A stretch of DNA of 64,000 bases from Archaeoglobus profundus DSM 5631 (GTDB taxonomy: Archaea > Halobacteriota > Archaeoglobi > Archaeoglobales > Archaeoglobaceae), in contig NC_013741.1 of the NCBI RefSeq assembly GCF_000025285.1, positions 868,001-932,000 of the forward strand, read 5' to 3'. The position numbers were made by a program, and so were the translations under genes. This document shows, piece after piece, positions 1 to 64,000 of this stretch (position 1 is its first letter; the number at the start of each line of letters is the position of its first letter). The notes under the pieces are model-generated. The model made no database searches and was not told where the DNA came from. It worked only from the letters and a program-made list of their open reading frames with translations.

Positions 1-549
1 GGTGGGATAGACTATGTGAAGGGAGTTGTTAAGAGGAGACTTGAGTTTCTGCTGAAGAATGATATCTCCCTCTATGCAGCTCACTTGCCTCTGGATGCAC
101 ATCCGTCAGTTGGTAACAACGCTCAAATTCTCAAAGCACTCGACTTAGAGCCTACTGAAAGCTTTGGTGTGTATCAGGGCAAGGAGATAGGATACATCGG
201 AGTTTACGACGAAAGCAAACCGCTTGACTATGTTTTGGAGATGGTTAGAGAGAAAATTAATCCTTCTCTGACTGTCTTAAACTTTGGAGATAAAGATGTA
301 AGGAGGGTTGGAGTTGTTTCTGGGAGAGGTAGCTTTGCTTTGAGTGAGGCTGTTGAGAGGAATGTCGATCTCTTCATAACTGGAGAGCAAGATCACAGCA
401 CCTACCACCTGGCAAAGGAAAGCGGTATAAATGTCGTTTTCGCTGGACATTATGCAACGGAAACGTTTGGTGTGAAAGCTTTGATGAGAGTTGTGGGAGG
501 GGAGTTCGAAGTCGATGTCGAGTTCATAGACGTTCCGACCGGACTCTGA
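1..549 (+). CDS. NIF3/DUF34 family protein, 5'-truncated by the window edge
   Basis: The reading frame is open from base 1 and begins GGIDYVKGVVKRR, so the true start lies upstream; the GTG at 16 is internal. The 182 visible residues hold the family's metal-site region HLPLDAHPSVGNNA and a C-terminal TGEQDHSTYHLAKESGINVVFAGH segment in pieces. NIF3 proteins are hexameric, bind two metal ions and have a disputed activity (some resemble GTP cyclohydrolase I type 2). About 60 N-terminal residues of a normal 240-250 residue protein are missing. The stop abuts the stop of the convergent radical SAM gene. Confidence 0.85.
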   Translation, partial: GGIDYVKGVVKRRLEFLLKNDISLYAAHLPLDAHPSVGNNAQILKALDLEPTESFGVYQGKEIGYIGVYDESKPLDYVLEMVREKINPSLTVLNFGDKDVRRVGVVSGRGSFALSEAVERNVDLFITGEQDHSTYHLAKESGINVVFAGHYATETFGVKALMRVVGGEFEVDVEFIDVPTGL

Positions 550-1512
550 TTAAATTAAACACCTTGCTATTCCAACACTAAACAAACATCTACTGCATCC
601 ACATTCGTATCCGTAACAATCGAATCCGTTTTCAACGAACCAGCAGCCCTCCAAAAACTGACAGTCCCCGCACCACGGATAAGGTAGACTTTTGTCTGCA
701 CTTTTACATTCAACAGTCAATGTTGAATAACCCAGATAAAGAGGATGTTCGTAAGCTAATTCCATGCACGGGAAAATTTTGCCGTCCGCCCTTACAAAGA
801 CGTAATTCTCATAGGGACATTTCCTCTCACCGGCGAACATGTTTGGCTTATTCACATTCAATTCCGAGAGTAGGGATTCAAACTTGAGGGCTGTTAAAAT
901 CCTATCAGCCTTATCGACGAGGTATCTCACATTCACGTTCTCCACGACTTCGAGCATCTTTCTGTAACGCTCAACTGCGTTTTTATCCATCTTGACAAGG
1001 TTTCTCAGGAAGTTCTCATCTCCAATGATGTCTATACAAACATCAAGCATCTTCTTACTAATTTCCGCAAAAGCTGTCTTTTCATACATCTCCCTGTTGT
1101 ATGGGATAAGGTTAGTCAAATAAACTTCTTTCGCTTTTCCAGTAACTTTCCTTATCAGATCAGCATTGTCCTTCGTTATTATTATCGAAACAGGATATCC
1201 TTCAACCTTTTTGAATTCTGAAAGAGTATCAATAGAGTAGACAAGGAGATCGATGTTTTCTCTAAAGTTATAATTCCTTGTAACCATGACTACCTCAGCC
1301 CTTTTCTTGGCAATTCTGACTATATCTCTAACGTTTTTATGGATTGTAGGATCGCCATAGCCGTAAAGCGCGATCCTCTCAGGATCGAACGTCTCTATCA
1401 AATCCTTAACTCTCTCAAGGGATATATCACAAGGTTTTGCACTCCAGATTTTCCTTACACAGTAATCGCACTCAAATGGACATCGATTTGTAAGCTCGAT
1501 CTGAATGTTCAT
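550..1512 (-). CDS. Radical SAM protein with C-terminal cysteine-rich (SPASM-like) region
   Basis: The N-terminus carries the radical SAM cluster motif CPFECDYC after ELTNR, followed by a LYGYGDP segment in the place of the usual GGEP SAM-contact motif. The last ~90 residues are cysteine-rich (a CPYENYVFVRADGKIFPC segment, then WCGDCQFLEGC and YECGCSRC), which suggests one or two auxiliary iron-sulfur clusters as in SPASM/Twitch proteins. I chose the ATG at 1512 rather than the TTG six codons earlier, because the cluster motif then lies at residues 11-18 as is usual. The substrate is unknown. It is divergent from srp54, and the two share the 1513-1557 promoter region. Confidence 0.75.
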   Translation of the reverse strand: MNIQIELTNRCPFECDYCVRKIWSAKPCDISLERVKDLIETFDPERIALYGYGDPTIHKNVRDIVRIAKKRAEVVMVTRNYNFRENIDLLVYSIDTLSEFKKVEGYPVSIIITKDNADLIRKVTGKAKEVYLTNLIPYNREMYEKTAFAEISKKMLDVCIDIIGDENFLRNLVKMDKNAVERYRKMLEVVENVNVRYLVDKADRILTALKFESLLSELNVNKPNMFAGERKCPYENYVFVRADGKIFPCMELAYEHPLYLGYSTLTVECKSADKSLPYPWCGDCQFLEGCWFVENGFDCYGYECGCSRCLFSVGIARCLI

Positions 1513-1530
1513 GTTGACAATGGATAACAA

Positions 1531-1541
1531 TTTAAGTATAT
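1531..1541 (+). promoter_or_regulatory. TATA box of srp54
   Basis: The A/T run TTTAAGTATA lies about 22 bases before the srp54 ATG at 1558, the spacing expected of an archaeal TATA box feeding a leaderless or nearly leaderless transcript. There is no ribosome-binding site in front of that ATG. Confidence 0.45.
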
Positions 1542-1557
1542 TCGCCTACTTCAATCG

Positions 1558-2865
1558 ATGGCACTCGAAGCTCTCAAGGAGGCAGTTAGGAAGATCACTC
1601 GATCAGCAACGGTTGATAAAGCTTTGGTTGAGGAGATAGTTAAGGATATTCAGAGGGCTCTAATCAAGGCTGACGTTAATGTTCGTCATGTTAAGGAGAT
1701 AAGCGATGCCATAAAGAAGAGAGCTCTGAGCGAGGAGGTCTTAGAGGGACTTAATCCGAGAGAACACATCATAAAGATAGTCTACGAGGAGCTTTTAAAG
1801 GGAATCGGTGAAGGCTTGGAAATTCCCCTCAAAAAGTCAAAGATAATGCTTGTAGGTTTGCAGGGTAGTGGTAAAACTACCACAACTGCAAAACTAGCCA
1901 AGTACTTCAAAGATAAGGGTTTAAGAACTGCAGTAGTCTGTGCTGACACATGGAGACCTGCTGCATACGATCAGCTTAAGCAACTGGCTGAAAATTATGG
2001 TATAGCGTTTTACGGTGAGAGAGAAAGTAAGGATGCTGTTAAGATAGTTGAGAACGCTTTAAAGAAGCTCAAGGATTACGACATGATCATAATCGACACA
2101 GCCGGTAGACACGCTTTGGAGAAAGAGCTCATAGATGAGATGATCGAAATTGCTAAGGTTGCAAATCCCGACTACAAACTCTTGGTTTTGGATGCCGCAA
2201 TAGGACAGCTCGCATCTAAGCAGGCTAAGGCGTTTCATGAGGCTATAGGCATAGATGGTATAATCATAACGAAGTTCGACGGAACAGCTAAAGGAGGAGG
2301 GGCTTTGTCTGCTGCAAGAGAGATAGGTATCCCAATAGCCTTCATAGGAACAGGTGAAAAGGTTGAAGACTTTGAGAGGTTTGATCCCGCCGGATTTGTC
2401 TCAAGGCTTTTGGGAATGGGAGACATTAAAGCTTTGATTGAGAAGGTTGAGAGAGTTGCCAAACAGGAGGAACTCGATCCAGAGAAGTTCTTAAAAGGAA
2501 CCTTCACCTTGAAAGACATCTACAAGCAGATCGAGGCTATGCAGAAGATGGGGCCTATAAAGAAGATTTTCGAACTTCTACCCTTTGGCTTCGGCTTAAA
2601 GGTTGATGATAACATCATGGAGATGACTCAGGAAAAGATGAAGAAATTCAAAGTCATAATGGATTCTATGACTGAAGAGGAGCTACTAAATCCAAAGATT
2701 ATCGATTCTTCAAGGATAAGGAGAATTGCAATAGGTAGTGGAACAACACCGCAGGATGTGAAGGAGCTTTTGAGGTATTACAGAACGATGAAAAACGTCA
2801 TGAAAAAGATGAAGAAGCTTGAAAAGGGCAAGCTGCCTCTGAAGTTCAAGAAGTTGGGATTTTGA
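1558..2865 (+). CDS. srp54: Signal recognition particle 54-kDa protein (SRP54/Ffh)
   Basis: This is the GTPase of the signal recognition particle. It binds signal sequences as they leave the ribosome, binds 7S RNA, and docks with FtsY at the membrane. Residues 1-90 form the helical N domain. The G domain has G1 at residues 100-108 (GLQGSGKTT), G3 DTAGRH and G4 TKFDG followed by TAKGGG. The methionine-rich C-terminal M domain (IEAMQKMGP, MTQEKMKKF, MKNVMKKMKK) binds RNA and signal peptides. The length of 435 residues is normal for archaea. The 7S RNA partner is encoded at 27675-27985 in this window. Confidence 0.97.
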   Translation: MALEALKEAVRKITRSATVDKALVEEIVKDIQRALIKADVNVRHVKEISDAIKKRALSEEVLEGLNPREHIIKIVYEELLKGIGEGLEIPLKKSKIMLVGLQGSGKTTTTAKLAKYFKDKGLRTAVVCADTWRPAAYDQLKQLAENYGIAFYGERESKDAVKIVENALKKLKDYDMIIIDTAGRHALEKELIDEMIEIAKVANPDYKLLVLDAAIGQLASKQAKAFHEAIGIDGIIITKFDGTAKGGGALSAAREIGIPIAFIGTGEKVEDFERFDPAGFVSRLLGMGDIKALIEKVERVAKQEELDPEKFLKGTFTLKDIYKQIEAMQKMGPIKKIFELLPFGFGLKVDDNIMEMTQEKMKKFKVIMDSMTEEELLNPKIIDSSRIRRIAIGSGTTPQDVKELLRYYRTMKNVMKKMKKLEKGKLPLKFKKLGF

Positions 2866-2943
2866 ATGCATACACCTTTAATTTTTGTTGCTCTAAAGCT
2901 CCTTACTCTCAACCAGAGGTGTTGTATAGATAGATTAGCAGAG

Positions 2944-3678
2944 TTAGTATTGAAGAAAGCTACCTCGAGCGTGTTCTTGGTTCAAAATTGTATCAACAAG
3001 CTTTTCGACTTCCTCAATATCGCATTTAAGCTCTTCTCCCTTCAGGCAAGCCAAGAAAATTTTTTCGCTAAATGGAATCTTAGCCACTACATCTAAATCG
3101 CTTAGAAAATCACTGAATCTCTCATCGAACTTGTTCAGAACGAAGTACATCTTTTTGTCAATATTCATCGATTTGATCCTTTCAGCCATAACTCTGGATT
3201 CGTATGTAGGATCTAAAACGAAGATAACCGCATCACACCCCTCCTCAACACCCCTTCCGAAGTGCTCAATTCCTGCCTCAGCATCTACAATAACGAATTC
3301 GTTCTCATTCAACTTTAAGCCCTTCAGAAACTCTCTCAGCAGAGCACCCATTGGGCATGCACACCCTTCCCCAAAGCTGTGAATCTTACCAACGCAGACA
3401 AGCCTTATTCTATCCTTCCTAGCAACAAACTCCTCTGGAATTTCTTCTATTCTTCTTATTCCCAAATTTTTGGCTTTCTCAAAAATCTCTCTCCTACTTC
3501 CGAACAAATCCTTCAGTTCTTTCGGCTTTTCAACACCCAAAAGTCTGTGCAAGCTCAAATTTGACTCATCTCCATCAACAACCAGAACTCTGTAACCCCT
3601 TCTCGCAAGCGATTTTGCAATTAAAGCTGTTATTGTGCTCTTTCCACTTCCACCCTTTCCGCACACGAGTAACTTCAT
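2944..3678 (-). CDS. cooC: CooC-like nickel-insertion ATPase (MinD/ParA superfamily)
   Basis: The protein is 244 residues. It has a deviant Walker A motif GKGGSGKST at residues 7-15 and the CxC pair within EGCACPMGALL that binds nickel or zinc at the CooC dimer interface. CooC proteins help mature the Ni-Fe-S active site of carbon monoxide dehydrogenase/acetyl-CoA synthase. No CODH gene is in this window, so the call rests on sequence alone, and the exact client is not shown. It is divergent from the PaaK-like gene and shares the 3679-3744 spacer with it. Confidence 0.8.
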   Translation of the reverse strand: MKLLVCGKGGSGKSTITALIAKSLARRGYRVLVVDGDESNLSLHRLLGVEKPKELKDLFGSRREIFEKAKNLGIRRIEEIPEEFVARKDRIRLVCVGKIHSFGEGCACPMGALLREFLKGLKLNENEFVIVDAEAGIEHFGRGVEEGCDAVIFVLDPTYESRVMAERIKSMNIDKKMYFVLNKFDERFSDFLSDLDVVAKIPFSEKIFLACLKGEELKCDIEEVEKLVDTILNQEHARGSFLQY

Positions 3679-3744
3679 TAAAACCCACTACACCTACATC
3701 AATATAACAGGAACGGATAAATACCACACCAAGACACTGGGGGT

Positions 3745-5052
3745 ATGCCATACTCTGACAAATATTGGCAGAAGGAGGAAATTTTGCCTAGGAGAGAACT
3801 CGAGGAGATTCAGCTTAAAAGGTTAAAGTGGGTTGCTAAGCATGCTTACGAGAATGTTCCATTTTACAGGAAGGCGTTTAAGGAGAAGGGTGTTCATCCG
3901 GATGATATAAGGACGCTTGATGATGTTGCGAGGTTGCCGTTTACAAATAAGAACCACCTTATAGAGAATTATCCCTTCGGCTTGTTTGCAGTTCCGAAGG
4001 ATGAAATAGTTAGAATTCATACGTCAAGCGGAACAACTGGAAAGCCAAAAGTTGTAGGATACACTGCAAGAGACCTTGAAAACTGGATAAACCTTTGTGC
4101 CCGCTGCCTCTACATGGTAGGAATAAGAAAGAAGGATGTCTTTCAAAATATGGTGAGCTATACGCTCTTTACCGGTGGACTGGGATTCCACTATGCGGCT
4201 GAGAGGATTGGAGCGATGGTCGTTCCATCTGGCACGGGAAACACCAAGAGGCAGATTCAGTTCATGCTCGATTTTGGAACTACTGCAATTCACTGTACAC
4301 CGAGCTACGCTTTACACATAAAGGAAGTGGCAGAATCTATGAACATCGATCCAAGCGAAATAGGGTTGAGAATAGGATGCTTCGGTGCAGAGCCTTGGAG
4401 CGAATCCCTTAGAAGAAAGCTGGAAGATTCCTTTGGCTTAAAAGCTTATGACAGCTACGGCTTAAGTGAGATGAACGGGCCGGGAGTTGCTTTTGAATGC
4501 GAGGAACAGAACGGTTTACACATCTGGATAGATCACTATTTAGTTGAAGTTGTTGATCCGGAAAGTGGCGAGGTTTTGAGTGAAGGAGAAAAGGGAGAGT
4601 TGGTTTTAACACCTCTAACAAAGGAAGCTCTACCTCTGATAAGATACAGAACTGGTGATATAACGTACATCATGGATGATGAGTGCAGCTGTGGAAGGAC
4701 ACATCCAAAGATTCACAGAATTTTGGGAAGGACAGACGATATGCTCATCGTTAGAGGTATAAACATCTTCCCAAGCCAGATAGAGCACGTTTTAATGAAA
4801 ATCCCAGAGGTTGGAGACAGCTATCAGATCGTTCTAACTAAGAGGGGAGCTTTGGACGAGATGACCGTAAGGGTTGAAGTTAAGGATGAGTTCTTTACGG
4901 GTGAACTAGCAGATTTGGAAAGGCTCAAGAAGAAGATCGAGAACGCTTTGAGAGAGGAGTTGGGAATAAGGGTCAACGTTGAGCTTGTCGAGAAGGGAAC
5001 TCTTGAGAGGTTTGAGGGAAAGGCTAAGAGGATTTTAGACTTAAGGCGTTAG
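3745..5052 (+). CDS. paaK: Phenylacetate-CoA ligase family protein
   Basis: This is a 435-residue member of the short PaaK branch of adenylate-forming enzymes, which activate aryl acids to CoA thioesters through an acyl-AMP. Visible motifs are the phosphate loop SSGTTGKP at residues 94-101, the adenine-binding YGLSEMNGPG, and RTGDI in the hinge region; the C-terminal domain follows. In archaea these ligases serve aromatic amino acid degradation, where aryl pyruvates are oxidised to aryl-acetyl-CoA and the ligase recovers the energy or runs in reverse. The ATG follows a GGGGGT site. The 3' end overlaps the convergent CDF gene by 29 bases. Confidence 0.88.
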   Translation: MPYSDKYWQKEEILPRRELEEIQLKRLKWVAKHAYENVPFYRKAFKEKGVHPDDIRTLDDVARLPFTNKNHLIENYPFGLFAVPKDEIVRIHTSSGTTGKPKVVGYTARDLENWINLCARCLYMVGIRKKDVFQNMVSYTLFTGGLGFHYAAERIGAMVVPSGTGNTKRQIQFMLDFGTTAIHCTPSYALHIKEVAESMNIDPSEIGLRIGCFGAEPWSESLRRKLEDSFGLKAYDSYGLSEMNGPGVAFECEEQNGLHIWIDHYLVEVVDPESGEVLSEGEKGELVLTPLTKEALPLIRYRTGDITYIMDDECSCGRTHPKIHRILGRTDDMLIVRGINIFPSQIEHVLMKIPEVGDSYQIVLTKRGALDEMTVRVEVKDEFFTGELADLERLKKKIENALREELGIRVNVELVEKGTLERFEGKAKRILDLRR

Positions 5053-6193
5053 CAATTTTTTCGAGTATTTCCTCGACAGATTTCCCTTCTTCAAATCGAA
5101 CGAAAATACCTCTACTTCTTAAATGAGATTTTGCTCCTTCTCCTATCCTTCTAACTACAACGACATTCACACCGTATTTACTCAAAAGCTCTGCTATCAA
5201 ATAGCCTTTCCTCCTTTCAGCCCCGTAATGAGGATTTTCAATTCTAAAAATTTCGTTTGTCGAAAGGTTTGCTATGGTGAAGTAAGGTGAGTCCAATTCT
5301 CCAGTATAATTTCCGCTTCCGTCCTCAGGTATGGCAACGACTACTTGCTTCTTAACCTTAACAACTGTAACGACTCTAACCACATCCGAAACGGCATGCC
5401 TAATCCTTTCCTCAATTTCCCTCTCCAAGGCATCGATTATTTCGGCACTCATCCCCGGATTGATGCTGATATGAACCTCCACTATCTTTGCTTTCCAAGT
5501 TCCCCTAACACCCACAAACTCGACTCCCTCAACTCCCTCTATATCCTCAACAATGGACCTAATCTTTAGAGCCAATTCAGGATCTACCTTGTCCATCAGC
5601 GAATTTACGGCATTTTTCAAAATTCCAAATCCCATTTGGAGTATCAAAACCGATATGACTATTGCAACGAGCGGATCCATCCACCAATACCCCAGTCCAA
5701 CGAATATGTAACCAACGAACACAGAGAGCGATGATATTACATCAACTCTAGAATGCTTACCTTCAGCCACGAGCGAAGATGACTTTGTTTCCATTCCGAC
5801 CTTTATTTTATATCTTGCAAGTACTTCGTTCACAATTGCTGAAAACAGAGCTATAATCAAGGCGTAGAACTCAAAATCTGGAATAGATTTCTCCATTAAG
5901 CTGATAACTGCTTCATGAATTATTGTTAAGGCTGAAATAACAATTATCAAGCCGACGGCAAGCTCAACCAAGCTCTCAGCCTTTATATGGCCATAGGGAT
6001 GAAGTTCATCTGGCGGTTTATTCGCAATCTTAAGTCCAATCCAAACCAAAACCGATCCAAAGACATCAATTAGCGAATGAATGCCGTCTGCAATTAAAGC
6101 TGTTGAATTGACGAGAATACCGGCTACAACCTTGATAATTGTCAGAAAAACGTTTACGATTGCAGATATTTTTCCAGCTCTCAGTTCTCGCAC
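5024..6193 (-). CDS. Cation diffusion facilitator fused to a NifX/FeMo-cofactor-binding-type domain
   Basis: Residues 1-~205 form a six-helix CDF metal exporter with both metal-site helices visible (ADGIHSLIDV in helix 2 and AEGKHSRVDV in helix 5). Residues ~205-275 are the usual cytoplasmic ferredoxin-like dimerisation domain. Unusually, the last ~110 residues (from VVVAIPEDGSG to the end) match the dinitrogenase iron-molybdenum cofactor / NifX-NafY family, small domains that hold metal clusters. The start is a GTG with a TATA-like TTTAAATATTTTATCC upstream. The fusion suggests metal sensing or hand-over by the tail, which is inference. Confidence 0.85.
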   Translation of the reverse strand: MRELRAGKISAIVNVFLTIIKVVAGILVNSTALIADGIHSLIDVFGSVLVWIGLKIANKPPDELHPYGHIKAESLVELAVGLIIVISALTIIHEAVISLMEKSIPDFEFYALIIALFSAIVNEVLARYKIKVGMETKSSSLVAEGKHSRVDVISSLSVFVGYIFVGLGYWWMDPLVAIVISVLILQMGFGILKNAVNSLMDKVDPELALKIRSIVEDIEGVEGVEFVGVRGTWKAKIVEVHISINPGMSAEIIDALEREIEERIRHAVSDVVRVVTVVKVKKQVVVAIPEDGSGNYTGELDSPYFTIANLSTNEIFRIENPHYGAERRKGYLIAELLSKYGVNVVVVRRIGEGAKSHLRSRGIFVRFEEGKSVEEILEKIANALSLKSS

Positions 6194-6225
6194 AATTTGA
6201 AACTGGATAAAATATTTAAAAAAGT

Positions 6226-7866
6226 TTAGTTTACCTGAGCTTTCTCCTTAATCGCTGTGGGAACGATCTTCTTAAGCTCTCCCTTTCGGATAAGCTCCTT
6301 CAGAATCTCTACGAGCTTGTACTTCTGAACCTTGCCTCTCCCGCTTACGGGCAAGGAATCAGTGACATAAACGTATCTTGGAACTTTGGCACTCGCAATT
6401 TTGCCGTAGCAGAAGTCAACGATCTCCTGGGGATCAAGCTTAACCCCATTTTTCGGAATTACTGCACAGGCTACGACTTCACCCAAATCGTCATCTGGTA
6501 CACCTACAACCGCAACCTCATGCACCTTCTCGAACTGTCTTATGTAACTCTCAATCTCAATCGGGTAAACATTGTAACCACCGACAATAACGAGCTCCTT
6601 CTTCCTCCCCTTGAACGTTATGTATCCCCTCTCATCCATAACACCCAAATCACCAGTGTACAACCATCCATCCCTTATAGTCTGAGCTGTGAGCTCTGGA
6701 GCCTTGTAATAGCCTTTCATAACGTTGTACCCCCTACATATTATCTCTCCAACCTTACCCGGCGGCAACTCGTTTCCTTTGTCATCAACTATCTTGACCT
6801 CGATGTCTGGTAAGGGCTTACCCACAGTTTTAACCCTGTCTTCGATGCTGTCATCCAAACTTGTCATCGTTACTCCCGGAGAAGCTTCGGTTAAGCCGTA
6901 GGTTATGCACAGATTTGCTCCCATCTCCTCCATCACAGCCCTCATCAAATCCTCTGGGCAAGGAGCACCGGCCATTATTCCCGTTCTGAGTGTTGATGTG
7001 TCAAACTTCTCTTCTCTGAACAGCTTGATTTCTCGATTGAACATTGTTGGAGTTCCGTGAATCATCGTGCATCCGTACCTTTCTACAGTTTCCAAAGCTT
7101 CCCTCTCGTTGAAAACTAAAAGCGGTGCAATTGTTCCTCCAAAATTTGCCATCAATGTTATGGACATAACACAGCCGAAACAGTGGCTAAAAGGTACTGG
7201 AACAACGAGCTTATCCTTTTCAGTCACTCTCAAGTTCTCTCCCTGATCGTAAGCATTCTTGATGATCTGATACTGAGAGAGCATAACTCCCTTAGGAGTT
7301 CCAGTTGTTCCAGATGTGTATAGGATTAGACAGACATCATCGGGATCAACACTCTTAACTGCTTTTAGATACTCTTCATCTCTCTCCCATCCCTTACCAA
7401 TTCTCAAAAGCTCCTCGAACTCAATTCCATCTATCTTATCCGCATCTCCAACCGATACAACGTTCTCAAGCTTCGGTAAATCTTTTCTGATCTTCTTGAG
7501 GATCGATATGAAGTCCCACTTTCCAAAGGAGCGGTATGTTATCACCACTTTTGAATCCGAGTGTCCTATGATGTGCTTAGCCTCAATTTCCTTATACCAG
7601 TGATCTACTGGAACTACTGCCGCACCTATCATCGGAACTGCCCACCACGTTATCACCCATTCAGGAGTGTTTTGCATCCATAAGCTGACCTTATCTCCCT
7701 TCCCAACTCCGAGCTGATACAATGCATAAGCCAATCTATTGGCTTTATCGAAAAGCTCCTTGTAGCTTATAGCTTTTCCATTGAAAAGTATTGCTGGATT
7801 ATCTGGATACTTGTTTGCAATTCTATCCAAAACATCCCTAAAAGTCTCGTAACCCCTGTAAGGCAT
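6226..7866 (-). CDS. Long/medium-chain acyl-CoA synthetase (AMP-forming ligase)
   Basis: This is an adenylate-forming acyl-CoA ligase with the phosphate loop YTSGTTGTPKG, the adenine motif ITYGLTEASPG, the YTGDLG hinge and the catalytic lysine region GRGKVQKYK near the C-terminus. It converts a carboxylic acid, ATP and CoA to acyl-CoA, AMP and pyrophosphate. I chose the ATG at 7866 because GGGGTGAT lies four bases ahead of it. A GTG at 7875 would overlap the upstream stop instead. It lies directly behind a second ligase, probably in one transcript, pointing to organic-acid use by this organism. Confidence 0.88.
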   Translation of the reverse strand: MPYRGYETFRDVLDRIANKYPDNPAILFNGKAISYKELFDKANRLAYALYQLGVGKGDKVSLWMQNTPEWVITWWAVPMIGAAVVPVDHWYKEIEAKHIIGHSDSKVVITYRSFGKWDFISILKKIRKDLPKLENVVSVGDADKIDGIEFEELLRIGKGWERDEEYLKAVKSVDPDDVCLILYTSGTTGTPKGVMLSQYQIIKNAYDQGENLRVTEKDKLVVPVPFSHCFGCVMSITLMANFGGTIAPLLVFNEREALETVERYGCTMIHGTPTMFNREIKLFREEKFDTSTLRTGIMAGAPCPEDLMRAVMEEMGANLCITYGLTEASPGVTMTSLDDSIEDRVKTVGKPLPDIEVKIVDDKGNELPPGKVGEIICRGYNVMKGYYKAPELTAQTIRDGWLYTGDLGVMDERGYITFKGRKKELVIVGGYNVYPIEIESYIRQFEKVHEVAVVGVPDDDLGEVVACAVIPKNGVKLDPQEIVDFCYGKIASAKVPRYVYVTDSLPVSGRGKVQKYKLVEILKELIRKGELKKIVPTAIKEKAQVN

Positions 7867-7871
7867 GAAAA

Positions 7872-9608
7872 TCACCCCTTCAATTCAGGAAATTCACTAT
7901 AGAAATATTCATGCTCACCCCTTTCACCTCTCTTCTTTCTCTCCTCTTCCATTATTCTAAGCTCCTTCCTCTTTATTTTGCCACTAATCGTTTTCGGTAG
8001 GGAATCTACAAATTCAATTATCCTCGGAATCTTGAATTTCGCCAGTATGTTCTTACAGTGCTTGAAAAGCTCTAAGGCAAGTTCCCTAGACGGTTTGTAT
8101 TCCGGCTTTAGCACTACAAAGGCTTTAACGATCTGCCACCTTATGGGATCAGGACTTCCTACAACTGCAGCTTCAGCTACGGCTGGATGCTCAAGCAAAA
8201 CGCTCTCAACCTCAAAAGGCCCGACTCTATAATCCGAAGTCTTAATGATGTCATCTGCTCTAGCAACGAACCACCAGTAGCCCCTCTCATCGAAATATGC
8301 CTTGTCACCCGTGAGGTAGTAATCACCTACGAAAGCATCTTCTCTCGCATTTCCGAAGTAGCCCTTAAACAGCCCTATAGGTCTCCATCTACTCAACCTT
8401 ACAGCTATATGACCCACAACTTTGGGTTGAGTAATTTCGTTGAGGTCATCGTCAAGCAGAACTATATCGTACATGTATGTCGGAACTCCGAATGAGCCCG
8501 GAACAATCCTTCCTTTAAACCAAGGCGGATTACCTATCATTGCCGTGCTTTCAGTTTGCCCGTAGAAGTCCCTTATCTCTATCCCTGTTAAATCCTTCCA
8601 CCAGTTGAAAATCTCGGGGTTCAAAGGTTCTCCCGCACTAACAACTTCTCTCAAGTTTTCGAACTTCAATCCTTTACTCTTAACATCGACGAGCATAAAC
8701 ATTCGCCATGCTGTAGGAGGCGCACAGAATGTGTTTACGCCATAGCTATCAATAGCTTCTAAGTATTTTTCTGGTTTGAACCTAGTAAAATGCAAACCTA
8801 AGACAGTTGCACCAACTATAAACGGAGAGAAGAAAGAACTCCAAGCAAACTTTCCCCACCCTGCGGCGCTCAAGTTGTTGTGAATATCATCCGGCTTAAC
8901 GTTTATTATGTAAGCAGTTGAAAGATGCCCGACTGGATAGGATGTTGCAGTGTGTATAACCCCTTTTGGCAATCCGGTAGTGCCGGATGTGAAGAAACAG
9001 AAAATTGGATCATCTGCTTTAGTCTTTGCACCTTCACAGTTTTTAGGCTCTATCGAATCAAAAGGTTCCCATCCTTCCCTATCGCCAACGATTATTTTGA
9101 CCTTCGGCTCGACCTTAGCCATCTTTAAAGCTTCGTCAACAACTTCAGCCGAACTTTCATCGGCAATTATTGCAGAGGGTTTTGCAACCTTAAATCGGTA
9201 TTCCAAGTCTCTTTCCCTAAGGATGTTCGCATGAGGAACTCCAATAAATCCACCTTTGACTGCAACGTAGTGGCTGAACCAGACCTCTGGAATGAGCGGG
9301 AGCATGAAGTGGAAGAACTCGCCCTTTTCGATGCCGTTTTCCCTCAAGAAACGCACAATACCATTCGAAATCTTTGCGAATCCGCTGTATGTAAATTTCT
9401 TTTCTTCTCCAGTATCGAGATCAACCCAATGCAAAGCCGTTTTATCGCCATTATTTTTGACATGAATTCCTTCAAAAACCTCATCAGCCCAGTTAAATTC
9501 CTCGATCTTCTTTCCGTTCAATCTACTAAAAAAATCTTTAAGCTTTCTCTCTTTGTCTATATCGTCGAGTTCTGATATCTCTATGAATTCTTCGAAGAGT
9601 CTTTTCAT
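7872..9608 (-). CDS. Acyl-CoA synthetase of the acetyl/medium-chain (ACS/MACS) branch
   Basis: The 578-residue AMP-forming ligase has FTSGTTGLPKG (phosphate loop), DFYGQTE (adenine pocket), YLTGDKAYFDERG (hinge) and the catalytic KTISGKIKRKELR near the end. It belongs to the branch containing acetyl-, propionyl- and medium-chain acyl-CoA synthetases. The substrate cannot be read from sequence. The start ATG at 9608 has two TTTATAAC-like boxes 15-35 bases upstream, which mark the promoter of this two-gene operon. The next gene follows within a few bases. Confidence 0.88.
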   Translation of the reverse strand: MKRLFEEFIEISELDDIDKERKLKDFFSRLNGKKIEEFNWADEVFEGIHVKNNGDKTALHWVDLDTGEEKKFTYSGFAKISNGIVRFLRENGIEKGEFFHFMLPLIPEVWFSHYVAVKGGFIGVPHANILRERDLEYRFKVAKPSAIIADESSAEVVDEALKMAKVEPKVKIIVGDREGWEPFDSIEPKNCEGAKTKADDPIFCFFTSGTTGLPKGVIHTATSYPVGHLSTAYIINVKPDDIHNNLSAAGWGKFAWSSFFSPFIVGATVLGLHFTRFKPEKYLEAIDSYGVNTFCAPPTAWRMFMLVDVKSKGLKFENLREVVSAGEPLNPEIFNWWKDLTGIEIRDFYGQTESTAMIGNPPWFKGRIVPGSFGVPTYMYDIVLLDDDLNEITQPKVVGHIAVRLSRWRPIGLFKGYFGNAREDAFVGDYYLTGDKAYFDERGYWWFVARADDIIKTSDYRVGPFEVESVLLEHPAVAEAAVVGSPDPIRWQIVKAFVVLKPEYKPSRELALELFKHCKNILAKFKIPRIIEFVDSLPKTISGKIKRKELRIMEEERKKRGERGEHEYFYSEFPELKG

Positions 9609-9710
9609 GCGGTCAGTCGTTATAAATCGTTATAAATTAGTTACGCAATTGCAAACATCGTTTTCGATCAAACCTTAAAACTTATATCTCTACTTGAAAT
9701 CCTCGAAGCT

Positions 9711-10910
9711 ATGAAAAACATTTACGTTCAAGAGCTCAAGCAAGTTCCAGTTGAGAAGCAGAAGGTTGAGATTGTCGAAAGGAAGGGAATCGGTCATCCA
9801 GACACGTTAGCAGATGGAATTGCAGAATCGATGAGCAGGGCTTTGAGCAGGGAGTACATAAAGAGGTTCGGAGTCGTCCTTCATCACAACACAGATGAAA
9901 CGCAAATAGTCGCTGGAAAATCAAAGCCAGCTTTTGGCGGTGGAGAGATCATTCAACCGATATTTATTCTGCTTGTAGGAAGAGCTACCAAGGAATTTGA
10001 AGGTACATGGATTCCAACCGATAAGATCGCCCTAAAAGCTGCGAAGGATTACATAAGGAGAGCTATGGCTAATCTAAATCCGGATGAAGATGTAGTCTTC
10101 GATGTTAGGATTGGAGAAGGTAGCACGGACTTGCAGGATGTCTTCATGAGGAGGAGTGGTAAGGCTCCTCATGCAAACGACACATCTTTCGGAATAGGAT
10201 TTGCCCCGTTTACTGAAACTGAGAAGCTAGTCTATAACGTTGAGAGAAAAATCTACAACGAGTTCAGGAAGGAGGAAAAGGCTATAGGAGAGGATGTTAA
10301 AGTAATGGGTCTAAGGGAAGGAGATAAGATAACGCTAACAATAGCCTGTGCAATGGTTGACAGGTATTTGGATAGTCTGAAGGATTACATAGCAGTTAAG
10401 GAGTCTTTAACTAAGTGGGTTAAGGAGATAGTTACGGAATACACGAGTAGAGAAGTTGAAGTGAATGTAAATACTGCAGATGACTACGAGAGAGGATGCG
10501 TTTATATTACAGTAACTGGAACTTCTGCTGAGTGCGGTGACGATGGGAGTGTTGGGAGAGGAAATAGGTGCAACGGATTGATCACACCTTACAGACCTAT
10601 GAGTATGGAGGCTTCGGCTGGTAAGAATCCGATGAATCACGTTGGCAAGATATACAACATATTGGCGAATTTCATAGCGAGGGATTGCTATGAAAACATT
10701 GAGGGGATTGAGGAGGTTTACGTTAAAATCCTCAGCCAGATAGGAAAGCCAATAAACGAGCCTAGAGCATTGGACATTCAGATAATACCGAAGAAAGGCT
10801 ACGATGTTAAAAAGATGGAGAAGAAAGCTGTAGAAATTGCCGAAGATTGGCTTGATAACATAACGAAGATAACGGATATGGTCATAAATGGTGAAGTTGA
10901 TGTCTTCTAA
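9711..10910 (+). CDS. mat: Archaeal-type S-adenosylmethionine synthetase
   Basis: This enzyme makes S-adenosylmethionine from ATP and methionine. It is the archaeal form, which is very divergent from bacterial MetK but keeps the signature ERKGIGHPDTLADGIAE near the N-terminus, the DTSFGIGFAPF segment and the glycine-rich SAECGDDGSVGRGNRCNG. The 399-residue length is normal. AAACTTATAT at 9677-9686 is a plausible TATA box. The window encodes at least two radical SAM proteins that consume its product. Confidence 0.96.
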   Translation: MKNIYVQELKQVPVEKQKVEIVERKGIGHPDTLADGIAESMSRALSREYIKRFGVVLHHNTDETQIVAGKSKPAFGGGEIIQPIFILLVGRATKEFEGTWIPTDKIALKAAKDYIRRAMANLNPDEDVVFDVRIGEGSTDLQDVFMRRSGKAPHANDTSFGIGFAPFTETEKLVYNVERKIYNEFRKEEKAIGEDVKVMGLREGDKITLTIACAMVDRYLDSLKDYIAVKESLTKWVKEIVTEYTSREVEVNVNTADDYERGCVYITVTGTSAECGDDGSVGRGNRCNGLITPYRPMSMEASAGKNPMNHVGKIYNILANFIARDCYENIEGIEEVYVKILSQIGKPINEPRALDIQIIPKKGYDVKKMEKKAVEIAEDWLDNITKITDMVINGEVDVF

Positions 10911-10942
10911 AATTTTATAGTCTTTGTGCCGAACTTCGGGAG

Positions 10943-11785
10943 ATGATAATCGCAATTCCCAACAAGGGACGGTTGAGCGAACCATCTCTGGAACTGCTGA
11001 GAGAAGCTGGAATAAGAGTTGAGAGTAGCGAGAGAAAGCTTATAGTCCCGACAAACAATCAGAGGATAAACATACTCTTTGCAAGAGCCAGAGATATACC
11101 ACACTACGTTGCAAATGGATCTGCAGATGTTGGAATAACTGGATACGACATGGTTGTTGAATCTGGGGAGGATGTAAAGGTTCTGCTTAAGCTGGGTTTT
11201 GGTAAGGCTAAGTTAGTCATAGCGGTTCCGATGAACTCTGATGTAAAGGCGGTCGAGGATCTGGACGGAAAGAGAATTGCTACGGAGTTTAAAAACATCG
11301 CTAAAAGGTATTTTAAGGAGAAAGGTTTGAACGTTAAGATCGTTGAGGTTAGTGGAGCATGTGAAAACGCTCCTTACATAGGAATAGCAGATGCAATCCT
11401 CGATTTGACGTCTACTGGCACAACTCTGAGAGTTAACAACTTGAGGGTAGTTGAGGAGGTTTTGGAGACAGAAGCTGTTCTCATAGCGAATAGGAACGTT
11501 GTAAACGAGTTCGAAGTCAAAGCTTTGGTTACATCCATTCAAGGCGTTTTGAATGCGAAAGGGATGATGTATTTGATGATGAACATACCCGCGGATATAC
11601 TCGACGAAGTTAAGAGGATAGTTCCAGGATTGAAAGGACCAACCGTTATGAAGGTTGAGAACGGAAACATGTTAGCTGTACACGTTGTCGTTCACGAAGA
11701 TAGGCTTTTTGAGATTTTGGAGAAGCTGAAAAAGATCGGAGCGAGAGATATACTGATCATACCCATACAAAGGCTTATATACTAA
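10943..11785 (+). CDS. hisG: ATP phosphoribosyltransferase, long form
   Basis: HisG catalyses the first step of histidine synthesis, joining ATP and PRPP. The 280 residues include two periplasmic-binding-like lobes, the PRPP loop region DLTSTGTTLR, and a C-terminal ~75-residue ferredoxin-like domain (from TSIQGVLNAKGMMYLM) that carries the histidine feedback site. This is therefore the long, HisZ-independent form. ATTTTATAG about 27 bases upstream looks like the TATA box, and CGGGAG lies just before the ATG. No other his gene is nearby. Confidence 0.95.
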   Translation: MIIAIPNKGRLSEPSLELLREAGIRVESSERKLIVPTNNQRINILFARARDIPHYVANGSADVGITGYDMVVESGEDVKVLLKLGFGKAKLVIAVPMNSDVKAVEDLDGKRIATEFKNIAKRYFKEKGLNVKIVEVSGACENAPYIGIADAILDLTSTGTTLRVNNLRVVEEVLETEAVLIANRNVVNEFEVKALVTSIQGVLNAKGMMYLMMNIPADILDEVKRIVPGLKGPTVMKVENGNMLAVHVVVHEDRLFEILEKLKKIGARDILIIPIQRLIY

Positions 11786-12009
11786 GGGCAGATCGCATTT
11801 CATGATCGTCTTTGCTTCAAACCTTCACGGAAATGCCGTAGCATTGAAGGCTCTTCTCGAAAGGGTTGAAAGACTTAAGGAGAACTTTGACATCAAAGCG
11901 GTTTACGTTTTGGGGATTTTCGGTTACAGAGCGTCGCTAAGAAAGCCTCGCTCTTCAGAGCGGGGATGAATTAGGGGAGGAGGGAGGGGGAGGTTGGTGG
12001 AGCGTTAGT

Positions 12010-12017
12010 TTTATAAA
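12010..12017 (+). promoter_or_regulatory. TATA box inside the IS608-type element
   Basis: TTTATAAA at this position is the only strong archaeal TATA match inside the otherwise GC-rich element. Initiation would be expected near 12036-12040, just before the structured region, giving a transcript that leaves the element through its right end. Confidence 0.4.
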
Positions 12018-12037
12018 GCCTCGTTCTGATTTATCGA

Positions 12038-12227
12038 TGTCGGGTGGGTAGGGAGGGTCAACCAAGTCCCCGCAAGGGGAACTATAGCCCACCTCTCCGC
12101 CTTGCGGACAGGTGGGTTTAACGGGGTGCTGACCCACCCCGTGTATATCCGATGAGGAGCGAGGCTGAGGATATGCACAAACCTCCCCGCAAGGAATCCT
12201 CGCACTTCAGTGCGGGGAGGAGGTCAA
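12038..12227 (+). ncRNA. Candidate omega-RNA-like structured transcript of the IS608-type element
   Basis: The stretch is much richer in G+C than the genes around it and folds into successive hairpins: TCCCC-GCAA-GGGGA (12067-12080, GNRA loop); CCCACCT...AGGTGGG enclosing CCGC-CTT-GCGG (12088-12116); a 7-8 bp stem ACGGGGTG/CACCCCGT (12121-12142); and GTATATCC/GGATATGC (12143-12176). CCTCCCCGC (12182-12190) pairs perfectly with GCGGGGAGG (12212-12220), competing with the terminal hairpin. In IS605-family elements the TnpB guide RNA ends at the right end and takes its guide from the flank. This arrangement fits that, but no TnpB is present and transcription is inferred. Confidence 0.45.
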
Positions 12228-12789
12228 ATGCCGTATCCAAAAGAGACTTACGAACTCATTGTTGAGAACGATATAAGGGCTGTGAGAGGGAGAATAGATC
12301 ACCTAATAGCGGAGTGGCACGAGCTCGAAGAGGAGGAGAAGGAAAATCTGAGCGAATTCGAGAGAAAGGTTGTCGAGTGGAACTGGGATCAGCTTGGTAA
12401 AGAGGGAAGAAAGTGGTTAAGAAACGAGGTTCCCAGCTTCTTAGCCGAAAAGTGGGGAGACAACGAGTTTCTATTGGTTTACGGTAGTCCCTATGACCCG
12501 ATAAACGGGTTTGTGAAGCCGAATCAGCCTTCGAGCTACTACGAGAGTATTCTATCTCCTTTCAGAAAGTACGAGATGGTTGTCGTCGGTGGATACGAGA
12601 GGTTCGTTGCTGAGACTATGCACGGTAAGGTTGCATGCCCTGGAGCTTGTGGAGTTTATGCGAATCAGCCGAGCTTTGCAGTTATAGATACGAGAAGCTT
12701 GGATGTTTCCTTTGAAGAGTTCGACTTCGAGACGGGAGATGTTGAAAGGAGTATCAGGGAGAGGTTGCCAGAAGATTGCATTGAAAAAA

Positions 12790-13221
12790 TCATCGACATC
12801 CTTCACCACGGACCTTGAGGTAAAGTTCATATAGTTCTTTGTATATTTTGCCCCTTTCATCTCCCAAAATCCTTGCAAATTCGTAAGCGTTTTTGAAGTC
12901 GCCCACACTCTCGTAGTACAGCATACCCTCCTTCAGAATTCCCCTTCTGACAATCTCATCACCGATCATGTCGCAAACGTAAAGTGCGCTTCTAAATCTT
13001 TTCAGCTTGACAAGCCTGTTTATAGCTTTCAAGGCGATATTGTATCCTACTTCGTAGTCGAACATGATGGCATATTCAACCTCATCGAAGATTTCAAGCT
13101 CCTCCACACTCAATTCGTTCGATTCAAATTTTGGTTCGATTCCATCCTCCTCACACAATCCCACCCTCTTCAGAATCCACATCGCCCTCTTCCTACCCTC
13201 TTCACCCAACTTCGAAAGCAT
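12790..13221 (-). CDS. Uncharacterised helical protein (143 aa)
   Basis: I do not recognise the family. The protein is acidic in its first half and appears all-helical. Its second half has repeat-like helix pairs (YNIALKAINRLVKLKRFRSA, then MLYYESVGDFKNAYEFARIL) that resemble degenerate tetratricopeptide units. The ATG at 13221 is chosen over the TTG one codon earlier. CTTATTTAAG at about 13241-13250 could be its TATA box. The 3' end overlaps the convergent C-terminal fragment of the split phosphoesterase-like gene by 29 bases. It is divergent from the MEMO gene. Confidence 0.6.
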   Translation of the reverse strand: MLSKLGEEGRKRAMWILKRVGLCEEDGIEPKFESNELSVEELEIFDEVEYAIMFDYEVGYNIALKAINRLVKLKRFRSALYVCDMIGDEIVRRGILKEGMLYYESVGDFKNAYEFARILGDERGKIYKELYELYLKVRGEGCR

Positions 13222-13254
13222 CAAGTTTATATCTTCGTCAACTTAAATAAGCTT

Positions 13255-14046
13255 ATGAGGAGACCTGCGGTAGCTGGAATGTTTTATCCATCGAACAGAG
13301 AGTCCCTCTTAGCTATGCTGAAGGAGTTTGTGGATTATCATCCCGATGATTCGGTGATTGCATGCGTTTCACCTCATGCAGGTTACGTTTACTCTGGAAG
13401 AACAGCTGGAAGAGTTTACTCTCTTATACCACAGGTGGAAACGTACGTGATAGTTGGTCCAAATCACACGGGCTACGGTTCTCCAGTTGCTCTCTCAACG
13501 GACACTTGGATAACACCCTTAGGTGAGGTAGAGGTAGACATGGAATTCGTTAAAGCGATGCCGAAAAAAATCATCGATTTGGATGAAACCGCACACAGGT
13601 TTGAGCATTCTTTGGAGGTTCAGGTTCCGTTTTTGCAGTACATAAACATGGGTAGAAAGTTCAAGATAGTCCCAATCTGCATGGGAATGCAGGATGAAGA
13701 AACCGCAAGGGAAGTTGCTGAGGAGATAATAACGGCTAAGGAGGAGACAGGAAAAGAAATAGTGGTCGTAGCATCTTCGGACATGCATCACTACTTACCA
13801 GATGAGGAGTGTAGAAGGAGGGATAGAATTGTCATTGAAGCTATCCTCTCGATGGATGTTTCGAAGTTCTACGACACCATATACAGAATGCAAGCCAGTG
13901 TGTGCGGTTACGGACCTATAGCCGTAGCTATGATATACGCAAAGCACTACGGTGGTTTTGCAGAACTCGTAGATTACTCCACAAGCGGAGACGTTGAGCC
14001 GATGGCTGAAGTTGTTGGTTACGCAGGTATAGTTTTCAGAGCTTAA
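13255..14046 (+). CDS. MEMO family protein (AmmeMemoRadiSam system protein B)
   Basis: The 263-residue protein is homologous to human MEMO1 and to the extradiol-dioxygenase-like fold. Metal-site histidines are visible in SPHAGYVYSG, GPNHTGYGS and SSDMHHYLPDE, and a conserved cysteine region is at ASVCGYGP. Many prokaryotes encode it with AMMECR1 and a radical SAM protein, but neither is adjacent here. The biochemical role in archaea is not settled. The next gene begins 37 bases downstream on the same strand, so the two may be co-transcribed. Confidence 0.9.
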   Translation: MRRPAVAGMFYPSNRESLLAMLKEFVDYHPDDSVIACVSPHAGYVYSGRTAGRVYSLIPQVETYVIVGPNHTGYGSPVALSTDTWITPLGEVEVDMEFVKAMPKKIIDLDETAHRFEHSLEVQVPFLQYINMGRKFKIVPICMGMQDEETAREVAEEIITAKEETGKEIVVVASSDMHHYLPDEECRRRDRIVIEAILSMDVSKFYDTIYRMQASVCGYGPIAVAMIYAKHYGGFAELVDYSTSGDVEPMAEVVGYAGIVFRA

Positions 14047-14083
14047 CGAAAACTTCATGAACATCTCCCCGTCAAGTTGTTAG

Positions 14084-15649
14084 ATGAGAGGATACGAAAG
14101 GCTTGCTGAAATTTTGGGAGCTGAAGACGTTTTAAACTACATAAAAGAGCTTGAGAACAAGGTTAAAGAGGCGATAGAGAACGACAAAGCTATTGAAATT
14201 GATCCCGACTTTGAGAGAAAGATAAGGGACAGACTCAAAGAATTAATAGAGAGAAGGTTTGATGAAAACAGCTTGAACGTTTTGAAGAGCTTAGCAGTCT
14301 TAGATTTACCCATCGATGCTGAAGTCGCTAGTAAAATTTACGATCTCTCCGCTTTAAACGATTTCATCGATTTGGGTTTGATCGAGAAGAGGAACGGTTA
14401 CTTGATTGTAGATGAGACTTTGAAGGATTTAATACAGGAGAACGTTGAAGATTATCACAGGAAAGCTTTGGAATACTACTCCAACTTTGAAGAAACTTTG
14501 GATGTTATGACTGAAAAAGCCTACCACCATCTCATGCTCAAAGAGTACGATAGAGCTTTCGATTACTTCATAAAATCCGCAAATCAAATTTATGGAAGGC
14601 ACAGATGCGTTGAAAAGCTTATATTTGTTGGTGAAAAGCTAATAGGCAAAGTTAAAGAAGATGACAGACTCTTAGGAACTTTGGGAAACCTCTACATGGT
14701 TCTGAAGAAGTACAGAGAGGCTGAACACTACTACCGCAAAGTAATGGAGATGTACGATGAGAACGACGACAGATATCTGGGTGTACTTTTGAACATTGCA
14801 AATTTGAGATACGTTAGAGGGGATTACAAAGAAGCGGAAGAATTGCTAAAGAATTGCGTAAGTTTGGCTATGGATAGAAATGAGGAGATAGTTGAAAAAG
14901 CTCTGCTTATGCTTTCGTCCCTCTATCTCGACTTAAATGACTACGAAAATGCGGAGAAGTGTCTGATGGACGTTCTGAGGATGATATACAGCAGAAAGGA
15001 TGAAGACTCTCTCAAGAGAGTTGCTGAGATCGTGAACAACTTGGGTTACGTTTACTCAAGGAGTAAGAATTACGAGAAGGCTGAGAGATTCTACAAGGAG
15101 GCTTTGAGAATATACAACGATCTGAACGATGTTAAGGGTGTAACCACAGCATTAAACAACCTCTGCTCAATCTACGTTACAACACAAAACTACGAAAAGG
15201 CTAAGGAGATAATAGATGCGATTGAAAGGGTTGGAGATATGCCACCAGACCTCAAAGCGAAGTACTACTTCTTGAAGGCTAAGGTTCTTGAAAGGGACGA
15301 TCCAAAATCTGCTTTAGAACTCTACGTAAAGGCTGGAGCTCTGGGATTTTTAATTTTCAGAAACTTCGGTATAAATGCAGTAAACTACATGCACTCCTTA
15401 GATAAAGCTGAGGAGATTGCTAAGAGATTGAATCTTAAAGAGTTAGCAGGAGATGTTTTCGTCTTAAAGAGCGCCATAGCAAAGGTATACTTCGGAATAA
15501 GGAGGAATATCGCAGATGTAGAGTGCGGAGAAAGGGGAAAAGCCATTCTTAACGCTTTGAAAGGTTACGATACCAGCGTTGAAGTGAGAGACGAAGTTGA
15601 CTCTGCCTTCTTCGTGATACTTCAAGATTTAAAGGCATCTTCACAATGA
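14084..15649 (+). CDS. Tetratricopeptide-repeat protein (521 aa)
   Basis: After ~110 residues with a winged-helix look (NVLKSLAVLDLPIDAEVASKIYDL then LIEKRNGYLIVDE), most of the protein is made of tetratricopeptide repeats. Clear units include LLGTLGNLYMVLKKYREAEHYY, NIANLRYVRGDYKEAEELL, LSSLYLDLNDYENAEKCL, NNLGYVYSRSKNYEKAERFY and LNNLCSIYVTTQNYEKAKEI in order. Such proteins are scaffolds or regulators. It resembles the sensor half of STAND/AP-ATPase regulators without an NTPase domain. There is no signal peptide or membrane span. Its partner is unknown. Confidence 0.8.
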   Translation: MRGYERLAEILGAEDVLNYIKELENKVKEAIENDKAIEIDPDFERKIRDRLKELIERRFDENSLNVLKSLAVLDLPIDAEVASKIYDLSALNDFIDLGLIEKRNGYLIVDETLKDLIQENVEDYHRKALEYYSNFEETLDVMTEKAYHHLMLKEYDRAFDYFIKSANQIYGRHRCVEKLIFVGEKLIGKVKEDDRLLGTLGNLYMVLKKYREAEHYYRKVMEMYDENDDRYLGVLLNIANLRYVRGDYKEAEELLKNCVSLAMDRNEEIVEKALLMLSSLYLDLNDYENAEKCLMDVLRMIYSRKDEDSLKRVAEIVNNLGYVYSRSKNYEKAERFYKEALRIYNDLNDVKGVTTALNNLCSIYVTTQNYEKAKEIIDAIERVGDMPPDLKAKYYFLKAKVLERDDPKSALELYVKAGALGFLIFRNFGINAVNYMHSLDKAEEIAKRLNLKELAGDVFVLKSAIAKVYFGIRRNIADVECGERGKAILNALKGYDTSVEVRDEVDSAFFVILQDLKASSQ

Positions 15650-15707
15650 AATTTAGGTTGGGTAAAATTTTAGAAAAACCTTTATGTTTTTTTGGAGTTG
15701 AATTCTC

Positions 15708-18700
15708 ATGCTCGATTACATCTACACTGGAATACCTACAGGAGCTAAGGAGTTCAAATACCTTGTCAATAAAGTTAAAGATGCTGTAAACTACCCCGAA
15801 ATAACCGAAGAAGAATTTGAAAAGCTCTTAGAGAAAGCTACAGTTGGTTACGGTAACCCCCTTCCTCACAGAACTAAATCGCTTTGCCCTGAGAGTAGGC
15901 AAGTCGTCCCGGCCGTGGTTTGGGAGAAAGATGGTAAGGTTTGGATAACCAAGAAGTGCCCAGAAGGTCTCATAACCGAGCTCTACTATGAAGATGTGAA
16001 AACCTACGAGAGGTTTAGAAAGTGGCTTTTTAAGGCCAAAGTTTTGGAAAATTACCATGTAGATAAGAGCGGAGCAAACTGTCCCTTCGATTGCGGTTTG
16101 TGTAAGAGGCATTATTCACACACATGTCTTCTAAACATAGTAGTTACAAATCGTTGTAACCTCAGCTGTTGGTATTGTCTGCCAGAGGACGAAGAGATTC
16201 TCGTTAGAAAGAATGGCGAGGTTAGGCTCCTGAAATTCAAGGACTTGGCAAGAGATTGCAGATTCGATCATGAAGTTGAGGTAAATGGAGTTAGGGGAAA
16301 ATTCGCCTTCGTTGATGGCTTGGAGGTTCTATCCTTCAAAGATTTCAAAGCGGTGTGGTGCAAGGTTGAAAAAGTATTCAAGAGGTTTTACAAGGGTAAG
16401 ATCGTTAGAATAACGACAAAATCCGGTAGAGTTCTGAGGGTTACGCCCGAACATGGAATATTCATCTGTCAGAACCGCTCACTATTTAAGAAAGAAGCGG
16501 GTAAGCTTAGGGTTGGAGATAAGATTTTGTCATTGATGCGATTCAACGTTAACGGAAACGTAAGAAGTTTAAATCTGTTGAAGGAATTTAGAGTTCTACC
16601 GGCAAAGGAGAAGAAGATGACGTTTGTTAGAGGTGTGAATGTAAATACAAGGTTGTCAAAGAGGTACGGAAGCATAGTTTACAGCTGGAGGGAGAGAAGG
16701 TCTATCCCACTTAACGTTTTCTACGAAATCGATCTCGACGGTAGCTATGAGCTTGGACGAGATGCTACAAGATATACGATACCGTCGAATTTTGTGATTA
16801 CACCAGAATTTTCAAAGCTCGTTGGATACTTTATTTCGGATGGACACTACACCAACAAAGACATTAGAATCACTGTCGGCAAAAAAGATGCAGAGAGGGA
16901 GTTGTTTGAAATCGTGCACAAGCTAAATCTGCCGTACAGTGTACTTAAAGCAAACGGCAAGACTAAGCAGTTGGTTGTAGGAAGTAGGTTGATCAGACTG
17001 CTGCTTAAATACGTTTTGGGAATTCCCGAAGGTGCTAAGAACAAGAGGTTACCGAGAATATTTTTAGACCTACCACTTGAACTAAGGTTGTCTTTACTTA
17101 GCGGGTTGTTAAACGGCGATGGATACGTTGTGAAGGGTAAGAGGCATCTGAGCATAGGATACGCAAGTGTTTCGAGAGATTTGATAAGAGATTTGCTTTA
17201 CCTCTTGGCATCGTTAGGCGTTTTCGCAAGAGTCCATAAGGTTGAGAAGGAAAAAGTCAAGGGTGCCAATCACGACTTATACAAGCTTTACGTGGGTGGA
17301 GAGGATTTGGTAAAGTTGGTAAGTCTTGTAGATTTAAGGGAGAAACATTTAGACAGATTAAAAACTTTGGGTAAAAATAGGCACACTAGGATTGAAAAGG
17401 TTGGGGATTACATCGTAGATGAAGTGGCGAAGGTAGAGTTTGAAGACTACGAAGGCTATGTCTACGATCTGCAAGTTAAAAGCGAACATCACAGCTTTGT
17501 AGTTTCTGACGGAATTCTTGTGAGCAACTGCTTCTTCTACGCTAAAGAGGGACAACCAATCTACGAACCGACTTTGGATCAGATCAGATTGATGCTCAGA
17601 AGAGCAAAAGAGGAAATCCCACCGTGTAATGCTGTCCAGCTGACTGGAGGAGAGCCAACTTTGAGAGATGATCTTGTAGAAATAATAAGAATTGCAAAAG
17701 AGGAAGGTTACGACCACGTCCAGCTTAACACCGATGGTATAAGGTTGGCTTTTGATAGGGATTTTGTCAAAGCAATTACTGAAGCGGGAGTAAACACAAT
17801 CTACCTGAGCTTCGATGGCATAACTCCGATAACTAACTGGAAGAATCATTGGGAAATACCTCTAATATTCAAGAACATACGAGAACTCAACGGTCCGGGA
17901 ATAGTTTTGGTTCCGACTTTGATAAGAAATATAAACGACTCTGAGCTTGGAGCGATCATAAACTTCGGCTTAAATCACATAGATATCGTTAGAGGTGTCA
18001 ACTTCCAACCGATCTCGATGGTCGGTAGAGTTCCCAAGGAGGAAAGATCAATGTTCAGGGTAACAATTCCAAGAGCCTTAAAGTTGATAGAGGAGCAGAC
18101 AAACGGGGCAATAGCTATGGAAGACTGGTATCCAGTTCCTATAGCTGGACACATAGCAAGGTTCTTTGACGCTTTCTTGGGCAAGCGTTACTACATGACT
18201 TCACATTTTGCATGCGGTTGTGCAACTTACGTATTCTTGGATGATGGAAAAGTAATTCCAATAACGAGGTTTATAGACGTTGAGGGATTCGTGGAGTACC
18301 TCGTTGAAAAGGCTGAGGAGATGAAAGGAAAGAGCGTAGGAAGGTTTAAGAGGTTGAAGATTTCCGCAGATTTGATAGTCAACTTCCTGAAGAAGTTTTA
18401 CGATGAATCTAAGGCTCCAAAAGAGTTGAAAGTCTTAAACCTGATGAAGAATGCGTTTATCCATGGAGATTACGAGGCTTTGGGTGAATTCCACAAGAAT
18501 GCACTGTTCCTTGGAATGATGCACTTCCAAGACGAGTACAATTACGACGTTGAAAGAACTGAGAGATGTGTAATCCACTACGGAATGCCAGACGGAAGAA
18601 TCGTTCCATTCTGCGCCTTTAACGTCATTCCAGAGTTTTACAGAGACAAGATTCAGCCCGAATACAGCTACAGTTGGGAGGAATGGAAGAAGAAACATCC

Positions 18701-18812
18701 GGATTGGAGTTACAAGAAGGACAAGTACGTTAGAACTAAAGAGTTCATAGAGGAAATGATGAAAAGCGAGATATACAGGAAAACTTACGAGGTCAAGAAC
18801 TACTTTGAATGA
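15708..18812 (+). CDS. tes: Tetraether-synthase-like radical SAM protein (Tes/MJ0619 family) containing an intein
   Basis: The spliced host protein would be 583 residues. It has an N-terminal cysteine region (SLCPES, TKKCPEG, ANCPFDCGLCKRHYSHTC), then the radical SAM motif C150-x3-C154-x2-C608 after splicing (CNLSCWYC), LTGGEPTLRDD, and C-terminal cysteines (FACGCATYV, RCVIHYG, PFCAFN). This matches the MJ0619 family, whose M. jannaschii member joins two archaeol chains into tetraether lipids. Paralogues of other function exist in this family, so the substrate is an inference. AAAAACCTTTATG upstream may hold the TATA box. The 3' end overlaps the convergent M20 gene by 20 bases. Confidence 0.8.
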   Translation: MLDYIYTGIPTGAKEFKYLVNKVKDAVNYPEITEEEFEKLLEKATVGYGNPLPHRTKSLCPESRQVVPAVVWEKDGKVWITKKCPEGLITELYYEDVKTYERFRKWLFKAKVLENYHVDKSGANCPFDCGLCKRHYSHTCLLNIVVTNRCNLSCWYCLPEDEEILVRKNGEVRLLKFKDLARDCRFDHEVEVNGVRGKFAFVDGLEVLSFKDFKAVWCKVEKVFKRFYKGKIVRITTKSGRVLRVTPEHGIFICQNRSLFKKEAGKLRVGDKILSLMRFNVNGNVRSLNLLKEFRVLPAKEKKMTFVRGVNVNTRLSKRYGSIVYSWRERRSIPLNVFYEIDLDGSYELGRDATRYTIPSNFVITPEFSKLVGYFISDGHYTNKDIRITVGKKDAERELFEIVHKLNLPYSVLKANGKTKQLVVGSRLIRLLLKYVLGIPEGAKNKRLPRIFLDLPLELRLSLLSGLLNGDGYVVKGKRHLSIGYASVSRDLIRDLLYLLASLGVFARVHKVEKEKVKGANHDLYKLYVGGEDLVKLVSLVDLREKHLDRLKTLGKNRHTRIEKVGDYIVDEVAKVEFEDYEGYVYDLQVKSEHHSFVVSDGILVSNCFFYAKEGQPIYEPTLDQIRLMLRRAKEEIPPCNAVQLTGGEPTLRDDLVEIIRIAKEEGYDHVQLNTDGIRLAFDRDFVKAITEAGVNTIYLSFDGITPITNWKNHWEIPLIFKNIRELNGPGIVLVPTLIRNINDSELGAIINFGLNHIDIVRGVNFQPISMVGRVPKEERSMFRVTIPRALKLIEEQTNGAIAMEDWYPVPIAGHIARFFDAFLGKRYYMTSHFACGCATYVFLDDGKVIPITRFIDVEGFVEYLVEKAEEMKGKSVGRFKRLKISADLIVNFLKKFYDESKAPKELKVLNLMKNAFIHGDYEALGEFHKNALFLGMMHFQDEYNYDVERTERCVIHYGMPDGRIVPFCAFNVIPEFYRDKIQPEYSYSWEEWKKKHPDWSYKKDKYVRTKEFIEEMMKSEIYRKTYEVKNYFE
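16176..17528 (+). mobile_element. Intein with LAGLIDADG homing endonuclease inside the radical SAM motif
   Basis: The 451-residue intein covers residues 157-607 of the precursor. It begins with Cys (CLPEDEEIL), has the block B T-x-x-H (TPEH, intein residues 90-93), two LAGLIDADG helices (LVGYFISDGH at precursor 371-380 and LLSGLLNGDGY at 463-473) and ends GYVYDLQV...HHSFVV...GILVSN before Cys608. The penultimate residue is Ser rather than the usual His; some natural inteins splice without that His. The +1 cysteine is the third iron-sulfur ligand of the host. The DNA is in frame throughout, so the intein looks intact. Confidence 0.95.
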
Positions 18813-19779
18813 TCTCGTTTAGAGCGACGAGAACATCTTTGGCCTTCAAAATCTCATCAATTCTTATTCTCTCCTTCTCGGTGTGACACAAGTGGAGTTC
18901 TCCCGGCCCGAATACGACGACATCCCATCCAGCCTCCCTGAAATTTATGGCATCCGTCCACGACCTCATCTCAGTATAATCAACATGCAAACCCGCTCTC
19001 TTAACGGCACTTTCAACTAAAGCCGTTACTCCACCACTAACAAATCCCTGAGCTTTCTCAACTATTGCAACATCCTCGTTCTTAAAAATCTCTATTAGCT
19101 CTCTTTCAACGACGTTGACGTCTTCTTCAGGAGGTATTAGCAAGTCTATCCTTAAAGAGCATTTATCTGGGACTACGTATTCGTAACTACCACCTTCAAT
19201 TCTCTGAAGGAGGTATAAATAGTTCAGACTTTTAACCCTGTTTATAGCATCAATAGCCTTCTCTATTGCGTTAATTCCTTTATCTGGGAATGCACCATGC
19301 GCCGATTCACCTAAAAGTTCAACATCTACTTCCAAACATCCGTAGTGTCTGTTTGCTATTTTAAGCTCCGTAGGTTCCATGACTATAGCCCTTCTCTTCC
19401 CAAACTCCTCAACAACAGCTTTGGATCCCAATCCTCCTTCTTCCTCATCAGATAAAAGGGCAACTCCGAAGTTAGGTTCCTCAACTTCTTCCAGTGCAAG
19501 TATTATTGCAGTTATGCTAGCTTTCGCATCGCAACAGCCGGTGCCGTAAGCGTAAACTCCGTCGAACTCAAAACCTCTCTTAACTGGAACGGTGTCAACG
19601 TGAGTAACTACCCAAACGTCTGCATCTTGATTTATGAGTATATTCTTTGTATTATATTTCTCGAAGACCGCCGGCTCGAAGTCGTAAAGAGTCTCAATAA
19701 GATGGCTTATAATCTCGTCCTCCTCACCCGACTCAGATTCTATCTCAACAAGTTCTCTAAGTATTGATAACGCTCTCAT
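18793..19779 (-). CDS. M20 family zinc amidohydrolase (ArgE/DapE/LysK-like)
   Basis: This is a co-catalytic metallohydrolase that removes acyl groups from amino acids or their precursors. Visible motifs are THVDTVPV (first metal His and catalytic Asp), GTGCCDAKAS (bridging Asp), SDEEEGGLGS (catalytic Glu pair), MEPTELK and the late metal-binding His in LHLCHTEKERI. A dimerisation-lid sequence ESAHGAFPDKG lies between. The ATG at 19779 (MRALSILREL) is chosen; an upstream extension would run through the promoter spacer and the neighbouring gene. ArgE, DapE and LysK functions cannot be told apart from sequence alone. Confidence 0.85.
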   Translation of the reverse strand: MRALSILRELVEIESESGEEDEIISHLIETLYDFEPAVFEKYNTKNILINQDADVWVVTHVDTVPVKRGFEFDGVYAYGTGCCDAKASITAIILALEEVEEPNFGVALLSDEEEGGLGSKAVVEEFGKRRAIVMEPTELKIANRHYGCLEVDVELLGESAHGAFPDKGINAIEKAIDAINRVKSLNYLYLLQRIEGGSYEYVVPDKCSLRIDLLIPPEEDVNVVERELIEIFKNEDVAIVEKAQGFVSGGVTALVESAVKRAGLHVDYTEMRSWTDAINFREAGWDVVVFGPGELHLCHTEKERIRIDEILKAKDVLVALNEIIQSSS

Positions 19780-19809
19780 AAATTTAACTTTATATAACGA
19801 GTTAAAAGC

Positions 19810-20271
19810 GTGTCCTTTGTGATACGAAAAGTTACGAAAGAGGACGAAAAACACTTCGTCGAAGTCTACACATTGGCTTACAAGGGGTTAGAGGAATACG
19901 CTTACACGAGCAAGAGGGACGTTAAGTTGTACTTCAGATGGTTACTAAAAAGAGATCCGGAAGGTTTTTTCACATACGTTGCTGGAAAGCCCGTAGGTTT
20001 TATAGCGTGTGACTGCAACTGGTTCAGCGTTTTTGAAGGTGAAGAGGTTGCCGAAATTCATGAGATAGTGGTTCATCCAGAATGGCAGGGCAAAGGGATA
20101 GGAACGTCTCTTATGAAGAAAGCTTTGGATTATGCCAAAGAAAGAGGTAGAAAGGTCGTTGAGCTTTGGGTTGGAGTTAAGAATTTGAAGGCCATAAGAT
20201 TTTACAAGAAGTTCGGTTTTAAGGAGAGAGGTGTGTTTGGTCGGTGGCTTAGAATGACTTTAAATTTATAA
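19810..20271 (+). CDS. GNAT family N-acetyltransferase
   Basis: The protein is ~150 residues, with the acetyl-CoA-binding motif A VHPEWQGKGIGTSLMKKAL and the following motif B KNLKAIRFYKKFGFKERG. It moves an acetyl group from acetyl-CoA to an amine, and the substrate is unknown. RimI-like enzymes share this layout. The start may be the GTG at 19810 or the GTG at 19819. TTTATATAA at 19790-19798 lies about 25 bases before the second, which would then be leaderless. It is divergent from the M20 hydrolase. Confidence 0.85.
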   Translation: MSFVIRKVTKEDEKHFVEVYTLAYKGLEEYAYTSKRDVKLYFRWLLKRDPEGFFTYVAGKPVGFIACDCNWFSVFEGEEVAEIHEIVVHPEWQGKGIGTSLMKKALDYAKERGRKVVELWVGVKNLKAIRFYKKFGFKERGVFGRWLRMTLNL

Positions 20272-20325
20272 AAAGCGTACTAAAATCATCGATATTTTAT
20301 ACACTTGCAATCACTTCCCTTCGAG

Positions 20326-22779
20326 ATGGAAGAGTTGACACCGATGATGAGACAGTACTACAGAATTAAGGAGAGATACAAAGATGCACTACTGTTCTTC
20401 AGAGTTGGTGATTTCTACGAGCTATTTGATGAAGATGCAAAGATTGCCTCGCAGGAACTGGGTATAGTTCTGACTTCGAGAGATAAGAAGCATCCGATGG
20501 CTGGAGTTCCGCATCATGCTGTCTTTCCTTACATAAAGAGATTGATTGAGAAGGGTTACAAGGTTGCCATATGCGAGCAGGTTGAGGATCCTTCAAAAGC
20601 AAAAGGATTAGTTAGGAGGGAGGTAGTAAGGGTAATAACTCCCGGAACACTCATAGAGGAGGAGCTTCTAACTAAGGAAAACAACTACCTCATGTCCATA
20701 TACAAGGGTAGAATCTACGGAATAGCACTGATAGACGTATCGACGGGGGAGTTCCTAACCACAGCATTGGAGAGCTTCGATGAGGTAATTGCAGAAGTTT
20801 TGAAGTTTTCACCAGCTGAATGCATAGTTCCAGAGGGTTTTGAGGAGCTTGAAGAGCTGAAGAAGCACGTTAACGTTGTTCACACGTTAAGCCAAGACGA
20901 GTACTCATTTAAAGAATCTCTCGAAATTTTGAAAGAGTGTGTTCAGGATTTCGAGAGACTTGAGCTTGAGGAGGAGTGCGTGAGGGCTTGCGGTTCTGCT
21001 TTAAGGTACGTTAAGGAATCTCTACTCATAAAGACGATGAAGATCAGGCTTCAGAAGTATGTGAGCAGAGACTACATGATACTAGATTCTACAACGCTCA
21101 AAAATTTGGAAGTCTTCAGAAATCTGATAGACGGTAGTAGAAGGGGTACCCTTATTGATGTTCTGGATAAAACCGCTACAGCAATGGGTAGCAGACTTCT
21201 GAAGAGGTGGCTACAGAGGCCTCTTTTAAACGTTGATGAGATAGAAAAGAGGCTCGAAGCTGTCGAAGAGCTTTTTGAGAAGAGCTTTCTAAGACAGAGC
21301 TTAAGGGAAGTTTTGAGAGAAGTCTACGACTTGGAGAGGATAGTGAGTAGGATTGAGTACAGGAAGGCAAATGCTAGGGATTTAGTTGCCTTGAAGAATT
21401 CGTTAAAGGCTGTTGAAAAGATAAAAAGCTTCACATTTAACTCGAGGAGGCTTAAGGAGATTGTTGAAGGTTTAAAGGCTCTCAGAGATGTCGTTGAGCT
21501 TATAGAAAACGCGATAGTTGACAATCCGCCTATAAATATCAAAGACGGTGGAATAATAAGAGATGGCTACTCGAGAGAACTTGACGAGCTCAGAAGAATC
21601 AAAGTTGATCATGAAAACTTTATAAAGAATATCGAGGAGAGGGAGAGAAAAGCTACAGGTATAGACAAGTTGAAGGTCGGATACAACACCGTCATAGGGT
21701 ATTACATAGAAGTTCCAAAATCGAAGCTGAGATTTGTTCCGAAACATTACAAGAGGAAGCAGACTTTAGTCAACGCTGAGAGATTTACAATTCCAGAACT
21801 TGAAGATATAGAGGAGAAAGTCTTAGCATGCGACGAGAAGATCAAAGCATTGGAGTACGAGCTATTTAATGAGGTTAGGGAAGAAGTGGCTAAGAGAGTT
21901 GATGAAATAAGAGAGTGCGCTTTCAAAATTGCTGAGCTCGATGTTCTTTCAACCTTTGCAGAAGTTGCCGTGCTTTACAACTACACAAAGCCTAAGGTGA
22001 ACGACGGATACGATATAATAATAAGGGACGGAAGACATCCTACTGTTGAGTTGACAACCAAATTCATCCCAAACGACGTAAATCTGACAAGAGATAGCAG
22101 AATTCTCATAATAACCGGACCCAATATGGCTGGAAAGTCAACATACCTCAGAATGACAGCTCTGATAACTATAATGGCTCAGATTGGTTGCTTTGTCCCC
22201 GCAAGCTACGCTGCCATAGGAGTTGTCGATAGGATATTTACGAGGATAGGGACTGTCGATGATATAACAAGGGGGTACAGCAGTTTCATGGTTGAGATAG
22301 ATGAAGTTGGAAAGATACTGAAGAATGCGACAAAGAGAAGTTTGATACTTCTCGATGAGGTTGGTAAAAGCACTGGAACGAAAGATGGGCTCAGTCTGGC
22401 TTGGGCGATAATTGAGTATTTGCACAAGATAGGTGCGAAAACCCTCTTCGCAACACATTATCACGAGCTTTCCGAGCTTGAGAGTACACTTGAAGGTGTT
22501 AAGAACTACCACTTCCGCATAATCGAAGGAGAAACAATCGAATTTGACAGAAAGATAAAGAGGGGAGCATGTACAGAAAGCTACGGAATAAAAATTGCTG
22601 AGATGGTCTTACCAAAAGAGGTCATAGACAGAGCTTACGAGATATACAGGAGTCTAAACATCGTAAACGACGATCTTATGAAAGAAATAGCTAAAATTGA
22701 CGTCAACAACTTAACGCCAGTCCAAGCCCTAGTTGAGCTTGACAGGATCGTGAGGCTATGCAGGTCTATGAAAGATTGA
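20326..22779 (+). CDS. mutS: DNA mismatch repair protein MutS (MutS1 type)
   Basis: The ~817-residue protein has the mismatch-recognition Phe-x-Glu (GDFYELF) near the N-terminus, connector, lever and clamp regions, then the ATPase: Walker A TGPNMAGKST, YSSFMVEIDEV, Walker B LILLDEVGKSTGTKDG and ATHYHEL. The usual DEIGRGTST is DEVGKSTGT here. The C-terminal LTPVQALVELDRI segment is kept. The ATG at 20326 is chosen over the TTG at 20305 because GATATTTTATAC (20291-20302) sits ~27 bases ahead as a TATA box. No mutL is in the window. MutS1 is patchy among archaea and generally thought to be acquired from bacteria. The last 22 bases overlap the next gene. Confidence 0.95.
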   Translation: MEELTPMMRQYYRIKERYKDALLFFRVGDFYELFDEDAKIASQELGIVLTSRDKKHPMAGVPHHAVFPYIKRLIEKGYKVAICEQVEDPSKAKGLVRREVVRVITPGTLIEEELLTKENNYLMSIYKGRIYGIALIDVSTGEFLTTALESFDEVIAEVLKFSPAECIVPEGFEELEELKKHVNVVHTLSQDEYSFKESLEILKECVQDFERLELEEECVRACGSALRYVKESLLIKTMKIRLQKYVSRDYMILDSTTLKNLEVFRNLIDGSRRGTLIDVLDKTATAMGSRLLKRWLQRPLLNVDEIEKRLEAVEELFEKSFLRQSLREVLREVYDLERIVSRIEYRKANARDLVALKNSLKAVEKIKSFTFNSRRLKEIVEGLKALRDVVELIENAIVDNPPINIKDGGIIRDGYSRELDELRRIKVDHENFIKNIEERERKATGIDKLKVGYNTVIGYYIEVPKSKLRFVPKHYKRKQTLVNAERFTIPELEDIEEKVLACDEKIKALEYELFNEVREEVAKRVDEIRECAFKIAELDVLSTFAEVAVLYNYTKPKVNDGYDIIIRDGRHPTVELTTKFIPNDVNLTRDSRILIITGPNMAGKSTYLRMTALITIMAQIGCFVPASYAAIGVVDRIFTRIGTVDDITRGYSSFMVEIDEVGKILKNATKRSLILLDEVGKSTGTKDGLSLAWAIIEYLHKIGAKTLFATHYHELSELESTLEGVKNYHFRIIEGETIEFDRKIKRGACTESYGIKIAEMVLPKEVIDRAYEIYRSLNIVNDDLMKEIAKIDVNNLTPVQALVELDRIVRLCRSMKD

Positions 22780-23246
22780 AGGAGATCCTCGAAGAGCTTG
22801 AAAGAATAAATTACGTATTAAGAAGTAAGGCTTTGGAGAGGGCAATAGAGAACATAAAAATTGCCTTGCATGGAGAGAAAGTCGGTTCTGAGGGTTTCGA
22901 GCACAGCTACATCAGACATAAGCTGATAGAAAAAATAGGGGGAAACGTCTACATTGAATCTGGGCAAACTGGATTATCGAAGCTTGGTTTTAGACCGGAT
23001 TTGGTTATTATAAAGGATGAAGAGGTTATAATTGCAGAAATCGAAACAGATAAGGGTAGAGCTTTGAAAAAGATGAGGAAAGTTGCAAGATTGTTGAAAG
23101 ATCTAAAATCTTATCCAATTATTGCGAACAGGAAAGTGAGAGTTGTTTTCGCTCTCTCAAAGTGGGATGAGAGAGTCCTTAGTTTTGCTGAAAGTTGTGG
23201 CTTTGAAGTTCTACTGTTTGAAGGAGAAGATTTAAGAAAACCTTAA
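22758..23246 (+). CDS. Predicted PD-(D/E)XK nuclease-fold protein overlapping mutS
   Basis: The 162-residue protein starts inside the last codons of mutS, so it is probably translationally coupled to it. After a helical N-terminus it shows the layout of restriction-endonuclease-like folds: a helix with Glu (GFEHSYIRHKLIEKIG), then GFRPDLVIIKDEEVIIAEIETDKGR in two pieces, that is Asp, a beta hairpin, and Glu-x-Glu in place of Glu-x-Lys. A final Rossmann-like half follows (KVRVVFALSKWDERVL). Its activity is unproven. The operon position suggests a role with MutS. It could also be a non-catalytic DNA-binding member of the fold. Confidence 0.6.
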   Translation: MQVYERLKEILEELERINYVLRSKALERAIENIKIALHGEKVGSEGFEHSYIRHKLIEKIGGNVYIESGQTGLSKLGFRPDLVIIKDEEVIIAEIETDKGRALKKMRKVARLLKDLKSYPIIANRKVRVVFALSKWDERVLSFAESCGFEVLLFEGEDLRKP

Positions 23247-23269
23247 AAGTGATTGAGGTACTTTCGCTC

Positions 23270-24451
23270 ATGCGAATAGGAGAGGCCTTGGTCGGTAAAG
23301 GTTACGAAGTTGCTCACATAGACCTACTGATAGGTGAAAAGAACGGAATTGTGGGTCAGGCGTTTGCGAACGCTTTATCCCAGTTATCCGCTGGACACAC
23401 ACCACTTTTAGCAGTCTTGAGACCCAACCTCATAACCAAACCTCCAGCGATAATAGTTCCCAAGGTAACGATAAAGAATTTGGAACAGGCTGAACTTGTT
23501 TTCGGGCCTGCTCAGGCTGCTGTTGCAAAGGCGGTAGCTGATGCTGTTGAAGAAGGGATAATTCCAAAGGAAAAAGCTGAAGATTTGGTTGTGATTGTGA
23601 GCGTTTTTATACATCCAAAAGCTAAAGATAAGAACAAGATATACTACTACAACTACTCAGCAACAAAGCTCGCTATAAAGAGGGCTATGAGTGGATTCCC
23701 GGATGTTGACAAGGTTCTTTGGGAGAAGGATAGAGCATTTCACCCGCACATCGGTAGAAAGCTTACGAAACTCTGGGATCCGCCTTATCTGCAAATAGCC
23801 TTTGACTTGACTAGCTTAGAAGAAGTTCTGAACGTTATGAGGCAAATCCCCGAAAGCGATCACATAATCTACGAGATAGGAACCCCATTAGCCAAGCGCT
23901 ACGGTGCCGATGTTGTTTTGAAGATGAGAGAAATAAAGCCAGATGCGTTCTACATAATAGACTTCAAGACCTTGGATGTAGGAAAGCTGGAGGCTAGGAT
24001 GGCTGTAGATGCCACAGCTAACGGCGTTGTTATATCGGGATTGGCACCAATCAAAACTATCGTTGAGGGCATCAAAGAGGCTCAGAAAGTTGGAATTTAT
24101 GCAATTGTAGACATGCTCGGAGTTGAAGATCCAATAAAGAGGCTTGAGAAGATAAAGGAGACTGGAGTCTTCCCAGATGTTGTCGAATTGCACAGAGCTA
24201 TAGATGAGGAAGAAGCTAAACCACCTTGGCATCTTGCGAAGCCCGTTAAAGAGAAGTTCAATGTGCTCGTAGCTGTGGCCGGTGGTATTAGAGTGGAGAA
24301 TGTGCAGGAAGTTATCTCTGCTGGGGCAGATATTCTTGTAGTTGGAAGAGCCATAACGAGGGCAAGAGATGTTGAGGGGGCGGTGAGGAGGTTTCTCAGT
24401 GCACTAAAAAAGCCAGATACTGACCAGTTCAGAATCATGACAGACTTCTGA
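23270..24451 (+). CDS. fae-hps: Bifunctional formaldehyde-activating enzyme / hexulose-6-phosphate synthase
   Basis: Residues ~1-160 are Fae, which condenses formaldehyde with tetrahydromethanopterin; its signature IDLLIGEKNGIVGQAFANAL and SAGHTPLLAVLRPNL segments are clear. Residues ~165-393 are Hps, a TIM-barrel aldolase of the KGPDC family (LQIAFDLTSLEE, FYIIDFKTLDVG, VVISGL, VAVAGGI). In archaea lacking the oxidative pentose phosphate pathway, Hps runs backwards to make ribulose 5-phosphate, and Fae captures the released formaldehyde. The ATG at 23270 begins MRIGEALVG, the usual N-terminus; the GTG seven codons earlier is unlikely. It follows the nuclease-like gene closely. Confidence 0.95.
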   Translation: MRIGEALVGKGYEVAHIDLLIGEKNGIVGQAFANALSQLSAGHTPLLAVLRPNLITKPPAIIVPKVTIKNLEQAELVFGPAQAAVAKAVADAVEEGIIPKEKAEDLVVIVSVFIHPKAKDKNKIYYYNYSATKLAIKRAMSGFPDVDKVLWEKDRAFHPHIGRKLTKLWDPPYLQIAFDLTSLEEVLNVMRQIPESDHIIYEIGTPLAKRYGADVVLKMREIKPDAFYIIDFKTLDVGKLEARMAVDATANGVVISGLAPIKTIVEGIKEAQKVGIYAIVDMLGVEDPIKRLEKIKETGVFPDVVELHRAIDEEEAKPPWHLAKPVKEKFNVLVAVAGGIRVENVQEVISAGADILVVGRAITRARDVEGAVRRFLSALKKPDTDQFRIMTDF

Positions 24452-24556
24452 ATTTTTCGCTTATCGCTCAAAATATTTTTGTTTGAACGAAATATAAGTC
24501 TTGTACAAACCAAAGCGATTATATCACAAAGCTAAGGTCGAGAAAGAAAAAATTGA

Positions 24557-25519
24557 TTAGACTTGCTCAAAAGCCTTCTGCAATGGCGGAACTACCTGCT
24601 TCTTCCTTGACATTACTCCCTCTAGCCAGACACTCTTGCCCTCAAGCTTCTTTCCGAATGCTATTTCAACTACTTGTGGATAGTCGGTGATTACCAGCAA
24701 CTCAGTTCCTTCCTTCATTATGTCCGTTAGCATCAAGAATATACCAGCGTATCCTCCCTCCTCTTTCATCTTCTTCATTTCCTCGTAGATCTCATCGATC
24801 CTGTCCTTGATCAAGTTGAGGTCAATCAACTCGATCTGACCAATTCCGACTTTCTTTCCGCCCATGTCGAAGTCCTTGAAATCTCTCGTTATGATCTCTC
24901 TGGCACTCAAGCCACTAACATCGGAAAGCTTTGACTTTACGTCAATTCCGAACTTCGTGATGTCTTCAATTCCCGCAATCTTTGCAAGTTCTTCTGCGAC
25001 TTTCTTGTCAAGCTCGGTCGTAGTTGCTGACTTAAAGATCACAGTATCACTCAAGATTGAAGCCAGCATTAGCCCTGCAAGCTCCTTCGTGATTTCAACG
25101 CCAGTCCAGTCGAACAGCAACTTAAGTACAGTTCCAGTACATCCTACTGGTAGGTTTACGAACAGTATCGGATTTGGTGTCGTTATGTCTCCGATCTTGT
25201 GGTGATCAACTATCGCAACTATCTCAGCCTTGTCTATGTTTTTAGGTGCCTGAGACTTGTCACTGAAATCTACTAAGGCGAGTGTCTTACCCTCAGCGTC
25301 GTCCAAAATCTCTGGAACATCAAATCCAAACTTCTCAAGCACAAACTTCGTCTCTGGGTTTGGCTCCCCCTGAATGGCTGGAACAGCTTCTTTGTCAAGC
25401 TTTATTAAACCATCCTTCTTTCTCCACTCGTTCAAGAGGTGTGCAAAAACTATTGCAGAACACACAGAATCCGTATCTGGGTTCATGTGCCCGACTACAT
25501 AAACTACGTGGTGTGTCAT
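24557..25519 (-). CDS. ppaC: Manganese-dependent (family II) inorganic pyrophosphatase
   Basis: This DHH-superfamily enzyme hydrolyses pyrophosphate made by ligases and polymerases. Motifs are GHMNPDTDSVCSA (metal-binding His and Asp), LVDFSDKSQ, the DHH motif AIVDHHKIGD, and a DHHA2 C-terminal domain ending in SRKKQVVPPLQKAF, which holds the phosphate-binding arginine and lysine. The ATG at 25519 (MTHHVVYVVG) puts the first metal motif at its usual place. Its product role fits the AMP-forming acyl-CoA ligases of this window, which release pyrophosphate. Confidence 0.93.
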   Translation of the reverse strand: MTHHVVYVVGHMNPDTDSVCSAIVFAHLLNEWRKKDGLIKLDKEAVPAIQGEPNPETKFVLEKFGFDVPEILDDAEGKTLALVDFSDKSQAPKNIDKAEIVAIVDHHKIGDITTPNPILFVNLPVGCTGTVLKLLFDWTGVEITKELAGLMLASILSDTVIFKSATTTELDKKVAEELAKIAGIEDITKFGIDVKSKLSDVSGLSAREIITRDFKDFDMGGKKVGIGQIELIDLNLIKDRIDEIYEEMKKMKEEGGYAGIFLMLTDIMKEGTELLVITDYPQVVEIAFGKKLEGKSVWLEGVMSRKKQVVPPLQKAFEQV

Positions 25520-25568
25520 GTAGGCGATGAGTATCATCAACAGATAAAGCTTTCGAAATTTTTGAAGG

Positions 25569-26237
25569 CTACCTTAAAACTCGCCATCTCGTAAGAATTC
25601 CTCTACCCAATTTCCTAACATCCAATAAATCCAGACTTATTGGAGGATCGAAGCTCATACCATCTACTACCGTGGGAGCTTTTGAACCTCCTATGATCAT
25701 GTTGCCATAGTATACATAGATTTCATCGACCAAACCCTCCCTAAGCATTGCCCAGTTAAGAGTGGCTCCTCCCTCAACCATTAGAACTCTTACACCAATT
25801 TTGTAGAGATATTCAACCAAAGCTTTGAGATCGACCTTATCATCTCCAGCTACAAAGACATCAACACCCATTCTCCTTAAAGTATTCACTTTTTCAGAAT
25901 TTGCAATTCTTGAGACAGCTACGATTGTTTTTGCAGATTCATCCAAGACCTTTGCATCAAGGGGAATTCTGCACTTACTGTCAACTACAACCCTTATGGG
26001 ATTTGCATCTCTTCCTTCTTCCAATCTCCTTTTTCGTAGTTCTTCGCTCTTAACAGTCAGCTTAGGATTATCCGAAAGAACTGTCCCTATTCCTACCATT
26101 ATGGCATCGCTTTTAGCTCTGAGTTCGTCAACCCTCTTTAGATCTTCTTCACATGATATCCTAAGCTGAATTCTTTTCTCGTTGCTTATTTTTCCATCAA
26201 CGCTCGATGCAACATTTATGAATGTAAACGGCCTCAT
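25569..26237 (-). CDS. arfC: 2,5-diamino-6-ribosylamino-pyrimidinone 5'-phosphate reductase (riboflavin/F420 pathway)
   Basis: The 222-residue protein has a dihydrofolate-reductase-like fold of the RibD C-terminal/RIB7 family. The N-terminal TFINVASSVDGKIS, DAIMVGIGTVLSDNPKL and the C-terminal VLMVEGGATLNW signatures are present. In archaea it reduces the ribosyl side chain of the riboflavin precursor with NADPH before deamination, and so also feeds coenzyme F420 synthesis. It overlaps the CinA-like gene upstream by ATGA, so the two are translationally coupled. Confidence 0.88.
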   Translation of the reverse strand: MRPFTFINVASSVDGKISNEKRIQLRISCEEDLKRVDELRAKSDAIMVGIGTVLSDNPKLTVKSEELRKRRLEEGRDANPIRVVVDSKCRIPLDAKVLDESAKTIVAVSRIANSEKVNTLRRMGVDVFVAGDDKVDLKALVEYLYKIGVRVLMVEGGATLNWAMLREGLVDEIYVYYGNMIIGGSKAPTVVDGMSFDPPISLDLLDVRKLGRGILTRWRVLR

Positions 26238-26920
26238 AATCCCAGAAGCTCGATCAATCGTTCTTTTGCTTTTTCAACTCTCTCTTTATCTCTTCCAGAG
26301 AACTTTATTACTACATACCCCTCCTTAGGATAAGAGCCAATTTGAACATCCTTGAACTCCTTCACAACCGTATCTAATTCTTTAAGCATCTCGCTCTCCT
26401 TCTTATAGACTATCAGCGTATCTTCGTAGTAATCAATCTCTCCAAATCTCGGCAAGACTTTCTCGAAAACGTCTTCCATTTCTGCAGGAACACCGGGCAT
26501 CACTAAGATTTTGTCAGTAATGTAACCCGGAGCAACTCCTACATCGTTTCTAACAACTTCAGCACCTTCAGGGAAAGTGCAAACTTTTCTTAAAGCAGTT
26601 TCGTTGGCTTTCGGAAATCTCTTCTTTAGGTCATTTAAAACATCTTCATAGAGTACGAGTTTTTTGTTGAGAGCCTTTGCAATTCCTTCGGTAGTTACAT
26701 CATCATGAGTAGCTCCTAAACCGCCAGTAACTATCACAAAATCGACATACAACGCGTTTCTAACCTCTTCAGCTATAACGTTAACGTCATCTGGAATAAC
26801 CACCATTTTAACAACTTTGTGCCCCTTCTTCGTCAGCCTCCTCGCTATGTAAGTAGCGTTTGTGTTGGATATGTCTCCACTTAAGAGTTCGTTTCCAACA
26901 CTGATAACTATGAAATCCAT
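26234..26920 (-). CDS. CinA-like / molybdopterin-binding domain protein
   Basis: The protein is a stand-alone MoaB/MogA-type domain of the CinA N-terminal family (COG1058). It has VISVGNELLSGDISNTNA, the VIVTGGLGATHDDVTTEG nucleotide/phosphate loop, and PGYITDKILVMPGVPAEM. Relatives hydrolyse ADP-ribose or bind molybdopterin; the archaeal role is not established. The C-terminal NMN-deamidase domain of full CinA is absent. The ATG at 26920 is chosen. It is coupled to the riboflavin-pathway reductase and may be in one transcript with the eIF2B-like gene that ends 31 bases upstream of it. Confidence 0.85.
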   Translation of the reverse strand: MDFIVISVGNELLSGDISNTNATYIARRLTKKGHKVVKMVVIPDDVNVIAEEVRNALYVDFVIVTGGLGATHDDVTTEGIAKALNKKLVLYEDVLNDLKKRFPKANETALRKVCTFPEGAEVVRNDVGVAPGYITDKILVMPGVPAEMEDVFEKVLPRFGEIDYYEDTLIVYKKESEMLKELDTVVKEFKDVQIGSYPKEGYVVIKFSGRDKERVEKAKERLIELLGL

Positions 26921-26951
26921 GCAAAGATGTATACCCAAGATAAAAATGTTG

Positions 26952-27626
26952 TTAGATCTTTACGAGTTCCTTAGGAACGAACTCGAATAACATGTCTTCC
27001 TTGAAAACGTAATCCTTTAACTCGTCGCTGTATACTTCATCCAAGAACTTGTAAGGCTGTGCAATTACATGGCAGTCCTTTGAAAAGTGTCTACAGCACA
27101 AAGCAAGGGGAAGTGTCCCTACTTTGTTTATTATTCCATTTTTGAAGACTGCATCAGCTCCAACAACTGCGAGATCGCAAACCTTTACGGCATAACCCAT
27201 GGCACAGTCCGGAAATATACTAACATCTACACTCCTACCCTTCAAATATCTCGCCATGTCTAGGCCCTCTTTTCTCGGAAAAGATTCAAGTACTATAACC
27301 TTTGAAGCTTTTAACAGCCCTCTTTCGATTGTGTGACTTCTGCTTATCGTTACAACTATCTTCCCATCTACAAGATCCTCTAAATATTTGACAGCCTCCT
27401 TATCAGCCTTCTCAATCTCCCTCTCTATATCCTCAAGATCAAAACCCTCTCTGATTCTTTCGCATAACCACTTCAGCCCAGCCATAAACTTGTGTACCTT
27501 TGCTATTTCTTCACATACGCTTAAACGCCTTTCAGCATCTATCCCCTTAAGCAGTTCTACGGTCTTTTTGAGGATTGCACTCTGGCCACTCCTTCTATCT
27601 TTGATTATTTCTTCAAGTGAGACCAT
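26952..27626 (-). CDS. eIF2B alpha/beta/delta-related protein
   Basis: The ~224-residue protein has the helical N-terminus and the Rossmann-like C-terminal lobe of the eIF2B/ribose-1,5-bisphosphate isomerase/MtnA superfamily. The telling segments are VVTISRSHTIERGLLKA, VIVLESFPRKEG, VDVSIFPDCAMGYAVKVCDLAVVGADAV and NGIINKVGTLPLAL. It is shorter than true R15P isomerases, and its catalytic Cys/Asp pair cannot be confirmed, although FPDCAMG resembles it. It may act on a sugar phosphate or bind nucleotides. It is divergent from the SRP RNA gene. Confidence 0.8.
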   Translation of the reverse strand: MVSLEEIIKDRRSGQSAILKKTVELLKGIDAERRLSVCEEIAKVHKFMAGLKWLCERIREGFDLEDIEREIEKADKEAVKYLEDLVDGKIVVTISRSHTIERGLLKASKVIVLESFPRKEGLDMARYLKGRSVDVSIFPDCAMGYAVKVCDLAVVGADAVFKNGIINKVGTLPLALCCRHFSKDCHVIAQPYKFLDEVYSDELKDYVFKEDMLFEFVPKELVKI

Positions 27627-27644
27627 GAACACAGTTTAAGAAAA

Positions 27645-27654
27645 CCTTTTAATA
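27645..27654 (+). promoter_or_regulatory. TATA box of the SRP RNA gene
   Basis: CCTTTTAATA lies about 25 bases before the 5' end predicted for the 7S RNA. This is the position of an archaeal TATA element for a stable RNA gene. Confidence 0.5.
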
Positions 27655-27674
27655 GACCTTACTCAACTTAAATC

Positions 27675-27985
27675 GGTGGGCTAGGCCGGGGGGTTCGGCG
27701 TCCCCTGTAACCCGAAACCGTCGATATGCGGGGGCCGAAGCCGAGGGAAGGTCCGCCAAACGGGAGTAACCGTTCGGCAAAGCCTTGCAGAATCCCCGTC
27801 CCGAGGGGTCGGCGGTCACGGTTGGAGCATCTGGAGGGATGCTCCGCCGTGTTTACCGGGGGAACCGGCCCAGGCCCGGAAGGGAGCAGGCTTACCCCGG
27901 ACGACCGGCGCTCTCGGGGGTGCGGGGAGGAGAGGCTTTGCCGAATGGGCTCCCGCAAGGCGGATCGACCCGAGGCGTGCCCACC
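27675..27985 (+). ncRNA. ffs: 7S signal recognition particle RNA
   Basis: This GC-rich island of ~311 bases has the ends pairing as helix 1 (GGTGGGC at 27675-27681 with GCCCACC at 27979-27985), which is typical of archaea. Helix 8 is recognisable from the conserved SRP54-binding loop sequences around CAGGCCCGGAAGGGAGCAGG (27873-27890), and the Alu-domain 5' stretch contains GGGTTCGGCGTCCCCTGTAA. It binds SRP54 and SRP19 to form the targeting particle. The long open frames on either strand of this region are artefacts of its base composition. Confidence 0.95.
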
Positions 27986-28062
27986 ACAATTGTCGAAGAT
28001 TAAGGAGATCAATGATTGATAATGATAAATTTTAAAAGTCGTATGACGATGAGACGGGGGAG

Positions 28063-28647
28063 GTGGTTCAAATTATACAAGTGAGATTTCATGGTAGGGG
28101 TGGACAAGGCGTTGTGACTGCAGCAGATATACTCGCCGTTGCGGCATTTAAAGAGGGTTATTGGACACTTTCATTTCCAATGTTCGGAGCGGAGAAGAGA
28201 GGAGGTCCAGTCGTATCCTACTTGAAGATCTCGGAGAGCAAGATAAACGACAGAGATGAAATCTATGAACCAGACTACGCAGTGGTCCTCGATCCGACCA
28301 TACTCAGTAAGGATGTTGTTAACGGTTTGAAGGGCTGGCTTATAGCCAACTATCCAGACTTGGAGAAGGCAAAGGAGAAGACGAAATGGGAGCGAACGAT
28401 TACGATAGATGCTACAAAGCTCGCACTCGAAATACTCGGTAGACCAATAACAAACACTGCCATGGTTGGTGCGTTTGCAGGCTTTACGAAGATAGTGAAA
28501 TTGAGCACTCTTAAAGAGACCATATACGAGTGGTTTGAGAAAAAGAATGAAGAAATAGCCAAAAAGAATGTTGAAGTAGCTGAAAGGGCTTATAGGGAGG
28601 TTGAGAAGTATGCGGATAAGCTTAGGAGCAGTATCAAGACCGCTTGA
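28063..28647 (+). CDS. porC: Pyruvate:ferredoxin oxidoreductase, gamma subunit
   Basis: The ~190-residue gamma subunit has the family's opening RFHGRGGQGVVTAADILAVAA and MFGAEKRGGPVVSYLKIS signatures, then PITNTAMVGAFAGFT. It forms the CoA-binding part of the four-subunit enzyme. The GTG at 28063 lies inside the GGGGGAGG sequence. The GTG at 28081, beginning at RFHGRG, is an alternative with that site ~18 bases ahead. AATTTTAAAA at 28029-28038 is the likely TATA box for the por operon. Confidence 0.93.
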   Translation: MVQIIQVRFHGRGGQGVVTAADILAVAAFKEGYWTLSFPMFGAEKRGGPVVSYLKISESKINDRDEIYEPDYAVVLDPTILSKDVVNGLKGWLIANYPDLEKAKEKTKWERTITIDATKLALEILGRPITNTAMVGAFAGFTKIVKLSTLKETIYEWFEKKNEEIAKKNVEVAERAYREVEKYADKLRSSIKTA

Positions 28648-28885
28648 ATCTTTGGAAAACAAGACGGGTAGCTGGGCTGTTAAAATTCCGAAGGTAAATC
28701 CAGATAAATGCGTAGGGTGTGGGGAGTGTCGAATGCTGTGCCCAGATGGATGTATAGAACTCGTGCATGTTGAAGAGAAGAAAGTAGTAGCTAAAGTCGA
28801 TTATGATTACTGTAAGGGCTGCGGTATATGTAGTGATATATGCCCCGCAAACGCTATAGAAATGGTTGAGAAGGTGATCGAATGA
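28610..28885 (+). CDS. porD: Pyruvate:ferredoxin oxidoreductase, delta (ferredoxin) subunit
   Basis: This small subunit carries two [4Fe-4S] clusters, shown by CVGCGECRMLCPDGC and CKGCGICSDICPANA. It passes electrons from the thiamine-pyrophosphate subunit to ferredoxin. The ATG at 28610 (MRISLGAVSRPLES) gives the standard N-terminus. It overlaps porC by 38 bases and porA by ATGA, as in other archaeal porCDAB operons. Confidence 0.95.
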   Translation: MRISLGAVSRPLESLENKTGSWAVKIPKVNPDKCVGCGECRMLCPDGCIELVHVEEKKVVAKVDYDYCKGCGICSDICPANAIEMVEKVIE

Positions 28886-30024
28886 GGAAGGTAGTTAGAG
28901 GATTCTACGCCGTTGCACATGCTGTAAAGCTCTGTAGACCGAATATAATATGCGCTTATCCAATAACACCTCAAACGGAGATAGTAGAGAATTTGGCAGA
29001 GATGTATGCAAACGGAGAACTCGAGAACTGTAAATATATAACTGCTGAATCCGAATTCGATGCTGCATCAATCTTGGTTGGCGCCTCTGCAACTGGTGCG
29101 AGGACTTTCACTGCGACATGCTCACAGGGTTTGATATTGATGAGTGAAGTTCTGTTTAACGCAGCCGGGATGAGGCTACCAATAGTAATGGTTAACACGA
29201 ACAGAGCTATATCTGCACCGCTTAGCATATGGAACGATCTCCAAGACAGCATGGTGTTGAGAGATGCCGGTATAATTCAGATATACGTTGAGGATAATCA
29301 GGAAGCTCACGAGATGATTCCCCAAGCTTACAAGATTGCTGAAAGCGTAATGTTTCCAACGATGGTTTGTATGGATGGTTTCAAGCTAACTCACGCTTAT
29401 GAGCCAATAGATTTGCTCGATCAGGAGTTGGTAGATAGCTTCCTTCCACCCTACGATCCTCCGATAAAGCTCTCAGTAGATAATCCTCTAACGTTTGGCT
29501 CCTACGCTCCACCGCACTGCTACATGGAGTTCAGATACAGAATGCACAAAGACATGGTCAACGCTAAAAAGACAATCGAGAAAGTCTTCAAAGAATGGGC
29601 TGAAATAAGGAGAGACTGGGGAGGATTGATAGAGTACAAGGAGGGGAAGACTGTTCTTGTCGCAATGGGTTCCTTGATAGGAACTATAAAAGAGGTAGCT
29701 GAGGAGAACGGATTGGGTTATCTCAAGATAAGAACTTACAGACCATTCCCAACCGAAGAAATAAAAGAGGCTTTGAAAGATTGTGAAAACGTCATAGTGT
29801 TTGATAGAGCAGTTTCGTTCGGATATGAAGGAATTTTAACCATAGATATCAGAAACGCACTCTACGGCGAATCACCAGATGTCTACTCCTTCATAGTAGG
29901 TTTAGGTGGTAGAGATGTTCCAAAGAAACTCATAGAAAAGTGTGTTTCGAAGGTAGTTAACAAAGAGATTAAGCCCAGTTACAGTTTTGAAGGTTTAAAG
30001 GAGTTTGAGGAGGTGCTATACTGA
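28882..30024 (+). CDS. porA: Pyruvate:ferredoxin oxidoreductase, alpha subunit
   Basis: The 380-residue alpha subunit has the PFOR N-terminal domain (AYPITPQTEIVENLAEM, ESEFDAASILVGASATGARTFTATCSQG in parts) and the transketolase-C-like domain II. It helps bind pyruvate and thiamine pyrophosphate at the alpha-beta interface. The sequence fits pyruvate rather than 2-oxoglutarate enzymes, although 2-oxoisovalerate oxidoreductases are close relatives. It lies in the por operon, with a one-base overlap to porB. Confidence 0.93.
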   Translation: MRKVVRGFYAVAHAVKLCRPNIICAYPITPQTEIVENLAEMYANGELENCKYITAESEFDAASILVGASATGARTFTATCSQGLILMSEVLFNAAGMRLPIVMVNTNRAISAPLSIWNDLQDSMVLRDAGIIQIYVEDNQEAHEMIPQAYKIAESVMFPTMVCMDGFKLTHAYEPIDLLDQELVDSFLPPYDPPIKLSVDNPLTFGSYAPPHCYMEFRYRMHKDMVNAKKTIEKVFKEWAEIRRDWGGLIEYKEGKTVLVAMGSLIGTIKEVAEENGLGYLKIRTYRPFPTEEIKEALKDCENVIVFDRAVSFGYEGILTIDIRNALYGESPDVYSFIVGLGGRDVPKKLIEKCVSKVVNKEIKPSYSFEGLKEFEEVLY

Positions 30025-30896
30025 TGTTCTTTGGGAAGGGTCATGGTGGTTGCTACGGATGCCCACTGCCGATAGTCGTTAGAAATGTCTTGGAAGTTTT
30101 GGAGGGTAAGTGCTTTGTAGTTAATCCGACTGGCTGTCTCGAGATAATAAGTTCACAGTACGGTAAAAGCGCTTGGGGTGTGCCTTACATACACTCACTC
30201 TTTGAAAACGGTCCTTCAGTTGCCTCCGGTATTGCAAACGCGTTAGAAGTATTGGGAAGGGAAAATGAGGGACACGTCGTCGTATTTGCTGGAGATGGAG
30301 CCACAGCAGATATAGGAATAGGATATTTATCATCTATGCTTCACAGAAACGACAACGTCCTCTACATCTGTCTGGATAACGAAGCTTATCAGAACACGGG
30401 AACACAACAGAGCTCTACCACCACACCGGGTGCATATACAACAACAACTCCAGCTGGAAAAATTTTACCCGGAAAAATTTCGAGAAGAAAGGATATGGTT
30501 GCATTTGCCTTAGCTCACGGAACTCCATACGTTGCTACAGCCTCCGTAGCTTTTCCAAGAGATCTGAGAAGAAAGGTTAAGAGGGCTGTGGAATTTAGGG
30601 GTGCAAAGTACATTCACGTTCACTGCCCCTGCCCAACCGGATGGCACTTCGATCCATCTAAAACTGTCTATGTTGCAAGGCTCGCATACGAAACAGCCTT
30701 GTTCCCAATAGTTGAATTTGAATTCGGAAAACTCGTTAGAGTCAAGAAGATAAAGAGCAGAAAGCCGGTCGAAGAGTACTTGAAAGTTCAGGGGAGATTC
30801 AGACATCTATTCAAGCATCCAGAGGGACCAAAAATAATCGCGAAGCTCCAACAGATTGCGGATGAGAATGCAGTTAGATACGGACTGGATGTTTGA
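30024..30896 (+). CDS. porB: Pyruvate:ferredoxin oxidoreductase, beta subunit
   Basis: This thiamine-pyrophosphate-binding subunit has cluster-ligand cysteines at GHGGCYGCPLP, the TPP motif beginning VFAGDGATADIGIG and ending in LDNEAYQNTGTQQSS, and another conserved cysteine region HCPCPTGWHF. It decarboxylates pyruvate and forms acetyl-CoA with reduced ferredoxin. It is the last gene of the operon. A T-rich tract follows its stop. Confidence 0.93.
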   Translation: MFFGKGHGGCYGCPLPIVVRNVLEVLEGKCFVVNPTGCLEIISSQYGKSAWGVPYIHSLFENGPSVASGIANALEVLGRENEGHVVVFAGDGATADIGIGYLSSMLHRNDNVLYICLDNEAYQNTGTQQSSTTTPGAYTTTTPAGKILPGKISRRKDMVAFALAHGTPYVATASVAFPRDLRRKVKRAVEFRGAKYIHVHCPCPTGWHFDPSKTVYVARLAYETALFPIVEFEFGKLVRVKKIKSRKPVEEYLKVQGRFRHLFKHPEGPKIIAKLQQIADENAVRYGLDV

Positions 30897-30920
30897 ATAT
30901 TTTATTTTTCTTTCTATTCT
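30897..30920 (+). terminator. T-rich terminator after porCDAB
   Basis: The tract ATATTTTATTTTTCTTTCTATTCT directly follows the porB stop (shown here as 24 bases only in position, with runs of four to five T). Archaeal RNA polymerase terminates at such T runs without needing a hairpin. Confidence 0.5.
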
Positions 30921-30930
30921 AGGCCATAGA

Positions 30931-30996
30931 TGTTAGAATAGCAGTTGAAATTTCTCTTAAGTTTCGAAATGAGTTTTGAATGTTAGTATAGCAGTT
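30931..30996 (+). repeat. Two 16-base direct repeats, 50-base period
   Basis: TGTTAGAATAGCAGTT (30931-30946) and TGTTAGTATAGCAGTT (30981-30996) differ at one base and are spaced exactly 50 bases start to start, in the 200-base gap between porB and hdrA. Both are followed by a GA-containing triplet (GAA, CGA). There are only two copies and no cas genes, so I do not call it CRISPR. It could be a regulator-binding pair for hdrA or the remnant of a small mobile element. Confidence 0.6.
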
Positions 30997-31096
30997 CGAC
31001 ATATGGTGAATTTTGATACGACGTATACCGCATTCATTACGACGATGAAAAAGCTTAAATTAAATTATCAATCATTAAAAATTTGAGGGTGTTTGA

Positions 31097-33064
31097 ATGA
31101 GGGTTGGTGTTTACATCTGTCACTGTGGTTTTAACATAGCTGGAGTCTTAGACATAGATGAACTCGTTGAATTTGCCAAGAGTTTAGATGATGTCGTAAT
31201 TGTAAGAGACTACAGATTCATGTGCTCGAATCCGGGACAAGAACTGATAAGAAGAGATATTAAGGAGTACAATCTCGATAGAGTCGTTATCGCCGCATGT
31301 TCTCCGAATCTTCATGAAAGAACTTTCAGAAAGGTTTTGAGTGAAGCTGGATTGAATCCATTCTTCCTTCAGATCGCAAACATAAGGGAGCAGTGCTCGT
31401 GGGTGCATTCGGATGATAGTGTTAAGGCTACAGAGAAAGCTAAGAGAATAATAAAGTCGGCTGTCGAAAGGGTTAAGAGACACAGGCCACTTGAAATTAG
31501 GAAAGCCGATGTCATACCGAGAGTTTTGGTAATTGGAGGAGGAATAGCTGGGATATCTGCCTCTCTCCTTTTAGCCGAAGCTGGAGTAGAGGTGTACTTG
31601 GTCGAGAGAGAACCTACGATTGGTGGAAATATGGCCAAATTCGATAAGACATTTCCAACGCTGGACTGTGCTGCTTGTATCCTAACTCCGAAGATGACTG
31701 CTGTAAGGGAAAATCCAAATATAAAGCTGTTCACGAACTCTGAAATAATCGATGTTAAGGGTTCAGTTGGCAACTTCAAGGTTAAGATAAGGGTTAAGCC
31801 GAGATTCATAAACGAAGAGGCTTGCACGGGATGTATGGAGTGTGTGGAGGCTTGCCTACACTATCCAATGATTCCATCGGAGTTCGATGAGAAGATAGGA
31901 TACAGAAAACCTATACACATGCAGTTTCCCCAAGCAGTACCTACATGCCCCTACATAAATCCAAACGAGTGTCTACATTTCCTAACAAATAAGTGCCCCA
32001 TGTACTGTGAAGAGGTTTGCGAGGCGGATGCGATAGACTTCAATCAGAATGAGAGAATTGAGGAGATCGAAGTAGGAGCAATAATAGTGGCAACGGGATT
32101 TAAGCTGTTCGATCCATCTGTGATGGAGGAGTATGGGTTTGGAAGATATAAGAATGTCTTTACAGCTTTGCAAGTTGAGAGAATGCTAAACTCCACGGGG
32201 CCAACAGGTGGAAGGGTAGTTGTCAACGGCAGAGAGCCTGAGAGTGTTGCGATAATACACTGTGTTGGGAGCAGGGATGAGAGGTATAAAAAGTACTGTT
32301 CAAGAGTCTGTTGCATGTATTCGCTGAAGTTGGCTCATCTGATAAAAGAGAGAACGAATGCAGAAGTCTACAACTTCTACATGGATATGAGAACGTTTGG
32401 GAAGGGGTATGAGGAATTTTACAAGAGGATTTTGGATGAAATTAGGACTATAAGGGGAAGGGTTGCGGAGGTTACTGATGTACCAATAAACGAGGACGAA
32501 AAAAGAGAAGTTGAGAAAGGAAAGGTCATAGTTGTCGTTGAGGATACGCTTTTGGGAAAGATTGTAAGGATTCCAGTCGATATGGTCATACTTTCTCCAG
32601 CGATGGAACCTTCAGAGGGTACTAAAGAGCTTGCAAGGATTTTGAAGGTTTCACTCGATGAAAACGGGTTCTTCAAAGAATTGCATCCGAAATTAGCTCC
32701 AACCGTGATAGCTCCGGGAATATTCGTATGTGGCTGCGCCCAAGGGCCTAAGGACATCCAAGATTCGGTTGCTCAGGCCGAATCCGTAGCGGGACATGCT
32801 CTGTCTATGATAGATAGAGGTTACATAGAGCTTGAGCCGACTACAGCTTACGTTGATGAAGAGAAATGTTCTGGATGTGGAATATGCATCCCGCTCTGTC
32901 CGTTCCAGGCGATCGAAATAGATGAGAGAAAGAGAGCAAAGATAGACGAGTTGCTCTGCATGGGTTGCGGCGTTTGTGCTTCAAGTTGCCCAAGCAGAGC
33001 TATAAAGCATAGACTTTTCGAATCCGAAACGATAAGAGCTGAAATACTAAGTCTTCTCAAATGA
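31097..33064 (+). CDS. hdrA: HdrA-type flavoprotein, CoB-CoM heterodisulfide reductase A subunit
   Basis: The 655-residue flavoprotein has an N-terminal CHCGFNIAG motif, the FAD-binding VLVIGGGIAGISASLLLAEA, a conserved DCAACILTPKM cluster region, an inserted ferredoxin motif CTGCMECVEAC, and a C-terminal double ferredoxin (CSGCGICIPLCP and CMGCGVCASSCP). HdrA subunits bifurcate or confurcate electrons for HdrBC or other partners. HdrB and HdrC are not adjacent. In sulfate-reducing archaea several HdrA paralogues work in other complexes. It stands alone between porB and a small Cys-rich gene; AAAGCTTAAATTAAA at ~31050 may be its promoter. Confidence 0.92.
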   Translation: MRVGVYICHCGFNIAGVLDIDELVEFAKSLDDVVIVRDYRFMCSNPGQELIRRDIKEYNLDRVVIAACSPNLHERTFRKVLSEAGLNPFFLQIANIREQCSWVHSDDSVKATEKAKRIIKSAVERVKRHRPLEIRKADVIPRVLVIGGGIAGISASLLLAEAGVEVYLVEREPTIGGNMAKFDKTFPTLDCAACILTPKMTAVRENPNIKLFTNSEIIDVKGSVGNFKVKIRVKPRFINEEACTGCMECVEACLHYPMIPSEFDEKIGYRKPIHMQFPQAVPTCPYINPNECLHFLTNKCPMYCEEVCEADAIDFNQNERIEEIEVGAIIVATGFKLFDPSVMEEYGFGRYKNVFTALQVERMLNSTGPTGGRVVVNGREPESVAIIHCVGSRDERYKKYCSRVCCMYSLKLAHLIKERTNAEVYNFYMDMRTFGKGYEEFYKRILDEIRTIRGRVAEVTDVPINEDEKREVEKGKVIVVVEDTLLGKIVRIPVDMVILSPAMEPSEGTKELARILKVSLDENGFFKELHPKLAPTVIAPGIFVCGCAQGPKDIQDSVAQAESVAGHALSMIDRGYIELEPTTAYVDEEKCSGCGICIPLCPFQAIEIDERKRAKIDELLCMGCGVCASSCPSRAIKHRLFESETIRAEILSLLK

Positions 33065-33194
33065 CTTCTCAACAAAAATTTTGTTCGAATACCTCTACAT
33101 TCTAACTGTTTTTTCGTCAAAATTGAGGTTTCTAAGACCAAGCTTACAGATGTGTAATTAACTACACGCAATTTTATTATTTAACGAAATTATA

Positions 33195-33215
33195 TTTAGG
33201 TCAGCCAAAACCTAA
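33195..33215 (+). promoter_or_regulatory. DtxR/IdeR-like metal-repressor box
   Basis: TTTAGGTCAGCCAAAACCTAA is an interrupted palindrome (TTAGGT...ACCTAA) and resembles the DtxR consensus TTAGGTTAGCCTAACCTAA, with one extra central base. It sits just downstream of an ATTATATTT TATA-like box and before the Shine-Dalgarno AAGGAGGG of the small Cys-rich gene, where a bound repressor would block transcription. The regulator itself is not in the window. Confidence 0.4.
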
Positions 33216-33236
33216 TTAAGGAGGGTGGGAAGTGAT

Positions 33237-33419
33237 ATGGTAGAGTGCCCGTATTTACAGAATTGCCCATTCTTTAACAGGTTGCAGCTATCGGCAACGG
33301 CAGAAATGCTAAAAGAGAGGTACTGCAAAGGTAACTTTGAGAACTGTGCCAGATATAAGCTAAGAAAAGATGGAAAACCTGTCCCCGACAACTTATGGCC
33401 CAACGGTAAGATGTTGTGA
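33237..33419 (+). CDS. Small cysteine-rich protein (60 aa)
   Basis: The product starts MVECPYLQNCPFFNRL and later has YCKGNFENCARYKL, giving four cysteines in two spaced pairs, then a GKPVPDNLWPNG tail. I recognise the pattern as a common uncharacterised prokaryotic small protein but know no function. It probably binds metal or a cluster. The ATG at 33237 is chosen because AAGGAGGG lies ~12 bases ahead; a GTG four codons earlier overlaps that site. The possible metal-repressor box upstream suggests metal-dependent control. Confidence 0.75.
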   Translation: MVECPYLQNCPFFNRLQLSATAEMLKERYCKGNFENCARYKLRKDGKPVPDNLWPNGKML

Positions 33420-33477
33420 GTGTTGAGAGTTAATCCTATTTTTCAGATTTTCATTTTTTAGATGAGAATTGAGTTTA

Positions 33478-34248
33478 TTAATGGAGAGGATCTAAAGGTA
33501 TTACGCACAACCTTCCATCGAGCTTAATAACTTTAACTTTCACACCGTAGACTTTCTCTATGTTAGTCGGCGTTAAAACGTCATTGGGATCTCCAACAGC
33601 AAATACCTTACCGTCCTTCATCATAACAATTCTATCCGCGTACCTCGAAGCTAAATTCAAGTCGTGTATAGCTACAACTGCAGTAATTCCATTCTCTCTA
33701 ACAATATTTCTTATGATTTCCATGACTTCGAGTTGATGCTTGATATCCAGGTTCGCCGTAGGCTCGTCGAGCAACAAAATCTCTGGCTCCTGAGCCAACG
33801 CCCTTGCAATCAGAACCTTCTGCTGTTGCCCACCGCTTAACTCGTTGAAGTCCCTCATGGCAATGTTCTCGATGTCCAGAATCCTGAGAACTTCAAATAC
33901 TTTTTCTATATCCCTCCTACTGCACCTCCAACCTAAATACGGTCTTCTACCCATCAAAACTACTTCAAAAACTGTAGCTGGAAAGAACTGTTTAACGCTT
34001 TGAGGAACGTAGCCTACAGTCCTAGCAATCTCAATCTGACTGAAATTTTTGACATCTTTTCCGTTGATTAGTATAACACCTTTCTGAGGTTTCAGAATTC
34101 GGTCTATACACTTCAGTAACGTAGACTTTCCAGATCCGTTTGGGCCTACAATTGCAACAATCTCAGACTCGTAAATATCTATCGTCACATTCTTAAGAGC
34201 TTGGATGCTGTCGTAGCTAAACTCTAAACCCTTAATCCTTATCTTCAT
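33478..34248 (-). CDS. ABC transporter ATPase, iron-siderophore/cobalamin type
   Basis: The 256-residue ATPase of the FecE/BtuD group has Walker A GPNGSGKST, signature LSGGQQQKVLIARAL, Walker B ILLLDEPT and the H-loop AIHDLN. It powers import of a metal chelate or corrinoid through the permease encoded next to it. It is the last gene of a four-gene minus-strand operon (surface protein, binding protein, permease, ATPase). Confidence 0.95.
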   Translation of the reverse strand: MKIRIKGLEFSYDSIQALKNVTIDIYESEIVAIVGPNGSGKSTLLKCIDRILKPQKGVILINGKDVKNFSQIEIARTVGYVPQSVKQFFPATVFEVVLMGRRPYLGWRCSRRDIEKVFEVLRILDIENIAMRDFNELSGGQQQKVLIARALAQEPEILLLDEPTANLDIKHQLEVMEIIRNIVRENGITAVVAIHDLNLASRYADRIVMMKDGKVFAVGDPNDVLTPTNIEKVYGVKVKVIKLDGRLCVIPLDPLH

Positions 34249-34249
34249 G

Positions 34250-35311
34250 CTACCAGTACTCCTTCTTTCTCTTTATAAGCAGATACAGGAACATTGGTCC
34301 TCCTAAGCAGTTGGTAATCACTCCAACTGGAAGTATTACGGGTGCTAAGATCGTTCTGGCAATGGTATCGCATGTAAGCAGTAGAGCTCCTCCGAAAAGG
34401 GCTGAAGCTGGGAGCAGGTATCTGTAGTCACCACCTATGATCATTCTGCATATGTGTGGTGCTACCAAGCATATGAAACCGATCGTTCCCGTGAAACTTA
34501 TGATCGATGCTGTTAAAAATGCGGAGACGAGCATAACGAATATTCTCTCTCTTTCTGGATTCACTCCTAAGCTTTTTGCAACTTCGTCTCCAGCTGTCAT
34601 CATTACGTTAACATCCCAAGTCTTCCACATTAGGAGGATAAAGCAGATCAAGAGGGATACGAATATCGTTGGGATCATCTCCCACGAAGCCCGTCCCAAG
34701 TCACCCACCATCCAAAAGTATGCTGATTTTACCGCTTCAGGCTCGGCGAAGTACATTAGTATTGTCGTTACTGCACTGAAGATGTACATCATAGCAATTC
34801 CCGCCAGTATCATCGTCTCAGGTGTGGCACCCTTAACTCGGGCTAAGGCGAGTATGACAAATGTTGGTATTAGAGAAAATAGGAATGCGTTACCCACTAT
34901 CACATACTTACCCACAAAGATACCCTTCGAGAGTATGATTGCAATTGCAGCCCCAAGTCCAGCGGCAGATGAAATTCCTAAAGTGTATGGGGTTGCGAGT
35001 GGATTCCTCAAAATCCCCTGAGTCATCGCACCACTGGAAGCTAACCCCGCTCCCGCGATTATTGCGAGGAGTATCCTAGGCATTCTTAAATTCCAGACGA
35101 TTGACTCCTTAGTGCTCTCAGGATGACTGACTAAACATTTTAAGATTATCGAATAAACTTCTGAAACAGAAATCGGATACGAACCGAGCGTTGCGGAGAT
35201 TCCAGCGATCACTATTATCAGAACTGAGGTAAAAATTATAAAAAGGATTTTTTTACCTACGTACCTCTCATACTCTTCCTTAACTCGCAAGAGTTCTGCT
35301 GTGTCCATCAT
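34250..35311 (-). CDS. ABC transporter permease, FecCD/BtuC type
   Basis: The 353-residue membrane protein has about nine or ten hydrophobic segments and the family signatures RMPRILLAIIAGAGLASSGA, GNPLATPYTLGISSAAG-like (RNPLATPYTLGISSAAGLG), and the cytoplasmic coupling region VSFTGTIGF-like SFTGTIGFICLVAPHICRM. It forms the homodimeric channel for metal-chelate or cobalamin import. The stop of the binding-protein gene directly abuts its start region. Confidence 0.95.
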   Translation of the reverse strand: MMDTAELLRVKEEYERYVGKKILFIIFTSVLIIVIAGISATLGSYPISVSEVYSIILKCLVSHPESTKESIVWNLRMPRILLAIIAGAGLASSGAMTQGILRNPLATPYTLGISSAAGLGAAIAIILSKGIFVGKYVIVGNAFLFSLIPTFVILALARVKGATPETMILAGIAMMYIFSAVTTILMYFAEPEAVKSAYFWMVGDLGRASWEMIPTIFVSLLICFILLMWKTWDVNVMMTAGDEVAKSLGVNPERERIFVMLVSAFLTASIISFTGTIGFICLVAPHICRMIIGGDYRYLLPASALFGGALLLTCDTIARTILAPVILPVGVITNCLGGPMFLYLLIKRKKEYW

Positions 35312-36475
35312 TTACCACTTAGGATATACGAAGCTACCCTGTTCACTCACATTGTAGTTTATGTGTAGGAAGTTGTCGATATACTCTTGAAATATTTCCT
35401 TTGGATTGATGTCGCTGTATCTGTCTGGATAGAGCCATTTGGCAACTGTTACGAGAGCAACCGGGAAGGATGGAGCTGTTGCAAGATCAGCGGATATCAC
35501 GTAAACTCTACCGTTCTTTACCGCGGGCACGTTTTCGAATCCCGGTAAGTTGACTATCTCTTCGTAATCGGCTTTCATCCCGCTTATATCATCCGTTTCG
35601 TATCCACCTGCGTAGCTCCACCTTAGGATCACATCTGGTGCCCAGAGTATAACCTGCTCTGGATCGACGTCAAAGTAACCTTTTCTACCCTTCAGAACGT
35701 TGTCTCCTCCAGCCGCAACTGACAGATCGTAAAGTCCCGACCCCTCGCCGAAAGCTCTTAAGGGTTTACGGCAGGTGTAAACCTTGACCTTCTTCTCAGG
35801 GATCCTCGACTTCACAAGATTTTCATACTTCTCGAACCATTTGATGTATTTACTCGCATTCTCCTCTTTATCGAGTAGATAGCCCAACTTTTCCATCTCT
35901 TCCTTCATTGTACTACCCTTGTAGAAATCGAATCTTATTACTGTTATGTTTAAACCGAGGAGCTTAAACTTCTCCTCGAGCTTGCTCGGGTCTGGCCATC
36001 TGACGTAGGATATAACCACATCTGGATTGAGGCTTACTATGGCTTCTATATCTGGATCGAAGCACGATCCCACAGATGGTAACTCGCTCAACTCTGGGAA
36101 TTGCCTTTTGCTCTCCTTCGTATACTTACTTACTCCAACGACTTTATCCTTAGCACCTAATACGACTAACGCTTCAACGGCGTCGCTGTGCAAGGCTACT
36201 ATTCTCTTTATTGGCTTGTATATCGTTATAGTTCTGTTTGCTGAATCAACAATTGACTTCGGTTCTCCATTCCAGTGGATGTAAACGTAAGAGGCCTCTC
36301 TGATTTCATCCAAACTCAACGTTGAACTTCCGAGCATGTAATCTGTTATAATATTTGCAAGTTCGTCCTTCGTTATTCTGTTATCACCTTTAAATAAGTC
36401 CATGTAATCGTTAGCGCTTACTACTTCAATACACGAGACGAGCAATATTAGAGCGAGGAAAACAGCCGATCTCAT
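35312..36475 (-). CDS. Substrate-binding protein of the ABC importer, with N-terminal dockerin-like segment
   Basis: After a signal sequence (MRSAVFLALILLVSC..VVSA; the LVSC could be a lipobox) there is an EF-hand-like stretch DLFKGDNRITKDELANIITDY and a second helix DEIREASYVYIHW, resembling the dockerin-like modules of archaeal surface proteins. The rest is a type III periplasmic-binding fold (KPIKRIVALHSDAVEALVVL, DPDIEAIVSLNPDVVISY in parts, WAPDVILRWSY) for a metal chelate or corrinoid. The ATG at 36475 is chosen: GGAGGT precedes it, and it overlaps the upstream stop by ATGA. Confidence 0.88.
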   Translation of the reverse strand: MRSAVFLALILLVSCIEVVSANDYMDLFKGDNRITKDELANIITDYMLGSSTLSLDEIREASYVYIHWNGEPKSIVDSANRTITIYKPIKRIVALHSDAVEALVVLGAKDKVVGVSKYTKESKRQFPELSELPSVGSCFDPDIEAIVSLNPDVVISYVRWPDPSKLEEKFKLLGLNITVIRFDFYKGSTMKEEMEKLGYLLDKEENASKYIKWFEKYENLVKSRIPEKKVKVYTCRKPLRAFGEGSGLYDLSVAAGGDNVLKGRKGYFDVDPEQVILWAPDVILRWSYAGGYETDDISGMKADYEEIVNLPGFENVPAVKNGRVYVISADLATAPSFPVALVTVAKWLYPDRYSDINPKEIFQEYIDNFLHINYNVSEQGSFVYPKW

Positions 36476-37008
36476 CTCAACCACCTCCTAAGCGCGATCA
36501 AGGAGATAGGTAGTACTGCCGTTACAAACTCAAAACCAGGTGTCTGTTTTGTTGTGGCCGTTGGAGATGTAGTTGTTACGATTGTGGTTGTGAATGTTGC
36601 AGTGGTAGTTGTAATCTGCGTTGCGGTCACTTTACTCACAGAAATCGATGCCTCAAGTTTACCTTCTCCCTCATTTAGCATGTCAACCCATTTTCCGTCA
36701 AATGTAAACGTTCCTTCGCTCGATGGTGCTTTAAACGTGCATTCTACTCTCGTATCGTTTATTATAGCTAGGGACACACTGTTCCCCGAAACTTTGTATG
36801 GTGTTAAGCAGTTTACGAGCGTAAATTCTTTCGGAACGTTTAGAGCTACACCGACAACAGTTGGTAAATTTCCATCGACTTCAATGGAAATGTTGAATTT
36901 CTCGTTAGGGAGTACGACGCTTGGAGTCTTTATTTCAACTTTAAGTGCGCTCGCCGTAGACGTACAGAGAATGCATACGATTGCGATTGCAACGAACAGA
37001 TTTTTCAT
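36472..37008 (-). CDS. Secreted cohesin-like surface protein with PGF-CTERM anchor
   Basis: The 178-residue protein has a signal peptide (MKNLFVAIAIVCILCTSTASA), a single beta-sandwich domain (KVEIKTPSVVLPNEKFNISIEV onward, with LNVPKEFTLVN) resembling cohesin or related domains, a threonine-rich stalk (TTTTATFTTTIVTTTSP), then TPGFE, a hydrophobic segment and RRWLR. The last part is an archaeosortase PGF-CTERM sorting signal, so the protein is likely processed and lipid-anchored outside the cell. It is the first gene of the importer operon and may tether the dockerin-like binding protein. The cohesin assignment is tentative. Confidence 0.7.
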   Translation of the reverse strand: MKNLFVAIAIVCILCTSTASALKVEIKTPSVVLPNEKFNISIEVDGNLPTVVGVALNVPKEFTLVNCLTPYKVSGNSVSLAIINDTRVECTFKAPSSEGTFTFDGKWVDMLNEGEGKLEASISVSKVTATQITTTTATFTTTIVTTTSPTATTKQTPGFEFVTAVLPISLIALRRWLR

Positions 37009-37122
37009 AGTCTCCAGTTACATTTTATGAATATAAGTGTTATCATTAAGCTTGTTGGAAATATTAATTAAGATCAAAAAACTTAAAAATAGTATGTTAT
37101 CATCACTATTCGGTGATTTGTT

Positions 37123-37713
37123 ATGAGAAAGTCGTCACTACTAGTGGGTCTAGTAGTATGCATTGGAATAGCAGCGATAGCTGTAAACGCCTCTACGAGT
37201 GCAGAGAGTAATGACGTAGTTTTAAGCCCAGATGGAACGTTTATGTGCGCACACGCCAAAGACATAACGTTCTACAACAGGAGTGCTAAAAACTGCTGGT
37301 TCAGAATCAGTGGAGCGGACTGGATTTATTCAAATGGAACGATCGTGTTTAGAAGGGTAAGTGATATAGAAATAAATACACCAAGAGATTTGAAAGGAAC
37401 TGTTTGGATATGCACAAAAAGAGGATGGAATCCCTTAGGAGGAGAAATTGAATACTATAAAGATAGGGGATACTGTTATATAACCTCGCTAAAGTATGGA
37501 AAAGCAGAGATTCCTGCTGCAAAGCTTATTCCTGGAGAGGAATACGTTTTGATCGTTGAACTTATAGATTCCTCTTACCTCTTTAAATATGAAGACAAGC
37601 CAGGAAGAGATCATTGGATAAAGATTGACGATACCGATACGTTCGATAGAGTTGAAATATTTGGCTATGGACCGATATCGAGGGTTCCCTTCAGAATAGT
37701 AGTTGAAGAATAA
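37123..37713 (+). CDS. Secreted protein of unknown function (196 aa)
   Basis: I do not recognise the family. There is a clear signal peptide (MRKSSLLVGLVVCIGIAAIAVNA), then a beta-rich domain with four cysteines (MCAHAKD, NCWFRIS, WICTKRG, YCYITSL) that could form two disulfides outside the cell. There is no membrane anchor or sorting signal at the C-terminus (VPFRIVVEE). It is divergent from the importer operon and shares the 37009-37122 promoter region with it, which suggests common control. Confidence 0.7.
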   Translation: MRKSSLLVGLVVCIGIAAIAVNASTSAESNDVVLSPDGTFMCAHAKDITFYNRSAKNCWFRISGADWIYSNGTIVFRRVSDIEINTPRDLKGTVWICTKRGWNPLGGEIEYYKDRGYCYITSLKYGKAEIPAAKLIPGEEYVLIVELIDSSYLFKYEDKPGRDHWIKIDDTDTFDRVEIFGYGPISRVPFRIVVEE

Positions 37714-37740
37714 TTTTTATTTTTTAATAAATTTTTAAAA
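37713..37740. terminator. A/T-rich bidirectional terminator
   Basis: Between two convergent stops lies an almost pure A/T stretch with runs of five and six T on the plus strand (TTTTTATTTTTTAATAAA) and matching T runs on the minus strand, suitable for ending transcripts from both sides. Confidence 0.5.
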
Positions 37741-38662
37741 ATAATAGCAGAACTACAACTCTCGTCACCATCATAAGCGAGAGACTTATCAAACCTCTAA
37801 GCAGTCCAAGCCTTAACCCGAATATCGATATCCACTGAGGAAAGTAAAACCTGATATAGAGTATAGGTAACATGAACACACTGCCTAGGAGTAAAGAGAT
37901 TATTGCATCTTTCTCACATATCGCACCGCTCTGCAACAGTGACCCAAACATCGAAAAACCCACAATAGGAGATGCAATGTATGTTGCAATGGCTGGAATT
38001 GCAATTGATGGCAAATTCAACGCTTTTGCAATCGGAAGCAGAAGTGTTTCAGTCCTATCGATCAAACCGACACTCATCAGTGTGAATGTGCAAAACGTAA
38101 CGACAACAAATACAACCCCTATCCTTTTGAACTTTTTAAGTGTCTTTCTTAAAGCTAATTTGAACGAGAAGTCCTTGCAATCGATTACCATTTCAACAGC
38201 AACACTTCTGCCATCTAAGATTAGCCTACCGCAGACGATTACAAATATCAATAAAGCGGCTGTTCCCAGCCACAATGTCGCCACGTATATACCCCCAACG
38301 TAAAGACCCAACATTGGCATGATAACCGGTAGATGATACGTGAATGTCTCCTTGAGTGGTACGACTGTCGAGTTAAGTATTGAAGAAAGCAAGACCTCTC
38401 TATCCTTCAAAACTCCTTCCTCCCTTAAGTCCTGGAGCATGGCGTTCGATGCCGTTGGTGAACCTATGGCTGTTACGAAGGCAATACCACAAACATCTGG
38501 AAGGTTCGCGAGCTTTGTGAGCGGTTTTCCAATTTTTTCGAGCCTTTTCAGCAGACCAAATCCTAGCAGAACTTCGGAAGCCAGCATACCAAAGAATATG
38601 ATCGGCAGTACACGTAATGTGAAGCTGAGAGTGCTGAGAAGTACGTCGTAAAGTTTGAACAT
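37724..38662 (-). CDS. GATE-domain (nucleoside-recognition-like) membrane protein
   Basis: The 312-residue integral membrane protein has ~8 hydrophobic segments in two halves, each with a GATE/nucleoside-recognition signature (AIGSPTASNAMLQDL after helix 3; ASPIVGFSMFGSLLQSG in the second half). Family members include transporters of unknown substrates that often occur near metal-cofactor genes. Its place between a metal-chelate importer and cobN suggests transport linked to cobalt or a tetrapyrrole; this is inference. A T-rich, two-way terminator (37713-37740) separates it from the convergent secreted-protein gene. Confidence 0.8.
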   Translation of the reverse strand: MFKLYDVLLSTLSFTLRVLPIIFFGMLASEVLLGFGLLKRLEKIGKPLTKLANLPDVCGIAFVTAIGSPTASNAMLQDLREEGVLKDREVLLSSILNSTVVPLKETFTYHLPVIMPMLGLYVGGIYVATLWLGTAALLIFVIVCGRLILDGRSVAVEMVIDCKDFSFKLALRKTLKKFKRIGVVFVVVTFCTFTLMSVGLIDRTETLLLPIAKALNLPSIAIPAIATYIASPIVGFSMFGSLLQSGAICEKDAIISLLLGSVFMLPILYIRFYFPQWISIFGLRLGLLRGLISLSLMMVTRVVVLLLFLKIY

Positions 38663-38943
38663 ATCAGACTATTGAGCTACTTGCTCTTAACAATTCCGAA
38701 AAAGTCTTAAAATAGTATCATGACCACCATTTGTATTAGTTGGACTAGTCATGTGAACTAGATAAAGTAGCCTTGGTTTCTGAAAAACCCATTAAGATGA
38801 CACGTTACCAGTAGCATGTTGAGTAACACCATTTCTCCGTATATTAATGATAATTATCCGCAAAGTATAATTGTTCTCTCAAAAAGAGTTATAAGTGGTA
38901 ATACCGCAATAGCTATAGGCGTACAGAGCTATGGGGTGATTAC

Positions 38944-41900
38944 ATGATCTGCTTAGTACTGGGATACGGTGCAAGGCCTCTGGCTACACTTAGGAGGATT
39001 TTGAGAGAGGAGAAAATCGATGGTGTCGTTTTAACAGATCAGAACTGTGAGAAAGAGCTAGAAAAGATTCTTAACTCGAAAGTTATTTTCATCTACGCTC
39101 ACGAACTTCCTGATTCTGTTGTCAAAAGTTTAAAGGACTGTAATGCCAAGATAATCTCAGCGGGAGGTTCGGAAGATCTGACAAACGTTCCTTTAAACAT
39201 TTATGTTAAAGCCAAATCGTATTATATTATCGGCGGAGAACACAATCTGAGAAACTTAGTCAGATTTTTAGCCAGTTTGGCTGGAGATTTAAGAGATTAC
39301 GGAGAACCTCAGGATGTTCCAGTACATGGTATATACCATCCGAGATTGGGCTTTTTCGATAGTTTGGAGGATTATCTGAATTCATACGATAAAAGACCAT
39401 TGATAGGTTTACTCTTTTGGAGGAGTTCTTGGCTCTATGGAGATACGAAGCATGTTGAAGAGATCGTGAACGCTTTTGAGAAAGAGGGGTTCGGAGTAAT
39501 CCCCGTATTTGTCCTTCCGAAGGATTTGACAACTGGAATAGGTAAGGATATAGATGAAAGTGTTGAAAGATTTTTCACAAAAGATGGACAGGTTGTTGTT
39601 GATGCTGTCGTCAGTTTAATCTCTTTCGGAATCGAATATCTCAGAAAGTTGGAAAAGCTTGGTGTTCCAATATTCTCGCCAATATGCTCATACTATCAAT
39701 CCGTTGGGGATTGGAAAGAAAGCAATGGCGTCGATTACATGACACAGGTTTACAGTGTAATAATTCCAGAGGTTTCAGGGGCAATTGAGCCACTTTTTGT
39801 AGCTGGATCGAGGAATGTTGAGGGGTTTAAGATTATCGAGCCTTATCCAGAGCACGTGGATTACTTGGTTAAGAGGGTTAAAAGATGGGTCGAGTTAAGG
39901 AGGAAGCCCAAGAAAGATGTAAGGATAGCAATAATTTTGATAAATCCACCATGCAAGGGCTTAGAGGCTAACATTGCTGTTGGAATGGGGCTGGATGTTC
40001 CAGAAAGCATTGTGAGGCTTTTACACAGGCTTAAGGAGGAGGGTTACACTGTCGATGGTGTTCCGAAGAGTGGGGAAGAATTGATAAGGCTAATTTTGGA
40101 GAGAAAGGCGATAAGTGAGTTCAGGTGGACATCCGTTGAGGACATAGTCAGATGTGGAGGTGCTATAGATTTCGTAAGCTTGGATGATTACTTGGAATGG
40201 TTCAACGAGCTTCCGGAGGATTTGAGAAATAAGATGATCAAAGATTGGGGTAAGCCTGAAGATGTTCTGGCTGGAAGAGTTGATAAAGCCCTTGTTGGAA
40301 TGGTCTACAACGGCAAGTTCGTGATTCCGGGAATTAAGTTTGGAAACGTCTTCATAACGCCTCAGCCGAAGTTTGGGTGTGCCGGTGCAAGATGCGATGG
40401 AAGAATCTGTAGAATTCTGCACGATCCAACCATAGTTCCTCCACATCAGTGGTGGGCGGTCTATAGGTGGATAGCGAGAAAGTTCAAGGCTGACGTGATA
40501 ATTCACTTCGGAACTCACGGCTACCTTGAGTTCAGACCGGGAAAAGGTGTAGGACTGTCTCCCTCATGCGTTCCAGAAGCGAGCTTAGATGACATTCCTC
40601 ACCTCTACGTCTACGTTGTATCGAACCCAATGGAGGGTGTCATAGCGAAGAGGAGAGGCTACGCAACTCTGGTTGATCATATATACCCGCCGATGGCGAT
40701 GGCCGAAGTTTTGGATGAGCTGGATTCACTTTTGAATCAGTATGCAAGGTCAAAGAATTTGGGAGAAAATGCGAGGAGGAGAAAGTTGTATGAGGAGATA
40801 CTCAAGAAGGCTGAAGAGTGTAAGATAAGGATAAGGAATCCGGAGAACGAGGATGAGACGATAGAGGAAATTCACCGCTACGTTGATCTGATGAGGGGGT
40901 CGCAGATAAACCTTGGACTCCACGTATTTGGCAATCCACCAAGGGATGCAAAAAGACTGGCTGAGTATATCGTTACCGCGATGGCTTACGATTCTCATTA
41001 TTCACCTTCTATAAGGAGGGTAGTTGCTGAGGCTATTGGGCTGAACTACGACGAAATCAAGAGAAACCCTATGGGTGTTACAAACGGTTACACAAACAGG
41101 GAACTGTTGGAGATTATTCACAAGCTTTCAGTTGGTACACTTAAGAGGCTCTTAAATGGGGAAGGTTACGATGTCATCTACGAAGAGATCGGAAAAATTG
41201 GATTCAAAGTCGTTGACGAGCTTAAATTGAGAAAAGTATTTGAGAAGGCTTTAGAGGTTGCGAAGAAAATTGTAGAATGCAAGAGAGAATACGAAGGATT
41301 TTTGAAGGGTTTGAGGGGTGAATACGTTGAACCGGGACCGTCTGGAGCTATAACGAGGGGTAAATTTGAGATACTTCCAACTGGAAGAAATTTCTACGCT
41401 GTAGACCCAAGGTCTTTACCAACAAAGTCCGCTTGGTATGTAGGCGTTGAAACCGCCGAGAAGTTGCTTGAAGAGTTCAAGAGGAAGCATGGTAGGTATC
41501 CTGAGAGTGTCGGGCAGATTTTGTGGAGTATCGATGCTTACAAGGCTGATGGAGAGCAGATAGCTCAAATCCTTTACCTCTTAGGGGTTAAACCAATTTG
41601 GAAGGGTGATCGTGTCGTGGGTCTTGAGGTCATACCGCTTGAAAAGCTTGGAAGGCCTCGAATAGATGTTCTGGTCAGGATAAGCGGGATTGTTAGGGAT
41701 ACTCTGCCAAACTACATCCATTTAATAGATGAGGCTATTGAAAAGGTCGTTACTCTTGATGAACCTATCGAAATGAACTACGTGAGGAAGCACTATATTG
41801 AGCACATCAAGAAATTGGTTGAGATGGGTAGAAGCTTTGAAGAGGCGAGGAAATTTGCGAGATTCAGAGTATTTGGTGCTCCACCCGGAGCTTATGGAGC

Positions 41901-42696
41901 GGGAGTGAATTTGGCTGTTGAATCTTCTGGATGGAAGGCTGATGAAGATTTAGCAAAAGTTTGGGTTCAGTGGGGCGGTTACGCCTACAGCAGAGAGGAT
42001 TTTGGAGTTGAGGCTCACGAATCGCTGATACTAAACTTGAAGGAGGTTGATGTGATCAGCAGAAATCACGTTAGCGATGAGCACGATTTAACGAACTGCT
42101 GTTGCTACTTTGCATACCACGGTGGTTTCAAGAATGCTGTAGATGCTTTGACTGGGAAGAATGTAGACATAGTCCAAGTGGATACAAGGGATTTGAGCGA
42201 TACGAAGGTTGTGAATGTTAAGGTTGAGATTGAGAGGGTTGTGAGGACAAAACTACTCAACGATATGTGGATTGAGGAGATGAAGAAGCACGGTTACAGA
42301 GGGGCGAGCGAGTTCTCGAAGAAGATTTTACATCTGTACGGCTGGGAAGCTACAACCAATCTCGTTGAAGATTGGATATTCGATGAGATTGCTGAGAAAT
42401 ACGTTTTGGATGAAGAGATGAGAAGGTGGTTTGAGAAAAACAACGTTTATGCACTTGAGGAGATTGCGAGGAGGTTAATAGAAGCTTACGAGAGAGGGTT
42501 ATGGAAGACGAGTGAAGATTTGATCGAAAGGCTTAGAGAGGTTTACTCCGAGATCGAGGGAATTCTTGAAGAGAATATAGGTGAGGGAGACATACAGGGT
42601 GGAGTAATCGAAATTTATACTGCAGAGGATGATGAGCACTGGATGGAGAAGCTTGAGGAGGTTGATAGGCTATGGAGGCTCGCGAAAAGCGCTTGA
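38944..42696 (+). CDS. cobN: Cobaltochelatase CobN / magnesium-chelatase H-type subunit
   Basis: The 1250-residue protein is the porphyrin/corrin-binding large subunit of a class I chelatase. Recognisable blocks include [64 protein letters not shown] and [10 protein letters not shown]. With an ATPase partner it inserts cobalt into hydrogenobyrinate diamide, or in other lineages magnesium or nickel into related rings. The partner is encoded next, overlapping by 25 bases. GAGTTATAAGTGG at 38885-38897 is a probable TATA box, and a small inverted repeat (38909-38932) lies between it and the GGGGTGAT ribosome-binding site. Confidence 0.95.
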
Positions 42697-44579
42697 TCTT
42701 TCCATTTTCGGCAATAGTGGGGCAGGAGAACGCTAAGTTAGCTCTGCTTTGTGTGGCAGTCAACCCGTTAATAGGCGGAGTATTACTTAAGGGCGATAAA
42801 GGAACTGGAAAATCAACGATGGTTAGAGCTTTAGCGAACGTTTTGCCAGACATCGAAGTTGTAGCGGATTGTCCATTCAACTGCAACCCCTCAAACCCTT
42901 TAGAGATGTGCGACAGCTGTTATAAGAGATACGAGAACGGCGAGGATTTGCCAGTGGCAAGAAGGAAAATGAGGGTTGTAGACTTACCCTTAAGTGTAAC
43001 AATAGATAGGTTGGTTGGAACTGTGGATGTTGAAAGGTTTCTGAAGGAGGGAGTTAAGGCGTTACAGCCCGGAATACTCGCTGAGGCTAACAGAAACATC
43101 CTATACATCGACGAGGTGAACCTGCTCGATGACTACATAGCGGATTCGCTTTTAGATTCAGCCGCGATGGGATGGAACGTTATAGAGAGGGAGGGTATTT
43201 CGTTTAAGCATCCAGCCCGCTTTATTTTAGTTGGATCGATGAATCCGGAGGAAGGTGAACTAAGACCGCAAATTTTAGACAGATTTGGACTGTGCGTTGA
43301 GGTAAGTGCTCCAATGAATCCCGAAGATAGAATAGAGATCGTTAGGAGAGTTGAGAAGTTTCATGAGGATCCTATAGGATTCTACAGGAAGTTCGAGAAC
43401 AAGGAGAAGGAGCTAACTGAAAAGATTGTCAAGGCGAAGGAGATACTGCCAAAAGTCGAGATAAGCGAAGATCTTCTAAAGCTCTTAGCCGAGACTGTCA
43501 TAAAATTGGGTATAAAAACAAACAGGGCTGAGATAGCTACGATAAAAACTGCCAAAGCCATAGCCGCGCTAAATGGAAGGAGAAGGGTTACACTTGATGA
43601 CTTGGAGAAAGCAATGGAGTTGGCATTACCACACAGACTTAAGGACAAACCCTTTCAAAAGCCTCAACCCCTAAAGCTGAAGCAGGACGAAAATGATAGA
43701 AAAGAGAAGAACAAAAATCAGAATGAACAAGGACACGAGCACAAGCATAGCCATAAACATGAAGACAAGGGCAGTGGAAATAGAGGACAAGGAGGTGAGC
43801 AAAACTTTCGTTCGAGCGAAGTAGATATCCCAAGAATGGAAAATGCTAGCTTGAAGGATGATCTCAATAGCTATCTATCATCGAGGGATTCGAGCGTTAC
43901 GGTGATAAACTTCCCGAAGGGAGTTCCAGTTTCCTACGTACCACCTAAGGATGAGATTAGAGATGTAGACTTTTACAGCTCTATAGTTTGGGCTGTTATG
44001 AGTGGTAAGACACCTCCCATAAGAGTAGATTCGAGCGACATTCGTGTGAGAGTTAGGAAGTCGAAGGCTCCGACTCTTTGGGTTCTTGTGTTGGACTCGA
44101 GTGGTAGTATGGCTATTCAGAAGAGGATAAGCGTTGCAAAGGGGATTGCTGAAAAGCTCGTTGAGAAAGGATACGTTAAGAAATCTAAGATGGCTTTAAT
44201 AGTTGCTAAGGGTAATCGTGCTGAGATCGTCGTTCCTCCAACTAAGAATTACTTGAAAGTTATCGAAAGTATCGAGAACGTTCCAACTGGTGGTAGAACT
44301 CCTTTAAGTTCGGCCCTCTACAACCTGTTATTGCTGGCTAAAAGGGAGAGAATGAAGGAAAAGACGTTGAAGGTTAGGGCCTTTCTTATAACAGATGGAA
44401 AGGCAAACGTTCCGTTACTTGGCAAGAGAATTAAAGATGAAATAATCGAGCTTGCAAGTAGGCTTAAAAAGTGTGATATAGAATTGAACGTTTACGATAC
44501 GAGGTTTGCAGGAGAAATAGGTCTTTCATTCATTCCAATTTTGAAAGACGTGGCGAATGCAAGGGTTTACAAGGTTTAA
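42672..44579 (+). CDS. Chelatase ATPase, fused ChlI/BchI (AAA+) and ChlD/BchD (von Willebrand A) subunits
   Basis: Residues ~10-330 form the AAA+ motor (Walker [10 protein letters not shown] at 41-49; Walker [12 protein letters not shown]; sensor [21 protein letters not shown] in two parts). A charged His-rich linker follows at ~350-370 ([12 protein letters not shown]), which may hold cobalt, nickel or zinc. Residues ~470-635 are a von Willebrand factor A domain with MIDAS DSSGS. In bacteria I and D are separate proteins; the fusion is usual in archaea and cyanobacterial relatives. It drives metal insertion by the CobN-like subunit encoded just upstream. Confidence 0.93.
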
Positions 44580-44996
44580 CTATCTCTTTAATAGCAACAG
44601 TGCAAAGTAGAAGATCGTGAACAGGAAAACAAAAGCTAGGATGAATGCTATACAAACGTTAACAGTTGCTGTATGGCCTTTTTGCAATACTGGGTAAGTT
44701 GTTGATATCGATGCACTCAAATCTGAAGCTTTCTTTGAAAGCGATACCAATACGTAGGAGAGCAAGGCAGAAGATACAAGAGATGTAAACAGTCTAACGA
44801 AATTCTTACCCTTCCCCGTCAGAGAGTAGTAAACGAACTTGTTTCCGTTTTGAACTTTCTTAACCAAACCCTTTCCACTAAGCTTGGATAGATGGTAGAG
44901 TAGGGATGGTTTTGTAACTCCTACCTCTCTCGAAAGCTCTGATAGTGTTTTATTCCTCTCCTGAAGAGCCTTCAGAATTCTTAGGGCGGTGTTCAT
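44580..44996 (-). CDS. Membrane-bound winged-helix transcriptional regulator
   Basis: Residues 1-~65 form an ArsR/MarR-type winged helix (TLSELSREVGVTKPSLLYHLSKLSGKGLV then GNKFVYYSLTGKG). Two hydrophobic segments follow (FTSLVSSALLSYVLVSL and VNVCIAFILAFVFLFTIFYF). It looks like a DNA-binding domain tied to the membrane, of a type common in Archaeoglobus and methanogens. The ATG at 44996 is chosen. Its 5' end lies within the upstream small membrane-protein gene, and its stop directly abuts the convergent chelatase gene. Confidence 0.8.
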   Translation of the reverse strand: MNTALRILKALQERNKTLSELSREVGVTKPSLLYHLSKLSGKGLVKKVQNGNKFVYYSLTGKGKNFVRLFTSLVSSALLSYVLVSLSKKASDLSASISTTYPVLQKGHTATVNVCIAFILAFVFLFTIFYFALLLLKR

Positions 44997-45192
44997 TCTC
45001 AAGCAACAGCTTTAGCACGTAGATTGCAAGGATCACAACGGCTAGATTCATTAGAGCTTTGTAGATCGGTGCATATTTGTAGCCGATGAAAATATCTATT
45101 ATTGCATTCAGAGAGAGGTATAAGCCGAATACGGCAACTGCTAAGACTATTATCGTCAGAACTATCAGAGCCTTCCTAACCGTTTCAAGCAT
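44950..45192 (-). CDS. Small membrane protein (80 aa)
   Basis: This protein of unknown family has two predicted membrane helices (ALIVLTIIVLAVAVFGLYL and ALMNLAVVILAIYVLKLLL) and a short polar tail (ENEHRPKNSEGSSGEE). It overlaps the upstream surface-protein gene by 28 bases and the downstream regulator gene by 47 bases, so all three are probably made from one transcript. It could link the outside protein to the membrane regulator; this is inference from position only. Confidence 0.65.
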   Translation of the reverse strand: MLETVRKALIVLTIIVLAVAVFGLYLSLNAIIDIFIGYKYAPIYKALMNLAVVILAIYVLKLLLENEHRPKNSEGSSGEE

Positions 45193-46118
45193 ATTGCAAC
45201 ACCTCCAGCAAATATCAAAATCAAAGCCTCAAATCCTGGTGTTTTGTAAACGCCTCTCTCGGAAGCTACACCCAGAGGTATGGGTGGTGGAGTTTCTGAC
45301 GGTATCTTGACACCACCGTACTTTTCGGCAAACTTCTCAACCTCAAATTTGACCTCCTCCTCTTTAACACTCAATGGGACCTTTTTAGTGGGTGCCAAGT
45401 TCAGAACGGCTTTCCACACCTTTACCATGTATCCGCTCCTCCAAGCCTCAAGCTTTATCAAATAGTTGTAGTCCTCGACCACACTGATATTTGTCTCTAC
45501 TATCTGGGTCTTCCCGCTTCTAAGCGTTGCATCAATCCACTTCTCATCCGCTAAAACGTTCGATTCGTTTTGAACGGCCTTTAAGTGAAAGCGAACATCG
45601 TAATCTTTGAAAGAATCGAAGTAGAATCTGATCAGAACGTTAACCCTATCGTCTTCGGTAGTGAGAACCTTAAAGTCCACATCTCTTAGAACGACTTTAA
45701 GCTCCCTATCCTTCGGTATTAAGGTTTCGAGGTTTCTAAGGTTTAGTGTGAACTGGCTCGATCTCCCATCCTTTTCGAGAACAACTTTAACCCTGTAATC
45801 TCTGTCCTTCTCAAATGGCATTGAGATGTTTATAAACCTGCAGCCCTCTTCTGGAACGGGAACGGATTTTTCTTCTAGCAAAACACCCGTTTTTAGGTCG
45901 TAGACCTTCAGATTGAGCGTTGCGTTCTTTAAAACATCCGATCTGTGAATTTTAACTATGAAAGTTAGATTCACGATGTCATCACCGATTTTATCAACCT
46001 TCACATCTACGTTTTCGATGTAAAAGAACTCGTGAGTTTCTTTTGGAATGAAGAATGCGGACGCAACTGAAACTGCAAATATTACAGTCAAAATTATGGC
46101 AACCAACTTCCCGTTCAC
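45165..46118 (-). CDS. Secreted surface protein with PGF-CTERM anchor (317 aa)
   Basis: A signal peptide (MNGKLVAIILTVIFAVSVASA) precedes two similar beta-sandwich units, each of the form IENVDVKVDKIGDDIVNLTF and VLRDVDFKVLTTEDDRVNVL. A proline-rich linker (SETPPPIPLG), the sorting motif TPGFE, a hydrophobic helix and basic end KRLGRL complete an archaeosortase PGF-CTERM signal. The function is unknown. It heads an operon with a small membrane protein and a membrane-bound winged-helix regulator, which suggests a surface sensor. Confidence 0.75.
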   Translation of the reverse strand: MNGKLVAIILTVIFAVSVASAFFIPKETHEFFYIENVDVKVDKIGDDIVNLTFIVKIHRSDVLKNATLNLKVYDLKTGVLLEEKSVPVPEEGCRFINISMPFEKDRDYRVKVVLEKDGRSSQFTLNLRNLETLIPKDRELKVVLRDVDFKVLTTEDDRVNVLIRFYFDSFKDYDVRFHLKAVQNESNVLADEKWIDATLRSGKTQIVETNISVVEDYNYLIKLEAWRSGYMVKVWKAVLNLAPTKKVPLSVKEEEVKFEVEKFAEKYGGVKIPSETPPPIPLGVASERGVYKTPGFEALILIFAGGVAICLKRLGRL

Positions 46119-46153
46119 GGTAAAATGTTGTGCAAGTCATATTTAAGCTTAAT

Positions 46154-46903
46154 TTATTTGTTAGATTTTATCAAATTGTCTCTAAGCTTTGATAACCTCC
46201 TAACCCTTTCGACGTCAACCCTTCCATCTTTTTTAAAATACGTTCCAACTATAACTCCATCACACAAACCCACATACCTGTGCAGATTTTCCGGCTTTAC
46301 TCCACTCCCTACAAAAACTGGCAGATTCGTTAAATTCCTAACAGCTTTAAGTTCTTCAACATCCACCTCCCTGCCTGTAGCAGTTCCCGTAACTATTAGA
46401 GCATCGGCCAAGCACCTTTCAACGTTTTCCAAGTAATCTTCAAGACTGACGAAGTGGTGTGCGTGTTTCACTTTTACATCGGCGTAAATTTTAGCCTTGC
46501 AATCTATGAAACGTCTGTATCTCAAAATTTCCCCAGCCTTTCCTTCCAAGAAACCTTCGGGCGATAGAGAAGCAAAGTACAACTGATTCACTCTTACAAA
46601 ATCAGCATTTACAGCTTTTGCTATTGCCAAAGCTGAAAAAGGGTCATTTCTCAACACATTAATACCAACTGGCAAGCCCGTCTCTCTCTTAACTTCCCAA
46701 GCTATTACACTCATACAGGCAACGGTAACTCTATCTACCTCCTTTAAAAATGGCTTATCGCCGTAGTTCTCAATTATTATGGCATCACAGCCTTCAGCCA
46801 GAGCTTTAGCATCCTTCAAGGCGTTTTCGAATGTTTTTTCGTAAGATTCGTAGAGAGGTGATGAAGGAAGAGGATCAAGGTGAAGGACACCTATTATTAT
46901 CAT
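46154..46903 (-). CDS. BtpA family TIM-barrel protein
   Basis: The 249-residue protein begins IIGVLHLDPLPSSP and has IIENYGDKPF, PVGINVLRNDPFSALAIA, VRVNQL, ADVKVKHAHH, DALIVTGTATGREVD and LPVFVGSGVKPENLHRY. This is the BtpA/SgcQ family, related to phosphate-binding TIM barrels. In cyanobacteria BtpA stabilises photosystem I; archaeal members must do something else, perhaps act on a sugar or nucleoside. It overlaps the winged-helix gene upstream by ATGA. Confidence 0.85.
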   Translation of the reverse strand: MIIIGVLHLDPLPSSPLYESYEKTFENALKDAKALAEGCDAIIIENYGDKPFLKEVDRVTVACMSVIAWEVKRETGLPVGINVLRNDPFSALAIAKAVNADFVRVNQLYFASLSPEGFLEGKAGEILRYRRFIDCKAKIYADVKVKHAHHFVSLEDYLENVERCLADALIVTGTATGREVDVEELKAVRNLTNLPVFVGSGVKPENLHRYVGLCDGVIVGTYFKKDGRVDVERVRRLSKLRDNLIKSNK

Positions 46904-47193
46904 ATTTCCTTCAATTCCTCTTCGATGGCTTTGACTATCTTCTTTATTTCTTCGAAATTTTTCTTTAACTCCTCCAAATTGGCACCTTCCTTTATTACCG
47001 CTCCATGCTGAGTTGGTTCTATTATACCAGACTGCTCAAGCACTCTCAAAGAATACCTAACTTTGTGTTTAGGCATACCTATGAGTTCGGAGAGCTTGAA
47101 TATTCCAATGGGTTGATGCTTCATGACTGCCTTCATTACCCTAATGTGCCTCAAAACGATTTCAAACTCCCTTTTAGCTTTTTTCAGCACCAT
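46900..47193 (-). CDS. Winged-helix DNA-binding protein (97 aa)
   Basis: The small protein has a helix-turn-helix region (GIFKLSELIGMPKHKVRYSLRVLEQSGII) and a wing (PTQHGAVIKEG), then a coiled-coil tail (LEELKKNFEEIKKIVKAIEEELKEI) that would support dimerisation. It probably regulates its own operon with the BtpA-type gene, to which it is coupled by a four-base overlap. The rpsO gene ends 40 bases upstream on the same strand. Confidence 0.75.
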   Translation of the reverse strand: MVLKKAKREFEIVLRHIRVMKAVMKHQPIGIFKLSELIGMPKHKVRYSLRVLEQSGIIEPTQHGAVIKEGANLEELKKNFEEIKKIVKAIEEELKEI

Positions 47194-47233
47194 ACCAAAA
47201 ATCTACGTCAAAATTTAAAAGTCTTTTTAAAAA

Positions 47234-47698
47234 TTACCTCGATTTGGAAAGCTCTATCTCCAACTTCTCTGGGTCGTACTTCCAGTCCTTTGGAAGAACT
47301 CCCTTCTCCTTGTAGTAGTTAGATAATCTCCAGATCTTTGCCTCTATCAACTGCAAACCTCTCCTGTTGTGCTTGTCTTTCTTGTGAACTTCGAGATGCT
47401 TTCTCAAGTTTATAGCCTTCTTGATGAGTGCCTTCAAGTCCTCCGGCAATCCTGTATATACTCCATGCTCTTTCAATATTCTCACGAGCTTTTTACCCGT
47501 TACCTGTCTAACGGAAGGGATTCCGTAACGATCTCTCAAGATCATTCCGATCATGCTCGGCTCGTAGCCTTCCTTGTAAAGGTCAACAACGAGCTTCTCA
47601 ACTTCCTCTGGCTTCATCTCAACCCATTCTGGCGGGTGATCTCTGTAAACTCTCTTTGATCCTGATTTACCTCTCCTTCGAGCATGCATTCTTGCCAT
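47234..47698 (-). CDS. rps15: Ribosomal protein S15 (uS15), archaeal/eukaryotic type
   Basis: The 154-residue protein has the archaeal/eukaryotic N-terminal extension ([39 protein letters not shown]) before the S15 core with [21 protein letters not shown]. It binds 16S rRNA in the small-subunit platform. The length and order match archaeal S15. Confidence 0.97.
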
Positions 47699-47762
47699 AG
47701 GTTCATGCCTTTGTGGGATTACTTAAATATGTTACGCTGAACGATGGAGTATGGGGTTAAGG

Positions 47763-49622
47763 TTAGAGTTCGGATATCTTCTCCTTTATAGCTTTCATAA
47801 GTTTTTCAGCAATTATCTTCCCGTCAACTTTTCCCCTAAACTCCTTCATTACCAAACCCATCAGAGGCTTGAAAGCCTTCTCACCCCTTTCTTTAATCAG
47901 ATCGACCTTTTCATTAACAAGTTTGGCTATGAAGCTATCCAAGTCTTCTCCCGCCTTCATCTTGGCCAGTATATCCTCCACCTTGGCATTTGGATTTATG
48001 CAAAATTCTTTCAGAACTTCTTCAGCCCCCTCTTTCGCAATTTTTCCTTCTGCAATCAACTCAAGTGTAATCTCGAAGTGCTCTTTTCTAAGCACATCGG
48101 TGTTAAAGCCTTCTTTCTTAAGCTCTGAAGGAACTATGTGTAAAACCCTTGCAACGATCGTTGGCTGTAAAACCTTTGCAAATCTCTCGAAAATGTTGTA
48201 ATATTCCGAATCTGCAATAGCCCAAGCTAAATCCTCACTCAAACCCATCTCAACATATCTTCTAGCTCTATTTTCAATCAGTTCTGGTATTTCAACGTTT
48301 AGCATATCCTCGGTAATCTTTACTGGGGGGACATCTGTCTCAGGATACATCCTCGCTGATCCGGGAAGAGGTCTAAGGTATGATGTAGTTCCGTCTTCAT
48401 TTGCCTTTCTCGTCTCCTCTGGCACACCTATCAAGCAGTATTCAGCCCTCTCGATGATCCTCTGCAGGGCTCTCCTAACCCTAAGCTCCTCACCGCAAGT
48501 AAAGATTATTGCATCTTCCTCTTTTGCATTCAACCTTTCTCTGAGTTTCTCTACCTCCTCCTCACTTATTCCATAGTTTGGAAGTTCGTCTGTGTGGAAA
48601 ATTCCTCCCAAGCCAAACGTCTTTGCAATGTCCGCAAATTCTGTTCCAAGCCTTCTATTAGGCTGAATCTCCCTGCCAACCAAACCACCAAAGCCTTTGA
48701 GCAGTATAGCCAAAACCTTGCCGTTCTTCTTCAAAGCCCTTGCAATGACCTTACACTTGGTGTTAGCGAATATGTCGGTTACGTCGTATATCTCTCTGAC
48801 AACGCTTGCATTCCTCTGCTTAAGCTCGTCCCTAATCTTGAGCAGATTCAACTGCCTCAAAACCTCGTATTCCACAACCTTGTCGAGTATGTCAAGCTCC
48901 TGCACACCTTTTATCTCAACTCTCGCACCTTCAGCTATGCTTATGTTCACATCCTGCCTTATCGTTCCCAATCCCCTCTTAACCTTGCCAGTCGAACGTA
49001 AAATCATTCCCAATTTCTTTGCAACCTTCTTCGCGAGTTCAGGCGAATCTATGTCCGGCTTCGTTCCAATCTCAACTAAGGGGATTCCAAGCCTGTCCAA
49101 GGAATAAACCACAACCTCACCCTTATCCTCAACCTTTTTGCAAGCTTCTTCCTCCAAGCAAAGTGTTGCAATGCCAATTTTACGCCCATCAACCTCTATG
49201 TAGCCATCAAATGCTATCAACGCAGTTCTCTGAAAGCCAGTTGTGTTGCTACCGTCTATAACGATCTTACGCATCACGTGAACCTCATCTACAAACTCCA
49301 TGTTCAGCATCTTTGCAATCGTTATCGCAATCTGTAGAGCCTCCATATTGAGCTCTCTCGGAGGCTCCTCATCTGCTTCAACTAAACATGTTGTATCGTA
49401 GCTCTTGTAAATGAACTTCTTACTCCTGAGAACCTCCTCCTTAGCGGCTCTATCCTCCTCACCGATTTCGCTCCTTTTGAGCCTCAAATAGCGGAAGAAT
49501 TCGAAGTTAGAATCCTCAACGTCCCTTAAAACTGTCGGGCATTTGCAGAAGAGCTTGTGCTTTGTATTGAGTTGTTGATGAATCTCGATACCGACCTTCA
49601 AACCTAAGGATGCGTAGTCCAT
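47763..49622 (-). CDS. gatE: Glutamyl-tRNA(Gln) amidotransferase subunit E
   Basis: GatE is the archaeal tRNA-binding kinase subunit that works with the asparaginase-like GatD to turn misacylated Glu-tRNA(Gln) into Gln-tRNA(Gln). The 619 residues include the GatB-like core (KVGIEIHQQLNTKHKLFCKC, GSARMYPETDVPP), an AspRS-like insertion (RALKKNGKVLAILLKGFGG to ETRKANEDGT) and the YqeY-like helical tail. GatD is not in the window. A tRNA-Gln gene lies at 62221-62293. Confidence 0.97.
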   Translation of the reverse strand: MDYASLGLKVGIEIHQQLNTKHKLFCKCPTVLRDVEDSNFEFFRYLRLKRSEIGEEDRAAKEEVLRSKKFIYKSYDTTCLVEADEEPPRELNMEALQIAITIAKMLNMEFVDEVHVMRKIVIDGSNTTGFQRTALIAFDGYIEVDGRKIGIATLCLEEEACKKVEDKGEVVVYSLDRLGIPLVEIGTKPDIDSPELAKKVAKKLGMILRSTGKVKRGLGTIRQDVNISIAEGARVEIKGVQELDILDKVVEYEVLRQLNLLKIRDELKQRNASVVREIYDVTDIFANTKCKVIARALKKNGKVLAILLKGFGGLVGREIQPNRRLGTEFADIAKTFGLGGIFHTDELPNYGISEEEVEKLRERLNAKEEDAIIFTCGEELRVRRALQRIIERAEYCLIGVPEETRKANEDGTTSYLRPLPGSARMYPETDVPPVKITEDMLNVEIPELIENRARRYVEMGLSEDLAWAIADSEYYNIFERFAKVLQPTIVARVLHIVPSELKKEGFNTDVLRKEHFEITLELIAEGKIAKEGAEEVLKEFCINPNAKVEDILAKMKAGEDLDSFIAKLVNEKVDLIKERGEKAFKPLMGLVMKEFRGKVDGKIIAEKLMKAIKEKISEL

Positions 49623-49804
49623 AGCCTGAGTTTGCGTTGTGTATATAATCGGTATTGTTTTGGAATCCTAACAATCAAAAAGATAGATACTAGGGGGTAG
49701 AAAACAATGGTAATTTCAAAAACGAACGGAATAAAGCCCTACATTGTTTCGGTTTTGGGAGAATCAAATGAAAAGCGTTAAAGTTCGAAAGAAGAGGGGG
49801 AGAT
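49623..49804 (+). promoter_or_regulatory. Leader region of the DUF1152-nfi genes with a possible 24-codon ORF
   Basis: GTATATAATCGG near 49638-49649 is a good TATA box for rightward transcription, implying a leader of ~130 bases before the ATG at 49805, which is long for this genome. The leader contains AGGGGG then ATG at 49707 and a 24-codon frame ending at 49781 (begins MVISKTNGIKPYIV). It could be a small leader peptide or chance. GGGGGAG precedes the 49805 ATG. Confidence 0.3.
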
Positions 49805-50731
49805 ATGAAGATTGCCAAAATGCTCAAAAACGTTGATAGAGCTTTGCTCATAGGAATGGGCGGTGGAGGTGATGCAGTAAGCACGTTAGCCGTTGCAGAA
49901 TTCTTCAAACTTTTCGATGTTGAGTGCATCTGTGGTGGCGTCGTTTGGGAGAGGGTTACAAGGGATAAAAAGCCCGGTCCTCTATCCGTTGAAGAGATAG
50001 ACGATTGCAAGAGTATAAATAACTGCTTAGCTTGGATTAATGCCAGATCAAACTACAGAGGTTTGAAGTTGATAGTGGCACAGGTTGCGGAGTTTTTGGA
50101 TTGCGAAGTTGTTGGAGTCGACATAACGAAGGGTGAGCGAGGTTTAACTGAGAGTTTGAAGGATTTTATTGAGAGAGAAAATGTTGATTTGGTTGTTGGA
50201 GTTGATGCTGGCGGTGATTCTTTGGCTAGGGGGAACGAGAAGGGCTTGCACAGTCCTCTGGCAGATGCAATCGTTCTGGCATCTCTGAACAAGTTGAATT
50301 CGATTGTTGCTGTAGTTGGGTTTGGTAGTGATGGTGAGTTAAGTAGGAATGAGCTTGAACTTTATCTGAGTGAAATAGCAAGGTTGGACGGTGTATTAGG
50401 TGCCTCACTCATAACGAGAGATTTTGCAGACAGAATCGCTGATTTTGTTGAAAACGTCTACACTACAGCTTCAAAGATTCCAATAATCGCCTCTCAGGGA
50501 TATTACGGGAAGTTTAAGGTCTGGGATAAGGCTGTCATAGATGTTTCGATACTGAATGCGCTGATATTTTACGTGAAAACCGACGTAATTTACAGGTTGT
50601 CAGAACTACCGAAAGCTGTTGAGGGAACTGTCAGTGTATGGGTGGCTAATGAAAGACTTCATGAAATAGGTATCAAGACTGAGTTGGATCACGAGATTGA
50701 GGTGTTTGAGCGTGAATTTAAAGGAGCTTGA
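49805..50731 (+). CDS. DUF1152 family protein
   Basis: The 308-residue protein begins with a glycine loop LLIGMGGGGDAVSTLAVAEFF, and further on has GVVWERVTRDKKPGPLSVEEI, VVGVDAGGDSLARG and VVGFGSDGELS. This matches the uncharacterised, mainly archaeal DUF1152 family. The glycine and aspartate loops suggest nucleotide or sugar binding, but no activity is known to me. It overlaps the endonuclease V gene by ~20 bases, so the two are probably coupled. Confidence 0.85.
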   Translation: MKIAKMLKNVDRALLIGMGGGGDAVSTLAVAEFFKLFDVECICGGVVWERVTRDKKPGPLSVEEIDDCKSINNCLAWINARSNYRGLKLIVAQVAEFLDCEVVGVDITKGERGLTESLKDFIERENVDLVVGVDAGGDSLARGNEKGLHSPLADAIVLASLNKLNSIVAVVGFGSDGELSRNELELYLSEIARLDGVLGASLITRDFADRIADFVENVYTTASKIPIIASQGYYGKFKVWDKAVIDVSILNALIFYVKTDVIYRLSELPKAVEGTVSVWVANERLHEIGIKTELDHEIEVFEREFKGA

Positions 50732-51377
50732 GGAGTACCAGAAAAAGATAGCTAATAAGAAGGTCGTTTTAGAGGATAAAATAAAAATTGAGGACTTAAA
50801 ATTTGTTGCAGGAGTAGATCAAGCTTTTGTTGGGAACAAAGTGATATCGGCATGTGTTCTCCTAAAATTTCCAAGGCTTGAGGTTGTTAAGGAGGGTGTT
50901 GAAATTGAAGATGTTGAATTCCCGTACATCCCCACTTTCCTGATGTTCAGAGAGGGAAAACCCGCAGTAAATGTTGTTAGGAAGGTTTTGAAAGACGTTG
51001 ACAATGTTGTTCTCTTGGTAGATGGGAGTGGTATTGCACATCCGAGAAAGTGTGGTTTGGCAACGTACATAGCAATCGAGACTGGCATCCCTTCAATCGG
51101 GATAACAAAGAGAAGGCTTTACGGCAGAGTCGAAGATCCAAAGGATGTGATGGAGGTCAAACCAATCTACGACAACTCCGAGATCATAGGTTACGCCCTA
51201 AAACCTTGCAAGAACTGCAATCCCATATACATATCTCCCGGAAGTTACGTAACACCGGAAACAGCTTTGGAAATAGTGAAAGCTTGCTTGAAAGGTTACA
51301 AGTTACCAGAGCCCATTAGATTGGCACACAAGTTAGCTAACGCCTCAAAAAACAGGAAGTTGAGCGACTTCTTCTAA
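50712..51377 (+). CDS. nfi: Endonuclease V
   Basis: EndoV cuts the second phosphodiester bond 3' of deoxyinosine, and in many organisms inosine in RNA. The ~221-residue protein has the catalytic Asp region FVAGVDQAFVG, the YIPTFLMFREGKP wedge region, VLLVDGSGIAHPRKCGLA and PSIGITKRRLYG. I chose the GTG at 50712 (VNLKELEEYQ) because family alignments start at a leading helix here; a TTG at 50697 is also possible. Deamination repair is important in a thermophile. Confidence 0.94.
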   Translation: MNLKELEEYQKKIANKKVVLEDKIKIEDLKFVAGVDQAFVGNKVISACVLLKFPRLEVVKEGVEIEDVEFPYIPTFLMFREGKPAVNVVRKVLKDVDNVVLLVDGSGIAHPRKCGLATYIAIETGIPSIGITKRRLYGRVEDPKDVMEVKPIYDNSEIIGYALKPCKNCNPIYISPGSYVTPETALEIVKACLKGYKLPEPIRLAHKLANASKNRKLSDFF

Positions 51378-51380
51378 AGT

Positions 51381-51698
51381 TCAGTATGTCTCCAAAACCT
51401 CGAAATGGACTATTGTTACGAGGTCGTTTTCGTTTATCTCGCCATAAATTTTCTTTAACGCATTGAGTAAGTCCTCTTTACTCTCAAATCCATCCCTAAT
51501 TGCATCTTCATCCGTCAGTTCTTTAACCCTCTTAACAACAACCTTCTTGACCCTAGCCTTGGCGAAGGGCTTGTAGTTCACAGTTAATTCAACAATCTTA
51601 CCTACAGGATAGCTCTTAACGCCCTTCCTTACAGTGGTGATCTTCTTTCCCTGAATTATACTTTCAACGTATTCAGCATCGAAATTTATCCGCTCCAT
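51381..51698 (-). CDS. ASCH (PUA-like) domain protein
   Basis: The 105-residue protein shows the ASCH fold: VESIIQGKKITTVRKG (the loop with the conserved Gly-x-K-x-x-T-x-R), then PVGKIVELTV, AKARVKKVVVKRVKELTDEDAIRDGF and VTIVHFEVL. ASCH domains bind RNA and are proposed in transcription coactivation or RNA modification. The tmcA stop is 12 bases away on its upstream side, so it may be the second gene of a tmcA operon. Confidence 0.85.
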   Translation of the reverse strand: MERINFDAEYVESIIQGKKITTVRKGVKSYPVGKIVELTVNYKPFAKARVKKVVVKRVKELTDEDAIRDGFESKEDLLNALKKIYGEINENDLVTIVHFEVLETY

Positions 51699-51710
51699 GC
51701 AACCACCCCT

Positions 51711-54017
51711 TCAAGCCTCCTCATAGTACTTCTTCCAAATCTTTTGAACGGCCTTAAGCAGAGTTTTATAAACTTTGAAGTTTTCACCGAGATCCTTCCA
51801 AGATTTAAGTTGCAGACATTTAGCTACAAGAATTCTCTCTTCCTCTTCATCCAAATCTACTTTATCTCTCTTGGAGTAGTAGTACCTAACGAGAGGTCTT
51901 ATCAAGTCGGAAACGTACTCGTAGAGGCTCTGACCTTGGAAATACTTCTTGATCCTTCTCCTCTCAATCTTTCCAAAGTTTGGCATATCAACCTCCAAAT
52001 CTCTTCTAAGACTCTTCAGAAGACCTATTGCTGTCTCGGTCTCCAAATCTCTGAGTTCATCAGCTAAATACTCAATCAATCTCCTTGTAAAGTCCGTGTT
52101 TATCATATCCACCTTCTCTTCAACATGCATTTTCAAGGGCTTTAGAACTATTACCGTATGCTCTCCGGAAATTTCATTTCTCTGAGGTGTTATGTGAACT
52201 GGGATGAATCCGTTTCTAAGCCAGAATCTCAAAAGCTCTGGAGAAACTCCGAAACCGCTCCCAACCCAGTCCATATCCCTAGATTTAGCCCAATCTATTA
52301 TTCTGCTCAAAGACCAACTGCCTATTCCCATTCTCATAACTGAAGGATGAGTAGCAATCCTAACGACTCTCAAGCCAACGTATTTGGGGAAATCGTAATC
52401 CCAATAGTGCTTAAGCATGAGATCGGGTATTATCTGCCCCTTCGGCTTGTATCCCTTAGCTATCTTCTTGATTGTTTCATCGTCCATCTTACCTTCAATT
52501 GCAATATGCAAAGAACACACTACCTTCCCGTTCACTTTAACCGCAAAGGGCTTATGGTTCGGCATATCCAGGAGGATCACAAGGTCGGATGGTCTGTTCC
52601 TATAGTGAGCCAGAACGTATATTCCAAAGAATTCTCTCAAAAGCTTCTCGTTCTCAACGAGCTTGTCCTTGTCTATCTCTTCAAACTCAAGTTTTCCATC
52701 CTTTATAGCCTGAATATCCTCTTCAGTTATCTCTGCCGGCTGTGCATCCAGAAGCAAGACATCATACAACCATTTCTCAATCGGATCGCCCTTACCATAC
52801 CTTATAGGCTCATTCAAGTGTATTTTCTCTATCTCTACATCCTCACAGCTTTCGAGCCTCTTCAGGAATCGAATACTGAACCCCCTACCCGCTCCTTCGT
52901 AACCGTGTATTGTTGTAGAGAATATCATCCATCGAACTCCTTCAGTTATCTTCCAAAGCACTGGGACATCAATGCCAGCCGCCTCATCCACTATGACTAT
53001 ATCCGCATAATCCTTTTCGATCATCGCCCTTCTCGGCACGACGTATTCAACCCTTGCATACTTGCTGTTTACAACCGTAATCAGTTTCCCGCTCTCCTTA
53101 ACCCTGAACTTCATCCCGACCCTTACCATGGCCTTAAGGAGGAACTTAAAGTACGTTTGAACGGCATATGGTGTTGGAGCCACTACCATTATCCTGACAG
53201 GTCTCTTTAAAACCTTGAACATCCTCCAAATGAGATAGGGAGTAACTATTCCCAAAACGGCTGACTTTCCTCTACCTCTGTCAGCCGTGATGACAACAGC
53301 CTTCCTCTCCTTCTTTCTGTCGAAATAGTGCTCAAACAGCTCAAGAACTCTAACTTGATCTTGGGTCGCACAGAGCTTGTAGAGCTTTTTACTGATCTCC
53401 CTCTCCTCCTCTGGCAAGATAATTTCTTCTCTCGATTCCTCAACCTTCTCAAACTCGTAAGGTTTAATCAACTTCCTTTTGTCGAGATCGTAGATGATTA
53501 TTCCTTTAGCCAATAAAGTTCGCTTTATAAAACGTCTGTAGAATCTTGGAACTACATCATCAATTGTGTAAGGCTCGCTAACAAGCTCTTCATGCCATTT
53601 ACTCTTCAAATTCTGCCACTCCTGTATTGGTGGTGATAATGCCAGAATCATTCCACCTTCAGCTATGGTTTCAACCACAATTCCCAAGTCGTTCGGATGA
53701 AAACCGTTCGTTATGTCGAGGATTAAAGACGAATAAGTTTCACCCAAGACGTACTGAACGTCCTTATAATGGACAAACTTTCCTTCAAAATAATCCTTAG
53801 ACTTTTCGAGAAATTCGCTCCTTCCAACTATGAGTAAATCCTCCTCAATTTCTTTTAACTTCTTTCTGATCTTTTCATACTTCTTGTAAAGCTTCTTCGC
53901 AGTTTTCAGTAGCTTTTCCAAATCCTTAGAGCACAAGATAACCATAAACCTATGTCTATTCTCCAAAGCTGTCTTCGTAGCCTTTTCGAGTTCGCTCGTA
54001 AGCTTCTTGAGAGTCAT
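51711..54017 (-). CDS. tmcA: tRNA(Met) cytidine acetyltransferase
   Basis: TmcA makes N4-acetylcytidine in RNA; in thermophilic archaea it (or its homologues) modifies many tRNA and rRNA sites. The 768 residues contain an N-terminal domain, an RNA-helicase-like module with Walker A ITADRGRGKSAVLG and DEAA (IVDEAAGI), a GNAT acetyltransferase (RIATHPSVMRMGIGSWSL, FGVSPELLRFWLRNGF) and the C-terminal tRNA-binding tail. The length fits the archaeal family. Several plus-strand open frames inside it are only shadows. Confidence 0.96.
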   Translation of the reverse strand: MTLKKLTSELEKATKTALENRHRFMVILCSKDLEKLLKTAKKLYKKYEKIRKKLKEIEEDLLIVGRSEFLEKSKDYFEGKFVHYKDVQYVLGETYSSLILDITNGFHPNDLGIVVETIAEGGMILALSPPIQEWQNLKSKWHEELVSEPYTIDDVVPRFYRRFIKRTLLAKGIIIYDLDKRKLIKPYEFEKVEESREEIILPEEEREISKKLYKLCATQDQVRVLELFEHYFDRKKERKAVVITADRGRGKSAVLGIVTPYLIWRMFKVLKRPVRIMVVAPTPYAVQTYFKFLLKAMVRVGMKFRVKESGKLITVVNSKYARVEYVVPRRAMIEKDYADIVIVDEAAGIDVPVLWKITEGVRWMIFSTTIHGYEGAGRGFSIRFLKRLESCEDVEIEKIHLNEPIRYGKGDPIEKWLYDVLLLDAQPAEITEEDIQAIKDGKLEFEEIDKDKLVENEKLLREFFGIYVLAHYRNRPSDLVILLDMPNHKPFAVKVNGKVVCSLHIAIEGKMDDETIKKIAKGYKPKGQIIPDLMLKHYWDYDFPKYVGLRVVRIATHPSVMRMGIGSWSLSRIIDWAKSRDMDWVGSGFGVSPELLRFWLRNGFIPVHITPQRNEISGEHTVIVLKPLKMHVEEKVDMINTDFTRRLIEYLADELRDLETETAIGLLKSLRRDLEVDMPNFGKIERRRIKKYFQGQSLYEYVSDLIRPLVRYYYSKRDKVDLDEEEERILVAKCLQLKSWKDLGENFKVYKTLLKAVQKIWKKYYEEA

Positions 54018-54050
54018 CTAGATACATTCAATCCTTGTTAAAAAAGTTTG

Positions 54051-54854
54051 TTAAGCAACAAAGACGGGGACTTTCGAATACCTTATCACAAAATCGGCAG
54101 TGCTACCAAGCACCCCTGCCCCCCTTCCAGATCTACCAACGAATATACAGGTTGCTCCCTCTTTTTCTGCGATTTTAACGATTTCTTTGGACGGACTTCC
54201 TTCACCTATTATTATCTTAACGTCTATGCCTTCATTCTTGAATTCAAGCTCTATTTCGTCAAGTTTGCTTTCCTCTAAGACTTCTCCCTTTTCAAGTATG
54301 TGAACTACAATCACATCCGAATTGCAAGACTTTGCAACGAACTTGACGTATTTTCCGAGCTTTTCCGCCTTATCCGAAAAATCGTGAGCGTAAACAATTT
54401 TTGAAAAGATCTTGGGTGTGTGGTTTTTGAAAACTATGACAGGTTTATCCGACTTTCTCACTACTCCCTCAGCTGTACTACCCAGCAGAATTGCCTTTAT
54501 AGTACTCCTACCCCTACTGCCCATCACAATCGCATCTACACCCTCTTCATTAGCGATTCTGGCAATCTCACTAACAGGATCCCCTGCTGGTGGAGGGATT
54601 ATCGGCTTTGCCACAAAACCCATGCCTCTTATTTTTTCGGCAATTTCCTCAAGCTTGGGAATGGTTTCCTTTTCTATTTCCCTGATGTAGGCATCTATAT
54701 CTATTCCTCTCGCCACTCCCAAAACTCTTGTTAGATTTATTACCCTAAAAATTACGACTTCCTCTAAACCCAAACACTTGAATTCTGGTAGAGAATCCAA
54801 TATTGCTAAGCTCCTTTCAGATAAGTCCGTTGCGTAGAGTACTTTCTTGAACAT
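54051..54854 (-). CDS. Universal stress protein with two UspA domains
   Basis: The protein is ~267 residues made of two UspA units. The first ends in the ATP-binding motif VMGSRGRSTIKAILLGSTAEGVVRKSDKPVIV, and the second in VGRSGRGAGVLGSTADFVIRYSKVPVFVA, both of the G-x2-G-x9-G(S/T) type (each quoted in part). Such proteins bind ATP and help cells survive stress. The ATG at 54854 (MFKKVLYATDLSERS) gives the usual start; an upstream extension is unlikely. Confidence 0.92.
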   Translation of the reverse strand: MFKKVLYATDLSERSLAILDSLPEFKCLGLEEVVIFRVINLTRVLGVARGIDIDAYIREIEKETIPKLEEIAEKIRGMGFVAKPIIPPPAGDPVSEIARIANEEGVDAIVMGSRGRSTIKAILLGSTAEGVVRKSDKPVIVFKNHTPKIFSKIVYAHDFSDKAEKLGKYVKFVAKSCNSDVIVVHILEKGEVLEESKLDEIELEFKNEGIDVKIIIGEGSPSKEIVKIAEKEGATCIFVGRSGRGAGVLGSTADFVIRYSKVPVFVA

Positions 54855-54875
54855 GCCTCGAATTTGTTTGCACAA

Positions 54876-55068
54876 TTTAAAACTTTGCCAACTATCGAAG
54901 CGAGAGTTTCCAAAGATCTAGCATCACTATGGACTGCATTAACCATATAGAGAAGTAGTCTCGCTTTGAAGCTGGAACATTTCAATCACGACTTCTTTGA
55001 TAGCATTAGGGCACTTCTGAGATATTCAAATCGAAACGTTTAAGCTGAGTCGATGCAAATACTTTTGA
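54876..55068. other. Intergenic region between divergent stress-protein and glycosyltransferase genes
   Basis: This ~190-base spacer holds promoters for both sides. CGAAACGTTTAAGC at ~55033-55046 is the most likely TATA element for the glycosyltransferase gene. A minus-strand frame runs through it for ~43 codons without a recognisable product. I see no tRNA, palindrome or box C/D pattern. Confidence 0.4.
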
Positions 55069-56193
55069 ATGAGGGTAGGTTTTGTATCTCGATATCCTCC
55101 AGTTCACTGCGGCATTGCTGAATATACGAAAATGCTCTCATCTGCAATGAGATCTCTGAATCCGAGAACAGATGTTGTTGTACTTTCTACTAACGAATTC
55201 AAAAATGAACAGTATAACGATGATGTAGCAAACGTCTATCCGTGCTACTCAAGGTTTGAAAGGGATTATTCTAAACTTCTTGAAACTCTAAAAGATCTGG
55301 GTAGCGTTGATGTACTGCACGTCCAGCATGAGTACGGGATATACGGGAGTAACAGAGAACTTATAGATGCTCTTCTTCAAGCTAAGGAGGAAGGACTGGC
55401 CAGAGCTGTAGGAATAACCATGCATACCGTGGACCATCCCCACTCTCCGAGAGCTGACGTTACATTGAAGTTTCAATCTTGGCTGAACGAGTTGGATTTC
55501 ATCATAGTTCACAGCCCTTTGCAAGAGTTTGAACTGCACATTCAAGAGGTTAATCCATCAAAAGTCTACAGAATTCCTCATGGAACTTTAATAAACCCAT
55601 ACCTCTGCAAGACGAGAGAAGAGCTGTGTAGAAGTCTTGGAATAGAGTGCGATCTTGAGGGAGTGATATTAACTGTACCGGGCTTTCTTAGAAGGGACAA
55701 GGGTATAGATACTCTGATAGAATCTCTAAGGCTATTGAGTGATTTGAAATTTACACTTCTAATCGCTGGAGAACCGAAAGATGAAGAGATAGTAAATATA
55801 ATTGAGACATCGGAGTTTAAGACAGTACTAATTGAGAGATACCTTTCGAGCGATGAGATACTTAGAGTAGTTGCTTTAGCCGATGCTATAATCTTACCCT
55901 ATAAGGATAGAAAAGCGTACTCCGTAAGTGGAATACTGCACCTTTCAATGGGTAGTCTGAAGCCCATTATCGGTACGAGAGTCCCAAGACTAGTTGAGTT
56001 CTACCAGCACGCTCCCCGCTTAACAGTTCCTCCCAACGATCCAATTGCATTGGCCAACAAGATTAGGTGGCTGGTCAACAACTACGACTACGCCCTAGCA
56101 TACATGACAGAAGTCTACAGTTATGCCGCAAGAACTCAGTGGCTTAGAATGGCCTCAAGGCACATTGACACCTATCTAAATCTTTTGAAGTAA
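55069..56193 (+). CDS. GT4-type glycosyltransferase
   Basis: The 374-residue protein has the GT-B fold: an N-terminal acceptor domain (VGFVSRYPPVHCGIAEYTKML, VLHVQHEYGIYG, GITMHTVDHPH) and a C-terminal nucleotide-sugar domain (ILTVPGFLRRDKGIDTLIESL, FTLLIAGEPKDEE, ADAIILPYKDRKAYSVSGIL). The sugar and acceptor are unknown; related archaeal enzymes work on surface glycans, lipids or compatible solutes. Its 3' end overlaps the convergent MTHFS-like gene by 22 bases. Confidence 0.9.
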   Translation: MRVGFVSRYPPVHCGIAEYTKMLSSAMRSLNPRTDVVVLSTNEFKNEQYNDDVANVYPCYSRFERDYSKLLETLKDLGSVDVLHVQHEYGIYGSNRELIDALLQAKEEGLARAVGITMHTVDHPHSPRADVTLKFQSWLNELDFIIVHSPLQEFELHIQEVNPSKVYRIPHGTLINPYLCKTREELCRSLGIECDLEGVILTVPGFLRRDKGIDTLIESLRLLSDLKFTLLIAGEPKDEEIVNIIETSEFKTVLIERYLSSDEILRVVALADAIILPYKDRKAYSVSGILHLSMGSLKPIIGTRVPRLVEFYQHAPRLTVPPNDPIALANKIRWLVNNYDYALAYMTEVYSYAARTQWLRMASRHIDTYLNLLK

Positions 56194-56780
56194 TTCTCAG
56201 TTCTGATTATCTCTTTTGGAGTGAGTATAACATCCACCTTCACATCATGCTCGTCCATGAGGTGACTCAAATCGTCAAAGATTTGAATCGGATGTGCAAC
56301 AACGACATAGAGAGTTTCATCATCTATCAAGCCCTTTTCTCTCAAGATTCTGTACTCTCTATCTCCAAATCCGCTACCCTTACCGATTCTGTTACCTTTT
56401 CTGTCAACTGCGACGCAACCCTGCAAGAATATGTCGACATGAATTTTCAATTCGTTCAAATCCACTTCCCTTCCGTATCTGAGCATCTCTTTTATTGTTC
56501 CAGCTTTTCCATTCTCAACGAGCAGAAAACCTGTCATCTTTGGTTTAACGACAAGAAGTTTCTTTCCATCTTCCAAAACAATCTCTCTTGCCCTCTTCAA
56601 AGGAGAATCCGGGGCAGAGAACACTACCTTCGCCTTTCTATACTCTTCGAGCTCCCTCAGTTTCTCACAAGCTTTGTCAGCACCTACGAAATTTGGTATC
56701 CTACCGTAAGGTGGAGGAAATGTAGAGTAAGGCTTTATGGCATTCCAAACGTACTCCCTAACTTCCTGCTTGGATTTCAT
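56172..56780 (-). CDS. 5-formyltetrahydrofolate cyclo-ligase (MTHFS) family protein
   Basis: The 202-residue protein has the MTHFS fold, with KQEVREYVWNAIKP at the N-terminus and the ATP/phosphate motif GNRIGKGSGFGDREYRIL near residue 130, then VVVAHPIQI. MTHFS closes 5-formyl-tetrahydrofolate to methenyl-tetrahydrofolate. This organism appears to use methanopterin (fae-hps), so the substrate may differ; the family also contains thiamine-salvage and other members. It is the last gene of an operon with a thiolase and an OB-fold protein, each overlapping by ATGA. Confidence 0.8.
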   Translation of the reverse strand: MKSKQEVREYVWNAIKPYSTFPPPYGRIPNFVGADKACEKLRELEEYRKAKVVFSAPDSPLKRAREIVLEDGKKLLVVKPKMTGFLLVENGKAGTIKEMLRYGREVDLNELKIHVDIFLQGCVAVDRKGNRIGKGSGFGDREYRILREKGLIDDETLYVVVAHPIQIFDDLSHLMDEHDVKVDVILTPKEIIRTENYFKRFR

Positions 56781-57187
56781 TCTACAATTTCGAACATTGG
56801 AACTACCCTCTTTTCCTTGTTTGGATAAAACAGTTCGCTTGCAAACTCTTTTCCATAGACCTTAACCCTCTTTCCGACCAGATTCTCACTCTCGGCCTTC
56901 TCAGCATCTACGTCCAACCTTCCTATAATCCAAGGGCCCTCATCTAACTCGACCAACGCTACAACGTAAGGCGCCTCTTTCTCATAACCCATTGGAGCGA
57001 CATACGTTACCGTGTAGCTTGTAACCCTTCCATAGCCTGAAAGCTCAATCTTTTCGAGATTTCTTCCCTTACAGTTGTCACATGTGGATTTGGGAGGACA
57101 CATTACCGTTCCACAGTCTAAACATTTGAATCCTATGAGTTTTCCATTCAGGAGCTCGTTAAAAAACTCCACAAACATCTTTATCAC
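56777..57187 (-). CDS. DUF35/ChsH2 OB-fold acyl-CoA-binding protein with zinc ribbon
   Basis: The 136-residue protein has an N-terminal rubredoxin-like zinc ribbon (GFKCLDCGTVMCPPKSTCDNCKG) quoted as CLDCG and CDNCKG, followed by an OB-fold (GRVTSYTVTYVAPMGYE, YVVALVELDEGPWIIGRL). In archaea such proteins form a complex with thiolase, and often HMG-CoA synthase, and channel acyl-CoA between them. HMG-CoA synthase is not adjacent here. It is coupled to the thiolase gene by a four-base overlap. Confidence 0.9.
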   Translation of the reverse strand: MIKMFVEFFNELLNGKLIGFKCLDCGTVMCPPKSTCDNCKGRNLEKIELSGYGRVTSYTVTYVAPMGYEKEAPYVVALVELDEGPWIIGRLDVDAEKAESENLVGKRVKVYGKEFASELFYPNKEKRVVPMFEIVE

Positions 57188-58365
57188 CTCCTGTGCACAC
57201 TCAAAATCACGTTAACGAGTGTCCCGAAGTCTCCTCCAAGGGTGTCCGTAATGACGTTTTCTGCATCGACTTTAACAAAATCTAGCTCATTTCTAAGAAT
57301 TTTCACAGCAGAATAAATCTGAGCCGTTCCAGTCGCGCCAACTGGATGACCTTTACCAATTAAACCGCCGTCGATGTTGACTGCTACATCACCACCTATA
57401 TTTGTCAAACCCTCAGCTGTTGCCTTTGCTCCCTCTCCATAATTAAAGAATCCCATAGCCTCCAGAGCAACAATTTCTGCTATGGTAAAGCAGTCGTGAA
57501 CCAAAGCAACATCGATATCCTTTGGCGAAAGCCCAGCCATCTTGTAGGCCATTTCAGATGATTTCCTTCTCGGCAAAGCTTTAACGATTTCCTTCTTCTG
57601 TCTGAAGAGACTACCGGCAGAGCTTTGCCCAACTCCCCTTACGTAGACAGGCTCGTCTATCCTATCCTTTGCAAAACTCTCACTTGCCAGTACGACTGCT
57701 GAGGCTCCATCCGTCATGGGACAGCAATCAAGTAACGTGAGGGGTGAGCTTATCATCTTCGAGTTGAGAACATCCTCAACCTTTAAGTTGCCCAACTTGT
57801 TATAGAACTGTGCTTTAGGATTTCTCGCTCCATACCTGTGATTTTTGATAGAAACGTATGCCATCATCTCCCTGAGCTTTTCGAGCGGTATTCCATAAGT
57901 TTCTGCATAGAGCCTAGCGACTAGGGCAAAGACACCCGGAAATGTCAGACCTGTGTTGATCTCGTAAACTCCATCTACGGCTGTTGCTAAAGCTCTAGTT
58001 CCGATGGCCGTTCCAGCAGACTTGAGCTTCTCAACACCTCCAACAACAACACAGTCGTAAATACCATGTTTGATTGCTAAACAAGCCTCCTTAAAAGCTA
58101 CAGCCGATGAGCAGCAGGCGGACTCGTACCTCATTGCTTGAATACCACTTAAACCAATTTCATCCGCTATAAAACCACCGAGGTTTGCTGAACCATCGGT
58201 TATCTCTCCAACGAAATTCCCTATGTAAAGAGCCTCGATGTCCTTTAACTCTATATTCGAGGAATCAAAGGCTTCGAAGAATGCTTGAGCGAACAGCTCT
58301 GGAAGACTTTTATCGGGATGCGAACCGAATTTAGTTTGCCCTACACCCATTACAACTACATCCAT
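57184..58365 (-). CDS. Thiolase family protein (acetyl-CoA acetyltransferase / SCP-X-like)
   Basis: The 393-residue protein is of the archaeal thiolase branch, with the nucleophile region MRYESACCSSAVAFKEACLA, the SPLTLLDCCPMTDGASAVVLAS segment, the VHDCFTIAEIVALEAMG region with its catalytic His, and the C-terminal GGLIGKGHPVGATG motif. It condenses two acetyl-CoA or cleaves 3-ketoacyl-CoA. With its DUF35 partner it may start the mevalonate route or serve fatty-acid breakdown. Nothing in the sequence decides between them. Confidence 0.92.
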   Translation of the reverse strand: MDVVVMGVGQTKFGSHPDKSLPELFAQAFFEAFDSSNIELKDIEALYIGNFVGEITDGSANLGGFIADEIGLSGIQAMRYESACCSSAVAFKEACLAIKHGIYDCVVVGGVEKLKSAGTAIGTRALATAVDGVYEINTGLTFPGVFALVARLYAETYGIPLEKLREMMAYVSIKNHRYGARNPKAQFYNKLGNLKVEDVLNSKMISSPLTLLDCCPMTDGASAVVLASESFAKDRIDEPVYVRGVGQSSAGSLFRQKKEIVKALPRRKSSEMAYKMAGLSPKDIDVALVHDCFTIAEIVALEAMGFFNYGEGAKATAEGLTNIGGDVAVNIDGGLIGKGHPVGATGTAQIYSAVKILRNELDFVKVDAENVITDTLGGDFGTLVNVILSVHRR

Positions 58366-58443
58366 GCCTTTGAAACTACTTCGATTAAATAAAAATTTTC
58401 ATTCGACATTTAACGAAGATATAGAGCGTGGATAAAAATTTGT

Positions 58444-58463
58444 GTTGGCGTAAGTAAGCCAAC
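58444..58463 (-). terminator. Inverted repeat, possible terminator of the hsp20 operon
   Basis: GTTGGC and GCCAAC form a six-base-pair hairpin around eight bases. Read on the minus strand it lies 3' of the lipoprotein gene and is followed by ACAAATTTTTA. It could end the hsp20-DUF457-lipoprotein transcript. Confidence 0.35.
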
Positions 58464-58470
58464 TTACAAT

Positions 58471-58842
58471 TTATTCTTTCACATAAAATTTAAATTCTTT
58501 TATAATTTTATCATTTACATATATTTTTATCTTGTACTCCCCTTCGACCAACTTTCCGAGACTTACATCCCACTTGTAAACCTCAAGCTTTTGAATACAA
58601 ATTTCGTTTGGCTTTGGAGGTTGATACTCAAAGTAAACATCTATTTCGTTTCCGTAGGCCTTCATACCCTTATAGCTGACCTTGTGACATGGATTCGGTA
58701 GTGTGAAGATTATGTAAAGTGTGTAGGTGTCGTTTACTTTGAGTATCGTTGTGTTTATTGATGTACTTGAGGGTAAACTTGGTTTCTCGCTTACGCAACC
58801 CATTATCATTAGAGCTAATATGAGCAGGATTAGCAGTCTCAT
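58471..58842 (-). CDS. Predicted lipoprotein (123 aa)
   Basis: The start MRLLILLILALMIMGC is a lipoprotein signal ending at a lipobox cysteine (IMGC), then a serine/threonine-rich linker and a beta-rich domain (YTLYIIFTLPNPCHKVSYKG). No family is recognised. It is the last of three genes behind hsp20, and its start meets the stop of the membrane-protein gene. Confidence 0.7.
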   Translation of the reverse strand: MRLLILLILALMIMGCVSEKPSLPSSTSINTTILKVNDTYTLYIIFTLPNPCHKVSYKGMKAYGNEIDVYFEYQPPKPNEICIQKLEVYKWDVSLGKLVEGEYKIKIYVNDKIIKEFKFYVKE

Positions 58843-59480
58843 TAAGAATAGTTCAAAGCGAGTTTTAAAACCGTTCCGCCCTGATAGAGCAATACAAATG
58901 CCGTTAACCCTACGATTAGCATAACCTTGTTTACAATCTGGTTTGAAGATTTGAAGAGCTTTAGAGAGAACTTGCGCTTGAGAATGGGATATAGAGGGGA
59001 AAAGGGGGTATAGGTGAACAGATCACCGAGTATATGTGAGAATACTCCAAGAAACGCGCCGTAAAAACCAATATAAAAGTCTTCAAATACTTTCAGTGTG
59101 AAAAAGCCTGTAAATGCACCACAGATGAGGCCAAAAAAGATGGTATGTGAAAACTTTCTGTGCTCACTCATTGCAAAGAGGAATAAGAAAAGAATAGCCA
59201 GAGCTGTAGATAATGTTGCCACGTACAGCAGGTAAGGTTTTGTGAGAAATCCATAGGCTGCAAAGAGGATTAAGCTTACAAAAGTGAGCAAAATTGCTAA
59301 GGTTTTAAATGAGTTCTTCAATCCGAGCTTTTGAATTTTTAGATCGTAATCGGGTATTACGGAAAAAGCAAGAGCGATTAGGAGAATTTCAATGAACCTT
59401 TCATCCCAAGCGTTGCATAAGTGATAAGTAATTGAAAAAATTAGCAAAGTTAGGCCTATATGCCCATCCTTATGCATCAC
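58842..59480 (-). CDS. DUF457/YdjM-type membrane protein
   Basis: The 212-residue protein has about five or six hydrophobic segments and the family's metal-binding-like residues: HKDGHIGLTLL at the N-terminus, IPDYDLKIQKLGLK, EHRKFSHTIFFG and FSHILGDLFTYTPFSP. Members are called membrane-bound metal-dependent hydrolases, with little experimental support. It overlaps hsp20 by ATGA, so it may be part of a heat-induced transcript. Confidence 0.85.
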   Translation of the reverse strand: MMHKDGHIGLTLLIFSITYHLCNAWDERFIEILLIALAFSVIPDYDLKIQKLGLKNSFKTLAILLTFVSLILFAAYGFLTKPYLLYVATLSTALAILFLFLFAMSEHRKFSHTIFFGLICGAFTGFFTLKVFEDFYIGFYGAFLGVFSHILGDLFTYTPFSPLYPILKRKFSLKLFKSSNQIVNKVMLIVGLTAFVLLYQGGTVLKLALNYS

Positions 59481-59893
59481 TCGATCTTTATAACCTTCTT
59501 CTTAGCCTTTTCGGTCTTAGGTACTATCACTTCGAGAACACCGTTGTTATAGCTCGCCTTTATGTTCTCAACGTCCACATCTGCAGGTAGTGCAATTCTT
59601 CTGTAGACTTTGCCAAACCTTCTCTCCCTCCTCAAGTAGTTGGCTTCCTTCTCCTCCTTTTCCTCCTTTCTCTCAGCCTTTATGACGAGGTCGCCGTCTT
59701 CTACCCAGATCTCTATGTCTTCCTTGTTGAAGCCCGGTAGATCGGCGACAACTCTTATTCTATCTCCCTCGTCTATTACATCAACTGGGAACTCCACACT
59801 TACAACCCTCGGACCAATCCTTTCAAAATCTTCGAAGAGTCTGTTCAACCTCTCCTGTATCCTTCTAATCTCCTCAAAAGGATCGAATATCAT
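59477..59893 (-). CDS. hsp20: Small heat-shock protein Hsp20
   Basis: The 138-residue alpha-crystallin-type chaperone holds unfolded proteins during heat stress. The N-terminal amphipathic region (IFDPFEEIRRIQERLNRLF) is followed by the alpha-crystallin domain (VDVIDEGDRIRVVADLPGF, GDLVIKAERKEE, RIALPADVDVENIKASYNNGVLEV in parts) and a C-terminal VPKTEKAKKKVIKIE tail with an I/V-x-I/V-like end. GGAGGTGA lies ~7 bases before the ATG at 59893. A heat-shock operator lies upstream. Confidence 0.96.
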   Translation of the reverse strand: MIFDPFEEIRRIQERLNRLFEDFERIGPRVVSVEFPVDVIDEGDRIRVVADLPGFNKEDIEIWVEDGDLVIKAERKEEKEEKEANYLRRERRFGKVYRRIALPADVDVENIKASYNNGVLEVIVPKTEKAKKKVIKIE

Positions 59894-59920
59894 TTCGACA
59901 TCACCTCCTTAACCTTTTAC

Positions 59921-59939
59921 TACTAACCTTTAGTTAGTA
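59921..59939 (-). promoter_or_regulatory. HSR1-type heat-shock operator (CTAAC-N5-GTTAG)
   Basis: TACTAAC-CTTTA-GTTAGTA is a perfect palindrome with seven-base arms. Its core equals the CTAAC-N5-GTTAG site reported for the Archaeoglobus fulgidus heat-shock repressor HSR1. It lies between the TATA-like TATTTAAAT (59946-59955, read on the minus strand) and the hsp20 start, where a bound repressor would cover the transcription start. HSR1 itself is not in the window. Confidence 0.75.
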
Positions 59940-60009
59940 AAACTTCTATTTAAATTTTTCGGTATGCGTATCAAAAGCCTTAAAAGTTGGGATGTATAAA
60001 ATGAGCCGA

Positions 60010-60090
60010 GCCGGGGTTGCCGAGTGGTAAGGCGGCGGCCTGCTAAGCCGCTCCCCTCTGGGGTCGTGGGTTCGAATCCCACCCCCGGCG
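60010..60090 (+). tRNA. tRNA-Ser (GCU anticodon)
   Basis: The acceptor stem pairs GCCGGGG (60010-60016) with CCCCGGC, followed by discriminator G (60090). The anticodon loop contains GCT. A long variable arm (CCCCTCTGGGG region) marks serine, and the T arm is GTGGG-TTCGAAT-CCCAC. CCA is not encoded. CCTTAAAAG at ~59979-59987 is a plausible TATA box. An integrase relic directly abuts the 3' end. Confidence 0.95.
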
Positions 60091-60259
60091 TAAGGCGGTC
60101 ATCCAATCCCCACGCACCGACCTCTATTCTCTTATTGAACTGCTCATAGAGCGGTAGAAACTTCTCTAAGAACTTCTCGACGAATATGCTCAAATTCCTT
60201 CCCAACAAGCCGAGTTCTCTAGCCTTCTCTAACAAGTCCTCTCGAATGTAGAGGGTTGT
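60091..60259 (-). pseudogene. Relic of an SSV-type integrase N-terminal fragment, int(N)
   Basis: The minus-strand frame from 60259 reads TTLYIREDLLEKARELGL, then SIFVEKFLEKFLPLYEQFN, and runs on without a stop through the antisense of the tRNA-Ser 3' end (GVGFEPTTPEG) to 59930. A YIREDL-x-EKA-ELG-x-SxFVE start joined to an antisense T-arm is how the archaeal SSV-type integrase is cut in two when a virus or plasmid inserts at a tRNA. A stop (TAA at 60260-60262) stands where the start codon should be, so it appears decayed. The int(C) half is not seen. Confidence 0.55.
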
Positions 60260-60433
60260 TTACGTCGTTGTATCAAGTATTTATTCTTGTAGGTATAGAA
60301 CTATTACTTTCGGAACATAATCATTTCTATCAAATTACTTTTCAGCAATTTCTATTTAATAATATTCAAATTGTAAGAAAAATTTAAATAACATTTAGAT
60401 ATAATGGATAATAATCCCGCAGGGGGGAGCAAG

Positions 60434-61561
60434 ATGGATTCGGAGGTGGTGAAGCCTAGGTTTAGTCTAGATGACTATACTAAAGATTGTCTAGCGACCA
60501 TTAAGGAAGCATTGAATGGACTAATATCAGGGAATTGGAATATAAAGCTCGAAAAGGTTAGAGATGATGAATTTGGAGAGGTATTTGATTTAATAAACAC
60601 ACTAGCTGCTGAAACAAGAGAATTCTTTGAGAATTTTGTTGAAGCGCTGAAGGAAACAGAAAAAGTAGCCAGAGAATCAATGGAAGCAGTATCTCAAATA
60701 AACGCAGGAATGCAGCAGATAAGTTCGGCATCTCAACAAATCGCAACCGGAGCTGAAAATCTGTCTAAGCTTGCAGCATCATCCCAAGTAGAATTAAAGA
60801 AGACTAAAAGTATATTTGAAAAACTAAACGGAGCTATTACAAATGCCACGAATTATACTCATTCAGCTCTTGAAGAAGCAAAAGCATCCGAAGAAACAGG
60901 AAGAATCGCATTAGAAAAGCTAGAAAAAATGATGGTTGAAATTGAAGCTGTAGGAAGGCTTGTTGAAGAACTAGAATCTGCAGTAAGGAACATAGGAAAG
61001 ATAACGGAAAGGATAAAGTCGATAGCGGATCAGACTAACTTGTTAGCGTTGAATGCTGCCATAGAAGCTGCTAGGGCAGGAGAACACGGAAGGGGATTTG
61101 CTGTTGTAGCGGATGAGGTTAGAAAGTTGGCTGAGGAATCTAGAAAGAGCACTGAGGAGATAGATAGTATTGTTAAAAATGTTCAGGAATCTACCCAAAG
61201 AGTAATTGAGGCTGTTTATAAAGCTCGCAGTGAATCTGAGGAGGGAAGTAAGAGTATCAACGATGCACTAAATAAGGCCAGAAAAATTGCAGAGAGGATA
61301 TCAGAAATTAATAAATTGTTCGAGCAGATTGCCGAGGATTCAGAGGAGGGTATGAAGGCGCTTAATGTTCTAGCAAAGAGTATTGATGAGGTTGCTGCAA
61401 CCGCAGAAGAATCAGCCTCAGCCAGTGAAGAGACATCAGCAGCAATCGAAGAACAAACTGCCGCTATCCAGCAGATCACACAAGGTTCCCAAAAGTTGCT
61501 CCAGATGTCACAAGAAAATCTCAAAATGTTTACAGATCGATTTGCCAACATTTTCTCTTAA
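60434..61561 (+). CDS. Soluble methyl-accepting chemotaxis protein
   Basis: The ~375-residue protein has no membrane segment, and most of it is a coiled-coil signalling domain. The hairpin tip [39 protein letters not shown] (residues ~210-250 in parts) binds CheA/CheW, and Gln/Glu pairs at either side are methylation-like sites. The first ~90 residues are HAMP-like helices. I chose the ATG at 60434, with GGGGGAG four bases before it; ATATAATGG at ~60397 lies where a TATA box would be. No chemotaxis gene is adjacent. It follows the integrase relic, so it may have arrived with a mobile element. Confidence 0.88.
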
Positions 61562-62220
61562 ACTAATTTTTAACATGAATGTGGCAATGTAGTATGTACC
61601 ATAATGATATAATACTTAGTTTAGTGTCGACGGTGGAATTCTCCTATTGTCCTACAACTAGTACAGTCTAGAATGGTGTATAGCGATAATACACGTCAAA
61701 CGCAGACTCGGACAGAGGGATTTTGCATTATTCATAAATTTTATTCTTCTGGTCTCGAGGTTCATAGATAGACTAAAGAGTGTAGGTCTAGATGCAATCA
61801 AAGATGAAGAAAAAAGGGAATCTAGTGATAGTAAACGCTTCTGATGGAAGAAATTTAGGATATAGCTTCATCTATCCTGTAGAATTTGATCAACACACGA
61901 TAGTTCTCAAGTTAGGCGAAGTACAAAGAAAGATCACAAACGAAAAATAATTAGTGTTATTGCCACTTTAGATGCAATTTACAGAATGTGGGGATGTAAG
62001 GCACTCAAAAAATTCTTGTTTAGGACATGTTCATCCATTTTCATAGTGAACCGTAATACACTCCAACAAGATCTTCATTCTTGGACTGCCACAATTTCAG
62101 ATCAAGTAATATTCATAGAAGGTGTACTAAAAGAAGAACTCTTTTAGAAATAGCTGATATACTGAGCTTCTTTGTAAAAAATTCGAAAAGGATCGGTTTT
62201 TTAAATTTGTATCAACCTTA
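61562..62220. other. Gene-poor 659-base region between the chemoreceptor gene and tRNA-Gln
   Basis: No clear gene fills this A/T-rich region. The longest convincing small frame is 61792-61950 on the plus strand (52 codons, starts MQSKMKKKGNLVIVNASDG, ends KITNEK). It resembles the fragment of a small beta-rich protein but I cannot name it. The surrounding frames contain many stops, so it looks like decayed mobile or accessory DNA. Confidence 0.45.
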
Positions 62221-62293
62221 TAGCCCCGCCCGGATTCGAACCGGGGTCGCGGGATCCAGAGTCCCGCAGGATTGACCACTACCCTACGGGGCT
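62221..62293 (-). tRNA. tRNA-Gln (CUG anticodon)
   Basis: Read on the minus strand, the acceptor stem pairs AGCCCCG with CGGGGCT and the discriminator is A. The anticodon stem is CGGGA/TCCCG around CTCTGGA, giving anticodon CTG. The T arm is CCGGG-TTCGAAT-CCGGG-like (CCCCGGTTCGAATCCGGG). Its promoter is probably the TTTATAAATCC-type sequence at 62317-62329. In archaea this tRNA is charged first with glutamate and amidated by GatDE. Confidence 0.95.
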
Positions 62294-62373
62294 CTGTGAG
62301 TGAATAGGCTGTTGGATTTATAAAAGTGTTGCCCAAGACAAAGCTTAAATAAAATAAATTTCGAAGCTGTTAC

Positions 62374-62571
62374 ATGGGCACGGTCAAGCCAGCTTATATC
62401 AAGAATATAGCGATGGAGCTGTTGAGAAAGTATCCCGAAGTGTGGACGGGAGATTTCGATGTCAACAAGAAGTTGGTTCAGGAATTAACAAACATAAAGA
62501 GCAAGAAGGTCAGGAACAGAGTGGCCGGATACATAACAAGGAAGGTAAACAGAGGGTGGGTAAATGTTTGA
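62374..62571 (+). CDS. rps17e: Ribosomal protein S17e (eS17)
   Basis: The 65-residue protein has the S17e pattern: MGTVKPAYIKNIAMELLRKY, FDVNKKLVQELTNIKSKKVRNRVAGYITRK. It is a small-subunit protein found in archaea and eukaryotes but not bacteria. GCTTAAATAAAATAAAT at 62342-62358 is its promoter. It overlaps dapA by eight bases, an arrangement that couples the two. Confidence 0.96.
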   Translation: MGTVKPAYIKNIAMELLRKYPEVWTGDFDVNKKLVQELTNIKSKKVRNRVAGYITRKVNRGWVNV

Positions 62572-63433
62572 GGGTGTAATTCCCGCCCTCGTAACTCCCT
62601 TTAAGGAGAACTTCGAAGTTGATTTCGAAGGAATCGCAAAGAACTTGGATTATCTCGAAAAGCATGTAGATGCAGTTGTTCCAGCCGGGACTACTGGGGA
62701 ATCTGCAACCTTAAGCTATCAAGAACACATAGACGTTGTTAGATACGTTTGTGAAGTGTCAAACGTCCCTGTGATCGCTGGGGCTGGATCTAATTCAACA
62801 AGAGAAGCCGTCTTCTTGGGCAAAGAGGTTGAGAAGGCTGGTGCCGATGCGGCTATGTTCATAACACCTTACTACAACAAACCCAATAAGGAAGGGCTTT
62901 ACCAGCACTACAAGAGAATCGCTGAAGAGGTTTCGATACCTATTATAATATACAATGTTCCATCGAGAACTGCATGCAACATAACACCAGACGTCGTAAG
63001 CAGGCTGGCAGAAGATTTTGACAACATAATAGGAATAAAGGAGGCCAGCGGAAATCTTAAGCAGGTTGCGGAGATTATTAGAATGACCCCCGACAACTTC
63101 ATAGTGCTGTCTGGCGACGACTTCCTAACGCTACCGATTTTAACGTTGGGTGGGAGAGGTGTAATAAGCGTTGCAGCTAACGTAGCTCCACACCTTATGA
63201 AAGAAATGTATCTGGCTTTCAAAGAAGGTAATCTGGAAAAGGCAAGAGAGTTGCACTACAAGCTTACACCACTCTTTGAAGTACTTTTCATAGACACAAA
63301 TCCCATACCCGTTAAGAAGGCTTTGGAGCTCATGGGTCTACCAGCTGGAAAACCAAGGCTACCTCTAGTAGAGCTCGATGCTGAAAAGACTGAAAAATTG
63401 AAAGCAGTTCTACAGTCCTTAAATCTGCTTTAA
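62564..63433 (+). CDS. dapA: 4-hydroxy-tetrahydrodipicolinate synthase
   Basis: This TIM-barrel aldolase condenses pyruvate and aspartate semialdehyde at the first step of lysine synthesis. The 289 residues include AGTTGESATLSYQEH, AGAGSNSTREAVFLGKEVEKAG (quoted in two parts by position), the catalytic tyrosine region YNVPSRTACN and the Schiff-base lysine in IGIKEASGN. It overlaps rps17e at its start and meets the convergent coiled-coil gene at its end. Confidence 0.95.
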   Translation: MFEGVIPALVTPFKENFEVDFEGIAKNLDYLEKHVDAVVPAGTTGESATLSYQEHIDVVRYVCEVSNVPVIAGAGSNSTREAVFLGKEVEKAGADAAMFITPYYNKPNKEGLYQHYKRIAEEVSIPIIIYNVPSRTACNITPDVVSRLAEDFDNIIGIKEASGNLKQVAEIIRMTPDNFIVLSGDDFLTLPILTLGGRGVISVAANVAPHLMKEMYLAFKEGNLEKARELHYKLTPLFEVLFIDTNPIPVKKALELMGLPAGKPRLPLVELDAEKTEKLKAVLQSLNLL

Positions 63434-63816
63434 CCCTTTAATTCTTGCTCAGCACTTTCAACAGTCTTAACTATGTATTCGACAACATCGGCCACTATTC
63501 CCTCAGATACCTCCTCTTTAAGTTTCTTTATCTTCCTTTCGAGATCATCCAGAACATCCAATATTCTCTTGTAGTGAGTATCCAGCTGTGAGATTGCGTA
63601 AATCTTTAGCATGCTCAGGTTGTTTAATGCCTCTTCAACGGTTATGTCACCGCCGTAGAACTTGTCCATCACGAATTCTACATCACTCCTGAACATCTCC
63701 TTTATATTTTCATCATCCGTTAGCTCCTTGACAGCCTTCTCTATATCGTTGGCAACGTCCATTACGTGTTTCAATAGTTCCCCCATCTTCTCAAGGTATG
63801 TGTTCTTGTACATCAT
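63430..63816 (-). CDS. Coiled-coil protein of unknown function (128 aa)
   Basis: The product is entirely helical and charged (MGELLKHVMDVANDIEKAVKEL near the start, quoted by parts, then ILDVLDDLERKIKKLKEEV). It has a PhoU-like look but no clear family. The first of two adjacent ATG codons at 63816 is chosen over a GTG at 63828. TTTTTAAACAAG upstream could be its TATA box. It is divergent from the NifU-like gene. Confidence 0.6.
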   Translation of the reverse strand: MMYKNTYLEKMGELLKHVMDVANDIEKAVKELTDDENIKEMFRSDVEFVMDKFYGGDITVEEALNNLSMLKIYAISQLDTHYKRILDVLDDLERKIKKLKEEVSEGIVADVVEYIVKTVESAEQELKG

Positions 63817-63885
63817 AACCGAACTCACTGTCTTGTTTAAAAACTTGATGCGAAAGCTTATATATTCACTCAGAAGACTTGAAGC

Positions 63886-64000
63886 ATGTCTTTGAGAGAA
63901 AAGGTTGAAGAGGTCGTGAATAAGGAGATAAGACCCTACCTAATGGCCGATGGTGGTAACATAGCCGTAGTCGATGTTGATGAGAAGGAGGGCATTGTAA
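63886..64000 (+). CDS. NifU-like C-terminal domain protein, 3'-truncated by the window edge
   Basis: Only 38 codons are visible: MSLREKVEEVVNKEIRPYLM, then ADGGNIAVVDVDEKEG. This is the opening of the NifU C-terminal domain (the iron-sulfur scaffold with a later CxxC), whose RPYLxxDGG signature is clear. The CxxC lies beyond the window. AAAGCTTATATATTC ~20-35 bases upstream contains the TATA box. Confidence 0.85.
   Translation, partial: MSLREKVEEVVNKEIRPYLMADGGNIAVVDVDEKEGIV

What the first reader, a model, noticed from the sequence alone, without database searches (positions are those of the whole stretch)
12010..12260. Candidate solo omega-RNA: promoter and structured RNA leading out of the element's right end
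A lone TATA box (12010-12017) is followed by ~190 bases of GC-rich sequence that folds into at least four strong hairpins and reaches the TCAA end. In IS605-family elements the TnpB guide RNA ends at the right end and its guide is the flanking DNA. Here the flank begins ATGCCGTATCC, the interrupted gene, and the matching target-adjacent site would be TTAC. If a TnpB exists elsewhere in the genome, this element would be a guide-only unit aimed at the empty allele of the gene it disrupts, and would favour its own retention.
Basis: inference. Interest (0 to 1): 0.8.

Follow-up and report, generated by a model that had tools for sequence, protein, structure and literature searches.

The report
Guide-RNA-only transposon in Archaeoglobus profundus
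A 300-base jumping element in a heat-loving archaeon has kept no protein gene, only the landing ends and a promoter-led copy of the RNA that normally guides the DNA-cutting protein TnpB, and the same kind of guide-only element has arisen several times among its relatives.

Summary
Window 11928-12227 is a 300-bp IS200/IS605-family element. It sits after TTAC, ends in TCAA, and interrupts a gene that rejoins exactly when it is removed. The genome matches Archaeoglobus profundus in size. It holds three essentially identical copies plus one full parent element, which carries the genome's only detected Y1 TnpA and a TnpB. The right half of the solo element is homologous to the parent's omega-RNA region. 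Across four solo and four tnpB-linked copies, 14 of 37 base pairs show compensatory changes (0/500 shuffles). A TTTATAAA box lies about 27 nt before the inferred RNA start and is conserved in solo relatives from two other genomes, one of another genus. The predicted target, TTAC-ATGCCGTATCC, is present exactly in three sister genomes. At least four solo omega-RNA lineages exist in this family of archaea. One is the Rfam orphan RNA HgcC, which here is encoded divergently from its own tnpB. Transcription, TnpB binding and cleavage are inferred, not shown.

The parts
11802..11927 (+). 5' fragment (42 codons) of the interrupted gene; its last codon TAC completes the TTAC site
   Evidence: Joined frame of 238 codons; intact homologues in relatives
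11924..11927 (+). TTAC, insertion target and predicted target-adjacent motif
   Evidence: Present before all three copies and the parent; kept in the empty allele of G034, G036, G037
11928..12227 (+). Complete 300-bp solo element
   Evidence: Three copies in the genome
11942..11965 (+). Left end: AAAG followed by the subterminal hairpin CCTCGCTC-TTCA-GAGCGGGG
   Evidence: 92% identical to the parent left end over 75 bp
12010..12017 (+). TATA box TTTATAAA
   Evidence: Conserved in solo relatives in G016 and G036, absent from the parent; chance 0.001-0.004
12037..12227 (+). Predicted solo omega-RNA (5' end inferred from TATA spacing)
   Evidence: Fold z = -5.6; spacing calibrated; no transcript data
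12066..12082 (+). Leader hairpin GTCCCC-GCAA-GGGGAAC, specific to the solo lineage
   Evidence: Present in S1 and S3, altered in S2, partly lost in G036 copies
12086..12118 (+). Helix 1 of the RNA core
   Evidence: 7 of 13 pairs with compensatory changes
12123..12140 (+). Helix 2 of the RNA core
   Evidence: 95.8% of cells paired, mostly invariant
12141..12178 (+). Helix 3 of the RNA core
   Evidence: 7 of 10 pairs with compensatory changes
12182..12220 (+). Helix 4, enclosing the right-end hairpin
   Evidence: 98.4% of cells paired, mostly invariant
12194..12227 (+). Right end: GAAT, hairpin CCTCGCAC-TTCA-GTGCGGGG, ending in TCAA
   Evidence: Shared with the parent right end
12228..12243 (+). 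Predicted 16-nt guide, taken from the interrupted gene
   Evidence: Position only; first 11 nt identical in three sister empty alleles
12228..12818 (+). 3' fragment of the interrupted gene, frame open

Best explanation
The feature is a guide-only (solo omega-RNA) member of the IS200/IS605 family. SHOWN by sequence: a 300-bp element with TnpA-type ends, no genes, three essentially identical copies, a parental tnpA-tnpB element in the same genome, an omega-RNA-homologous right half with compensatory base changes, a well-placed TATA box, and a precise empty site in relatives. INFERRED: TnpA of the parent moves it in trans; it is transcribed from about 12037 through TCAA into the flank; TnpB of the parent (or a close relative) binds this RNA and uses 12228 onwards as guide; the complex cuts the TTAC-ATGCCGTATCC empty allele left by excision or brought in by recombination, so that repair from an occupied copy restores the element.
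For: Three copies and one parent holding the genome's only detected Y1 TnpA. Left end 92% and right end 73% identical to the parent. 14/37 pairs compensatory, 95.9% of cells paired, 0/500 shuffles, slid structures far worse. The R1 covariance model, built from these RNAs among others, also finds other tnpB right ends. Independent support from Rfam sot0042, a tnpB sense-overlapping RNA family: E 3e-6 for the solo, 1.8e-8 for the parent, both below its curated score. TATA conserved in G016 and G036 solos. Other solo lineages in G014 and G046 have a TATA-like box 28-30 nt before the RNA core and match tnpB-linked RNAs of their own genome best. Empty allele in G034, G036 and G037 reads GGTTACATGCCGTATCC. 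No second site with TTAC plus the seed at two or fewer mismatches in the own genome.
Against: No transcript, TnpB binding or cleavage data. The solo RNA is only about 66% identical over the core to the parent RNA, so cross-use is plausible but unproven. The parent TnpB lacks the canonical RuvC-II glutamate (VGD instead of MED); a conserved E in the [KRD]E-x-[YHN]TSS motif may replace it. Some G036 copies have lost helices, so part of the family is decaying.
Confidence: 0.78

Rival explanations
1. Inert PATE: an internally deleted IS605 relic mobilised by TnpA in trans, whose omega-RNA region is a passive leftover of the right end.
For: PATEs without any known RNA function are well described (PMC3119063). 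Another family in this genome has kept parts of the ends but no omega-RNA (L008-L011), and 34-bp ends-only elements exist in L208, so the RNA is not needed for spread. Some G036 copies have lost helices.
Against: Between solo copies and tnpB-linked ones the structure is kept through compensatory changes, including changes among solos alone in helix 1. A TATA box absent from the parent is conserved at the RNA. Guide-only forms arose at least four times.
Confidence: 0.12
2. Regulatory or decoy RNA: the solo RNA is made and binds TnpB but serves to titrate or redirect it rather than to protect this insertion.
For: Three extra RNA genes against one parental copy could dominate the TnpB pool. TnpB cleavage is reported to be inhibited by tnpB mRNA (PMC10278001).
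Against: The RNA runs exactly to the element end beside a TTAC site with a real empty allele in relatives, as expected for guiding.
Confidence: 0.07
3. DNA-level hairpins only: the palindromes serve single-strand transposition and no RNA function exists.
For: The two terminal hairpins match the TnpA recognition pattern.
Against: The internal helices 1-3 lie outside the terminal hairpins; the L008-L011 family spread without them, and they covary.
Confidence: 0.03

Closest known systems
TnpB omega-RNA / reRNA of IS200/IS605 elements (ISDra2, SisTnpB1; PMC8612924, PMC10640517)
   Same: Structured RNA at the element right end, abutting the flank that would serve as guide; TAM equals the insertion target
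   Different: No tnpB in cis; own TATA promoter and a 5' leader instead of the tnpB mRNA
PATEs of haloarchaea (PMC3119063)
   Same: Gene-free IS605-end elements moved in trans
   Different: PATEs are defined there by their near-terminal palindromes, and some are only fused ends; this one keeps a full omega-RNA region with a promoter
Transcribed 489-bp PATE in halovirus HRTV-DL1 (PMC10544981)
   Same: Gene-free element with one strongly transcribed end, read by its authors as a possible ncRNA
   Different: In the passages read it is not analysed as a TnpB guide; different archaeal lineage
Stand-alone IscB omega-RNAs and IStron-type guide-only copies (recalled, not checked: papers not held)
   Same: Guide RNA without its nuclease in cis
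   Different: IscB rather than TnpB, or intron-bearing elements; bacterial
HgcC (Rfam RF00062) and sot0042 (RF02656)
   Same: Similar right-end hairpin and ending; sot0042 is a tnpB sense-overlapping RNA
   Different: The solo element of the window scores below both curated cut-offs (36.6/50 and 29.7/88 bits)

Membership tests
IS200/IS605 non-autonomous element (PATE) | Subterminal hairpins with IS605-type cleavage sites and no target duplication | tested here: met
   TTAC/AAAG hairpin at the left, GAAT hairpin/TCAA at the right; precise in-frame empty site
IS200/IS605 non-autonomous element (PATE) | No transposase gene; autonomous partner with the same ends in the genome | tested here: met
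   One Y1 TnpA in the genome, inside the parent with matching ends
IS200/IS605 non-autonomous element (PATE) | Actual mobilisation by TnpA in trans | not testable with these tools
   Three 300-bp copies at three sites argue for recent movement
TnpB omega-RNA | Homology and shared covarying structure with tnpB-linked right-end RNAs | tested here: met
   14/37 compensatory pairs, 0/500 shuffles; model hits next to tnpB genes
TnpB omega-RNA | RNA runs into the flank, which acts as guide beside a TAM | tested here: inconclusive
   Geometry met and empty allele found; transcript and cleavage not testable
TnpB omega-RNA | Binding to TnpB | not testable with these tools
   No binding data available
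Rfam RF02656 sot0042 | Score at or above the curated cut-off | tested here: not met
   29.7 against 88 bits; the parent tnpB RNA also misses it with 42.3
Rfam RF00062 HgcC | Score at or above the curated cut-off | tested here: not met
   36.6 against 50 bits; other elements of this genome do meet it

The most novel reading that the evidence does not exclude
Guide-only transposons are a recurrent life style in Archaeoglobaceae (at least four lineages), parasitic on both TnpA and TnpB in trans; and the orphan archaeal RNA HgcC is a TnpB guide RNA encoded divergently upstream of tnpB from its own promoter, an arrangement not seen in the papers read here, which yields a solo guide element by simple loss of tnpB.
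Probability: 0.6. Interest if true: 0.8.

Novelty: new variant of a known kind. Interest (0 to 1): 0.7.

Why it matters
If true, a transposon can be reduced to a promoter and a guide RNA and still be protected by another element's nuclease. That separates mobility, cutting and guiding into different parties in one genome and makes the self-retention model for TnpB directly testable with natural guides and natural empty alleles. It also offers a function for HgcC, an archaeal noncoding RNA held in Rfam without an assigned role (as recalled).

Tried and rejected
Rfam at gathering threshold finds nothing at the site; only permissive scoring linked it to HgcC and sot0042. A search for second targets in the own genome found none with TTAC and two or fewer mismatches. 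TnpB relatives in a wider genome collection gave five loci, one used in the alignment. A scan of viral contigs for the HgcC-like right end gave mostly unconvincing hits, a lineage III tnpB right end (L207) and ends-only elements (L208), but no HgcC above cut-off. A protein-coding reading of the solo was rejected by eye: its frame lacks the TnpB C-terminal motif upstream of ATAGCCC and meets an early stop. The original HgcC paper is not in the library, nor were several guide-only precedents found there, so priority could not be checked fully.

Full report
OBSERVATION. The element is 11928-12227 (300 bp). It follows TTAC (11924-11927) and ends in TCAA (12224-12227). TTTATAAA lies at 12010-12017, once in the element; the chance of one in the spacer is about 0.001-0.004. 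The RNA part is GC-rich (59%, flanks 42-47%), and 12037-12247 folds at -101 kcal/mol with z = -5.6. Joining 11927 to 12228 restores a 238-codon gene. Homologues of that protein are intact in many Archaeoglobaceae.

GENOME. The genome has 1,563,423 bases in two contigs, the larger of 1,560,622. This matches the published A. profundus AV18 chromosome and 2.8-kb plasmid (PMC3035285). It holds three copies of the solo element: C1:879926-880228, 313904-314206 and 322054-322355. All are 300 bp and preceded by TTAC. It holds one full element at C1:361687-363471 with a 138-aa Y1 TnpA, the only one detected, and a 414-aa TnpB. Nine TnpB matches lie over the Pfam cut-off.

PARENTAGE. The left 75 bp are 92% identical to the parent's left end. 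The right 149 bp are 73% identical to its right end, which overlaps the 3' end of tnpB. The middle, with the TATA box and a 5' leader, has no counterpart found in the parent.

STRUCTURE. Four solo and four tnpB-linked RNAs were aligned. Of 37 consensus pairs, 14 have compensatory changes. 95.9% of cells pair, and no shuffle of 500 reached the observed covariation. Structures slid by 1-3 columns paired 40-59% of cells. The structure was derived from this same alignment, which favours it in the slid control, and the shuffles do not allow for relatedness. Among solo copies alone, helix 1 also shows compensatory changes, though the leader helices do not and the overall covariation term there is not favourable.

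RELATIVES. Solo copies of the same lineage (I) occur in G016 (same genus) and G036 (another genus). The complete ones have the left end, TATA box, leader and RNA in the same order; L060 and L062 are cut by contig ends. A covariance model built on the alignment finds right ends in 14 of 57 genomes of the order. Among them are two further solo lineages: II in G014 (four copies) and III in G046 (three copies; the third, L131, lacks the promoter). In II and III a TATA-like box lies 28-30 nt before the RNA core, the archaeal spacing also seen at SRP RNA and tRNA genes in the window. Cores are 63-66% (II) and 78-88% (III) identical to the best tnpB-linked RNAs of their own genomes, while different solo lineages share about 32-55%. 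Separate origins are therefore the simplest reading; no tree was built.

HgcC. Permissive Rfam scoring matched the solo RNA to HgcC (36.6 bits, cut-off 50) and to sot0042 (29.7 bits, cut-off 88). HgcC itself exceeds its cut-off at three places in this genome and seven in G016; M. jannaschii is among the three control genomes that ring, one of them over the cut-off (the output does not say which). At two of the three places here (656624-656756 and 1539482-1539591) the order is left-end hairpin, tnpB on the opposite strand, shared promoter region, HgcC RNA, right end GAGGAGGTCAG, flank. At the third (1120704-1120836) and at most G016 sites it is left end, promoter, HgcC, right end, with no tnpB as part of the element. 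The third copy here (213 bp) sits inside another tnpB: joining its flanks leaves an open frame of about 410 codons. HgcC therefore looks like a divergently encoded TnpB guide RNA and a fourth solo lineage (IV). This is inference from position and ending; no binding data were available. The HgcC consensus runs about 13 nt past the right end, as a guide would.

MECHANISM. TnpB uses a right-end RNA whose last ~16 nt come from the flank and cuts next to the insertion motif; cutting of the donor joint is proposed to restore the element from a sister copy (PMC8612924). An archaeal TnpB cuts this way at 75 C (PMC10640517). [quoted passage not shown] The target TTAC-ATGCCGTATCC is exact in G034, G036 and G037. 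No second such site with two or fewer mismatches and an intact TTAC exists in the own genome.

CAVEATS. The parent TnpB has VGD where E is usual in RuvC-II. Its clade keeps an E before the TSS motif, consistent with a relocated glutamate (recalled, not checked). The IS608 guide-tetranucleotide rules are recalled; the HgcC elements show TCAC/GAAG at several left ends and TCAG/GAAC at right ends, the changes expected if those bases pair (by eye). G016 shows no TnpA match, perhaps because the assembly breaks at these elements.

PRIOR ART. PATEs are known (PMC3119063), and a transcribed PATE was reported in a halovirus (PMC10544981). Ten searches found no paper on promoter-led TnpB guide-only elements, but the library is incomplete.

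Noticed in passing
L178 and L179 (G000 C1:656624-656756 +, 1539482-1539591 -): Rfam HgcC RNA over its cut-off, encoded divergently upstream of a tnpB and ending at an IS605-type right end; suggests HgcC is a TnpB guide RNA.
   Followed up: partly
L177 (G000 C1:1120704-1120836 -); L180, L182-L186 in G016: Solo HgcC elements (left end, promoter, HgcC, right end) without tnpB, the left end being unclear in L180; the one in G000 is inserted in another tnpB.
   Followed up: partly
L008-L011 (G000 C1:1036984, 1008826, 976325, 478101): Another short family starting like the parent left end; in two of the loci read, an inverted-repeat interior is followed by a partial right end, with no omega-RNA.
   Followed up: partly
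window 12216-12230: The right end GGAGGAGGTCAA followed by ATG places a Shine-Dalgarno-like GGAGG just before an in-frame ATG of the interrupted gene, so the 3' fragment might still be translated.
   Followed up: no
L019 568-1812: Parent TnpB clade lacks the usual RuvC-II glutamate and has a conserved glutamate before the TSS..C motif.
   Followed up: partly
L207, L208 (IMGVR_UViG_648936722): A contig listed as viral with a tnpB right end like lineage III and 34-bp ends-only elements.
   Followed up: no
G016: Many solo omega-RNA copies (lineages I and IV) but no Y1 TnpA match in the assembly.
   Followed up: no
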